From assembly GCA_026390155.1 (NCBI GenBank), contig JAPLGL010000089.1:1-41577 (forward strand): a stretch of 41,577 nt of DNA. The letters are read 5' to 3'. Position numbers and translations under genes: made by a program. The stretch is from Caldisericota bacterium (GTDB lineage: Bacteria > Caldisericota > Caldisericia > Cryosericales > Cryosericaceae). Each line of letters starts with the position of its first letter. Position 1 is the stretch's first letter. Shown here piece by piece: positions 1 to 41,577 of this stretch. Under the pieces are notes generated by a model, which worked only from the letters and a program-made list of their open reading frames with translations, had not been told where the DNA came from and did no database searches.

Positions 1-392
1 TCAATGACCTCCACCTACGTTCCGAACACGACCTTCCGTTCGAGGGTGGCTACCTGAAGACGGCACAGCTGGACCACCTGCTCATAGGCCCTGCGGGGAT
101 CTACGCCATCGAGACCAGGAGCTGGAGTCGCACCGCCATCGCTGCTGGGGAGGAGGCAGATCCTGTACTGCAGGTTGCAAGGGCATCCTTCCTGTGCACC
201 CACATCCTGAAGGATGCGGGCTGCGACCAGATCGTACGTTCTATCGTCGCCTCCGAGGGTGCCGCGCCCACGCGGTCCGGCGGAGCCCATGTCGCGGTTG
301 TTCCCGCAGCGCGCCTTCTCGCCTACATTCAGTACGGGCCCCAGCTGATGTCGGTCCAGGAGATCTCTGACGCCTGCAGAATACTGTCGTAG
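1..392 (+). CDS. NERD-domain protein, C-terminal fragment (5' end outside the window)
   Basis: The open frame enters from the left edge (first full codon at base 3) and ends at TAG 390-392. It is missing from the ORF track because no start lies in the window. The translation contains 'LDHLLIGPAGIYAIETRSWS', which matches the core of NERD (nuclease-related) domains: D-H-L-hydrophobic-G followed by hydrophobic-E-T. About 129 residues are visible and they include the likely E-x-[KT] catalytic strand. NERD proteins are nuclease-fold proteins, often membrane-linked and of poorly known function. In this copy the usual lysine after the glutamate (ETK) is threonine-arginine (ETR), so activity is uncertain. 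Codon use is high-GC like its right-hand neighbours. No terminator hairpin with a T-run follows. Confidence 0.65.
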   Translation, partial: NDLHLRSEHDLPFEGGYLKTAQLDHLLIGPAGIYAIETRSWSRTAIAAGEEADPVLQVARASFLCTHILKDAGCDQIVRSIVASEGAAPTRSGGAHVAVVPAARLLAYIQYGPQLMSVQEISDACRILS

Positions 393-552
393 AGTCCCGC
401 AAACCATCACTGATCCCTGACTGCAGCCCGGCAGGCCAATCTGCAGTTGTCAGCAGTCCTGCCTTCACAATTATGTGTACGAAACCTCTGTATGCTGCGT
501 ATAGAACATGCAGGGACGCAAAGGCGTCCCGAAGAAAGGAGAAGTGATATCT

Positions 553-879
553 ATGATGGGATTTGCAAGATATGGTGGTTTCGAACGCGGCGGGTGGGGC
601 GGCATGTGGGGTGTAGGGCATCTGTTTATGGGCCTGCTGTGCCTGGTGTTCTTCATCGCGCTCATCGGTTGGATCATCCGAATGGTGACGTGGAGACGGC
701 ACGGTATGGGCTGCCGCATGGGATACATGCGTCACATGCATGGAATGCACGATGACAATGGCATGATGCAGGGCAATCAGAACGAGGCCCTCGACATCCT
801 CCGAAAGAGATTCGCTTCAGGCGACATCACGAAGGAAGAGTACGAAGACCGCTTCAAAGTATTGAGCGGAGACAAGTAG
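553..879 (+). CDS. Small membrane protein with C-terminal SHOCT domain
   Basis: The protein has 108 residues. An N-terminal Gly/Met/Phe-rich segment leads into one membrane helix (about residues 19-40, LFMGLLCLVFFIALIG). A cytoplasmic His/Met-rich stretch (GMGCRMGYMRHMHGMH) follows, then a SHOCT domain at the end (EALDILRKRFASGDITKEEY). SHOCT domains are short two-helix modules thought to mediate oligomerisation. I chose the ATG at 553 because AAAGGAG lies 11 bases upstream; the ORF track's ATG at 508 lacks a comparable site. The Met/His cluster could bind metal, which is inference. The gene stands alone and a strong terminator follows. Confidence 0.75.
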   Translation: MMGFARYGGFERGGWGGMWGVGHLFMGLLCLVFFIALIGWIIRMVTWRRHGMGCRMGYMRHMHGMHDDNGMMQGNQNEALDILRKRFASGDITKEEYEDRFKVLSGDK

Positions 880-900
880 CCGTCTCCGAGAAACACGCGC

Positions 901-931
901 CCCCGTGCCGGTTCACGGCACAGGGGTTTTT
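901..931 (+). terminator. Rho-independent terminator after the SHOCT gene
   Basis: CCCC-GTGCCG pairs with CGGCAC-A-GGGG around a GTTCA loop, with one bulged A, and TTTTT follows directly. It lies 22 bases after the SHOCT stop codon and ahead of the convergent VOC gene. Confidence 0.85.
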
Positions 932-957
932 GCATGTCCTGGCCTAGCTTCAGCTCG

Positions 958-1356
958 CTAGACGCCTGATAGTTCACCGAGTTCGACGTGTTTGTCGGGC
1001 TGCAGCTCCTCCATGAAGCTGAAGGTGTTGCCTTCGGTATCCTTGCAGTTCACGATGCGTCCCACTCCAGGGATCGTGTCGATGTTGCCCACGATCGTCC
1101 CTCCCGCGGCGGTGACCTTCGCGATGGCGTCTTCCAGCGACGCAACACCCAGGGTCAGATTCGTCTCGATGCCCTCGTCCTTGGTCGGGGCCAGACCTCC
1201 GTCGATGCCCGGTTCGCCCGGCCCGCCGGTCGTGATCATGTAGTATTCGAAAGGTCCGTCCCACCTCTCCACGGTCCAGCCGAACGCAGCCTTGTAGAAA
1301 GCAATCGCGCGGTCTGGGTCCATCGCCCCTAGGTCAAAGTGAATCGGTCTTGGCAT
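958..1356 (-). CDS. VOC-superfamily (glyoxalase-like) protein
   Basis: The protein has 132 residues, a single VOC unit of two beta-alpha-beta-beta-beta modules. It opens with IHFDLGAMDPDRAIAFYKAAFGW, typical of the glyoxalase/bleomycin-resistance superfamily, and ends with a CKDTEGNTFSFMEE strand like those that carry the last metal-ligand glutamate in metal-binding members. The start at 1356 is preceded by AGGAGG at good spacing; the ORF track's longer version adds 29 residues of non-homologous, Arg-rich sequence. Such stand-alone VOC proteins are mostly of unknown substrate. It is convergent with the SHOCT gene and shares no operon. Confidence 0.85.
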   Translation of the reverse strand: MPRPIHFDLGAMDPDRAIAFYKAAFGWTVERWDGPFEYYMITTGGPGEPGIDGGLAPTKDEGIETNLTLGVASLEDAIAKVTAAGGTIVGNIDTIPGVGRIVNCKDTEGNTFSFMEELQPDKHVELGELSGV

Positions 1357-1634
1357 CTCACGCCTCCTGTGCTTGTCGGGCCTCTTAGGCCTCGACCACA
1401 ACCATACTCCGCGCCTCCTGCCATGCAAGGCCACCCTTGACATTCACATCACAATGCACAACGATGTGATGTGGCAATACCGGGGATCTCAGTGCCACTT
1501 CCGGGCTGCGATCGGAGCCACGACCGATATGTGTTCGTCAGTAAGGATATGTGGGAACCAGAACCTGCCGACGGTCGTCCAACTGGAAGAAGGATGGCGA
1601 CCCCGGGGGGGTTCGCCACATGGAGGTAGAACAG
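1357..1634. other. Intergenic region between divergent genes
   Basis: About 278 bases separate the VOC gene (minus) from the BsuPI gene (plus). A TTGACA hexamer is visible at about 1438, but the sequence 17 bases downstream matches the -10 consensus poorly, so no promoter is called. GTGGCA and TGCCAC near 1470-1497 could pair in a long leader. No convincing ORF was seen. Confidence 0.4.
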
Positions 1635-2486
1635 ATGAAGAGACCATTGATTGTCTTGATGATAGCTGCACTGGCGCTCACGGTGAGTGTGCGTCAAGTA
1701 AACGCGGCCGACCCGCCCGCCGGCATCCGCTACGCGCCGCCGACGACAACACTGGCGACGGGCAGACTCTCGTACACACCGGGTGAGGCTATCGACTGGC
1801 GCTACACCCTGTACAACGGCAACGATCAGCCTCTCGTGCTGACCTTCACGTCGTCTCAGACCTACGACCTCGTCGTGCGCCAGGACGGCAGGATGGTTGC
1901 CCGGTGGTCGACCGGCAAGGCGTTCGCCGACGTCATGAGTACCCGCACGGTCATGATGGGCGAGACCATGGAACTCAACGGATCGTGGAAACTAGCGACG
2001 GAACTTACGATCGGTACCTGTGAATTGGAGTTCATCCTGGCCAGCACGACCACCGAACCGACGGGCGCGAAGACGCAATTCGCCGTCGGCAAGGCGAGCG
2101 TGGTGGACCTTGGCGTCAACTTCACCACCAACAAGCTCATCTACCGCGTGGGAACGACCATGACGGTCAAGTACACCATCACCAACCTGACGGACCAGCC
2201 TATCGTGCTGACCTTTCCTTCCTCACAGCAGTTTGACTGGACCGTCACCGACGCCGAGGGCAACCTCGTCTACCAGTGGATGGCCACCAAGAGGTTCGCA
2301 GCAGGCATCACCCATCTTACGATTCCCGTCGGAACCAGCGACGGCTTCGAGAGCTCGTGGAACATCCCGCGGGACCTCGAACCCAACGGCTTCTACATCC
2401 ATTTCACCGTGCTGGACGACAGCCTCGGTGTCCTCAAGACGCAGCAAGCTGCCGTACTCATGGGCAGTACGCCCCCCTCAAACTAG
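1635..2486 (+). CDS. Secreted protein with two BsuPI (intracellular proteinase inhibitor) domains
   Basis: The protein has 283 residues. MKRP followed by a hydrophobic run and VNAADPP reads as a Sec signal peptide (about residues 1-24). Two repeats follow, each with the BsuPI signature: 'N...QPLVLTFTSSQTYDLVV' at about residues 55-75 and 'NLTDQPIVLTFPSSQQFDWTV' in the second half. Each continues with a 'W(S/M)..K.FA' strand and a final W. BsuPI domains are immunoglobulin-like beta sandwiches named for a Bacillus protease inhibitor; many secreted copies have no tested function. The start at 1635 has TGGAGGT seven bases upstream. The gene is monocistronic and is followed by a GC-rich hairpin. 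Confidence 0.8.
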   Translation: MKRPLIVLMIAALALTVSVRQVNAADPPAGIRYAPPTTTLATGRLSYTPGEAIDWRYTLYNGNDQPLVLTFTSSQTYDLVVRQDGRMVARWSTGKAFADVMSTRTVMMGETMELNGSWKLATELTIGTCELEFILASTTTEPTGAKTQFAVGKASVVDLGVNFTTNKLIYRVGTTMTVKYTITNLTDQPIVLTFPSSQQFDWTVTDAEGNLVYQWMATKRFAAGITHLTIPVGTSDGFESSWNIPRDLEPNGFYIHFTVLDDSLGVLKTQQAAVLMGSTPPSN

Positions 2487-2494
2487 ACGCAGAC

Positions 2495-2525
2495 GCCCCC
2501 TCACCCGAGGGGGCTCATCCGTTTT
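2495..2525 (+). terminator. Terminator hairpin after the BsuPI gene
   Basis: GCCCCCTC and GAGGGGGC form a perfect 8-bp stem around ACCC, followed within 10 bases by GTTTT. It starts eight bases after the stop codon. Confidence 0.75.
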
Positions 2526-2575
2526 CCCCACTTGGCAGCAGGGGCAGGGCCGGCTTGCCAGGGAGAGGCTCTCGC

Positions 2576-2603
2576 TTGACTGACAACTGCCCTTCTCTAT
2601 ACT
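2576..2603 (+). promoter_or_regulatory. Sigma-70-type promoter for the hybrid kinase gene
   Basis: TTGACT (2576-2581) and TATACT (2598-2603) are separated by 16 bases, just after the upstream terminator. The predicted transcript would have a leader of about 140 bases containing a 25-codon ORF. Confidence 0.65.
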
Positions 2604-2676
2604 TCAGAAAATGAATCAGCATGCCAGACGGGCCTTTGGCCGGCGTGCGAACGGTTCCAGCAAAGGGAGAATCGTG

Positions 2677-2754
2677 ATGCAGCATGGCACAGCACTTGTG
2701 CAGTTGACGGCCTGTGTATGTGCACCAGACATGAGCCGGGGAGGCGACGCGTGA
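2677..2754 (+). CDS. Possible 25-residue leader peptide coupled to the kinase
   Basis: This ORF is too short for the ORF track. ATG at 2677 follows AAAGGGAGA, and the frame runs 25 codons to a TGA that overlaps the kinase's GTG start (GTGA). The peptide begins MQHGTALVQL and has two cysteines but no recognised family. The good ribosome site and 4-base overlap suggest translational coupling. A chance ORF is still quite possible at this length. Confidence 0.3.
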   Translation: MQHGTALVQLTACVCAPDMSRGGDA

Positions 2755-5648
2755 CCACTGAGTCTTTCGTCGCTCTGGTCGGCAACGCCGCCCTGCTGCT
2801 GTCGCTGGTCTACATCTATGATCTGCTGAACGTCGTCCGCTGGGTGTCCAGTACGTGGATACGCCAGGTAATTGCTGGTATTGCCGTCGGCGCGGTCGGT
2901 ATCTTCGTCATGCTGATGCCCTGGACCTTCGTGCCAGGCATCACGTTCGACACGCGGTCCGTCCTGCTTGCCATCTCGGGGCTGTTCTTCGGCATGATCC
3001 CCACGGTGGTTGCGGTCCTCATGACTGCCGCGTTGCGCGTGGTCCTCGGAGGCAGCGGCGTGGTGATGGGCGCCTCGGTCATCGTCGCTTCGGGGACCAT
3101 CGGTGTGGCCTGGCGGCATGCGCGGAAGCACCAGCTGGTGAACCTCTCGTTCAGGACGCTGTACGCACTGGGACTGGTCGTCCACCTCGTCATGCTTGCG
3201 CTCACGTTCACGCTTCCACCGAAGTCGGCAATTCCCGTGCTCCGCAGCATCGCCCTCCCGGTGATCATCATCTATCCCATCGCGACCGCCGCGCTTGGCA
3301 TGCTGATGGTCGACCGGCTGCGGCGCGATCAGGCGACTGGAGCCGTCCTCGAGAGCGAGAGCAGGTTCCGTGCCCTGTTTGAACAGGCGGCCATCGGCGT
3401 TGCCAAGATCGAGACGGCGACGGGCCGATTCGTCCTCATCAACCGGCGCTACGCGGACATCGTCGGCTACTCCCGCGAGGAGTTGCTTGCTCTGGACTTT
3501 CGGACCATCACCTACCCTGACGACAGGCTCAAGGACGAGCACAACATGAGGCTGCTTGCCTCAGGACAAGTCCGCGAGTTCACGACCGAGAAGCGATACC
3601 AGCGCAAGGACGGCACGCAGGTGTGGGCAAACCTGACCGTCTCCGCGCTGTGGAACCCTGGGGAGCGGCCGACCTACGATATGGCCATGATCGAGGACAT
3701 CACGGAGCGCAAGCAGGCGGAAGCGGCGCTCACATCGTCCTTGTCGCTGCTCAATGCCACCATGGAATCAACGGCTGACGGTATCCTTGTCGTAGACCTG
3801 GCCGGACGCCTTACGCTCTGGAATCAGAAGTTCACAGAGATGTGGCACATCCCGGAAGAGATCATGTCCAAGCATGCTGATGAATTGGCACTCAACTATG
3901 TTCTCCAGCAACTGGCTCAGCCGGAGGAGTTCCTGGCCAAGGTCACAAAACTATATGGATCGCCGGAAGAATCGAGCAATGATCAGTTCGCACTTGCAGA
4001 TGGACGCATTTTCCAGCGCTATTCCCAACCCCAGAGGGTTGGTCAGGATGTCGTGGGTCGTGTGTGGTCCTTTTCCGACATTACTGAGCGCAAGCAGGCA
4101 GAGGAAGAGACGCAGCGCGAACGAGTCTTCTTCGACCGCCTGGTGGAGACAGCACCGGAAGGTATCGCGATCACTGGAGAGAAGGGGAAAGTCCTGCGGG
4201 TGAACGCCGAGTTTGTTCGCATGTTTGGCTACACCGCCGACGAAGCCGTCGGACGGATTATCGACGATCTGGTGGCACCCCCTGCGCTCGACGAAGAAGC
4301 CAGGGCGATCACGAGGTTGACCAGTCAGGGAGGCGAAACCCGTATGGAGACGGTGAGGCGCAGGAAAGACGGCTCCCTCGTCGACGTGACGCTCATTGCA
4401 GCGCCGATCCGGATTGCAGGAAAGCAAGAAGCTGTCTATTCCATCTACCGCGACAACACGGAGCGCAGCCGAGCAGAGGCTCAACTGCGCCAGTCCCAGA
4501 AGATGGAAGCCATCGGGACGCTGGCAGGAGGCGTCGCCCATGATTTCAACAACCTGCTGACCGGCATCCTGGGCAACATCGCTCTCATGCGCAGCAACCT
4601 CTCCCCATCGGACCCGCTGCTGGAGAACCTGAATGCAGCCGAGAACGCTGCCCATCAGGCAGCCGAACTCACCAAGGGACTGCTGACCTTCGGCCGCAGT
4701 GCCATGGTCCTGCCGGTGCCCATGAAGATCGTGACTGCACTCGAAGCGAGTCTTAAACTGCTCAAGCAGTCACTGCCAGCCACCATGGAGATCGTCCGCG
4801 ACGATGACCAGACAGTCTGGAACGTCCTGCTGGACCAGTCGCAGATGACACAGATCCTCCTCAACCTTGCGGTGAACGCACGGGATGCCATGATGGGCAA
4901 AGGGACCCTGACGATACGAACCAAGAACGAAGTCGTGGGAGAGGACTATGTCCAGAACCATCCGTTTGCGCGGGCCGGGGAGTACATTCATCTGAGCATC
5001 GGGGATACCGGTCCGGGGATTCCACCGGCGATCCTGGAACACCTCTTCGAGCCCTTCCACACGACCAAGCCCGTGGGGTCCGGCACTGGGCTGGGGCTCT
5101 CCATCGTCTACGGTGCCGTCAAGCAAGCCGGCGGGTGGATCACGGCAGTGTCCACGGAGGGTATCGGCACCACCTTCGACGTCTACTTGCCGCGCTGTCT
5201 TGACCAGCCCCGAAAGACCGCTGTTCCTGCATCCATCGCCGTGAATGCAGGCAACGGCACGATCCTGGTCGTCGAAGACGAGCCGATCGTCTCCGCAGTC
5301 GCACAGACTCTTCTGACCAGGAGGGGATATGCCGTCCTGACAGCACCCGATGGAGCTTCAGCACTGAATGTCCTTCGAGAACACATGGCCAGCGTCCAGC
5401 TCATCCTGCTGGACATGACCATGCCCGGCATGACGATCGACGAGGTCGTGCAAGCCATCCGGGCGCTGGACACCACGGTACCCATCCTGTTGAACTCCGG
5501 GTATACGTCCAACGACACGGTCAGGCAGATGCTCGACGAGGGCGGCGTCCAGGGGTTCCTGGAGAAGCCATACAATCCAGGGCAGCTGCTGGAAGCTGTT
5601 GAGGACCTGCTCCGCGCAGATCGGCGAGGCGCCGTCGTCGAAGGATAG
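2751..5648 (+). CDS. Hybrid sensor histidine kinase (5TM sensor, three PAS, HisKA/HATPase, receiver)
   Basis: The protein has 965 residues. The N-terminal 190 residues hold five or six membrane helices resembling the 5TMR-LYT sensor domain ([17 protein letters not shown]). Three PAS domains follow at about residues 205-325, 335-450 and 460-575, each ending near a D-I/N-T-E-R linker. The phospho-acceptor histidine lies in [15 protein letters not shown] near residue 597. ATPase motifs are [10 protein letters not shown] (N box), GDTGPGIPP (G1) and GTGLGLSIV (G2). A receiver domain closes the protein, with phospho-acceptor Asp in LLDMTMPG near 890 and Lys in LEKPY near 937. GTG at 2751 is chosen because GGGGAGG precedes it; the track's upstream ATG has no such site. 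No separate output regulator is adjacent, so the signal and target are unknown. Confidence 0.9.
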
Positions 5649-5993
5649 TGCCGGCGACAGGACTAGATTCCGGCATCCGCGGGAATGACAAATCACTCTC
5701 CTATCGTCCCCGCGAAAACGGAAGTGACTGCCCCTTGTTCGTCTCTCCGGCGAAGGCGGGGGTCCATGCGTTACGAGAGGACTGGATTCCCGCATCCGCC
5801 AACAACGCTTCTCGTATCGAACTGAAATGCTCGGGGGGAGTAACTGGGGGGCGAGGACAAAGCGCCTGCAAGTGTAACATACTTGGAACCGTCCCGAGAA
5901 TGTTACAGTTTCGGAACCGTCCCGAATGGTTACAGGCGGCCCCGCCATGGAGGCCAAGGTCGCCATTTGTTCAAAGTCAGCCGATGTCGAACC
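5649..5993. repeat. Repeat-rich intergenic gap (DSRFRGND-type repeats plus TGTAACA repeats)
   Basis: The 345 bases between the kinase and the convergent exporter hold no believable gene. The ORF track's 126-residue ORF here translates to 'LDSGIRGNDK...FVSPAKAGVHA', the tell-tale translation of a dispersed palindromic repeat (TGGATTCCCGC...GCGGGAATGAC). Units are visible near 5661-5690, 5742-5770 and 5779-5800. The segment 5873-5934 carries two tandem copies of a different inverted repeat, listed separately. Confidence 0.75.
5873..5934. repeat. Two overlapping copies of a TGTAACA...AACCGTC...TGTTACA inverted repeat
   Basis: Copy one runs 5873-5907 (TGTAACA, ACTTGG, AACCGTC, CCGAGAA, TGTTACA). 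Copy two runs 5901-5934 and shares the middle TGTTACA. Ends and inner TCGG/CCGA steps are inverted around an invariant AACCGTC centre. A third copy sits at 36627-36659, 31 kb away. Confidence 0.75.
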
Positions 5994-8336
5994 TCAGGCG
6001 GCTCCCCCTTCCACGACTGCACCGGTGAACTGGCTGTTGTAGAGGCTTGCGTAGAACCCGCCCTTGGCGAGCAGCTCTTTGTGGGTGCCCTGTTCGACAA
6101 TCGAACCATGATCCATGACAAGGATGTGGTGAGCGTCTCTGATGGTCGAGAGGCGGTGAGCGATGACGAAGCTGGTCCTGCCGGTCATCAGCAGTGCCAT
6201 TGCTTTCTGGATGCGTACTTCCGTTCTGGTATCGACACTGCTTGTGGCCTCATCGAGAATCAGGACGGCTGGGTTTGCCAGGACCACACGCGCGATCGTC
6301 AGTAGCTGCTTCTGACCAGCCGAGATGTTGGAGGCCTCTTCATTGAGCACGGTGCCGTATCCTTCCGGCAGGCTCCTGATGAAGTGGTCAGCGTGCGCAG
6401 CCTTGGCGGCAGCCACGATCTCCTCCTCCGTCGCGTCATCGCGCCCGTAGGCGATATTCTCACGGATCGTGCCGTTGAACAGCCACGTATCCTGCAGGAC
6501 CATGCCGAACATCGTGCGCAGACTTCCCCGGCGCACTTTTCGGGTCTCGACGCCGTCGAATGTGATGGCGCCACTCTGGATGTCGTAGAAACGCATGAGC
6601 AAATTGACAAGTGTCGTCTTGCCTGCCCCGGTCGGTCCGACGATGGCAACGGTATCGCCTTGCTTGACGTCCAGATTCATGTCCGCGATCAGGGGTTCGG
6701 TCGCGCGGTAGCTGAACGCAACGTGGTCGAATGTGATGGCGCCACGAGGTTCGGCGATAACGATCGCGTCGCTCGCATCCGGTTGCTCCTCGGGCTCGTC
6801 GAGCACGCTGAACACACGCTCGGCACACGCCATCGTCGACTGAATGACGTTGGCGATGCTCGCCGTCTGGATGATCGGCATCGAGAAAGACCTCGAATAC
6901 TGGATGAACGCCGTGATGTCGCCCAGGTTGAGGAGGTTCCTGGTGACATAGACGCCCCCAAGGACCGCGATGAAGACATAGCCAAGGTTGCTGATGAGGT
7001 TCATGACGGGAAACATGACGCCTGACATGAACTGAGCCTTCCAGCCAGCCTGATACAGCTCATTGTTGACGGCCTCAAAGGTAGCGATCGATTCCTGTTC
7101 ATGGCCAAACGCCTTGACCACATTGTGGCCGGTATACATCTCCTCTGCGTGACTGCTGAGCCGACCTAGGTGCACCTGCTGTGCACGGTAGAACTTCTGC
7201 GACTTTCGTGCGATGAGGGCCGTCGTGAGGATGTATAGCGGCAGCGTGGCAAGTGTCACGATGGTCAGCTTCCCACTGATCGTCAGCATCATATAGATGT
7301 AGCCAAGAATCTGGAACACGGAAACAATGACCTGTGTAAGGCCTTGCTGAAGGGTGGTCGAGATCGTGTCCATGTCGTTCGTCATGCGGCTCAGGATCTC
7401 GCCGTTGGAGTGCATGTCGTAGTAGCGGAGGGGCAATGCCGCCAGCTTGTAGTCGAGTTCCTTTCGCATGTCATAGGTCGTCCTCTGGGCAACATCCGAC
7501 ATGATGTACTGCATGACGAAGGTGAGCAGCGCACTCAGCACATAGACAAGCAGAAGGAAAAGCAAGGTCCTCCCGATCGCAGGCAACGGGATCGTGCCAC
7601 CGTTTTCCCGGATATCGGCGATGCCCCTGTCGAGGTCGGTCTGTGAGACGTTGATCGTCTGCTGCTGACCGGTCATGGGTAATGTCTTGCCGAGATTGAT
7701 AATGGTCAGGACGGTGTCAGCCTTCTTGTTGTTGTCCGTGATGCTGCTGACGAGGGGCAACGCGACGAATTGCTGCATTGCAGTGAGCTGGGCCGGCGTC
7801 AGCTTGGCGGTGTCGAGGAAGCCTTTCTGCACTGCACTTGTTGCGGCATCTGCAGCCTTTGCCTGAGCAACAGCAAGTGCTGCGGTGTACCCTGGTATGT
7901 TCGCCAGTGGCACGCCCGGGAACTTCGCCGAGAACTGCTGATCGATTCCTTGCTTGGCAGCCGCCTGCGCTTGCGTTACAGCAGCATCTTCGGCACGCTG
8001 CATCTGCTGCAGTACCTTTTGGATCTGAGGGACGCCCTGCTCCTGTGCCTTGGAGATCCCGCTCACCATACTCTTGGCCACGAACCCGTTCATGAGCTGG
8101 TTTACGGCATTTCCGCTGATCTTGGGGCCATACACGGCGAACGCAGTGCTCGCTATGGCAAGTGCAAAAACAATCATCAGTTTGGCGGTTTGCGGTTTGA
8201 GATATTGCATGAGGCGCCTGGTTGTGCCCCGGAAGTCCTTGGGCTTCTCTACCACCCCACGCATGCCGCCACCGGGACCTCCACCACCCATGGGTCCACG
8301 CATAACGGGCTGTTGTTCTCTCTTGGTATCGCTCAT
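5994..8336 (-). CDS. ABC exporter half-transporter with a large extracytoplasmic insertion
   Basis: The protein has 780 residues, about 190 more than a normal half-exporter. An N-terminal Gly-rich tail precedes the first membrane helix. Residues of roughly 95-240, between helices 1 and 2, are an Ala/Gln-rich insertion (AVTQAQAAAKQGIDQQF). The remaining helices and a complete ATPase domain follow: Walker A GPTGAGKTTLV, signature NISAGQKQ, Walker B LILDEATSSVD and H-loop VIAHRLS. It supplies the catalytic Glu and His that its partner lacks, while its own signature is ISAGQ rather than LSGGQ. This matches the asymmetric heterodimeric multidrug exporters (TM287/288, LmrCD type). Its start overlaps the partner's stop by four bases (ATGA). 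The transported substrate is unknown. Confidence 0.9.
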   Translation of the reverse strand: MSDTKREQQPVMRGPMGGGGPGGGMRGVVEKPKDFRGTTRRLMQYLKPQTAKLMIVFALAIASTAFAVYGPKISGNAVNQLMNGFVAKSMVSGISKAQEQGVPQIQKVLQQMQRAEDAAVTQAQAAAKQGIDQQFSAKFPGVPLANIPGYTAALAVAQAKAADAATSAVQKGFLDTAKLTPAQLTAMQQFVALPLVSSITDNNKKADTVLTIINLGKTLPMTGQQQTINVSQTDLDRGIADIRENGGTIPLPAIGRTLLFLLLVYVLSALLTFVMQYIMSDVAQRTTYDMRKELDYKLAALPLRYYDMHSNGEILSRMTNDMDTISTTLQQGLTQVIVSVFQILGYIYMMLTISGKLTIVTLATLPLYILTTALIARKSQKFYRAQQVHLGRLSSHAEEMYTGHNVVKAFGHEQESIATFEAVNNELYQAGWKAQFMSGVMFPVMNLISNLGYVFIAVLGGVYVTRNLLNLGDITAFIQYSRSFSMPIIQTASIANVIQSTMACAERVFSVLDEPEEQPDASDAIVIAEPRGAITFDHVAFSYRATEPLIADMNLDVKQGDTVAIVGPTGAGKTTLVNLLMRFYDIQSGAITFDGVETRKVRRGSLRTMFGMVLQDTWLFNGTIRENIAYGRDDATEEEIVAAAKAAHADHFIRSLPEGYGTVLNEEASNISAGQKQLLTIARVVLANPAVLILDEATSSVDTRTEVRIQKAMALLMTGRTSFVIAHRLSTIRDAHHILVMDHGSIVEQGTHKELLAKGGFYASLYNSQFTGAVVEGGAA

Positions 8337-10069
8337 GCCAGTTCCTCCTCGGAGAGCTGCGAGTAGACGATCTCGCGGTAGACCTCACACGTCGTCATCA
8401 GCTCCTTGTGCGTGCCGATACCGGCAACTTTACCTTCATCCAGCACGATGATGCGGTCGGCATTCATGATGCTGCCCACTCGCTGGGCGACGATGAGGAC
8501 TGTTGCATCGAACGTCTCCTTCTTGAGTGCTGCCCTGAGGTTGGCGTCCGTCTTGAAGTCCAGCGCCGAGAAGCTGTCGTCGAAGACATATATCTCCGGC
8601 CTGCGGACAAGAGCGCGAGCCATGGCAAGCCGCTGCTTCTGTCCCCCGGAAAGGTTCAGTCCGCCTTCCGAGAGCATCGTCGCGTACCCGTCCGGCAGTG
8701 CGGTGATGAACTCGGCCGCCTGGGCCACATCGGCAGCGTGTGCTACTTCCATGTCCGTGGCGTCCTCTTTGCCATAGCGTATGTTGTCTGCAACGGTGCC
8801 GGTGAAGAGGACAGCCTTCTGAGGCACAAAGCCGATCCTGCGTCTCAGATCCTCCTGCGAAAGCTCTCGTACATCCACGCCGTCAACCAGGACCTTGCCA
8901 CTATCCACATCGTAGAACCGGGGGATGAGGCTGACCAAGGTGGTCTTTCCACTTCCGGTGCTGCCAATAATGGCGGTAGTCTCGCCGGGCTCCGCGTCGA
9001 AGCTGATGTTGCACAGGGCAGCCTCCTCGCCGCCATCGTAGCTGAAACCGACATCCTGGAAAGCCACATGACCTCGTTCTGCATCGGCCTGACGTACCTC
9101 AGCTGCGTCCGTTATCTCGGGGTGCGTCTCGAGCACGGCCATGATCCGGTCGCTTGCCGCCACACTGCGTGGCAACTGGATGAACAGCATTGTCAGCATG
9201 AGGATCGCAATCAGGATCTGAAGGGCGTACTGCATGAAGGCAAGCATCGGGCCCAGCGTCAGATTCCCGGTGTCGATGCGCTTGCTGCCGAACCAGATGA
9301 TCGCGATCGTGACGCCGTTCATCACGAGCATCATGAGCGGCATCAAGCCGGCCATGATCCGGTTCACACTGATGTACGTATTGGTGACATCTGCGTTGGC
9401 CTTGTCGAAACGGGCCTTCTCGTGGTCGATCCGATTGAACGCACGGATGACGCGGATGCCAGTGAGGTTCTCACGAACAACCTTCGTGATCTTGTCGATC
9501 TCGGTCTGAACGGTGCCGAAGAGCGGTATGACCAGCCTCATCACGATCACAATCGTCACGGCGATGACCGGCAGAGCGACGTACAGGATCCGCGTCAGCT
9601 GCGGGTCTGCGGCATAGGCCAGGAATGCCGCGCCGACACTGGTGAATAGTGCGTTTGCGATCATGGTCAGGAACAGGACGGTACTCGTCTGGACCTGGAC
9701 GACGTCGTTTGTCGTCCGCGTGAGCAGCGTCGATGCGCCGAACTTGTCAAATTCGTGAAGGGAGAAGTTCTCAACATGCGTGAAGATCTTGGCACGCAGG
9801 ACCCTGCCCAGGCCCAGGGCTGACCGGGAAGCCATCAGGCTTGCCAGGACGGCACACATGCCGCCCGCTGCTGAAACCAGCAGCATGATGCCTCCTTCCT
9901 TCCAAATGTAGCCGGTATCGCCAGTGATGATGCCCTTGTCGATGATGTTTGACATCAACGTGGGCAGTTCAAGGTTGGCCCTGACCGACAGGTACATGAG
10001 TGCCACGCCGACAATGATGAGAATCGTGAACTGCTTCAGGTTCCGGTATATCTTGAACAGGTTACGCAC
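8333..10069 (-). CDS. ABC exporter half-transporter with degenerate ATPase site
   Basis: The protein has 578 residues: six membrane helices (residues 1-310) and an ATPase domain with Walker A GSTGSGKTTLV and signature NLSGGQKQ. The Walker B end reads YVFDDSFSALD, so Asp replaces the catalytic Glu, and the switch region reads IVAQRVG, so Gln replaces His. These are the substitutions expected in the inactive site of heterodimeric exporters. It follows the TetR gene by 15 bases and overlaps the next gene by four, so the three form one operon. It exports an unknown, probably hydrophobic compound. Confidence 0.92.
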   Translation of the reverse strand: MRNLFKIYRNLKQFTILIIVGVALMYLSVRANLELPTLMSNIIDKGIITGDTGYIWKEGGIMLLVSAAGGMCAVLASLMASRSALGLGRVLRAKIFTHVENFSLHEFDKFGASTLLTRTTNDVVQVQTSTVLFLTMIANALFTSVGAAFLAYAADPQLTRILYVALPVIAVTIVIVMRLVIPLFGTVQTEIDKITKVVRENLTGIRVIRAFNRIDHEKARFDKANADVTNTYISVNRIMAGLMPLMMLVMNGVTIAIIWFGSKRIDTGNLTLGPMLAFMQYALQILIAILMLTMLFIQLPRSVAASDRIMAVLETHPEITDAAEVRQADAERGHVAFQDVGFSYDGGEEAALCNISFDAEPGETTAIIGSTGSGKTTLVSLIPRFYDVDSGKVLVDGVDVRELSQEDLRRRIGFVPQKAVLFTGTVADNIRYGKEDATDMEVAHAADVAQAAEFITALPDGYATMLSEGGLNLSGGQKQRLAMARALVRRPEIYVFDDSFSALDFKTDANLRAALKKETFDATVLIVAQRVGSIMNADRIIVLDEGKVAGIGTHKELMTTCEVYREIVYSQLSEEELA

Positions 10070-10084
10070 GGTGCCACCTCAATG

Positions 10085-10702
10085 TCAAGTTGTCTTCTGT
10101 GATGCGGGCTGGAAGATTCGCATGAGTATTTCGGAGTCGGGCATGGATGTCATGGTTCCGGAGACTTTCAGCGAAGCAAGACCGAGGATGGCTGAGAAAA
10201 ACGTCAGCACCAGTTCCGTGGGATCTCCTGCCGCGATCTGCCCTTTGTGCTGCCCCTCTTCGACGACGCTGACCAGCAGACCCAGCGGCCTCTCCTGATT
10301 GTGCGAGTGCAAGGCGGCACGCGCAGGATAGACCCCGCTCGTCATGGCTTCCATCATCAGGACGAAGTAGTACCCCGCTGACTGGTTCTTGCCGACACCC
10401 TTGAAGATGTTCTGTGCCAGCGAGCGCATCTTGTCGATCGGTTCGCTGTCGTCGGCCCGTACCCGCTCGATCGCGCGCTTCGAGGAATCCACGGCATCCC
10501 TGACCAGCTCGGCGTAGATCTCATCCTTGGACTGGAAGTAGTGATACATTAGTCCATAGCTGATGCCGGCTTCGGTCGCGATGTCACTCATCTTCGCGGC
10601 GGCAAAGCCCTTGTGAATGAACACTCTCAGCGCAGCAGCAAGGATCTGCTTCTGCCGATCGTCCTTCACCTGCGCGTTTGCCTGTTCACTTCGGGGACAC
10701 AT
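10085..10702 (-). CDS. TetR-family repressor of the exporter operon
   Basis: The protein has 205 residues. The N-terminal helix-turn-helix is typical: AALRVFIHKGFAAAKMSDIATEAG followed by SYGLMYHYFQSKDEIY. A variable ligand-binding domain follows. The start at 10702 is preferred over the track's 10786 because AAGGTGGT lies just upstream and the extra 28 residues cover the promoter and operator. It is the first gene of the exporter operon and a palindrome typical of TetR operators lies 18 bases before its start. Autoregulation and induction by an exporter substrate are therefore likely, by inference. Confidence 0.9.
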   Translation of the reverse strand: MCPRSEQANAQVKDDRQKQILAAALRVFIHKGFAAAKMSDIATEAGISYGLMYHYFQSKDEIYAELVRDAVDSSKRAIERVRADDSEPIDKMRSLAQNIFKGVGKNQSAGYYFVLMMEAMTSGVYPARAALHSHNQERPLGLLVSVVEEGQHKGQIAAGDPTELVLTFFSAILGLASLKVSGTMTSMPDSEILMRIFQPASQKTT

Positions 10703-10719
10703 TGCTACCACCTTTTTGA

Positions 10720-10735
10720 TTGACTTGTCAGTCAA
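10720..10735. promoter_or_regulatory. Probable TetR operator palindrome
   Basis: TTGACT-TGTC-AGTCAA is a perfect inverted repeat in the gap between the TetR gene and the divergent nitroreductase. On the plus strand TTGTCA (10725-10730) and TATACA (10749-10754) are 18 bases apart and could form a promoter overlapping this operator, so both directions may be controlled. Confidence 0.6.
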
Positions 10736-10923
10736 CAGGGTAAGAGTGTATACAGTGTCGCGCAAGAAACAGCAGGAAGGCTTCACAGTTGGAACACGTG
10801 GACCTGGGCACGGTCCGGCAAAGATTTCACGGAAAAGCGTACAATGAGATCACTCAGGACGTATGGAACAAGCAGGCTGCAATTGACTTGGAAGCAAGAA
10901 GGAACGATTGACAGGAGGCTGCC

Positions 10924-11493
10924 ATGTTGAAGGACCTGGTCTTGAAGAACAGGAGCTACCGCAGGTTCTATGAAGATGTTGGCGTGGACTGCCAGACGCT
11001 GAGGGAACTTGTCGACCTTGCACGGCTGTCCGCTTCGGCCGCCAACAAACAACCTCTGCGGTATATCCTGTCGTGCACGAAGGACAGGAGTGCGCTGATC
11101 TTCCCGAACCTTGCCTGGGCTGCGTACCTCAAGGACTGGGATGGACCGTCCGAGGGCGAGCGTCCTTCGGCGTATGTCGTCATGCTCGTGGACAAGGAGC
11201 TGTCTGCGAATTTCAACTGGGATGCCGGTATCTGTTCCCAAAGCATCCTCCTTGGAGCGGTGGAGAAAGGTCTTGGCGGCTGCATCATCGCCTCGGTCAA
11301 CAAGCCCGGTCTCAAAAAGGCTCTGGGCATCCCCGACCAGTACGAAATCGTGTTCGTTCTGGCGATTGGCAAGCCAAAGGAGAAGGTGGTCATCGATCCT
11401 GTCCCCTCGACCGGAGACATCAAGTACTGGAGAGATGCCGAAGAAACCCATCATGTCCCAAAGCGGTCTCTCGAGGACCTGATTATCGGGTAG
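10924..11493 (+). CDS. Nitroreductase-family flavoprotein
   Basis: The protein has 189 residues. It begins LVLKNRSYRRFYEDV, the usual N-terminal R-S-x-R-x-[FY] motif that contacts FMN phosphate. LARLSASAANKQPLRYI gives the second phosphate-binding stretch, and GICSQSILLGAVEKGLGGC the conserved helix. The C-terminal KPKEKVVIDP is also family-typical. The family uses NAD(P)H and FMN to reduce nitro groups, quinones or similar acceptors; this clade's substrate is unknown. GACAGGAGG precedes the start. It diverges from the TetR/exporter operon and may share the operator region, which would fit a xenobiotic response. Confidence 0.9.
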   Translation: MLKDLVLKNRSYRRFYEDVGVDCQTLRELVDLARLSASAANKQPLRYILSCTKDRSALIFPNLAWAAYLKDWDGPSEGERPSAYVVMLVDKELSANFNWDAGICSQSILLGAVEKGLGGCIIASVNKPGLKKALGIPDQYEIVFVLAIGKPKEKVVIDPVPSTGDIKYWRDAEETHHVPKRSLEDLIIG

Positions 11494-11513
11494 CACGCTC
11501 CTGGAGGCAGGAG

Positions 11514-12080
11514 CTACTCGCCGGCTTTCGTCTCGGCCGGCTCCTGGTCTGCCTTGAACTCCCTGCTCTGCTGGATCAGGTCCTTAACCCACTCGGGCAG
11601 CTTGGCATAGACTGTATCTTCACCCTTCTCGGTATTGTACAGGACCACCGGGTTGACCGCTTCAGGGACAGGCGTCCCCTCGGGCACGCTCATGACGCCG
11701 GCCACGTACTCGTATACCTTCTCGGCGTTCCCGCCGTGAAGGATGGAGAGCAGGCAGGCAGCGCCTAGCATCCAACCGAGGGCAAATCCGTCGCGCTTTT
11801 CGGTGGCGGTGACCGGACGGCCAAGCCATGACTCCAGGTCCTTCCTCAGGTTGGCCTTGTCGTTGAGGCTCAGGGTGTACTTCTCGGAGATGATGGACGG
11901 GCGCCCGTCCTCCGTCAGGTCTGCTGGCAGCTCGAACTGGAACATGATCTTGTTCGCCCACCTGCCGAACTTGTCGGAGTACTGGGTTCCCAGGTCGATG
12001 ATGCCGTAGCAGCGTGCGACATGCGTCACGGTGGAAGTGACGCCCTTCTCTCCAGCCTCGTTCTTCGTGATCAGTCCCAA
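11514..12080 (-). CDS. Phage-type conserved hypothetical protein
   Basis: About 188 residues if it starts at TTG 12080, where AAGGGAGAGCACC lies upstream. The track's start at 12164 adds an Arg-rich stretch without homology signs. The core 'HVARCYGIIDLGTQ', then 'ELPADLTEDGRPSIISEKYTLSL' and 'NLRKDLESWLGRP' resembles a protein I associate with replication or recombination modules of phages, where it typically ends in WVKDLIQ(Q/K)S as here. Its function is not known to me. No other phage gene lies nearby, so it looks like an orphan remnant or a domesticated gene. Confidence 0.6.
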   Translation of the reverse strand: MGLITKNEAGEKGVTSTVTHVARCYGIIDLGTQYSDKFGRWANKIMFQFELPADLTEDGRPSIISEKYTLSLNDKANLRKDLESWLGRPVTATEKRDGFALGWMLGAACLLSILHGGNAEKVYEYVAGVMSVPEGTPVPEAVNPVVLYNTEKGEDTVYAKLPEWVKDLIQQSREFKADQEPAETKAGE

Positions 12081-12176
12081 GGTGCTCTCCCTTGCCGCCC
12101 TGCCACTTGTTGGCAAAATCGGTGCTTTCGGCGTTAAGTATGGGCGGCGGCGCCCGCGCGGCAACGTGCCTTGCGG

Positions 12177-12617
12177 TCAGCGCGGCAAGGTGAAGATGGA
12201 CGTGCCCCGGACCTGGACCAGCACGCTGGTGGTCGCCCCCGCGGTGTTGATCATGACACTGACCGTGTTCTTGCCGAAAAGAGCGTTGCTGGAAGTCTCC
12301 GTGGCATCGGGGCCGGCAAGGGGAAACTCAGAGACGTTCCAGTGCTCGCTGGCGCCTGAGGCGAAGGCGTCACGGTAGAACTGTACAACGTCCAGGAAAA
12401 GAAGGCCAGACTGGATGCGGACCTCGACGACACGCACCAGATCGTCGCTCCGGCCCGTCGTGCAGGACGTGACCGTGCCGGGGACGATCGGGACATCACT
12501 GGGGAATCCGCTCGGGAGGGATGTCCCGAAGTCGAACTCGCGGAATGCGAGTGTCATGACGAGAGCCAGCACAGTCACACCACACACGACGACCGGCAAC
12601 CAACGTTTTGCCACCAC
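12177..12617 (-). CDS. Membrane-anchored hypothetical protein
   Basis: The protein has 146 residues. One N-terminal membrane helix (WLPVVVCGVTVLALVMTLAF) is followed by an extracytoplasmic domain with 'FPSDVPIVPGTV', a short motif I have seen in envelope proteins of several anaerobes. The motif is followed by strands and a helix (LDVVQFYRDAFASG). I cannot assign a function. It is the first gene of a possible two-gene minus-strand unit with the phage-type gene; the gap between them is about 95 bases. Confidence 0.6.
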   Translation of the reverse strand: MVAKRWLPVVVCGVTVLALVMTLAFREFDFGTSLPSGFPSDVPIVPGTVTSCTTGRSDDLVRVVEVRIQSGLLFLDVVQFYRDAFASGASEHWNVSEFPLAGPDATETSSNALFGKNTVSVMINTAGATTSVLVQVRGTSIFTLPR

Positions 12618-12899
12618 CCGCCACCTCCCCGAAACAACCCTTCTTCATGGTACCTCTCACGCGCTTACTGTGCAAGATCGAGTCTTTGCGGTCGGCTCGT
12701 AAACAGACAGCAAGTGACAGGTTCGCCTGCTCGGTGAAGCCTGGCTTACGACGACAGCATGGCAGCTATGCCGGGATGCTACTACCGGGCCAATGGAAAC
12801 GCCTGATTCCAGGGAAGTCAAGCCATCGTGTTGACGCTTCTTGTTGCGCTCGGAGCGAGAAAGCGGTATCATGTCTGCGACATTCCAGTGAGGTGAGCG
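12618..12899. promoter_or_regulatory. Divergent intergenic region with the thioredoxin-module promoter
   Basis: The 282-base gap holds no ORF I trust. Near its right end TTGCGC (12844-12849) and TATCAT (12867-12872) are 17 bases apart and face the TlpA gene. TGAGGTGAG acts as its ribosome site. Confidence 0.55.
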
Positions 12900-13532
12900 A
12901 TGAACAGGACTCGCATGCACAAGAACGGAACCAGCAAGCTGACACTCCTGATCGTGGCCTTGGTCATCATCCTCGTTGCCGTCATCGTCGTCTCGGCTTT
13001 GCAGGACGCACGCAAGAGTGCAGCCGACCCGGGCACGACAACCGGCACAGATACCGCTACTGGACCCGGTACGCTGGGCACCGGGTACGTGGTCCGACCC
13101 TTCAGCGCAAGCGATCTGCGTGGCCACATCATCGACAACACCTTCTTCGCAAAACAGCGACTCACCATGGTCAATGTCTGGGGGACCTTCTGCGGCCCCT
13201 GCATCCGGGAGATGCCTGACCTGGCGCAGCTGCCCGGTGAGTTCCCGGCTACCGATTTTGCCATCCTCGGAGTCATCGCCGACACGCCAGACACTGCGAA
13301 TGAGGCAACGGCGCGTCAGCTTACAAGTTCGACGGGTGTGACTTACACCAACGTGATCCCGGATCGTTCGATCTCGACCGAGATGCTGGCCGATGTCAGC
13401 GTCGTTCCGACGACCTTTTTCGTCGACCGCACGGGCAAGGTTGTGGGCCAGGTCTTGACAGGGTCACGCTCCAAGACGGAGTGGATGACCGTCATCCAGG
13501 GAATGCTGGCGAGCCTTCCCACCGGCTCGTAG
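12900..13532 (+). CDS. Membrane-anchored TlpA-like thiol-disulfide oxidoreductase
   Basis: The protein has 210 residues. A single N-terminal anchor (LTLLIVALVIILVAVIVVSAL, about residues 15-36) is followed by a Thr/Gly-rich linker and a thioredoxin fold. The active site reads WGTFCGPCIREMPDL (CGPC motif) and the cis-proline loop reads VSVVPTTFFVD. TlpA/ResA proteins reduce disulfides outside the membrane. It is the first gene of a three-gene unit with a CXXC peptide four bases downstream and a polyferredoxin. This trio recurs in anaerobes and probably feeds electrons or thiols across the membrane; its exact partner is not established. Confidence 0.88.
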   Translation: MNRTRMHKNGTSKLTLLIVALVIILVAVIVVSALQDARKSAADPGTTTGTDTATGPGTLGTGYVVRPFSASDLRGHIIDNTFFAKQRLTMVNVWGTFCGPCIREMPDLAQLPGEFPATDFAILGVIADTPDTANEATARQLTSSTGVTYTNVIPDRSISTEMLADVSVVPTTFFVDRTGKVVGQVLTGSRSKTEWMTVIQGMLASLPTGS

Positions 13533-13536
13533 CAGG

Positions 13537-13680
13537 ATGAGCGCGCGGGTCAGGCTCCTGCGAGTCTCCCTGCTGGTCCTTGCCATCCTCGGCATCGTCC
13601 TTGGTGCCATCAACGGCGAGGTCCGCACGGTACTCACCAAGGCCATCAACGTGTGCCTTCAGTGCATCGGCATCGGGTAG
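13537..13680 (+). CDS. CD1871A-family small CXXC membrane peptide
   Basis: This 47-residue gene is too short for the ORF track. ATG 13537 lies four bases after the TlpA stop, with AGCAGG as ribosome site. One membrane helix (LLRVSLLVLAILGIVLGAI) is followed by NGEVRTVLTKAINVCLQCIGIG, which matches the CD1871A-type peptide ending in CxxCIGIG. These peptides sit between a TlpA-type thioredoxin and a 4Fe-4S membrane protein, exactly as here. The two cysteines presumably exchange disulfides with the neighbours, which is inference. Confidence 0.85.
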   Translation: MSARVRLLRVSLLVLAILGIVLGAINGEVRTVLTKAINVCLQCIGIG

Positions 13681-13684
13681 ACGC

Positions 13685-14539
13685 ATGAGCTCGAGCAGGA
13701 CTGCGTTCCAGGGTGTTACCGCCGTCCTTCAGAATTCCTGGTTTGCCGGGTTCCTGCGCGGCCACGTCTGGCGCGGTGCCAGCAAAGCCGTCTGCGTCCC
13801 GGGGCTCAACTGCTACTCGTGTCCGGGCGCCTGGGGCTCCTGTCCCATCGGCTCCCTGCAGGCCGTCTTCAACCGTGCGAGCAACCGCGTCTCACTATAC
13901 GTCTCCGGGCTCATTGCACTCTTCGGCGTCCTGCTGGGGCGCGCCGTGTGCGGATGGATCTGCCCGTTCGGCCTCATCCAGGAACTGCTGTACCGCATCC
14001 GCTCGCGCAAGGTGCGTATCGGCCCGACGCCTCTGCGCTGCCTCAAGTACGCGGTCCTGGCCGTCCTGGTCATCCTCATGCCTTTGCTGACACGGGACGT
14101 CTTTGGCGTTGGAGACCCATGGTTTTGCAAGCTGGTCTGCCCCGCAGGCACGTTGGAAGCTGCCGTGCCTCTGATGGCCTTGAACGCGTCGCTGCGCGGT
14201 GCCGCAGGCTGGCTGTTTGCGTGGAAGCTCACCCTACTGACAGCCACGATCGTCTCGTCGCTCGTCATCTACCGTCCGTTTTGCCGCTTCGTCTGCCCGC
14301 TGGGCGCTATCTATGGACTCTTCAACCGCCTCAGCTTTGTTCAGTTGACCTTCAAAGAAGATACGTGTACACACTGTGGTGCGTGCACAGCAGTCTGCAA
14401 GATGGGCGTGGACCCATCAGTGAGCGCCACGGACCCGGAGTGCATCCGCTGCGGCGACTGCGTCGCCGTCTGCCCGGTGCACGCCTTGTCGTTGGGCCTG
14501 CCTCCTGTGCAGCGTCAGCGAACCACCATTACGGACTGA
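13685..14539 (+). CDS. NapH/YccM-like membrane polyferredoxin
   Basis: The protein has 284 residues. The start at 13685 is five bases after the CXXC-peptide stop; the track's 13580 start would overlap that gene. It has several membrane helices with Cys-Pro motifs at their ends: GLNCYSCPGAWGSCPIGS, VCGWICPFGLIQ, CKLVCPAG and CRFVCPLGAIYGLF. Two ferredoxin-type 4Fe-4S sites follow: CTHCGACTAVCKMG and CIRCGDCVAVCPVHA. NapH-type proteins move electrons between the quinone pool or cytoplasmic carriers and periplasmic partners. Co-transcription with TlpA and the CXXC peptide suggests it reduces that thiol pair. The next gene is convergent, ten bases away. Confidence 0.9.
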   Translation: MSSSRTAFQGVTAVLQNSWFAGFLRGHVWRGASKAVCVPGLNCYSCPGAWGSCPIGSLQAVFNRASNRVSLYVSGLIALFGVLLGRAVCGWICPFGLIQELLYRIRSRKVRIGPTPLRCLKYAVLAVLVILMPLLTRDVFGVGDPWFCKLVCPAGTLEAAVPLMALNASLRGAAGWLFAWKLTLLTATIVSSLVIYRPFCRFVCPLGAIYGLFNRLSFVQLTFKEDTCTHCGACTAVCKMGVDPSVSATDPECIRCGDCVAVCPVHALSLGLPPVQRQRTTITD

Positions 14540-14549
14540 GCCGCCACCC

Positions 14550-15656
14550 CTACGTCTGGAGGTGCAGTTCTTCGATGGCGCGCCAGAAGCACTGGAGGTC
14601 GTCGGGGCTGACCTCACCCGTGTGCGCGACAATCAGGCCGGTTGGGCCCATGTTCGCGTCAATGCCACGGCGGGCCAGCTCTGCGTGCAAATCCGCGACG
14701 TCCACACCCGCCAGCGGTCTCAGAGCCGTCAGCATCGCAGCCTCATGGCCGGGTGGCGCGAACACGCCGAACCCATGTGTTGCGGCTTCTTCCCGGAACG
14801 CCCGGGCAACCCCCTCGCACCGCTCAAACCGCGCGGAGAGTCCCTCGGCCTTGATACGGCGAAGGGCAGCGCACAGCGCAAAGACCAGGCTTGGAGGCAC
14901 CTCGGCCCCTGTCGGGGAGGACCATCGGGCCAACTCGATATAGAGTGGCATGGCAGCATCACGCCGCACCCTGCGCATGCTCAAGCGAGTGCTCACGGCT
15001 GCCAGCACGAGTCCTGGACAGCCTCCCAGCGTCGAAGCGCTGTCCGTGAACACCAGGTCGGCATGCCAATCGTCCATGCGCTGCTGCATGCAGCCGGTTG
15101 CCCACGTCCCGTCGACGACCAGCAGCGTCTCGGGAGCGACCTCGCGGATGACCGCAGCATAGTCGTCGATCGGAGCAACGATGCCACTGTCCGCGTCGAC
15201 GTGGGCTACGACAACAGTGGAAGGCCGGGTCTCGGTCAGGCGCGTGCGCAGGGCCCGCAGGTCGACGCTGCCGTCCTCCTGCGCCCGGAGAATGTCGACG
15301 ACACGACCGCGGCGCGACACGACGTAGGCGATGTGCTCTCCTTGCGGGCCGTGTCCGAGGACCAGAACGACGGCACCTGGGGGCGACGCCGCAACGACCG
15401 CGACCTCGATGCCGAGGGATGCTGCTCCGGGGACGACGACGATGCCGGCCTGCTCGGTCCCAAACAGGGACTTGAGTCCATCCCGACACTCGGTGTCTGC
15501 ACGCTCCACCTCGCGCCAGCTCTCGAACGATGTGGCGGAAGCCCGCAGAACGCCCCCAGCCGGGCACGCCCGCCCGGGGGCCAGCAGGAGATGTCTGCTC
15601 TGCACGGGTTGCTCGTCATGGACTTCTGCAGGCACCATCTGATGCTCGTCACCCAT
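14550..15656 (-). CDS. Class V aminotransferase-fold protein lacking the PLP lysine
   Basis: The protein has 368 residues, the length of alanine-glyoxylate/serine-pyruvate aminotransferases. Family features are visible: LLLAPGRAC near the N terminus, VVPGAASLGIEVAV (cofactor phosphate region), VVAHVDADSGIVAPI in place of the usual HxETSTG, and VVDGTWATGC with the conserved Asp (D182). The Schiff-base lysine, normally in 'TGSQKAL.PPG', is absent: the aligned segment reads TDSASTLGGCPG, with Ser208 at the lysine position. The codon is clear in the raw sequence. The protein is thus probably not a normal aminotransferase. AGGAGG precedes the start at 15656. Confidence 0.8.
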   Translation of the reverse strand: MGDEHQMVPAEVHDEQPVQSRHLLLAPGRACPAGGVLRASATSFESWREVERADTECRDGLKSLFGTEQAGIVVVPGAASLGIEVAVVAASPPGAVVLVLGHGPQGEHIAYVVSRRGRVVDILRAQEDGSVDLRALRTRLTETRPSTVVVAHVDADSGIVAPIDDYAAVIREVAPETLLVVDGTWATGCMQQRMDDWHADLVFTDSASTLGGCPGLVLAAVSTRLSMRRVRRDAAMPLYIELARWSSPTGAEVPPSLVFALCAALRRIKAEGLSARFERCEGVARAFREEAATHGFGVFAPPGHEAAMLTALRPLAGVDVADLHAELARRGIDANMGPTGLIVAHTGEVSPDDLQCFWRAIEELHLQT

Positions 15657-15837
15657 CGCCAGCCTCCTCTTCCTGCGGCGCTATCGGCCTCCCCGTCCAC
15701 ACACAGTGTCCGACAAGTGCTCCTCTACGCTTCCCAACGACAGCACGAACAAGCCTGCTGTTGCCACGACGCGCCCAGCAATCATCATACACATGAACCG
15801 CATGACGGCAACACTCGTGCTGAGCCGAGGCAACTTC

Positions 15838-15865
15838 TTGCGCGCTGCCGGCGCGGCTCTATAAT
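15838..15865 (+). promoter_or_regulatory. Promoter of the flavodoxin operon
   Basis: TTGCGC (15838-15843) and a perfect TATAAT (15860-15865) are 16 bases apart, in the divergent gap between the aminotransferase-fold gene and the first flavodoxin. The remaining bases of that 267-base gap show no gene. Confidence 0.75.
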
Positions 15866-15923
15866 AAGTTGAAGAGTGCTGCACTCGGGAGAAACTCGAC
15901 ATCGTCAAGTACGAGGGGGTCTT

Positions 15924-16436
15924 ATGGATACGTTGATCGTGTACTACAGCAGAAGTGGATCGACGAGAACCGTGGCAGCGGCATTGGCTCGCGGCGTTGG
16001 GGGGACCCTGCGCGAGCTGGTCGACGCAAACGCCCGGGCGAACCTGTTCGCAGCCGTCATCGCTGCACTGTTCCGAAGGTCCGCCCGCCTTGTCAGCCCA
16101 GACTACGACGTGGCCGCCTACGAGACCGTCGTGGTCATGACCCCTGTCTGGGCCGGGAACCCCACCCCGGCAGCCAACACGTTCCTGCGGACGGTCAATC
16201 TGACTGGCAAGAAGGTTCTGATCGTGGCACTCGGCGAGAGCGGCGACAACCTTGTCACGTCGAGCCGCCTCGAGAAGATGGCTCGCGACCGCGGGGGACA
16301 AGTGATCGGCGTCCATCACATCCATGGCCTCAACTCTTCCGGAAAGGCAGGGCCATCCGCCACGGCCGAGGAACTGCAGAACGAGGGGGGACACCTGGCC
16401 GACCTGCTGCGAGAGCCCGAGGACCAGGAGAGTTGA
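15924..16436 (+). CDS. Flavodoxin (copy 1)
   Basis: The protein has 170 residues. The FMN phosphate loop reads VYYSRSGSTRTVAAALA at residues 6-22, and the second strand region VVVMTPVWAGNPTPAANTFL carries the flavin-contacting aromatic. The start at 15924 follows GAGGGGG; the track's earlier start at 15876 has no ribosome site. It leads a three-gene unit: the FMN-binding protein starts two bases after its stop. The second flavodoxin is about as similar as expected for paralogues from an old duplication. Role: low-potential one-electron carrier in the cytoplasm; partners unknown. Confidence 0.9.
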   Translation: MDTLIVYYSRSGSTRTVAAALARGVGGTLRELVDANARANLFAAVIAALFRRSARLVSPDYDVAAYETVVVMTPVWAGNPTPAANTFLRTVNLTGKKVLIVALGESGDNLVTSSRLEKMARDRGGQVIGVHHIHGLNSSGKAGPSATAEELQNEGGHLADLLREPEDQES

Positions 16437-16438
16437 CC

Positions 16439-16834
16439 ATGCGTCGACACCCACGGCCACTGCGGATGCTCCTCATCCTGGTCGGCGTGCTGGTGGTATG
16501 CTCCCTGGTTTCGCAAGTCACCTACGGACGATGGCTCCAGCGCACTGCTGATGCCCTGGCCATGCATTCGCCCATCATATCGTATCGGTATCCCGGTATC
16601 TACGAGGGCAGTGCGCGGGTCGGGCACGTCGCCGCAGAGGTCCGCGTGACAATGGGGGCCCAGGGCATCACCGCCATCGAGTTCCTCCGGCGGCCGTTCG
16701 GAAAGATGGACCCGCTGATCGACCGGATCGTCAAGGCGGGCGGCGTACCGGTTGATGTCATCACCGGAGCCACAGTCAGCAGCAAGGTCGTGATGAAAGC
16801 CATCGACGATGCCCTCATGAAGCAGCAGCCGTGA
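16439..16834 (+). CDS. Membrane-anchored FMN-binding domain protein
   Basis: The protein has 131 residues. It has one N-terminal helix (MLLILVGVLVVCSLVS) and a compact FMN_bind domain. The motif VDVITGATVSSKVVMKAI near residues 102-119 matches the S/T-G-A-T-x-S/T-S signature where ApbE attaches FMN covalently to the second Thr in RnfG/NqrC-like proteins. It therefore probably carries flavin on the outer face of the membrane. It sits two bases after flavodoxin 1 and nine bases before flavodoxin 2. In the ORF track it is hidden within a longer ORF whose first half is out-of-frame with flavodoxin 1. Confidence 0.88.
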   Translation: MRRHPRPLRMLLILVGVLVVCSLVSQVTYGRWLQRTADALAMHSPIISYRYPGIYEGSARVGHVAAEVRVTMGAQGITAIEFLRRPFGKMDPLIDRIVKAGGVPVDVITGATVSSKVVMKAIDDALMKQQP

Positions 16835-16842
16835 CCTGAGCA

Positions 16843-17613
16843 GTGGACCTGCTCATCATCTACTACAGCCGCGAAGGGTCCACCAGGCAGATCGCGCGGG
16901 GACTGGCACAGGCGACCGGGGGCACCGTACGGGAACTGGTGGACAGCCGCAGGATGGCAAACGGGGGCATGTTCCGTGCCCTGCTCGCTGTCATGCTTGG
17001 CCTGGAGACGACGCTGGTGAACCCCGATTACACCGTCGAACCATATGAGCGGGTCGTGATCATGACGCCGATCTGGGTGGGCCGTCCAACGCCCGCTGTC
17101 ATGACGTTCATCGGCAATGCTGTGCTCAAAGGCAAGAAAACGTTTGTCGTGGCCGTCGGCAGCACTGCGGCCAACCCAGGGGCTATCGCCAGGCTGGAGA
17201 AGCGGCTGACAGCCCGTGGAGCCCTCGTTGTCGGACATAGTGACGCACTGGGGTACATCCCAGACCCAAAGGCAGTCCGTCCATCGGGCGAGGAACTCGC
17301 TGCTGAGGGAATTCTGCTCGCACAGACCGTCCGGCAGGCGTTCGAGCCACAGTCCCGATCACAGGCTACGTCTCCTGGCACTCCAGCACAACAAGAAGGC
17401 CGGCAGCGTATAGCTGCCGGCCTGGTCACTGAGAAGCCGTTCTCCCTAGTGATGCAGCAGGCTGATCATGATCCCCGCAGCAACGGCAGTACCAATAACG
17501 CCGGCGACGTTGGGACCCATGGCGTGCATGAGGAGGAAATTGGCAGGATTGTCCTTCTGCCCGACCTTCTGGCTGACCCGCGCGGCCATGGGGACAGCCG
17601 ACACGCCAGCTGA
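16843..17613 (+). CDS. Flavodoxin (copy 2) with aberrant C-terminal read-through
   Basis: The ORF has 256 residues from a GTG at 16843. Residues 1-165 are a flavodoxin parallel to copy 1: [25 protein letters not shown]-like '[14 protein letters not shown]', and [19 protein letters not shown]. The domain should end near RQAFEPQ (base 17355). The frame instead runs on through a perfect hairpin and 168 bases into the antisense of the sodium-pump beta gene, giving a tail with no domain character. A +1 shift would stop at TAG 17411-17413, inside the hairpin loop. Stop-codon loss or an unseen frameshift is likely. The start lacks a strong ribosome site, so coupling to the upstream gene is probable. 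Confidence 0.75.
17397..17423 (-). terminator. Terminator hairpin between convergent flavodoxin and sodium-pump genes
   Basis: AGGCCGGCAGC and GCTGCCGGCCT form a perfect 11-bp stem around GTATA. On the minus strand it lies 22 bases after the beta-subunit stop and is followed by TTCTTGTTGTG, so it best serves the sodium-pump operon. Confidence 0.75.
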
Positions 17614-18531
17614 ACCGATGAGCGGGTTGATTTTGTGTCCGGACAGCACCCACATGAGGTCCCCCAGGAGCATCCCGCCCGCAGTGCTGAACCCGAAGGC
17701 GATGACGCCCAGTCCGATGATGTAGAGCGTCTGCTTGTTGAGGAAGGACTCCGCATTCATCGATGCGCCCACGGCGACGGACAGGAAGATCGTGCAGATG
17801 TTGATGAGCTCGTTGGCGGCTGTGTTGGTGAGCCTCTCGACCACACCGCTCTCGCGCAGCAGGTTGCCCAGCATGAGCATGCCCACGAGCGGCCCGACCG
17901 GGGGCAGCAGGATGCTGATGACGAAGGTGGTCACGATGGGAAACAGGACACGCTCGAGCTTGCCGACGGGGCGCAGCTGCTCCATGACCGTGCTGCGCAT
18001 CTCGTGCGTCGACAGTAGCCGCATGATGGGCGGCTGGATCAGCGGCACAAGGGACATGTACGTGTACGCGGCGACGGCGATTGGACCCAGCAACTCGGGG
18101 GCCAGCTTGGTCGCGGTGTAGATAGCCGTCGGCCCGTCGGCCCCTCCGATGATGCCGATGTCGCCCGCCTGGCTGATGGTGAAGTTCAGCAGTTTGGCGA
18201 TGACCATGGCAACAAAGACACCAAGTTGTGCAGCAGCGCCCAGCAGCAGCGACACGGGGTTGGCCAGCAACGGGCCGAAGTCCGTCATGGCGCCAATACC
18301 CAGAAAGATAAGCGGGGGCAGGATCTCGGACTTGACCATGAAGTAGAAGAAGTCGAGCAGGGCTGTCGGCTTGACGGTTCCGGTCAGATCACGAACGTAG
18401 TCGGGGTTGATACTGAAGAAGGCGCCCTTGGCCGCCGGGATGTTGGCGAGAAAACAGCCAAACGCAATCGGCAGCAGCAGGATCGGCTCGAAATCCTTGG
18501 CGATCGCCAGGTACATGAGCATAATGCTCAT
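17446..18531 (-). CDS. oadB: Sodium-translocating decarboxylase, beta subunit
   Basis: The protein has 361 residues with about ten membrane helices. The hallmark [19 protein letters not shown], with the sodium-site aspartate, is near residue 130. Other family segments include [38 protein letters not shown] and the C-terminal [19 protein letters not shown]. This subunit decarboxylates carboxybiotin and pumps sodium ions outward. It covers oxaloacetate, methylmalonyl-CoA and glutaconyl-CoA decarboxylases, which cannot be told apart by this subunit alone. Its N terminus appears some ten residues shorter than usual. It begins four bases after the gamma/biotin gene. The carboxyltransferase alpha subunit is not in the window. 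Confidence 0.9.
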
Positions 18532-18535
18532 AGCT

Positions 18536-19312
18536 CTACTCCATCCTCAGGAGAGGCTCGCCGGTCTTGACCGACTGGTTGACCTCGACACAGACGTCGC
18601 CGACCACACAGTCACGTGGGGCAAGGATCTCATTTTCCATCTTCATAGCTTCGATGATCAGCAGCGTGTCGCCCCGCTTGAACGCCTTGCCAGGCGCGGC
18701 AAACACCTTGAGGACCTTGCCGGGCAACGGGGATTTCATGAGGTTCGGTGCATCAGCGGTGGGCGCAGAAGGCACAGGGCGAGGTGTGGCGGTTGGAGAA
18801 GGAAGCATCGCGCGGGGAGAAGGTTGGACAACCGCAGCGGGCTGCGCAATACGCGCGGGAGTTGCCGCGACCTGACCCACAGACTGTACCACGGGCTGTG
18901 CGCCGGCTGTCTGCCCAACCCCTACTTCAAACGTCCTACCGTTGACCGTGATTCTGAAGGCACGCGATCGCGCGGTCGGAATCCTGAGGCCTCCTCCGTT
19001 CTGGGCGGCACTGCGGACACCATCTGTCCCCAGCTGACCGAGGTCAACCGTGGCTGGCATCGCCAACGGCTGTTCGGCCCCCTCACCAGTTCGCAGCGCA
19101 CGTTGAATCATCGGGAGCTCGGAGGCAGGCTCATCCCCAGCGGCGACGTCGAACTGGCCGTCTGCACCGTCGACGGGGACAACCTCACCCCGGGACCCAC
19201 GGCTGAGGAACCTCAATCCGTAGCAGACAAACATGAGAAACGCCAAGACGGCAAACACCACCAGCATGTCCACCAGGGACAACCAGAGGCTCGAAGCAAC
19301 CGTATCCGGCAT
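18536..19312 (-). CDS. Fused gamma subunit and biotin carrier of the sodium-pump decarboxylase
   Basis: The protein has 258 residues. An N-terminal membrane helix ([21 protein letters not shown]) resembles the OadG gamma subunit. A long low-complexity Ala/Pro linker follows (about residues 125-180), then a biotinyl domain: [20 protein letters not shown] and EAMKMENEI, with the biotinylated Lys. Fusion of gamma and biotin carrier puts the swinging arm directly on the membrane complex. I start it at 19312, the third of three clustered ATGs, because AAAAGGAG directly abuts the first ATG and is nine bases from the third. It forms an operon with the beta subunit. Confidence 0.85.
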
Positions 19313-19420
19313 CGCCATCATCTCCTTTTCACTGATTCCATGCGCCCGGCTGGAAGGAGTCTGGCTTAGCCCGATGCCCAGACAAACGGTCTCGACATCA
19401 ACTCCAACTACTCCCAGTTT

Positions 19421-19429
19421 ATTATATCA
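19421..19429 (-). promoter_or_regulatory. Extended -10 promoter of the sodium-pump operon
   Basis: On the minus strand TGATATAAT is a perfect extended -10 element about 110 bases before the start. A weak TTGATT lies 15 bases upstream of TATAAT. This is also close to the border where base composition changes. Confidence 0.6.
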
Positions 19430-19550
19430 AATCCAGAACTGAATCAATGGAAAGAGGCTGGGGGGCTGGAACCCACTCCTTCATAGACCGCCGGCAGCCA
19501 TCCACAAGCTGACTCCAGACACGAAGACACGCGAGAACTATATGATTGCT

Positions 19551-19584
19551 GCCCTGGAGACCTGTCTACGCAGGTGTCCAGGGC
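19551..19584 (-). terminator. Hairpin after the TPR gene
   Basis: GCCCTGGAGACCTG and CAGGTGTCCAGGGC pair with a single mismatch around TCTACG, 35 bases after the TPR-protein stop. There is no clear T-run, so termination strength is uncertain. Confidence 0.5.
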
Positions 19585-19619
19585 AGACCATCCACGTTTC
19601 TTCTTTGACGTGCTCTCTC

Positions 19620-20351
19620 TTAGTCGACCTTCTCCCTCATCGTGGCCAGTATCTGTGAGACATTTCCAAATCTTGCGTTTCTTGTCTGCACTTTCAGAAG
19701 GTACTCTGATGCCTTGACTTTGTCGCCCTTGCTGAGATAAGCAATACCTAAACCAAAAGAAACAGCAAGTTCATTTTCGTTCATGGGAAGGGATGCAGAA
19801 TCATACCGGCTCAAGACTTCAATTGCGCCATCGTAGTCTTTCATGTCATAGAGAGCCGAGCCCAATAGCCTGACCGTCTTGATCGTACGCTCTTCAACTG
19901 GGATCGCCGTCAACAGTTCCTTTGTCTTCTGAATATCGCCTGCAAAGTAGAAGAAGCTCCCAATGAGAAATCTTACAAAGGGTGTATCACTCGCATCCAT
20001 CTTTATGTACAGTTTGGATGATGCGGCCTTGAAGGTATCGAGATTCTTCCTCTGTTGTCCGAATATCTTGACAAGATTTTCCTCATTCGCATTCAGCCTG
20101 GCAGATGCCAGCATACAATCGACTGCTTTGTCTACTTCCTTCCTATCAAGGTGCTTTTTGGCTTTCTGCATCAAGTGAGACGCTTTGTAATCGTAGGAAA
20201 GCAGGTACACAAGATAAATGGCAAAGGAGACGAAAAGGCACATGGCACCAAACAGCCACTTGTCCCTGAAAAACACGGAAAAAATGCTGATGATCAGGCC
20301 AATCGTCGAGATGGAAAGCAGGAGTTTGGGGAAGCTTCGAATTCTGAACAT
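19620..20351 (-). CDS. Membrane protein with TPR-like repeats
   Basis: The protein has 243 residues. Two N-terminal membrane helices (LLLSISTIGLIISIFSVFF and LFGAMCLFVSFAIYLVYLL) precede a cytoplasmic helical region. Repeats such as LDRKEVDKAVDCMLASARLN, GSFFYFAGDIQKTKELLTAIP, GSALYDMKDYDGAIEVLSRYD and GIAYLSKGDKVKASEYLLKV have TPR spacing. ATG 20351 is preferred because AAGGAG lies eight bases upstream; the track's 20354 start is a TTG. Function is unknown. Codon use is clearly less GC-rich than in the genes to the left, so it is the first gene of the low-GC segment. Confidence 0.7.
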   Translation of the reverse strand: MFRIRSFPKLLLSISTIGLIISIFSVFFRDKWLFGAMCLFVSFAIYLVYLLSYDYKASHLMQKAKKHLDRKEVDKAVDCMLASARLNANEENLVKIFGQQRKNLDTFKAASSKLYIKMDASDTPFVRFLIGSFFYFAGDIQKTKELLTAIPVEERTIKTVRLLGSALYDMKDYDGAIEVLSRYDSASLPMNENELAVSFGLGIAYLSKGDKVKASEYLLKVQTRNARFGNVSQILATMREKVD

Positions 20352-20397
20352 CAACTGGTCTCCTTGTTGTTACTGCTCTTCAGTATGCAGACAGAAA

Positions 20398-20417
20398 GGG
20401 AGGGCATACGCCCTCCC
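20398..20417 (-). terminator. Hairpin downstream of the nucleobase permease
   Basis: GGGAGGGC and GCCCTCCC form a perfect 8-bp stem around ATAC, 28 bases after the permease stop. On the minus strand TTTCTG follows. It probably ends the long catabolic operon. Confidence 0.65.
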
Positions 20418-20445
20418 CACAAGAGGAACTACCTGAAGAAGTATC

Positions 20446-21855
20446 CTAGTCTCTTACTCCAATACCTCTTTCCTTGTCAGTACCGGGGACAAGGTTGTCA
20501 AGAATACCAGCAGTAATACCACCAACAGCCATACCATTCTTGAGAAGACCGTTGAAGATGCCCGCAAGCCATTCTGCGTTGGCGAAGACAATCGTATGCT
20601 GTGCCATATATCCGGGAAGTCCAAGGCCAAGAGCGAATGCAAAACCGAAAATCAAGAGGTTTCTCATGGATGTTACATCTGCACGAGTAAATACCTGGAG
20701 TCCAAGTGCACCGATGAGACCGAACAGCGAAAGATACGCCGCACCAATAATCGGGGAAGGAATCGTTCCAATGACTGTGCCAAACTTCCAGAGGAAGCCC
20801 AACACGATAAGAATGACTGCACCGGTTCTAATAACCCTTCTTGAAGCAATACCTGTAAGGGCAACAATACCGATGTTCTCGGTGTAACTAGTGGTCCCTA
20901 CGCCACCCATCATACCTGAGATGATGCAGCCGAGTCCTTCTGCGCCGATACCCATTGAAATCGTTTTCGCAGAAGGATCTTTGAGTCCTGATGCATAGCT
21001 GATGCTGTGGTAGTCTCCAATTGACTCAATTATTGAAGAAGTATACGCTGCGATAATTGCCGTGAAGGCCAGCGTGTTGAACTTCAGCGTCTGCCCAACG
21101 CTGCCGTAACGGAAAAGTGTGGGCCAGACAATCCACGGCGCTCCGGAAATTGCCTGAAAGTTGATATGCATTGAGTTGCCCGCTGGAAACCAACCGACAA
21201 GTGTTCCAAGCACTGCAACCAGATAAAGAGTGATCATCGAAAGAAAGACCGGGAACGCATTGAGATTCTTGTTCTTTATGATCAGGGCAAAGACAAAGAT
21301 GAGTGCTACTCCCAGAAGAGAGACAATCCAGTTGGATGATGCGGTGCTGACTGCTGTTCCAGCGAGGCCAAAGCCGATCAACATGATTGTTGGCCCTATG
21401 ACAACAGGGGTGACTATCTTCTTGAGAAGCCCGACGAGTCTTGAGTAGCCAACAACCAATTCATAGATACCGCCATAGAATAGTGCTCCGCCGAGAGCCT
21501 GCATCATCTCGTTGACTCCGCCGCCATTGTTCTTCACGCTGGTAAAGATGATCACGGCAGCTGGAATGAATGAGAACGACGAGCCCTGTACTATCGGAAG
21601 ACTAGAGCCAATTCTTGCGTCGCACTGGATGAGCGTTGCAATACCCGTTACCATATAAACGGTTGCGATAAGGATGCCCAGTTGCTGAGAGTTCATTCCC
21701 ATCGCCTGTCCAAAGAGAATCGGCACAAGCGTCGTCGCTCCGAACAGTGTGAGAATGTGCTGGAGTCCTGCAACAATCGAGAAACCCCATGACGGATATG
21801 AATCCACGGGCCACGGGACTACTCGAGTCTTGAATGCACCTTGCTCTTCTGACAT
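20446..21855 (-). CDS. NCS2-family nucleobase (xanthine/uracil) permease
   Basis: The protein has 469 residues and about 14 membrane helices. Family motifs are present: GLQHILTLFGATTLVPIL in helix 1, GSSFSFIPAAVIIF in helix 3, and YTSSIIESIGDYHSISYASG in helix 8, whose Glu and Asp bind the base. GGVGTTSYTENIGIVALTG follows. Members import uracil, xanthine, uric acid or other bases with protons. The start at 21855 gives the canonical soluble tail. It is the last gene after the hydroxylase trio on the same strand, so it most likely imports that enzyme's substrate. The motif region SFTEN/SYTEN does not by itself settle purine versus uracil specificity. Confidence 0.9.
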   Translation of the reverse strand: MSEEQGAFKTRVVPWPVDSYPSWGFSIVAGLQHILTLFGATTLVPILFGQAMGMNSQQLGILIATVYMVTGIATLIQCDARIGSSLPIVQGSSFSFIPAAVIIFTSVKNNGGGVNEMMQALGGALFYGGIYELVVGYSRLVGLLKKIVTPVVIGPTIMLIGFGLAGTAVSTASSNWIVSLLGVALIFVFALIIKNKNLNAFPVFLSMITLYLVAVLGTLVGWFPAGNSMHINFQAISGAPWIVWPTLFRYGSVGQTLKFNTLAFTAIIAAYTSSIIESIGDYHSISYASGLKDPSAKTISMGIGAEGLGCIISGMMGGVGTTSYTENIGIVALTGIASRRVIRTGAVILIVLGFLWKFGTVIGTIPSPIIGAAYLSLFGLIGALGLQVFTRADVTSMRNLLIFGFAFALGLGLPGYMAQHTIVFANAEWLAGIFNGLLKNGMAVGGITAGILDNLVPGTDKERGIGVRD

Positions 21856-22013
21856 TTGGAACCTCCCCCTATCCCTTGTCATCGCTCTCATTGGAGGCGA
21901 TTACGACTCCGGTCTTTCCAACATGACTCTGCTCAAGCCTCTTGACGATGCCAGCACCTCCCTTTCTGCAAGATACCTCCAAAGCCGTTTCCTGGACTTC
22001 CCCCTATTCTGCA
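21856..22013 (-). other. Gap between permease and hydroxylase large subunit
   Basis: The 158-base gap contains TATAAT overlapping the large-subunit stop codon but no good -35. No ORF or hairpin was recognised. The permease is probably read from the upstream transcript, perhaps with a weak internal promoter. Confidence 0.35.
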
Positions 22014-24362
22014 TTATAGTGATTTTCCGGTTTCTTCCTTCAAAGCCTGCACAATCTTTTCAGCTGTCATTGGCGGGCTCTTTATGCGTATGCCAAGTGC
22101 GTTTTCAATCGCATTGGCGACAGCGGGCATCACTGGAATCATTGTATGCTCTCCGACCCCTCTTGCTCCAAACGGACCATCAAGCTGTGGCACCTCAACA
22201 ATGATAGAGTGCATCTCGCGAGGGGCGTCAAGAGATGTCGGGATCTTGTAATCAGTGAAGTTCGGATTGCGTATTCTGCCTTCTTCGTCAAAGATGACCT
22301 CTTCCCAGAGAGCCGTCCCAAGACCTTGGACAAACCCACCCTCAATCTGCCCTTTGACGAGGTCAGGATTGATGGCTTTTCCTGCATCAAAGGCTTCTGC
22401 CATTCTCAGGACCCTGACTCTGCCTGTTTCCTTGTCAATTTCAATTTCAACGGCACCTGCACCAGTTGTGTAGTGCACGTTCGGGTGTCCTCCCATGCCT
22501 GTTTCGGGGTCTACTTTGGCTGACGTAAACTCTGGCATAAAGGAACCCCTTCCAAGAACTGGGCCTCCTCGGAAAGTCCCGTCCGACATCTGTATACCGT
22601 TGATGACAAATTCCTCCAGAGGAAGCGCAAAGTCAGGCTTCGCATGGCACTTTACCGTCCCATCTTCCAGATAGAGGTCTGCTTCCTCGATGTGATGTGC
22701 GATAGAAACCACGTTGATGATCTGATTCCTGGCATCAATTGCAGCACGTCTTACGGCATTGCCACAACTCCATGTAACGTGTGAAGCAACCGTCTGCCAT
22801 TCGTACGGGTTTCTATCAGTATCTGGAAGCTCCACCCTGACTTTTTCAAGTGGAAGCCCAAGCTCCTCGGCGGCGATCTTGCCCATCGCCGTCATGAAGC
22901 CCTGGCCAAGCTCCATTCCTGAAACAAGTATGTTGATGCTTGCATCTTCATTGAACTTGATGAATGCCGCAGATGATTCATTCGCGGGCATAGCCGGTGC
23001 TTTCCACACCAAGGCAAAACCTTTGCCTCTCACTCTATTAACATCATCTGATTTGCTTTCCTTGCCCCATTCAATTGCCTTGGCAACTTCATCGATACAC
23101 TTCAGTATTCCTGTTGGGCCCATTTCAACGCCGTAGGCGACAGTGTCTCCTTCTTGAATGGCATTCTTCTTCCTGAATTCAACGGGGTCCATGTTTAACG
23201 CCTTGGCGATCCTGTCGATATGGCTTTCAATTCCAAAATGGAACTCAGAATAGCCAAATCCCCTGTAAGCCCCGCATGGAGGCCTGTTTGTATAGATCGC
23301 ATATGAGTCAATCCAGACGTTTGGAATCCTGTAGGGGCCAGTTGCAGAGAAGCCGGTTGCATTGACGACGTTTGAACCATACTCAGCCGAAGCTCCGACA
23401 TCCCAGAACAGCTGATGCTTGAGGGCAACTATTGTGCCGTCGTTCTTTACGCCCATCTTGACATACGCTTTCAGTTCCTGCCTCTGGGAAGTGTTCTGGA
23501 ACTCATCTTTCCGCGAGTATCTGATCTTGACTGGATGGCCTGGCACTTTCATTGCGCAGGCAGCTGCGATGACTTCCATATTGACTCCTGCCTTGCCGCC
23601 AAAACCACCACCGACATAAGGAGTAATGATCCTTACATCCTTGTGTTTCAGGTTCAAGACGTTTGCAAGAATGTTCCTTTGCGTGTGTGGGGACTGAGTG
23701 GAGTTCCACATCGTCAATCTGCCGTCGAACGTATAAAGTGCTGCCGAAACGTGCGTTTCGATCGGCGCATGCACAACGTGAGGTATGTGATACCAGTCTT
23801 CGAGAATGTAATCAGCCTCTTCAAACGCCTTCTCAACGTCGCCCTTCCTTATCTTTCTGAGATGGGCGATATTTGTGCCGGGCTGCGGATAAAGCCATGG
23901 AACAACTTCGTAGTCTCCGAGATCTGGATGAATGAGTACCGCATCTGGCTTGAGTGCTTCAAGGGGGTCTTGAAGGACTGGAAGTGGCTCATACTCCACC
24001 TTGACAAGGCTTATGGCCTTGTCTGCTATTCCCTGAGAGGATGCCACTACTGCCGCAACCTGCTGACCGACATAGCGAACCCTGTCCCTTGCAAACAGCT
24101 GGCTGTCCTTCAGATAGAGCCCGCATGTTCCCGGACAATCCTGCCCGGAAAGCACTGCATGTACCCCTGGCACTTGTTCTGCATCGCTCGTATTGATGCT
24201 CTTGATTGTTGCATGAGCATAGGGGCTTCCGAGAATCGCCGCGTACAGCATGCCTGGACCGAGGTCGATATCATCAGCATATTTCGCTGTTGCTGTGATC
24301 TTCTCAAGACCATCAAGCCTCACGGCATTGTGGCCAACTAGCTTAAGATCCAATTCTGTCAT
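22014..24362 (-). CDS. xdhA: Xanthine-dehydrogenase-type hydroxylase, molybdopterin subunit
   Basis: The protein has 782 residues. It begins with the small 'a/b hammerhead' domain (VRLDGLEKITATAKYADDI). Molybdopterin-binding motifs include ITPYVGGGFGGKAG and RPPCGAYRGFGYSEFHFGIES. The catalytic glutamate lies in GARGVGEHTMIP near the C terminus, and PPMTAEKIVQAL ends the protein as in bacterial XdhA/XdhD. The family hydroxylates purines, nicotinate, pyrimidines or aldehydes with water as oxygen source. Substrate cannot be read from motifs alone. It forms an operon with the FeS and FAD subunits and is next to a nucleobase permease. The symbol is by family only. Confidence 0.88.
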   Translation of the reverse strand: MTELDLKLVGHNAVRLDGLEKITATAKYADDIDLGPGMLYAAILGSPYAHATIKSINTSDAEQVPGVHAVLSGQDCPGTCGLYLKDSQLFARDRVRYVGQQVAAVVASSQGIADKAISLVKVEYEPLPVLQDPLEALKPDAVLIHPDLGDYEVVPWLYPQPGTNIAHLRKIRKGDVEKAFEEADYILEDWYHIPHVVHAPIETHVSAALYTFDGRLTMWNSTQSPHTQRNILANVLNLKHKDVRIITPYVGGGFGGKAGVNMEVIAAACAMKVPGHPVKIRYSRKDEFQNTSQRQELKAYVKMGVKNDGTIVALKHQLFWDVGASAEYGSNVVNATGFSATGPYRIPNVWIDSYAIYTNRPPCGAYRGFGYSEFHFGIESHIDRIAKALNMDPVEFRKKNAIQEGDTVAYGVEMGPTGILKCIDEVAKAIEWGKESKSDDVNRVRGKGFALVWKAPAMPANESSAAFIKFNEDASINILVSGMELGQGFMTAMGKIAAEELGLPLEKVRVELPDTDRNPYEWQTVASHVTWSCGNAVRRAAIDARNQIINVVSIAHHIEEADLYLEDGTVKCHAKPDFALPLEEFVINGIQMSDGTFRGGPVLGRGSFMPEFTSAKVDPETGMGGHPNVHYTTGAGAVEIEIDKETGRVRVLRMAEAFDAGKAINPDLVKGQIEGGFVQGLGTALWEEVIFDEEGRIRNPNFTDYKIPTSLDAPREMHSIIVEVPQLDGPFGARGVGEHTMIPVMPAVANAIENALGIRIKSPPMTAEKIVQALKEETGKSL

Positions 24363-24371
24363 GTCTCCTGC

Positions 24372-24833
24372 CTATTCACTTCTTGTTACGTCAACAATTG
24401 CATCAACGACGCTCCCATAGCCCGTACACCTGCAAAGGTTGCCGGCGATTGCCTCCCGTATCTCTTCTTCGCCCGGGTGGGGATTGCTTGTCAGAAGCTC
24501 CGTTGCAGAGATTATTATCCCAGGGGCACAGAAACCGCACTGGAAGGAGTTATGAGCCAGAAAAGACTCCTGCAAAGGCGTAAGTCCGTCCTTTTCAAGC
24601 CCCTCCACCGTGACAATCTCCTGTCCATCTGCTTCAACTGCATACATGATGCAAGTTCTTACACTCTTCCCATTCAGGAGAACAGAGCAAGCTCCACACT
24701 CTCCTCTTCCACAGCCATACTTGGGACTCTTGACGCCAAGCTTGTCTCTCAGGACGTCAAGAAGCTTCTCGTGCGGTTCAACAGCAACCGTTGTCTCATA
24801 TCCATTCAGTTTGAGCGTTATCTCTTTCTTCAT
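24372..24833 (-). CDS. xdhC: Xanthine-dehydrogenase-type hydroxylase, 2Fe-2S subunit
   Basis: The protein has 153 residues, the usual size. The N-terminal plant-type ferredoxin domain has C-x4-C-x2-C in YGCGRGECGACSVLL with a fourth Cys in RTCIMY. The C-terminal helical domain has FQCGFCAPG and GNLCRCTGYG for the second cluster. It relays electrons from molybdopterin to FAD. AGGAGGGG precedes the start. It lies nine bases after the FAD-subunit gene and nine before the large subunit. Symbols for these subunits vary between species. Confidence 0.92.
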   Translation of the reverse strand: MKKEITLKLNGYETTVAVEPHEKLLDVLRDKLGVKSPKYGCGRGECGACSVLLNGKSVRTCIMYAVEADGQEIVTVEGLEKDGLTPLQESFLAHNSFQCGFCAPGIIISATELLTSNPHPGEEEIREAIAGNLCRCTGYGSVVDAIVDVTRSE

Positions 24834-24842
24834 CTGCCCCTC

Positions 24843-25724
24843 CTACACAAGGCTCATGCCGTACTCAGGGTCCTTGCCTTGAAGTCTTGAGGATGATGCC
24901 CTCAAAGATCTCTTGAGAAGTACGCCACTGATATGTACCCTGTACTCCTTGCTTGCACGGACATCTGAAATTGGTGAAATTGATTTCATGGCAAGAGGAA
25001 CCGCCTGCTCAAGAACACTTTCGGTCAGAACCCGGTCTTTCAAGAACTCCTCGGCCTCATAGGCCCTCACAGGCTTTGGAGCAACTGCACCGAACGCTAT
25101 TCTGACAGCTCCCTCATCATTCACGAAAGTACCGACGCCTACCTGGGCAAGGTCTTCTCCGTCATAACGACCCATTTTGATATAGTTCGAGCCGAAGGAA
25201 CCCGAGGGAAGGGGCAATCTGATTCCCGTGACAATGTCTCCTGGAACAAGGACGGTTCTTCTTGGCCCTAGGAAGAAGTCTGCTATGGGCACTTCTCTGG
25301 CTCCTGCCCTATTCTGCACCACAACCAGAGCCTGAAGCACAAGGAGCGCAGGAGCAGAATCAGCCGATGGAACAGCAGAGCAGATATTGCCCACGAGCGT
25401 CGCCCTGTTCCTTACGCCATTTGATGCGACAGTGCGGGACGCCTCCCACAGAACTGGAAAGTGATCGCGCACCGCAGATGACTCAATGAGCTCACTAAAG
25501 GTAACGCTCGCACCTATTTCGAGGTGACTGTCAGCAAGCTCAAGCCTCCTGAATTCCGGCACGCCCTTTAGGTCAACAAGATAGTCGGGCGCCACCAAGT
25601 TGTTGTCAATATTCACCACAAGATCCGTTCCGCCCATCAGAATCTGTGCGAGATTGCCACATTTCTCGTACAACTCAAGAGCTTCAACCAGCGTTGACGG
25701 CTTGAAGTAGTCGAATGTCTTCAT
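24843..25724 (-). CDS. xdhB: Xanthine-dehydrogenase-type hydroxylase, FAD subunit
   Basis: The protein has 293 residues. It starts FDYFKPSTLVEALELYE, followed by the FAD-pyrophosphate loop QILMGGTDLVVNI and the second motif NGVRNRATLVGNICSAVPSAD (typical R-N-x-A-T-x-x-G-N). A C-terminal CO-dehydrogenase flavoprotein domain follows. It passes electrons to NAD+ or another acceptor. It is the first gene of the trio and starts ten bases after the cyclase-family gene, so it is in the same transcript as the ureide genes. Confidence 0.9.
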   Translation of the reverse strand: MKTFDYFKPSTLVEALELYEKCGNLAQILMGGTDLVVNIDNNLVAPDYLVDLKGVPEFRRLELADSHLEIGASVTFSELIESSAVRDHFPVLWEASRTVASNGVRNRATLVGNICSAVPSADSAPALLVLQALVVVQNRAGAREVPIADFFLGPRRTVLVPGDIVTGIRLPLPSGSFGSNYIKMGRYDGEDLAQVGVGTFVNDEGAVRIAFGAVAPKPVRAYEAEEFLKDRVLTESVLEQAVPLAMKSISPISDVRASKEYRVHISGVLLKRSLRASSSRLQGKDPEYGMSLV

Positions 25725-25733
25725 GGAGCCCCC

Positions 25734-26549
25734 TTACGGAGCCCACGCAACAATTCTCGACCAGGCAGACTCCATCTCGATACCTTTCACGTTGAACGCT
25801 CCCATGTACACTCTCTGGTTGTTCAGTTTGTCGATATCTCCACCCAGGTTTTCAGCATGAACAAGCCCTTTGGGGAAGAGTTTGAGGTGCATAATCTGGT
25901 AGAATTCTTCCGTTGGGAACATCTCATCCCAGCTCTTGCCGTATGTTGCCTGGAGCTTCTTGTCAGCTTCAATGAAAAGGTTCGGATGCCAGTTTCTGAG
26001 AATGGTGTTCATGGGGTGGTCTGCACTGCCGCAATCCACGCCAATCCACTTGAACTTCATATCAAGCGCCCATTGCGCAAATGCCGGGCTTGGTCCCGGA
26101 TGTTTCACCATATATCGTACTTCATCGCAGTCCTTCTCGTACCAGGCATATCTGTGATAGCCTGTATTGATGATGAGAATGTCCCCAGGATGAATTTCAG
26201 CTTTCTTCATGAGCATTTCTGGAGTGTAGAGGTCGTAGTCCCCGACCTCATCCGAAATGTCAACGATAACGCCAGGGCCAACCCACTCTTCGAGAGGCAC
26301 TTTCCCGATAGGTCTTCCAGCGCTGTAGAAATGGATCTCGCCATCCATGTGAGTGCCCACGTGGTTGCTTGAAGTGATAATCTGACCATTTGCTCCCTGT
26401 CCTCTGTCTGCTCCCGCGATTCTCTTGAAATACTGGAGCCCAAGTGGCATGTAGCTCGGCCACGGTGGCGTATGGATGCTCAAAGGCTGAGTGAGGTCGT
26501 ACATCTTCACTTCCCCGGTCATGAACTTGATGAATTCTTCTGCGTTCAT
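25734..26549 (-). CDS. Cyclase-family metal-dependent amide hydrolase
   Basis: The protein has 271 residues. The metal-binding signature reads SNHVGTHMDGEIHF at residues 61-74, giving H63, H67, D69 and H73; the usual DAPxHF is DGEIHF here. YDLTQPLSIHTPPWP and the later GDILIINTGYHRY and GVDCGSADHP are also family features. Relatives include bacterial kynurenine formamidase (KynB), isatin hydrolase and other ring- or amide-opening enzymes. Between a ring hydroxylase and FdrA-type genes, opening of a cyclic imide or ureide is the natural role, which is inference. Good GGGGAGG upstream. Confidence 0.82.
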   Translation of the reverse strand: MNAEEFIKFMTGEVKMYDLTQPLSIHTPPWPSYMPLGLQYFKRIAGADRGQGANGQIITSSNHVGTHMDGEIHFYSAGRPIGKVPLEEWVGPGVIVDISDEVGDYDLYTPEMLMKKAEIHPGDILIINTGYHRYAWYEKDCDEVRYMVKHPGPSPAFAQWALDMKFKWIGVDCGSADHPMNTILRNWHPNLFIEADKKLQATYGKSWDEMFPTEEFYQIMHLKLFPKGLVHAENLGGDIDKLNNQRVYMGAFNVKGIEMESAWSRIVAWAP

Positions 26550-26563
26550 GGAAACCTCCCCTT

Positions 26564-27808
26564 CTAGGCGTACTTTTTTGAAAGTGCTATGATAGCCTTC
26601 TTGAAGACCGCCATTGGTGCATCGACAAGTCCCGCTCCAACCTGGCCAACACCGGGATTCTTATGAGCTATGCCCGTATCTATGAATGGCAGAAGCCCTT
26701 TCTCAACGACAAGCCGCACGTCAATTCCAGTAGGAGTGCCTCTGAAATTCAGGTAAGGCACCTGATAAGCAGTGTTTTCTCCAATAGTAATCTCGTACAT
26801 CGACAGTGTTTTGTTCAGTGCGTCTCTTGGCGTTCCTCCCGTAAACTGGACTATTGCAGGAGCGGCTCCGATGGCAAAACCCCCAAGGCCTGCTGTTTCC
26901 ATGATAGAACTGTCACCAATGTCCGGGTTGGCGTCCTCTTTGGTGAAGCCCGCAAAATAGAGGGCGTTGGGTGGAACTTCTGCGGGAGCTGTAAACCATT
27001 CATCCCCAAGCCCCGAAACCTGAATCCCGAAGTCAGTGCCATTTCTCGCCATACAAACAACCATTGTGCTTCCCTCGATATCCCTTGCAGGATCAAGGCT
27101 TGCTTTTGCAGTAGCCATCGAGAGATTGAGGAACGTATGGTCATTGCCATCGATGAACCTGAGTACCTTCTCAATGACAAGCGGGTCGCTCGTCGTTCGT
27201 ACCATAGCAGGGGCAATGGCCCTGTAGAACAGAGACGTTGCACCTCTGTTTCTGTTGTGCAGCTCGTCTCCCATGTGGAGTGCTTGGGCAATGATGCTCT
27301 TCATGTCCATTCCGCCAAGAAAACGTATGGCTCTATCGAGTGTCGGATAGAGAACCTCTTCCATCCATTTCAATCGCTCGATGACATCAGGAGAGTACGC
27401 GCCCATTCGCAGAACCTTGCCAAGCCCTTCGTTCATCGTCGCATAGGACTTGTTCCCAAACGCTGCGTTCTCTATGATGTAGACAGGCATGGATGGGGAC
27501 ACAATGCCTGCCATCGGCCCGACAGCCTGATGGTGGTGGCAGGGAGAGAATTCGATCTGGCCGGATGCGGCAAGGGCCTCTGCTTCTTCCTTCGTGTGTG
27601 CCATGCCTTCATAGATGAGAGCCGCAATAACCCCACCTTTCATTGGGCCGCACATTCTGTCCCATGTGACTGGCGGCCCTGAATGCAGGATCATGTTCGT
27701 CTTCATTCCAGGCACGATATCAATGGCCTTGCCCATTCCAACCAGCTCTGGTGTCGCCGAAACAAGTCTTCTAAGTGCTTCTATGTTTGCTTTGGCTATG
27801 TCAACCAT
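26564..27808 (-). CDS. allG: AllG/YlbE-type DUF1116 protein
   Basis: The protein has 414 residues. Characteristic DUF1116 stretches are MILHSGPPVTWDRMCGPMKGGVIAAL and FSPCHHHQAVGPMAGIVSPSMP, followed by LHMGDELHNRNRGATSLFYR and GLGGFAIGAAPAIVQFTGG. In Escherichia coli the homologue YlbE (AllG) together with FdrA (AllF) and YlbF (AllH) makes oxamate carbamoyltransferase, which converts oxalurate and phosphate to oxamate and carbamoyl phosphate. The same three genes are adjacent here, so a related carbamoyl transfer is likely. AAAGGAGAG precedes the start. It follows the 57-residue FdrA-domain gene. Confidence 0.85.
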   Translation of the reverse strand: MVDIAKANIEALRRLVSATPELVGMGKAIDIVPGMKTNMILHSGPPVTWDRMCGPMKGGVIAALIYEGMAHTKEEAEALAASGQIEFSPCHHHQAVGPMAGIVSPSMPVYIIENAAFGNKSYATMNEGLGKVLRMGAYSPDVIERLKWMEEVLYPTLDRAIRFLGGMDMKSIIAQALHMGDELHNRNRGATSLFYRAIAPAMVRTTSDPLVIEKVLRFIDGNDHTFLNLSMATAKASLDPARDIEGSTMVVCMARNGTDFGIQVSGLGDEWFTAPAEVPPNALYFAGFTKEDANPDIGDSSIMETAGLGGFAIGAAPAIVQFTGGTPRDALNKTLSMYEITIGENTAYQVPYLNFRGTPTGIDVRLVVEKGLLPFIDTGIAHKNPGVGQVGAGLVDAPMAVFKKAIIALSKKYA

Positions 27809-27839
27809 GTATCTCTCCTTTTGACTCTCTTGATGTGCA

Positions 27840-28013
27840 TTACTTGCCGATCAGTTTTCTGAGTGCTTCCATTGCCTCCTCATCCCCACCTGCCGGCGGT
27901 CTCCAATCAACCTGGACAACCTTGAACCCTTCCTGCTCCAGGCTTTCCTTGAAAGAAGTCAGCCCCACATTGATCACCTTCAGCTCTGAGGTAAATAGAT
28001 CGAGTGTTTTCAT
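27840..28013 (-). CDS. Small FdrA-domain protein (57 residues)
   Basis: This gene is too short for the ORF track. It reads MKTLDLFTSELKVINVGLTS, then a short helix and VVQVDWRPPAGGDEE, ending LRKLIGK. I recognise it as the small 'FdrA domain' protein that accompanies or is fused to FdrA-type proteins. The ATG overlaps the fdrA stop as TAATG, so the two are translationally coupled. It lies 31 bases before allG. It probably completes the carbamoyltransferase complex; its precise role is unknown. Confidence 0.8.
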   Translation of the reverse strand: MKTLDLFTSELKVINVGLTSFKESLEQEGFKVVQVDWRPPAGGDEEAMEALRKLIGK

Positions 28014-29569
28014 TAGTTGCCTCTTGGACTCTGAAGGATATATCCTGCCAGCCTTGATGCTGAAGCGTTTCTTTCAAGCACAATTGCACCTGCATCCTTG
28101 TACATCTTGACGATCTTGTGCTTATCCTGAGGATCCCTGCCAGTGCCTGTTACAGTGACAATGATAAGAGCATTCCCCGCGTTTCTGGCCTCGGAAATAA
28201 CCGGGGTAAGTTCCTCGCCCGGGTTGGGGTTGGTACCGTGCCCAATAACCACGTCAAGGTAGATTACTGCAACGCTCTTGTCGCGAGCCTCTTCCAGAAT
28301 TCTCTTGTTTCTCAGGGAAAAATCAATCTGGGGGTGAGGGCGTCCTACCGTAAACTCATCCTCGCCGAGGTCAACCACTGTATGCCCAACGCTTCTCCAT
28401 GAATCTGCAAGTCTCAGCTTCGGGTCAAGCGGTGCGTTGGAGTTGATAACACCAATCATGTCCTTAAGGATCACCTGTGTCTCATATGCAAGAGTGCCGC
28501 CCTGGAAGAGTCCCCTCACGTATCTTTGCTCTGGTTGAAGCTGTCCTGCAAGGCCTTTGGCAAGCTCCTTGAGCTCGTTTTCGCTCTCCTCTATCTCCTT
28601 GTTGAACTGTTCCATGGATATGCCTTTCGACAAACTCACGGAGAGCAAGGCAGCCTCCTCGAGGTTTGATGCAGGAATTGCACCAATACTCTTAACAAGT
28701 GCCGGGTCTGCTCCAAGGAACACTGCAACAACAGGCTTCCTGTTTGTCTTCAGCACTTCGCCGATGCGCTCAAGCACTTCTGGGTGAGGTGGTTTGGAAA
28801 TGAGCGTTATGACCCTCGTTTGAGGGTCTGCAATGAGAGCCTCCACTCCCGTCAGGAATGAAAGGCCCCCAAATTCCTTCTTCATGTCAATCCCGCCCGT
28901 GCCAATGCCTTGAGAGATGCCACAGCCTTCGTTTGAGATAATTGATGAGACTTCCTGAAGTCCAGTGCCTGCGGCAGAAACAATCCCGATGTCGCCACGA
29001 TTGACAACATTCGCGAAGCCAAGTGGTGCCCCGTTGATAATGGCTGTGCCGCAGTCAGGGCCCATCACTAGAAGTCCCCTCTCCCGTCCCAGCTTCTTGA
29101 CCTCGAGCGTTTTGTCTCTTGGGACGTTGTCCGAGAAGATCATCACGTGCAAATCATGCTGAAGAGCCTTCATGGCCTCTTCTGCCGCATACTTACCCGC
29201 AACAGAGATGATCACCATATTCGCTCCTGGCAGTACATTGATGGCACTTTCGATGCTCTTGGGCATGTATTCAGAGGAATCTGATGTTTTCTGTCTGCTC
29301 TTCTCCAACAATTCCTCGGTCTTCTTGAGCCCGGAGACAGCTGCGGCTTCATCCTTTGCTTTTACGGCAATGATCAGGTCGTTATCAGAGGCATCCCTGA
29401 ATTCATCGAGAAGCATTTCAGACATCTCGAGAATGGACTTGTTCTGAGCGGTACCCATCACAATTGTGGCATCGATGACCCCATCAATCTTGGAAGCATC
29501 ACGGGCGACCAGCATGAGGGTTACGGAATCAAAGTACTCGCCCTTCCTGATTACTCCTTTAGCAACCAT
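28013..29569 (-). CDS. fdrA: FdrA/AllF, acyl-CoA-synthetase-like subunit
   Basis: The protein has 518 residues. The first 110 residues are the FdrA-specific domain (MVAKGVIRKGEYFDSVTLML). A succinyl-CoA-synthetase-like Rossmann domain follows, with RGLLVMGPDCGTAIINGAPLGFAN and GIVSAAGTGLQEVSSII. The C-terminal ligase-like domain includes RYVRGLFQGGTLAYE and VVIGHGTNPNPGEEL. FdrA (AllF) is part of the oxamate carbamoyltransferase of E. coli with AllG and AllH. It overlaps the upstream allH by 19 bases and the downstream small gene by one. No carbamate kinase follows, unlike in E. coli. Confidence 0.9.
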   Translation of the reverse strand: MVAKGVIRKGEYFDSVTLMLVARDASKIDGVIDATIVMGTAQNKSILEMSEMLLDEFRDASDNDLIIAVKAKDEAAAVSGLKKTEELLEKSRQKTSDSSEYMPKSIESAINVLPGANMVIISVAGKYAAEEAMKALQHDLHVMIFSDNVPRDKTLEVKKLGRERGLLVMGPDCGTAIINGAPLGFANVVNRGDIGIVSAAGTGLQEVSSIISNEGCGISQGIGTGGIDMKKEFGGLSFLTGVEALIADPQTRVITLISKPPHPEVLERIGEVLKTNRKPVVAVFLGADPALVKSIGAIPASNLEEAALLSVSLSKGISMEQFNKEIEESENELKELAKGLAGQLQPEQRYVRGLFQGGTLAYETQVILKDMIGVINSNAPLDPKLRLADSWRSVGHTVVDLGEDEFTVGRPHPQIDFSLRNKRILEEARDKSVAVIYLDVVIGHGTNPNPGEELTPVISEARNAGNALIIVTVTGTGRDPQDKHKIVKMYKDAGAIVLERNASASRLAGYILQSPRGN

Positions 29570-30393
29570 GGTAAGCCTCCCTTGTAGAACTGTTTCATGG
29601 AGATAGTGAATCCTGTGGACACGTCTGCTCCAGAAGTCTCCCCGATGTCGAGAAACCTGGAGGCAGCATCATGAATCCTGGTCCTGTTGTGCGCAAGAGC
29701 GTCGAGCAGATCCTTGAACTTCTCGTAGACTCTTCCCAGCGAAGCGTACAGCAGGAAGCTGTTTGAGATTTCATTGGAAGTCCTCGCCCTGTTGTATATG
29801 TCATGCCTCAGACCTTCGGTTGGAAGTTGCTTCATCAATCCGTACGCATAGATGGCAATCAGAGTCCCGCTGATGAGGTCATCACCCTGGGGAGTCAGTC
29901 CAAAACCAGCGCCCTTCAGGAGATCGACCTCTTCAATAGAGCCGTTCAAGAATCCTGCATAGGAACGGCGCAGGTGGTCTCTCACACCTATTTCGAAGGG
30001 CGTACTGAAGAAGCCTGCTCTCCTTTCGTCAAGCATGAACGCACAGCTCAACGGTGAGGCTTCACGTATGACGATCTGTTCCAGGAAGTGAAGGTTTGTC
30101 AGAAACTCGCTTGAATCGTGTTCGTCCAGAACAGGCCTTGAATCAAAGACTCCGGCATTACTGAAGTCAATGACAGTGAGATGACAAGCACATTCTTCAC
30201 GACCGGTCAAGAAAGTCAAGTCAGCACTGTCCACGACAATATTGTTCGGTCCTGAACCTATGGCAGGCGTGACAATGGAAACAAGTCTTCCATCAACTAT
30301 GCAGTTGATGACATGTCTGAAGGCAGTATGAACTACGCCCCGCTTTGCATTCAGGTCAATGTCATCGCCAACCGAAACTGCCACTATGTTCAC
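29551..30393 (-). CDS. allH: AllH/YlbF-type DUF2877 protein
   Basis: About 280 residues from the GTG at 30393. The DUF2877 core is clear: GVVHTAFRHVINCIVDGRLVSIV, IGSGPNNIVVD and GAGFGLTPQGDDLISGTL. It is the third subunit of the AllFGH carbamoyltransferase. The track's start at 30459 would put a perfect 11-bp hairpin inside the first codons and add residues without homology, so I prefer the GTG before NIVAVSVGDD. GGAGG lies 14 bases upstream, rather far, so the exact start is uncertain. It overlaps fdrA by 19 bases. Confidence 0.8.
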   Translation of the reverse strand: MNIVAVSVGDDIDLNAKRGVVHTAFRHVINCIVDGRLVSIVTPAIGSGPNNIVVDSADLTFLTGREECACHLTVIDFSNAGVFDSRPVLDEHDSSEFLTNLHFLEQIVIREASPLSCAFMLDERRAGFFSTPFEIGVRDHLRRSYAGFLNGSIEEVDLLKGAGFGLTPQGDDLISGTLIAIYAYGLMKQLPTEGLRHDIYNRARTSNEISNSFLLYASLGRVYEKFKDLLDALAHNRTRIHDAASRFLDIGETSGADVSTGFTISMKQFYKGGLPWLLKE

Positions 30394-30421
30394 GCTGTTC
30401 CCGGCTTCCTCCAGAAGCGAA

Positions 30422-30451
30422 GGCACCCCCAGACAAAACGCTGGGGGTGCC
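30422..30451 (-). promoter_or_regulatory. Strong hairpin in the leader just before allH
   Basis: GGCACCCCCAG and CTGGGGGTGCC form a perfect 11-bp stem around an 8-base loop. It lies 14 bases after the stop of a small ORF and about 30 bases before the allH start. It has no T-run on either side, so it may be an mRNA processing or attenuation element rather than a simple terminator. Confidence 0.6.
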
Positions 30452-30465
30452 CAACTCACTTATGA

Positions 30466-30603
30466 CTAGACTTCCACTGTCTTTGGAACCCGAGAGGTTC
30501 CTGCCGTCTTCAAGGCGTCCAAGGGAACGGCGCTCGTCAATAACGCTCCAACCATAGCCACGAGACATCTCTGTGCTATCTTGTTCCAGTATTCTTCCGG
30601 CAT
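30466..30603 (-). CDS. Possible 45-residue small protein between GntR and allH
   Basis: The ORF track shows only a longer version from 30765. The natural start is the ATG at 30603, preceded by GAGGGAG at close spacing. The peptide begins MPEEYWNKIAQRCLVAMVGA and has one short hydrophobic helix (LVAMVGALLTSAVPL), ending with a Lys/Arg-containing tail. I do not recognise the family. It lies 37 bases after the GntR stop and 14 before the strong hairpin, so it is in the same transcript. A genuine small membrane protein is plausible but unproven. Confidence 0.45.
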   Translation of the reverse strand: MPEEYWNKIAQRCLVAMVGALLTSAVPLDALKTAGTSRVPKTVEV

Positions 30604-30640
30604 AGAGCTCCCTCTGTGGAGAACCATCCGTACCCGATCC

Positions 30641-31309
30641 TTAAGTAATGCAGTGCGCATGGACCAGCGCCTCCTTGATGGCAGTATCCACTCTCTCTTT
30701 GCCCCATTCGATGTTACGCTGGATGCTGCTGGCAGCTGCTTCACGGTCCCGCCTGCCGATGGCATCCAGAATTGCCAGATGATCCAGACAGGTTGTTTTG
30801 AGACGTTCGGGATCGGTTATGTCGGAAAGCCGGACAAAGTGGATTTGCTGATCGATATCCTTCAACATGCGCTGCATGACCCGATTTTGCGCAGCCTCTG
30901 CGAGAATCTCGTGAAAACGCTCGTCCTCAAGCACTGCCTGTTCAGCCATGCTGGGAAGTGCGTCATACAGCTGCTGCCAACGTTGTGCCAGGTTGCAGCG
31001 AACAGACTCATCCATCCCGTTCGTGCAGACGATGTCGATCACTGCCAGCTCCAGCACCAACCGGGTATCATACAATTCGTTGATCTCCCTGCTATCGACG
31101 TGGCGCACCGCATATCCCTTGTGTTCCATCTTGTCGATCAGGGAAGCCTCGACGAGCATATTCAGGGCTTCACGCACAGGGCTTCGACTCACCTTGAATT
31201 CGTCACTTATCTCCTGTTCGGTGAGGCGCTGTCCGGGTGGATACACCCAAGTGCTGATGCGGTGGAAAAGGGTCCTGTAAATCTCGCCGCTCATGTTGCG
31301 CCTAGTCAT
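30641..31309 (-). CDS. GntR-family (FadR/FCD) transcriptional regulator
   Basis: The protein has 222 residues. The winged helix is at residues 5-70: IYRTLFHRISTWVYPPGQRLTEQEISDEF and VSRSPVREALNMLVEASLI. The C-terminal FCD ligand domain has LYDTRLVLELAVIDI, with metal-ligand candidates DERFHEIL and CLDHLAIL. The start at 31309 has AAGGAT upstream; the track's 31330 start is a GTG adjoining the DUF35 stop. A palindrome of GntR type lies in the promoter of this operon, so autoregulation is likely. The effector may be an organic acid from the pathway, by inference. Confidence 0.88.
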   Translation of the reverse strand: MTRRNMSGEIYRTLFHRISTWVYPPGQRLTEQEISDEFKVSRSPVREALNMLVEASLIDKMEHKGYAVRHVDSREINELYDTRLVLELAVIDIVCTNGMDESVRCNLAQRWQQLYDALPSMAEQAVLEDERFHEILAEAAQNRVMQRMLKDIDQQIHFVRLSDITDPERLKTTCLDHLAILDAIGRRDREAAASSIQRNIEWGKERVDTAIKEALVHAHCIT

Positions 31310-31330
31310 GGCCAAATCCTTCGTCAACAC

Positions 31331-31714
31331 CTATTCTTTGAATACGAACACATTCACCGGCTTGCCAGGCCGTTCGTCCGACTCCTTGACCGTGGCATTC
31401 AGTTTCATGCCAGTCTTCGGTTCTTCTACTTCCAGCTGTCCAGATGCCCTCAGTCCGTTTTCGAACTGGACAATCCCGAACAACAGGTACTTCTCGGTGT
31501 ATCCTTCCGGCAAATTCCACACCCGAGTCCAGGTTAGGAGTACGCAGGATCCCTCCAAGTTAAAGGTCTCCCATCCCTTCCCGGTAAGCGGATCTCGTCG
31601 TGCGGAGCACTTTCCACAAACCATGGGGGCTGGATAATACACGGTACCACAGGTGAGGCATTTGTAAGCCTTGATTGTTGGTGCCGTGGCTCCGTACATA
31701 CTGAAATCTATCAT
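31331..31714 (-). CDS. DUF35 (zinc-ribbon/OB-fold) acyl-CoA-associated protein
   Basis: The protein has 127 residues. An N-terminal helix precedes a rubredoxin-like zinc ribbon, CLTCGTVYYPAPMVCGKC (two CxxC pairs), and then an OB fold (LEGSCVLLTWTRVWNLP, LLFGIVQFENGLRASGQLEV). DUF35 proteins form complexes with thiolase-fold partners, for example thiolase/HMG-CoA synthase in archaea and Ltp2 aldolase in steroid degradation, and bind the CoA chain. It starts ten bases after the thiolase-like gene. The start at 31714 with GGGGTGAG is preferred to 31738. Confidence 0.88.
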   Translation of the reverse strand: MIDFSMYGATAPTIKAYKCLTCGTVYYPAPMVCGKCSARRDPLTGKGWETFNLEGSCVLLTWTRVWNLPEGYTEKYLLFGIVQFENGLRASGQLEVEEPKTGMKLNATVKESDERPGKPVNVFVFKE

Positions 31715-31724
31715 GTTCTCACCC

Positions 31725-32924
31725 CTAGTCCTTCGCACAGATAAGCGCGACCACGTTGTTACCGAATCCTCCGAAATTGACGGACATGCCGTATCTAGGA
31801 TTCCTCACCTGGCGCCCTTCCTCTGCCTCTCCACGAAGCTGCCTGACGAGTTCCACTGCCTGGGATATACCGGTCGCGCCTACGGGATGACCTTTGGATT
31901 TGAGGCCCCCGGAAGTGTTGATCGGAAGTCGCCCATCAATTTCGGTTTCCCCCTTGCGAACAGCCAGGAAACTCGTTCCCCGCTCAAAGAATCCGACTTC
32001 CTCACTGATGGCCAATTCCAGGATGGTGAAGGCATCATGGAGTTCCGCAAAGGAGATATCCTCTGGTCCCACGCCTGCCATCTTGTAGGCCTTTCCCGCG
32101 GCCAACCTGACCGCATCGAGGCGCAGCGGATCCTTGCGGTTATGCACGCAATGGGTGTCCGTCGCACTGGCAACTCCCGCGATACGGACAGGTTTCTTCT
32201 TGAACTCCTTCACCTTCGGAGAATCCATGTTCACCAGGAGCAGTGCCGCCGCCCCGTCGGAGACTGGACAGGTGGAATACATGCGCAGGGGTTCTGCAAT
32301 GTAGTTGTTCACCACAGCCGCCTCGGGTCCATCGGCGATAGCCTCGATGGTACAGGGAGCTTGGATGTGCGCGTACTTGTTCTTGGCACCATTCTTGTGG
32401 TTCTTCACCGCCACGAGGGCGAGATCCCGCTCTGTCAGGCCATACTTTTCCATGTATAGCCGTGTGAACATGCCTCCAAATGCAGGCAGGGTCAACCCCA
32501 TGTTGTATTCCGCTTCGGTCTCGAGCATCGTAGCCACCACGTCGGTGGCATTCCAGCCGCTCACCTTGCGCATGATTTCTCCACCTACCACCAGGACGAT
32601 ATCGGCCATGCCAGAAGCAACAGCCATATAGCCGATCTTGATGGCGCTGGCCCCCGATGCCGGTCCGTTCTCGACCAGTTCAGCGGGCACTGGCTCCATG
32701 TCCATGCGACTAACCAGGGAAGAGGCCACAGCTGATTGATGGCAGAACATTCCGGAGGCCATGTTGCCGACTATGACCTGATCGATTTCTCGCCTTCGCT
32801 CAAGGAATCCAGCATCCTCGAGGGCGTTGGTAGCCGCATAAGCCATGACGTCCGCCAAATCGTACTCGGACGAGTTGCCAAACCGCGTATGCCCGATCCC
32901 GACAATGCCTACCTTGATAGCCAT
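31725..32924 (-). CDS. Thiolase-fold protein lacking the nucleophilic cysteine
   Basis: The protein has 399 residues, the length of SCP2/acetyl-CoA-acetyltransferase-like thiolases. It begins VGIVGIGHTRFG, and the C-terminal half has CPVSDGAAALLL, FAELHDAFTI and LKSKGHPVGATGISQ, so the active-site His loops are kept. The catalytic Cys, normally in E-A-A-C-A-S-G, is missing: the sequence reads LVENGPASGASA, with Pro88 at that position. The paired DUF35 gene is directly downstream. Some DUF35-paired thiolase-fold enzymes work as retro-aldolases, which need no nucleophilic Cys. A retro-aldol or non-catalytic role is therefore more likely than thiolysis, by inference. Confidence 0.82.
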   Translation of the reverse strand: MAIKVGIVGIGHTRFGNSSEYDLADVMAYAATNALEDAGFLERRREIDQVIVGNMASGMFCHQSAVASSLVSRMDMEPVPAELVENGPASGASAIKIGYMAVASGMADIVLVVGGEIMRKVSGWNATDVVATMLETEAEYNMGLTLPAFGGMFTRLYMEKYGLTERDLALVAVKNHKNGAKNKYAHIQAPCTIEAIADGPEAAVVNNYIAEPLRMYSTCPVSDGAAALLLVNMDSPKVKEFKKKPVRIAGVASATDTHCVHNRKDPLRLDAVRLAAGKAYKMAGVGPEDISFAELHDAFTILELAISEEVGFFERGTSFLAVRKGETEIDGRLPINTSGGLKSKGHPVGATGISQAVELVRQLRGEAEEGRQVRNPRYGMSVNFGGFGNNVVALICAKD

Positions 32925-32927
32925 GTA

Positions 32928-33614
32928 TTATCTCTTGAAGCCGGGAATCTGGACATACTCGCTCGGCATGATGAGTTTGTTGGCCGATTTGAGGTCCTCT
33001 TCAGAAACGGGACGCGTTCCAGTGCATTTCACTTCTCTCGCCGCGTCCCAGAGTTTCCGCGTGAGTGCAAATGTGGGGACGCCACCCAGCTCGCTGCGCA
33101 CTTCGGGGTACTGCGAAGAACGATCCTCAAGCTGCAGCTCAATCATCCAGCGCTTGAATCCGATCGGACTCTCTGCAACGATATACACCTCTTCCTCGCC
33201 CAGGACATCGATATGATGCTCCATCTTCGCTGCAAAGAGCTGAGCTCCGACCCGGAGGCCCCTCTTGATGGCCAGGGTATGCAGGCTCATACCGAGTCTG
33301 TTCGTGACGTGGCGGCTGTTCACGATCCCCGCGATGACTCCATCGATGGAACCGACAAGCACGAATTCGTTGGCCACCCGATAGCGATACCATGCCAGCA
33401 CCTCGGAATACATGCGGGCAGCAACAATGTCATAGTAGTCGGCTGACACACCGATGAGAGGGTAAATGGTTCCAAGCAGGATGCCGGTCTCCTCGCGTCT
33501 CGCCTCACGGACAACCATCTTCTCCCCGGAAGCAAGCGTAATGACTTTGCTCGGATAGGGCTTGAGTGGAATCTCCGGTGGTCTGAGTTTCTTCTCCAAC
33601 TCATCAATAGCCAT
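32928..33614 (-). CDS. GNAT-like acetyltransferase-fold protein
   Basis: The protein has 228 residues. After an N-terminal Pro/Lys-rich stretch, VVREARREETGILLGTIYP leads into a GNAT-like core with EFVLVGSIDGVIAGIVN and HTLAIKRGLRVGAQLFAAKMEHHID, then EEVYIVAESPIGFKRWM. The canonical R/Q-x-x-G-x-G/A loop is only partly kept (RGLRVGA), so CoA binding is uncertain. AAGGAGG precedes the start at 33614. It is the first full-length gene of the promoter at 33.8 kb and lies three bases before the thiolase-like gene. I cannot name the substrate. Confidence 0.65.
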   Translation of the reverse strand: MAIDELEKKLRPPEIPLKPYPSKVITLASGEKMVVREARREETGILLGTIYPLIGVSADYYDIVAARMYSEVLAWYRYRVANEFVLVGSIDGVIAGIVNSRHVTNRLGMSLHTLAIKRGLRVGAQLFAAKMEHHIDVLGEEEVYIVAESPIGFKRWMIELQLEDRSSQYPEVRSELGGVPTFALTRKLWDAAREVKCTGTRPVSEEDLKSANKLIMPSEYVQIPGFKR

Positions 33615-33705
33615 GATGTACCTCCTTCTGCGCGGCTGCTTGAGCCATCGCATCACATGAATCCCGGGTCTTCGCGCACAAAACGATCTGCCGTACGTCC
33701 ATCAT
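33604..33705 (-). CDS. Possible 33-residue leader ORF overlapping the GNAT-like gene
   Basis: ATG at 33705 follows AAGAGGAGATGATCTC and the frame runs 33 codons, ending at TGA 33604-33606, eleven bases inside the GNAT-like gene in another frame. It begins MMDVRQIVLCAKT. No family recognised. A second mini-ORF of 16 codons (33760-33710, MENTKPWFRE) with GGAGGAG lies just before it. Together they may be upstream regulatory ORFs; chance is not excluded. Confidence 0.3.
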   Translation of the reverse strand: MMDVRQIVLCAKTRDSCDAMAQAAAQKEVHHGY

Positions 33706-33806
33706 GAGATCATCTCCTCTTAGGGGGCTCCTCGCGAAACCAAGGTTTCGTATTCTCCATCGTACCCGTCTCCTCCGATGTAAACAGCGTTTGCGGGAAT
33801 AGTCGA

Positions 33807-33834
33807 ATTATATGCATGGTTGTATACAAGTCAA
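33807..33834 (-). promoter_or_regulatory. Promoter of the catabolic operon with GntR-type operator
   Basis: On the minus strand TTGACT (33834-33829) and a perfect TATAAT (33812-33807) are 16 bases apart. Between them lies TTGTATACAA (33820-33829), the core of the known Bacillus gnt operator (ACTTGTATACAAGT). A GntR protein bound here would block RNA polymerase. It also lies near the divergent cupin gene. Confidence 0.75.
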
Positions 33835-33968
33835 GAAAGCCGGGTTACTGCTCAGCCTGTTGGTGGACTGGATTAGGTGGACCGATGCGCCATTGCATTA
33901 ACACAGCAAATCCCGCATACTGTGGGCACTGCATCTCAGGAGAATCCTGGTCGGCAAAGGAGATCCAT

Positions 33969-34319
33969 ATTCATATCACACGCATCTGGGCTGATGAATC
34001 AGGTGAGTCTCACTATCAGGATGTCGAGATCGTCCTGGTCCCATCTGGACCTTTGGGATGGATGTCCTCTCCCCTTCCCGTGGCGTCAATGATTCTTCGT
34101 GAGAACGAGCCAGGATACGACTATGATTGGCATGTCGCACCCCGAAGACAATACATCGTCATGCTGGCGGGTTCCGTAGAAATTCAGGTGTCTGATGGAG
34201 AATCCAGGACATTCGGACCCGGTGACATCGTTCAGATGGAGGATGTCACCGGCAAGGGACACAAGTCCTGGTCCCCCGACAGCAACCCCAGGAGATCGCT
34301 CTTTCTAACACTGCCTTAA
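33969..34319 (+). CDS. Cupin-domain protein, probably with a non-standard ATT start
   Basis: About 116 residues if translation starts at ATT 33969. The domain begins IHITRIWADESGESHYQDVEI, and the cupin core is visible: YDYDWHVAPRRQYIVMLAGSVEIQV (H-x-x-P-R-R-Q-Y...G-x-V-E) and FGPGDIVQMEDVTGKGH. Relatives normally start M-x-I-T-R-I. AAAGGAG lies six bases before the ATT, while no ATG or GTG is at that place. The track's start at 33816 adds a Cys-rich stretch without homology. Either a rare ATT start or a recent ATG-to-ATT change is likely. It is divergent from the catabolic operon. Substrate is unknown. Confidence 0.65.
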   Translation: MHITRIWADESGESHYQDVEIVLVPSGPLGWMSSPLPVASMILRENEPGYDYDWHVAPRRQYIVMLAGSVEIQVSDGESRTFGPGDIVQMEDVTGKGHKSWSPDSNPRRSLFLTLP

Positions 34320-34636
34320 CGATCAAATCCTGCTTTTCCTTTTGGGATCTCTTTCAAGGAAGCAAACCCGTGAAACCGTTGCGGTTCGTCCGCACGGTTC
34401 GCTTGGATTGGGGGATACAACTCGAACTTGTCATCCGCGCTCCTTCGGGTTTCCTGAATAATATAGAAGGGGGACATATGCGCCGAAGTGCCAACAATCC
34501 ATACTCGTCTTAGTCTTTTCCTAACGCTTTACGTCTTCATGCTTTCTTCACTATCTCACGATTTGCCTCTTGACATTCATGTGTAACTTAATATTATTCA
34601 TGTGCAGGTGAGCAAAATTCTACCAGGAGGCACGAG
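34320..34636. other. AT-richer intergenic region, end of the low-GC segment
   Basis: The 317 bases after the cupin gene hold a hairpin at 34374-34399 (AACCGTTGCGG/CCGCACGGTT, one bulged T), a possible 11-codon ORF at about 34479, and the strong promoter at 34570. No convincing gene. Base composition changes back to GC-rich at its right end. Confidence 0.5.
34570..34597 (+). promoter_or_regulatory. Strong promoter of the DUF4097 operon
   Basis: Perfect TTGACA (34570-34575) and TATTAT (34592-34597) are 16 bases apart, 40 bases before the 42-residue gene. It is one of the best promoter matches in the window. Confidence 0.75.
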
Positions 34637-34765
34637 ATGACTGACACGACGACGAGATTGATGGACATGGTGTACGATGGCAGGCTGGATATGAGAACGG
34701 CGGCGGCGCTGTTCAACGTCGTCTGGACGGTCAGCGGCAAGCGTGAGTACATCATCAGGGACTGA
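34637..34765 (+). CDS. Small hypothetical protein (42 residues), first in the DUF4097 operon
   Basis: This gene is too short for the ORF track. ATG 34637 follows CCAGGAGG at ideal spacing, right after a strong promoter. The peptide starts MTDTTTRLMDMVYDGRLDMR and ends SGKREYIIRD. The amphipathic beginning resembles the 'M-x-x-G-K/R-L' SHOCT-like helices found at the start of the next two genes' products. Function unknown. The next gene starts 27 bases later. The position and ribosome site make a real gene likely. Confidence 0.65.
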   Translation: MTDTTTRLMDMVYDGRLDMRTAAALFNVVWTVSGKREYIIRD

Positions 34766-34792
34766 CCAACTATCAGCAACCGGGAGGAACAA

Positions 34793-35188
34793 ATGTCGCA
34801 AGAACACGAGAAGATCGAACGCATGGCCCAGCAAGGCAAACTCTCACGCGCCGAAGCAGATGAACTGATCGCGACGCTAGAGCCGCAAGATTCCGGGCGG
34901 TCCCGTCCACCCATCCAAGGGGCGCAGCCTCGCACACGCCGGACGTTCCGGATCCACGTTGACGAAGCCAACGGAGAACATGTCGACCTCGGATTTCCCA
35001 TGGCGCTCGTGGGCGTCGGCCTGAACATCCTCGCCCGCAGGGGCAAGGCGACCATTGACGTCGACGGCAAGGAAGTTCCCATCGACATCGAGGAAATCAG
35101 GCGCCTGATCTCGGACCCTGCTTTCGTTGGTGAACTGATGAACGTCCACACGGGCGACGGAGCCAGCGTCGTTCTCAGCATCGAGTGA
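34793..35188 (+). CDS. SHOCT-like regulatory protein
   Basis: The protein has 131 residues. An N-terminal SHOCT-like helical hairpin (IERMAQQGKLSRAEADELIATLE) is followed by a Pro/Arg linker and a domain with RTFRIHVDEANGEHVDLGFPMAL and IDVDGKEVPIDIEEIRRLI. Such proteins accompany DUF2089/DUF4097 genes. Possible role is a cytoplasmic sensor or assembly factor; none is established. GGGAGGAAC precedes the start, and the DUF2089 gene follows after seven bases. Confidence 0.7.
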   Translation: MSQEHEKIERMAQQGKLSRAEADELIATLEPQDSGRSRPPIQGAQPRTRRTFRIHVDEANGEHVDLGFPMALVGVGLNILARRGKATIDVDGKEVPIDIEEIRRLISDPAFVGELMNVHTGDGASVVLSIE

Positions 35189-35195
35189 CGCTGTC

Positions 35196-35606
35196 ATGAA
35201 GCGCCTGCCGACGACATGCCCGTCCTGCGGGTCACAGCTGGAGATTGCCGAGCTGCACTGCCCAGCCTGCGGCACGACGGTGCGAGGAACGTACCCGCTC
35301 GACCGGTTCGCGGCCCTGTCCGCCGAGGATGAGCAGTTCCTGCTGACCTTCCTGGCCGCCCGCGGAAACCTGAAAGAAGTCCAGGACCGCCTGGACCTGT
35401 CCTATCCGACCGTGCGCGGCCGTCTGGACAGGGTACTTGGCGCACTGGGACTGGCAGGCGATGACAAGACCGCTGAGAGGATCACACGCAAGCCCGACGT
35501 CATGGACCTGCTGGACAAGCTGGAAGCTGGCGACCTGAGTGTCGACGCGGTCCTGAAAACCATCAAGGGAGGGAGCGATGAACCGGGCGACGGAACGACT
35601 GAGTGA
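35196..35606 (+). CDS. DUF2089 zinc-ribbon/HTH protein
   Basis: The protein has 136 residues. The zinc ribbon CPSCGSQLEIAELHCPACG at the N terminus is followed by a helical region and a helix-turn-helix-like segment, NLKEVQDRLDLSYPTVRGRLDRVL, typical of DUF2089 proteins, which are predicted DNA-binding regulators. A terminal helix (MDLLDKLEAGDLSVDAVLKTIK) resembles SHOCT. It overlaps the DUF4097 gene by 29 bases. The gene probably controls this operon, by inference. Confidence 0.85.
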   Translation: MKRLPTTCPSCGSQLEIAELHCPACGTTVRGTYPLDRFAALSAEDEQFLLTFLAARGNLKEVQDRLDLSYPTVRGRLDRVLGALGLAGDDKTAERITRKPDVMDLLDKLEAGDLSVDAVLKTIKGGSDEPGDGTTE

Positions 35607-36558
35607 GCTGAAGGACAAGGGGCTCATCACCCAGGAACAGTACGACGAGTTGCTGGCGGCTCTCGGAACGGTCGAGAACGGGCTGCTGGAGGCCCCCTCG
35701 ACGTCTCCTGTGCTCGTCGAGCCTGTGCTGCCGACCGCCCCCGTACAGCCATTGGCTCCCACGTCCCCTCTGCAGGTTGTGGGCGGAAGTCTGACCGTGC
35801 GTCTGATTTCCGAAGACCTGCTCGTGCGTGGTGTGCAGGGACTCCCGGCGGTTCGGGTCGTGCGGGGCCAGTCGAGCATCCATACGCATCAAAGCGGCAA
35901 CAACGTCGAGATCGAGTCAGGACTGACCGCGGGGGAATTCCATGGCTTTTCGTTCAGCTTCGGCTTTGGCAGCAATGGCGATCCTGTAGAACTTGAGGTT
36001 CCTGCCGGCATGCCATGCGAGCTCAAAACTGTGTCCGGTGACATCACGGTCATCGATCTTCAGGGCGAAGCCGTCGTGCGCAGCGTGTCTGGCGAGATCG
36101 ATGCCAACCAGATGGCACGCCTCAGGTCTGCACAGTCGACGTCGGGCGACGTCGACCTGGACGAGTGCATCGTCGATGGTGACGTCATCAGCAAGTCGGG
36201 CGACGTCGACATCCGGAACTCGACCGTGCGTGGCATGATCAAGTCCTATTCGGGAGACGTGTCCGTCCTCAACACTGTCCTGAACGATGCCGACGTCCTC
36301 AGTTTCAGCGGGGATGTCAGCCTGGAAGGTGTCACCGTCCAGGGTGGCGCACGCCTGAAGACAACGAGCGGCGACGTGAGCGCAGAACTCGACCAGCACG
36401 ACGTTATGGTGGACGTCGAGACGCGGTCGGGCGAGGCGACGGTCAGAGGGCCGGGCGTCGACGTGGAGGTCCAGCGGAAGCGCATTCCCGTGGGCCTGGC
36501 GACCGTCGAACTCTCGGTGCGTACCGGCAGCGGCGATATCGAGGTACGACTGACGTAG
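35578..36558 (+). CDS. DUF4097 beta-helix protein
   Basis: The protein has 326 residues. A SHOCT-like N-terminal hairpin (ERLSELKDKGLITQEQYDELLAAL) and a Pro-rich linker precede a long run of beta-strand repeats with 'SGDVxxxx' turns: CELKTVSGDITV, RSAQSTSGDVDL, SKSGDVDIRN, SYSGDVSVLN, SFSGDVSLEG, TTSGDVSAEL, TRSGEATVRG and TGSGDIEVRL. This is the DUF4097/adhesin-like parallel beta-helix. No signal peptide or membrane helix is visible, so it appears cytoplasmic. AGGGAGG precedes the start. A terminator follows. Confidence 0.88.
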   Translation: MNRATERLSELKDKGLITQEQYDELLAALGTVENGLLEAPSTSPVLVEPVLPTAPVQPLAPTSPLQVVGGSLTVRLISEDLLVRGVQGLPAVRVVRGQSSIHTHQSGNNVEIESGLTAGEFHGFSFSFGFGSNGDPVELEVPAGMPCELKTVSGDITVIDLQGEAVVRSVSGEIDANQMARLRSAQSTSGDVDLDECIVDGDVISKSGDVDIRNSTVRGMIKSYSGDVSVLNTVLNDADVLSFSGDVSLEGVTVQGGARLKTTSGDVSAELDQHDVMVDVETRSGEATVRGPGVDVEVQRKRIPVGLATVELSVRTGSGDIEVRLT

Positions 36559-36584
36559 TTCTCCTTCCGAAAAGGAATCACCTG

Positions 36585-36607
36585 CCCCCGGTTCTCGCAG
36601 CCGGGGG
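36585..36607 (+). terminator. Hairpin after the DUF4097 operon
   Basis: CCCCCGG and CCGGGGG form a 7-bp GC stem with a 9-base loop, 27 bases after the stop, followed by TTCG. The T-run is poor. Confidence 0.6.
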
Positions 36608-36626
36608 TTCGCGGTCTTGAACAGAG

Positions 36627-36659
36627 TGTAACATTTCGGAACCGTCCCGAAGTGTTGCA
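36627..36659. repeat. Third copy of the TGTAACA...AACCGTC...TGTTGCA inverted repeat
   Basis: TGTAACA, TTTCGG, AACCGTC, CCGAAG, TGTTGCA: same ends, same AACCGTC centre and same TCGG/CCGA inner arms as the two copies at 5873-5934. One base differs in the right end. A DSRFRGND-type fragment (CCCCGCATCCGCGGGCACGA) follows at about 36681. Confidence 0.75.
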
Positions 36660-36797
36660 GCTGTACCACGACGTATAGGTCCCCGCATCCGCGGGCACGA
36701 CGGGAAGCAGGGGAACCTCCGCTGATGGGCTGAGGCTGTCACACCTTCCGCGACGTTCTCAGGTATACTGTCAGTACCCTGATCCGTGGAGGAACCA

Positions 36798-38666
36798 ATG
36801 CTGGCCGACGACACCAACCTGAGCGTATGCGCATATGACTGTCCCGACTCGTGCGGCATGGTCGCAACCTGCAGGGACGGGCGGCTCGTGGAGCTGGAGG
36901 GGCGAAAGGACAATCCGTACACGCGCGGCTTCATCTGTCACAAAGGGCGCCGCTGGGTCCGTGACCTGCGCGGCCGGGACCGCCTGACGTCGCCTCTCCT
37001 GCGCCGCAACGGCAAGTTCGTCCCGATCGGCTGGGACGAGGCCCTGGACATGACAGCACGGGCAATCCAGTTGGCCGTCCAGCTTCATGGGCATCAGTCC
37101 TTCCTCTTCTACGAGGGTTCCGGAAATCTGCTCATGGGCAACAAGGTCCAACGCCTCCTTCCCCTGATGCTGGGGGGCGGAACCATGGCCACAGGGTCAC
37201 TGTGCAGCTCCGAGGGCAAGGCCGGGCTCGCCCGGAGCTACGGAACGGTCGGCCGCGACCAGCCGTCCGCAGCACTGAAGAGCAAGTCCATCCTGTTGTG
37301 GGGTCGCAATCCGGCTGAAAACAGCGTCCACTTCCTTGCCATTCTTCACGACGCACGCCGAGCGGGAGCCCGCATTGGGACGATCGAGGTCCGCGCCACA
37401 CCCACTACAGAGGCCAGTGACTCCGCGTGGATCGTGCGGCCGGGTTCCGACCTGACGCTGGCACTGTACCTGTGCCATGAGGCTGTCCTCCTCCATGGTG
37501 AGCCACAGACGCCCTATGAGGGATACGAGCTGTTCAGGCAGGCGTGTCTAATGGTGTCCGCGGAGGACGCGCAGTTGGCGACCGGCCTCTCGGCCGAAGC
37601 GCTGCATGCACTCGTCAGCTTCGTGGTGGACCAGCCACCCCTCAGCATCTGGATGGGCGTCGGTCTTCAGCGGACACAGTGGGGAGCCGACCTGGTCCAT
37701 ACCATCGACACGCTGGGATTTCTGCTGGGCAATCACGGCATCCTGGGCGGCGGCGTGTGGTTCGAGCTGGGCGACGACGGTCTTCTGCCAAACGACTTTG
37801 CAGTCGTGCACGGCGCTCAGACCCGCCTGATGTCGCGTCCCAGCCTGGGAGCATCACTGCTGGAAGCCGAACCGCCCGTTGAGGCGGCGATGTTCGTACG
37901 GGGCAACCCCGCTTCGCAGAACCCGGACGCCGGCAAGGTGCTGCAATTCCTGAAGCAGTGCCCCTTCTCGGTTTGCCTGGACTGGCACATGAGCGTGACC
38001 GCCCGCGCCTGCTCGCTCGTCCTGCCGATCACCGTTTTCCTGGAACGCGGTGGCGACTATGTCATGAGTTATTTTCACGACCTGCTGCAGAAGACGACGA
38101 GGACGGCGGAACCGCCTGAGGGTGTGCGCGACGAGCTGGACATCGTCCGGGACGTCGCACTGCGCCTTGGGCTGCCAGACCGGTTCACCGCCGAAATGAC
38201 GCGGCTCGCGGATGTCGAGAGTGATCCCCGGCTGACGCCCGTGGGGCCGGGCATGTGGCGCCTCGCGGAAGCGCCGCGCATCCGGGGCACCTTCCACTTC
38301 CCCTCCACCGTGCCCAGCGTGCCATCTGAACCGGGAATGCTCCGGCTCATCACGGTCCACGTGCGTGACTACATCAATGGCATCGACCCGGCACAGGCTC
38401 GGGTACGTGTCCTGCCTCCCGTGGCTGCAGTGTCGACGAAGCTTGCGCGCGAACACGGCCTGACCGAGGGGCAGAGGATGACCCTGCGCAACGCACTGGG
38501 TTCGCTGGATGTGCGCATCCATCTGGACAAGAGCATCGCTGAGGAGACCATTGTGCTGGCGCAGGGAGTGGAGGGCGTCAACGTGCTCGTGGCTCCCGGA
38601 CTCACGGCGAATGGCAACTCCTGCATCAACGACACCTGGGTCCTGCTCGAGCCAGTGCAGCACTGA
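36798..38666 (+). CDS. Molybdopterin oxidoreductase of the DMSO-reductase superfamily
   Basis: The protein has 622 residues. Near the N terminus C11, C15, C19 and C47 (VCAYDCPDSCG ... GFICHKG) form the 4Fe-4S ligand set. Family features follow: RLTSPLLRRNGKFVPIGWDEALDM, ILLWGRNPAENS, GVWFELG region GNHGILGGG, FVRGNPASQNPDAGKV and a C-terminal molybdopterin dinucleotide domain (LTEGQRMTLRNALGSLDVRI, NGNSCINDT). The start at 36798 follows GGAGG. No twin-arginine signal is seen, so it is probably cytoplasmic. The substrate cannot be assigned, and no electron-transfer partner is adjacent. The DUF349 gene starts 17 bases later. Confidence 0.88.
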   Translation: MLADDTNLSVCAYDCPDSCGMVATCRDGRLVELEGRKDNPYTRGFICHKGRRWVRDLRGRDRLTSPLLRRNGKFVPIGWDEALDMTARAIQLAVQLHGHQSFLFYEGSGNLLMGNKVQRLLPLMLGGGTMATGSLCSSEGKAGLARSYGTVGRDQPSAALKSKSILLWGRNPAENSVHFLAILHDARRAGARIGTIEVRATPTTEASDSAWIVRPGSDLTLALYLCHEAVLLHGEPQTPYEGYELFRQACLMVSAEDAQLATGLSAEALHALVSFVVDQPPLSIWMGVGLQRTQWGADLVHTIDTLGFLLGNHGILGGGVWFELGDDGLLPNDFAVVHGAQTRLMSRPSLGASLLEAEPPVEAAMFVRGNPASQNPDAGKVLQFLKQCPFSVCLDWHMSVTARACSLVLPITVFLERGGDYVMSYFHDLLQKTTRTAEPPEGVRDELDIVRDVALRLGLPDRFTAEMTRLADVESDPRLTPVGPGMWRLAEAPRIRGTFHFPSTVPSVPSEPGMLRLITVHVRDYINGIDPAQARVRVLPPVAAVSTKLAREHGLTEGQRMTLRNALGSLDVRIHLDKSIAEETIVLAQGVEGVNVLVAPGLTANGNSCINDTWVLLEPVQH

Positions 38667-38683
38667 AGCGGAAGGCCAAACCT

Positions 38684-40267
38684 GTGACCGCCGTGGCGCC
38701 CACCGCGAAGAGCAGCGTTCCCCGCACCAGCCGGGCGGACCCCTCCCTGGAGGTCATCTCCTACGCCGTCGCCGCCCTGGCAAACGCCTATGCCGAAGCA
38801 CCAGACAAGGCGAAGCTGCTGCCGAGGCTGACAGCCGCCATCATCCGTGTCGCTGCCCTGACCGGCCCTGCTGAAGCCGAGGAGCAGCTTGCCCGTCTCG
38901 CAAGCATGCAGAAGGAAGCCACCCGCCTCGCGGAGCAGCACCTGGAGCGCAAGAAGCAGCTCTCGTCGACAGCCATGGCTCTGGCCCCGTCCACCGACTG
39001 GAAAGACACGCGGTCAGCGCTCGACCGGCTGATGCACGAGTGGCGCCTGACCGGCTGGTCGGACGACACAGCGACCACTCCCTTCCGAACGGCGTTCAAC
39101 GATGCCATCGCGAACTTCACGCGACGGCAGGAGCAGTGGTTCGACGAACAGCGCATGCGCGGCGCCCCCATCCATGAGTACCGCGAGTACCTGTGTACGC
39201 GCGCCGAGCAGCTGCTGGACGAAACGGACGACACGATGTGGGCAGCAGCCAGCGAGCGCCTTAGGCAGCTGGTCCAGTTGTGGAAAAGGACAACCCGGCA
39301 GGAGGAAGACCCCACGCTGTCGGCGCGCTTCTTTGCCGCCCAGCGCGCCTTCGAGGCGCACCGGGACGCCTGGTACGACGCCAACCATGCGCGCAAGGAG
39401 CAGCTGCTCCACCGCATCGAGTATTTGACGGATGCCACGAGCGGACTCGTATGGGAAGCGGCGCGGCGCGAAGTGGCGGACATCGAGGAGCACGACTGGC
39501 GCGACGCAGGACAGCTGCCCCACGACCAGCATGAGATCATGGAACGCGAACTGCGCCGCGCCCTAGCCGCCTTCCATGCCCGCCAGAGTGAAGCGGAGCA
39601 CGAAGCCCTCAAGCAGAAGGAGAAGGTCGTCGCCCGCATCCAGGCGCTGGCTCAGCGTCCCCTGGACAACTGGAAGGCGACGCGCGCCGTCCTACTCGAG
39701 CTGCAGCAGGCATACATGGACGTCGGTCCTGTCGCAACGAGCAGCGAAACCGACCTGCTGCAGGCATACAGCGTGGCCTGCCAGGCTGTCTTCAGCAGGT
39801 TGGGAACGCTGCGGGGCAACAGTGTGGAAAAGCGAAGCGACGTCATCCGCCTTATCCGAGACCTGAGCGAGAAGGCGGGCAAGGGTGTCTCATGGCGCGA
39901 TGCCCGGGAGAAGGTCCTGGTCCTCCAGAAGCAGTATGTCGGAGCCGGTCCGGTCGCACACGCCGAAGGCGAAGGCCTGTGGCAGGAGTATCGTGCCGCC
40001 TGCGACCACTTCTTCGAACTCTACCGCTCGTGGACCGGCGAGAACGTCGGGGCCAGGGAACAGCTGTGTGTCCAGGCGGAAGCACTGATGGAGGAGCGCG
40101 ACCCCTTCGAGGCCAAGGAGAAAGCCAAGAAGCTCCAGCAGCGGTGGAAGTTCTCGGGGCCCGTACCGCCCGAAGAGGACGAGTCGCTGTGGACCCGCTT
40201 CAGCGAGGCTGTCGACAAGGTCTTCGAGCGAGCCCGCGCCGAGTGGGAGGACACCCACGGCACCTGA
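38684..40267 (+). CDS. DUF349 helical-repeat protein
   Basis: The protein has 527 residues from a GTG preceded by GAAGG. It is almost all helical and built of about six DUF349 repeats of 70-75 residues. Repeat cores are WKDTRSALDRLMHEWRLTG, WKATRAVLLELQQAYMDVGP, WRDAREKVLVLQKQYVGAGP and FEAKEKAKKLQQRWKFSGP, each followed by a second helix with E-x-x-L-W-x-x-(F/Y). DUF349 proteins occur across bacteria without a settled function. The likely coiled-coil regions suggest an RNA- or protein-binding scaffold. It probably shares the transcript of the upstream oxidoreductase. Confidence 0.85.
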   Translation: MTAVAPTAKSSVPRTSRADPSLEVISYAVAALANAYAEAPDKAKLLPRLTAAIIRVAALTGPAEAEEQLARLASMQKEATRLAEQHLERKKQLSSTAMALAPSTDWKDTRSALDRLMHEWRLTGWSDDTATTPFRTAFNDAIANFTRRQEQWFDEQRMRGAPIHEYREYLCTRAEQLLDETDDTMWAAASERLRQLVQLWKRTTRQEEDPTLSARFFAAQRAFEAHRDAWYDANHARKEQLLHRIEYLTDATSGLVWEAARREVADIEEHDWRDAGQLPHDQHEIMERELRRALAAFHARQSEAEHEALKQKEKVVARIQALAQRPLDNWKATRAVLLELQQAYMDVGPVATSSETDLLQAYSVACQAVFSRLGTLRGNSVEKRSDVIRLIRDLSEKAGKGVSWRDAREKVLVLQKQYVGAGPVAHAEGEGLWQEYRAACDHFFELYRSWTGENVGAREQLCVQAEALMEERDPFEAKEKAKKLQQRWKFSGPVPPEEDESLWTRFSEAVDKVFERARAEWEDTHGT

Positions 40268-40270
40268 CCC

Positions 40271-40317
40271 TCAATTGTGAATCCCATGGTGTCAGACACC
40301 ATGGGATTCACAATTGA
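40271..40317. repeat. 47-nt palindrome with 23-bp perfect arms
   Basis: TCAATTGTGAATCCCATGGT... pairs perfectly with its inverse around a single central A, with TGGTGTC-A-GACACCA at the centre. It sits between convergent genes, four bases after the DUF349 stop. It lacks a T-run, so a dispersed palindromic element is at least as likely as a terminator. Confidence 0.8.
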
Positions 40318-40331
40318 CACATTGCTAGGTG

Positions 40332-41300
40332 CTACAACCCGAACTGTTGACGTGCGAGGAGAAGCAAGGTCTTGGTATAGCTGGACATGCGGCCGAGCGG
40401 CACGCTGATCTCCAGATCATAGGCTGCCTGATCGGTGCCGGGATCAGCAACGTGCAAACCGCTTTCGTCGAACAGCCAGCTGTCCTTGCTGTTGAGACTG
40501 TCTCCAAAGAACGTGGTCTCTAATGGCCACAGCTTGCGCACCAGGGGTCGGCCCAGATAGGCGCCGTGGCGGCACAGCCAGCTGGGCGACGTCGCTGTCG
40601 TGGTGTCCAGCGGAGCGGAAACCCGCAGAGTGTCGACAAATACCGGGTTGCTGCGCGCAACCATCGCACCCTGGTACTCCTCGAGGTTGTAGTGATGATT
40701 GGTCGCCGATCCCATGAGGGTGCTGAAGCTGCCGATCCCCTTGAAGATGAGACCTGCGGGCGCAGGGACCCCGTGGTAGGGCTGGGTGGTGTCCTGGACG
40801 TAATGCATCGCCCGAGCAAGGTACCGGAAGGTCCAGTAGAGGTCGCCCTTTTCGTTTGCCTTGCCTGCCAAGTCGAAGAAGTACTGCGCGCGCGACGGCG
40901 CGACACCGAAGCGGAGCCAGCCCAAGCCATAGTACTGGTGTCGCCAGCCCTGTGAGCCACCCGTCAGTGCCTGCAGCGGACTGAGATTGAGGTCCTGGTC
41001 CATCTTCCAGTCCGGCTCGTCCGCATAGTTGGTCAGGATGGCGGCGGCGCTGGTCACGGTCCCCGGCTTGCCCTCGATGTACTGCAGGACGAAGTTGGGA
41101 CCGACCAGTGCCGCGTCCACGTCTTCGTAGGTCCACGGCGTCACGGTGATATTCTCGTACGCTTTCAGCCACTCCTGATCACCGATGATCAGCTTTGTGC
41201 AGGCTCCATGGCTGTTCCAGGCGTCCACCGGACTCGCCAGGAGAAGTGCGGCCAGGATGACGATAAGTGTTCCGCAGAGCAGCTTCCGATTCTTCTTCAT
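40332..41300 (-). CDS. Secreted phospholipase C/P1-nuclease-fold zinc enzyme
   Basis: The protein has 322 residues. A signal peptide (MKKNRKLLCGTLIVILAALLLASPVDA) is followed directly by WNSHG. In this fold the mature N-terminal Trp coordinates zinc, so cleavage after Ala-27 fits. Further zinc ligands are expected in the helix LARAMHYVQDTTQPYHG (H-x-x-x-D, then H) and in NHHYNLEEY (H-x-x-x-E). These match zinc-dependent phospholipase C and S1/P1 nucleases. Phospholipid or nucleic-acid cleavage outside the cell is likely; the substrate is undetermined. AAAGGGGGAG precedes the ATG at 41300. Confidence 0.82.
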   Translation of the reverse strand: MKKNRKLLCGTLIVILAALLLASPVDAWNSHGACTKLIIGDQEWLKAYENITVTPWTYEDVDAALVGPNFVLQYIEGKPGTVTSAAAILTNYADEPDWKMDQDLNLSPLQALTGGSQGWRHQYYGLGWLRFGVAPSRAQYFFDLAGKANEKGDLYWTFRYLARAMHYVQDTTQPYHGVPAPAGLIFKGIGSFSTLMGSATNHHYNLEEYQGAMVARSNPVFVDTLRVSAPLDTTTATSPSWLCRHGAYLGRPLVRKLWPLETTFFGDSLNSKDSWLFDESGLHVADPGTDQAAYDLEISVPLGRMSSYTKTLLLLARQQFGL

Positions 41301-41351
41301 GACTCCCCCTTTGGCGAGCGTTCCCATAGATCGTCTCTCCATGCTAATCTG

Positions 41352-41577
41352 CTACAGGCGTGCATTTGACGTCAGGATGGCGACGACACGGTCGAGCCCG
41401 GCCACAATTGTCTCCAGCGACATGGAGGGTGTCCCCGGCTTGTCCGCCACCTGCCCGGGCAGGAATGGCACGTGGACAAACCCAGCCTGCGTATTGAGAT
41501 TGTGGGTGGCAATGTGATGCAGAACGCCGTAGAACAAGTGGTTGCAGACGAACAGGCCAGCGGTGTTGCTGACCGCG
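41352..41577 (-). CDS. pcp: Pyroglutamyl-peptidase I, C-terminal fragment (5' end outside the window)
   Basis: The frame enters from the right edge and ends at TAG (41354-41352). The 75 visible residues include VSNTAGLFVCNHLFYGVLHHI, the family's active-site Cys motif (S-x-T-A-G-x-[FY]-[VL]-C-N), then GFVHVPFLPGQ with the catalytic His. The enzyme (family C15) removes N-terminal pyroglutamate from peptides in the cytoplasm. It is upstream of the phospholipase-type gene on the same strand, 51 bases away, possibly co-transcribed. Confidence 0.88.
   Translation of the reverse strand, partial: AVSNTAGLFVCNHLFYGVLHHIATHNLNTQAGFVHVPFLPGQVADKPGTPSMSLETIVAGLDRVVAILTSNARL

Follow-up and report, generated by a model that had tools for sequence, protein, structure and literature searches.

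Proteins with the fold of PLP-dependent enzymes but no PLP lysine are known. ColD-type dehydratases carry a histidine in place of the lysine and use PMP as cofactor, and GcvPA (glycine decarboxylase subunit 1) and SPTLC1 are inactive fold-type I subunits devoid of the lysine. In human AGT, Thr263, Gln208 and the substrate-binding Arg360 are contacts in addition to those surrounding the PLP. The latter are Trp108, Ser158, His83, Asp183, Val185, Lys209 and Tyr260 (PMC3810726). A class V-related protein of M. tuberculosis, Rv3778c, has no PLP lysine; it was judged non-catalytic but possibly functional, and is listed as nonessential (PMC12910592). We analyzed a stretch of 41,577 nucleotides (the window) from a permafrost bacterium of the genus Candidatus Cryosericum, in which one gene encodes a lysine-less protein of the SPT/AGXT branch. 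In contrast, Rv3778c is distantly related to cysteine desulfurases, and its genome has active relatives. We consider it likely that the Cryosericum protein is a pseudoenzyme and the direct positional descendant of a normal PLP-dependent SPT/AGXT-type aminotransferase, which persists in sister families.

The gene occupies positions 14550-15656 on the minus strand, starts with an ATG immediately preceded by AGGAGG, and encodes 368 amino acids. The ORF exceeds the Pfam cut-offs of Aminotran_5 (E 6e-12) and Aminotran_1_2 (E 8e-8), and its nearest solved proteins by phmmer are the serine-pyruvate/alanine-glyoxylate aminotransferases 2dr1 (E 1e-21), 6mfb and 2ch1. The homology is full-length, as the HHalign profile-profile comparison covers 343 columns (E 2e-41). 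With these structures and 1h0c the protein shares its length, the order of motifs and an equivalent of Asp182, whereas the PLP lysine is absent, the stacking, phosphate and substrate contacts are altered, and two small deletions affect the active site. No NCBIfam equivalog cut-off was reached by the ORF, the best being PhnW-AepZ, which scored 80.6 bits where 360.8 are required. An AF2 model built from a 5-sequence alignment had a pLDDT of 38, and a search of viral contigs for homologs to deepen this alignment yielded none; we infer the fold and the pocket by homology alone. Judged from its sequence, the protein is a member of SPT/AGXT by descent, with whole-length family homology in Pfam, phmmer, HHalign and the phylogenetic tree described below, and the label of aminotransferase should not be given to it.

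The segment TDSASTLGGCPGL pairs without gaps with the SQK motif in three alignments, namely those by phmmer, HHalign and hmmsearch, and Ser208 (codon TCG, 15033-15035, minus strand) therefore occupies the lysine column. Lysine is found at this position in all ten class relatives compared, which belong to the sister families f2 and f3, and serine in all ten orthologs from Ca. Cryosericum, which share the motif TDS[AG]S. The Ser208 codon is TCG, TCA or TCC depending on the genus member; thus, synonymous changes have happened and serine was retained. The window protein has only two lysines, Lys62 and Lys269, and no conserved lysine was found in any alignment column of the Cryosericum family, so that no neighboring lysine is able to substitute. 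These data uphold the earlier note on this DNA, which had described a protein resembling class V aminotransferases, with serine in place of the lysine of the internal aldimine and the ring-binding aspartate of VVDG kept. The similarity is borne out by Pfam and all three alignment methods, and the serine, whose conservation the note had proposed to check, is no error, being present in independent assemblies. The note had also named a nearby lysine at the catalytic position as the observation that would speak against it; the family alignment offers none, independently of a structure model.

The remainder of the active site is altered as well. The lysine-bearing class relatives retain the motifs GSGT, HG[FY]FGDRF, HVDTSTG, DGVCAT, TGSQKA, FAT and FR[MI]GHMG, whose counterparts in the Cryosericum protein are, in the same order, GAAS, HGPQ[GC][DE][HR]I, HVDADSG, DGTWAT, TDSAST, GAE and LIVAHTG. 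Residue equivalences beyond the lysine motif are taken from the alignment. The invariant Asp182 (15111-15113, minus strand), which lies in VVDG and is equivalent to the pyridine-nitrogen Asp183 of AGT, is the sole canonical PLP contact clearly retained. Where an SPT/AGXT enzyme is expected to have an aromatic residue stacking on the ring (Trp108 of human AGT and Phe of the class relatives), the Cryosericum protein has an invariant Gln105 (15342-15344, minus strand), and Ala155 (15192-15194, minus strand; register counted by hand) takes the place of the O3' hydroxyl residue, which is Ser158 in human AGT and Thr in the relatives. Glu252 (14901-14903, minus strand) stands for the invariant Thr of FAT in the partner-subunit phosphate loop and adjoins a deletion of 6 residues at GAE; a second gap, of 5 residues, is located at LIVAHTG, which has no arginine, and the substrate-carboxylate arginine of FR[MI]GHMG is lost. 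In short motifs, GSGT has become GAAS, and GSQK has become DSAS. Across the genus, what was once the active-site motif hardly varies. A preferential re-fixing of the changed columns, as in a specialised new pocket, was considered and rejected, as 35% of the columns altered from the canonical invariant residue were re-fixed vs 47% of other columns.

The protein might still bind PLP or PMP non-covalently and use a lysine-free chemistry, as ColD-type dehydratases do. Lysine-less enzymes with the PLP fold provide a precedent, and the retained Asp182, the small hydroxyl residue preserved in GAAS and the near-invariance of the former active-site motif are consistent with such use. However, we regard it as unlikely because the stacking, O3', phosphate-loop, partner-loop and substrate-arginine contacts are changed. 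A glutamate stands for threonine in the phosphate region, and neither His, Lys nor another such base occupies the lysine position. Loss of catalysis, in contrast, is strongly supported by these comparisons. The pseudoenzyme would still fold as a class V dimer and would be free of cofactor, with PLP not carried as an aldimine and transamination impossible. It may act by binding a protein partner or, in its re-lined pocket, a small ligand. A non-catalytic role of this kind, binding or regulatory, has probably been retained across most of the genus.

In a tree of 35 sequences, to which long-branch and composition warnings apply, the Cryosericum pseudoenzymes form a single clade (support 100/100) that groups with the lysine-bearing enzymes of the sister families f2 and f3 (support 100/98). 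A node uniting f2 and f3 to the exclusion of the pseudoenzymes is weak (69/24). The stem of the pseudoenzyme clade measures 2.1 changes per site, while the tips inside the genus mostly have about 0.1. The lysine aminotransferases of f2 and f3 (e.g. L011-L020) are the closest relatives, with 27-32% identity; unlike the Cryosericum protein, they retain GPTPV, GSGT, HG[FY]FGDRF, TGSQK, FAT and FR[MI]GHMG in full. In each of the four f2 genomes, the lysine enzyme is located 2-4 kb from the gene that best matches the polyferredoxin of the window, which supports positional orthology. Given this synteny and the position of the serine family beside the f2 and f3 enzymes, the serine gene looks like the original aminotransferase gene altered in place. 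The change from Lys to Ser is fixed in all genus orthologs found, with one origin on the long stem followed by purifying selection.

An intact lysine-bearing SPT-type gene was not found in the Cryosericum genomes, in some of which incompleteness could hide a canonical paralog. The other PF00266 matches inspected in the genus are cysteine-desulfurase-like and other fold-I proteins. One contig of G009 (C44:5850-6275; L041:5850-6283) carries a canonical SPT-like N-terminus that is cut at the contig end and may represent an acquired gene or contamination; as an N-terminus at a contig edge, it is poor evidence for a canonical paralog in the genus.

These searches bear on the possibility that the protein forms a heteromer in which it is inactive and its partner is an active PLP enzyme, as in GcvPA-GcvPB or SPTLC1-SPTLC2. 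The class V fold is normally dimeric, and the two subunits share the active site at their interface; the genus does have a GcvPA-like protein (L080). However, GcvPA and SPTLC1 pair with an active homologous subunit, and no intact partner of this kind turned up in the genus, whose genomes are partly incomplete; neither the PF00266 matches inspected nor the canonical-like piece in G009 supplies one, which makes this explanation quite improbable. What is new in the Cryosericum protein, relative to the known lysine-less fold-type I proteins, is the origin in the SPT/AGXT branch, the genus-wide fixation and the conversion of an apparently sole copy. It offers a clear-cut natural example of the change from enzyme to pseudoenzyme, with one origin, syntenic lysine-bearing orthologs in a sister family and no active copy found, and can help to explore what the PLP fold is capable of without PLP. 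Annotation pipelines would name this gene an aminotransferase, crediting the organism with a reaction of the serine/alanine-glyoxylate type that is very likely impossible for it.

Orthologs were identified in 10 of the 15 Ca. Cryosericum genomes, most of which are incomplete: the copy in the window and nine others at 72-87% identity, from independent assemblies that include Ca. C. septentrionale SMC1 and Ca. C. terrychapinii SMC7. None of the ten frames is interrupted by a stop codon. Pairwise dN/dS against the window copy is 0.15-0.23, reaching about 0.35 between some close pairs, and substitutions are mostly at third codon positions. These ratios are comparable to those of tlpA, a nitroreductase and uncharacterized neighbors, and slightly above that of the polyferredoxin. 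A decaying relic or a sequencing or assembly error, to which the absence of the gene from the 94%-complete G004 and the long stem branch might point, is hardly credible, since ten open frames in independent assemblies, low dN/dS with third-position excess as in neighboring genes, and a serine retained through synonymous changes argue against it. The protein has lost its catalytic residue and is conserved and under selection, as is characteristic of a PLP fold-type I pseudoenzyme. The ortholog in G013 (L036:9231-10715; ORF of 502 aa) has an in-frame insert of ~120 aa near the N-terminus, which weakly resembles (26%) small proteins encoded at other places in the genus and lacks a Pfam match; it was rejected as a functional clue.

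Both the divergent flavodoxin operon and the convergent polyferredoxin reported in the earlier note are present. The operon is located on the plus strand and consists of a flavodoxin (15924-16436), an FMN-binding domain protein (FMN_bind, 16439-16834) and a second flavodoxin (16843-17613), and a TATAAT-type promoter is conserved in the spacer shared with the pseudoenzyme gene. On the convergent side are a NapH-like polyferredoxin (13685-14539, plus strand) and a TlpA-like protein. G001 and G007 have kept the pseudoenzyme and miss tlpA and the polyferredoxin at the locus; G004 has kept the latter two and misses the pseudoenzyme and the first flavodoxin. The first flavodoxin is present in 9 of the 10 genomes with the pseudoenzyme gene and in none of the five without it. 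This co-occurrence is a weak indication of a functional link, because the two genes lie side by side and several of the assemblies are not complete. A redox link is likewise weak, given that G004 lacks the gene together with the first flavodoxin and that the polyferredoxin is not a constant neighbor.

The most plausible site of action would be in or beside the divergent flavodoxin/FMN-binding redox operon, and among the three proposals of the note (non-covalent PLP, a regulator or a new chemistry), a regulator would fit best. It can be speculated, tentatively and with considerable doubt, that the in-place conversion of a core aminotransferase left Ca. Cryosericum devoid of an active copy, and that the lysine-less protein, with its rebuilt pocket (invariant Gln105, Trp185, Asp205, Ser206, Ser208 and Glu252), has a new ligand and acts there as a sensor or controller of electron transfer by flavodoxins.

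Several minor observations concern the neighboring genes. The polyferredoxin ORF with a TTG start is probably too long over 13580-13685, where orthologs have stops, and the ATG at 13685 fits better. Recoding of TGA in the polyferredoxin orthologs was considered and rejected, as the TGA codons lie upstream of this likely start. Two uncharacterized genes at 11514-12617 (216 and 146 aa), which have no Pfam match, are conserved beside the block in most of the genus. Finally, L078 (G000:C146, near 15807-16109) is a possible flavodoxin-rubrerythrin fusion, with a Pfam match to rubrerythrin (E 3e-10) and an N-terminal half that is flavodoxin-like by eye.
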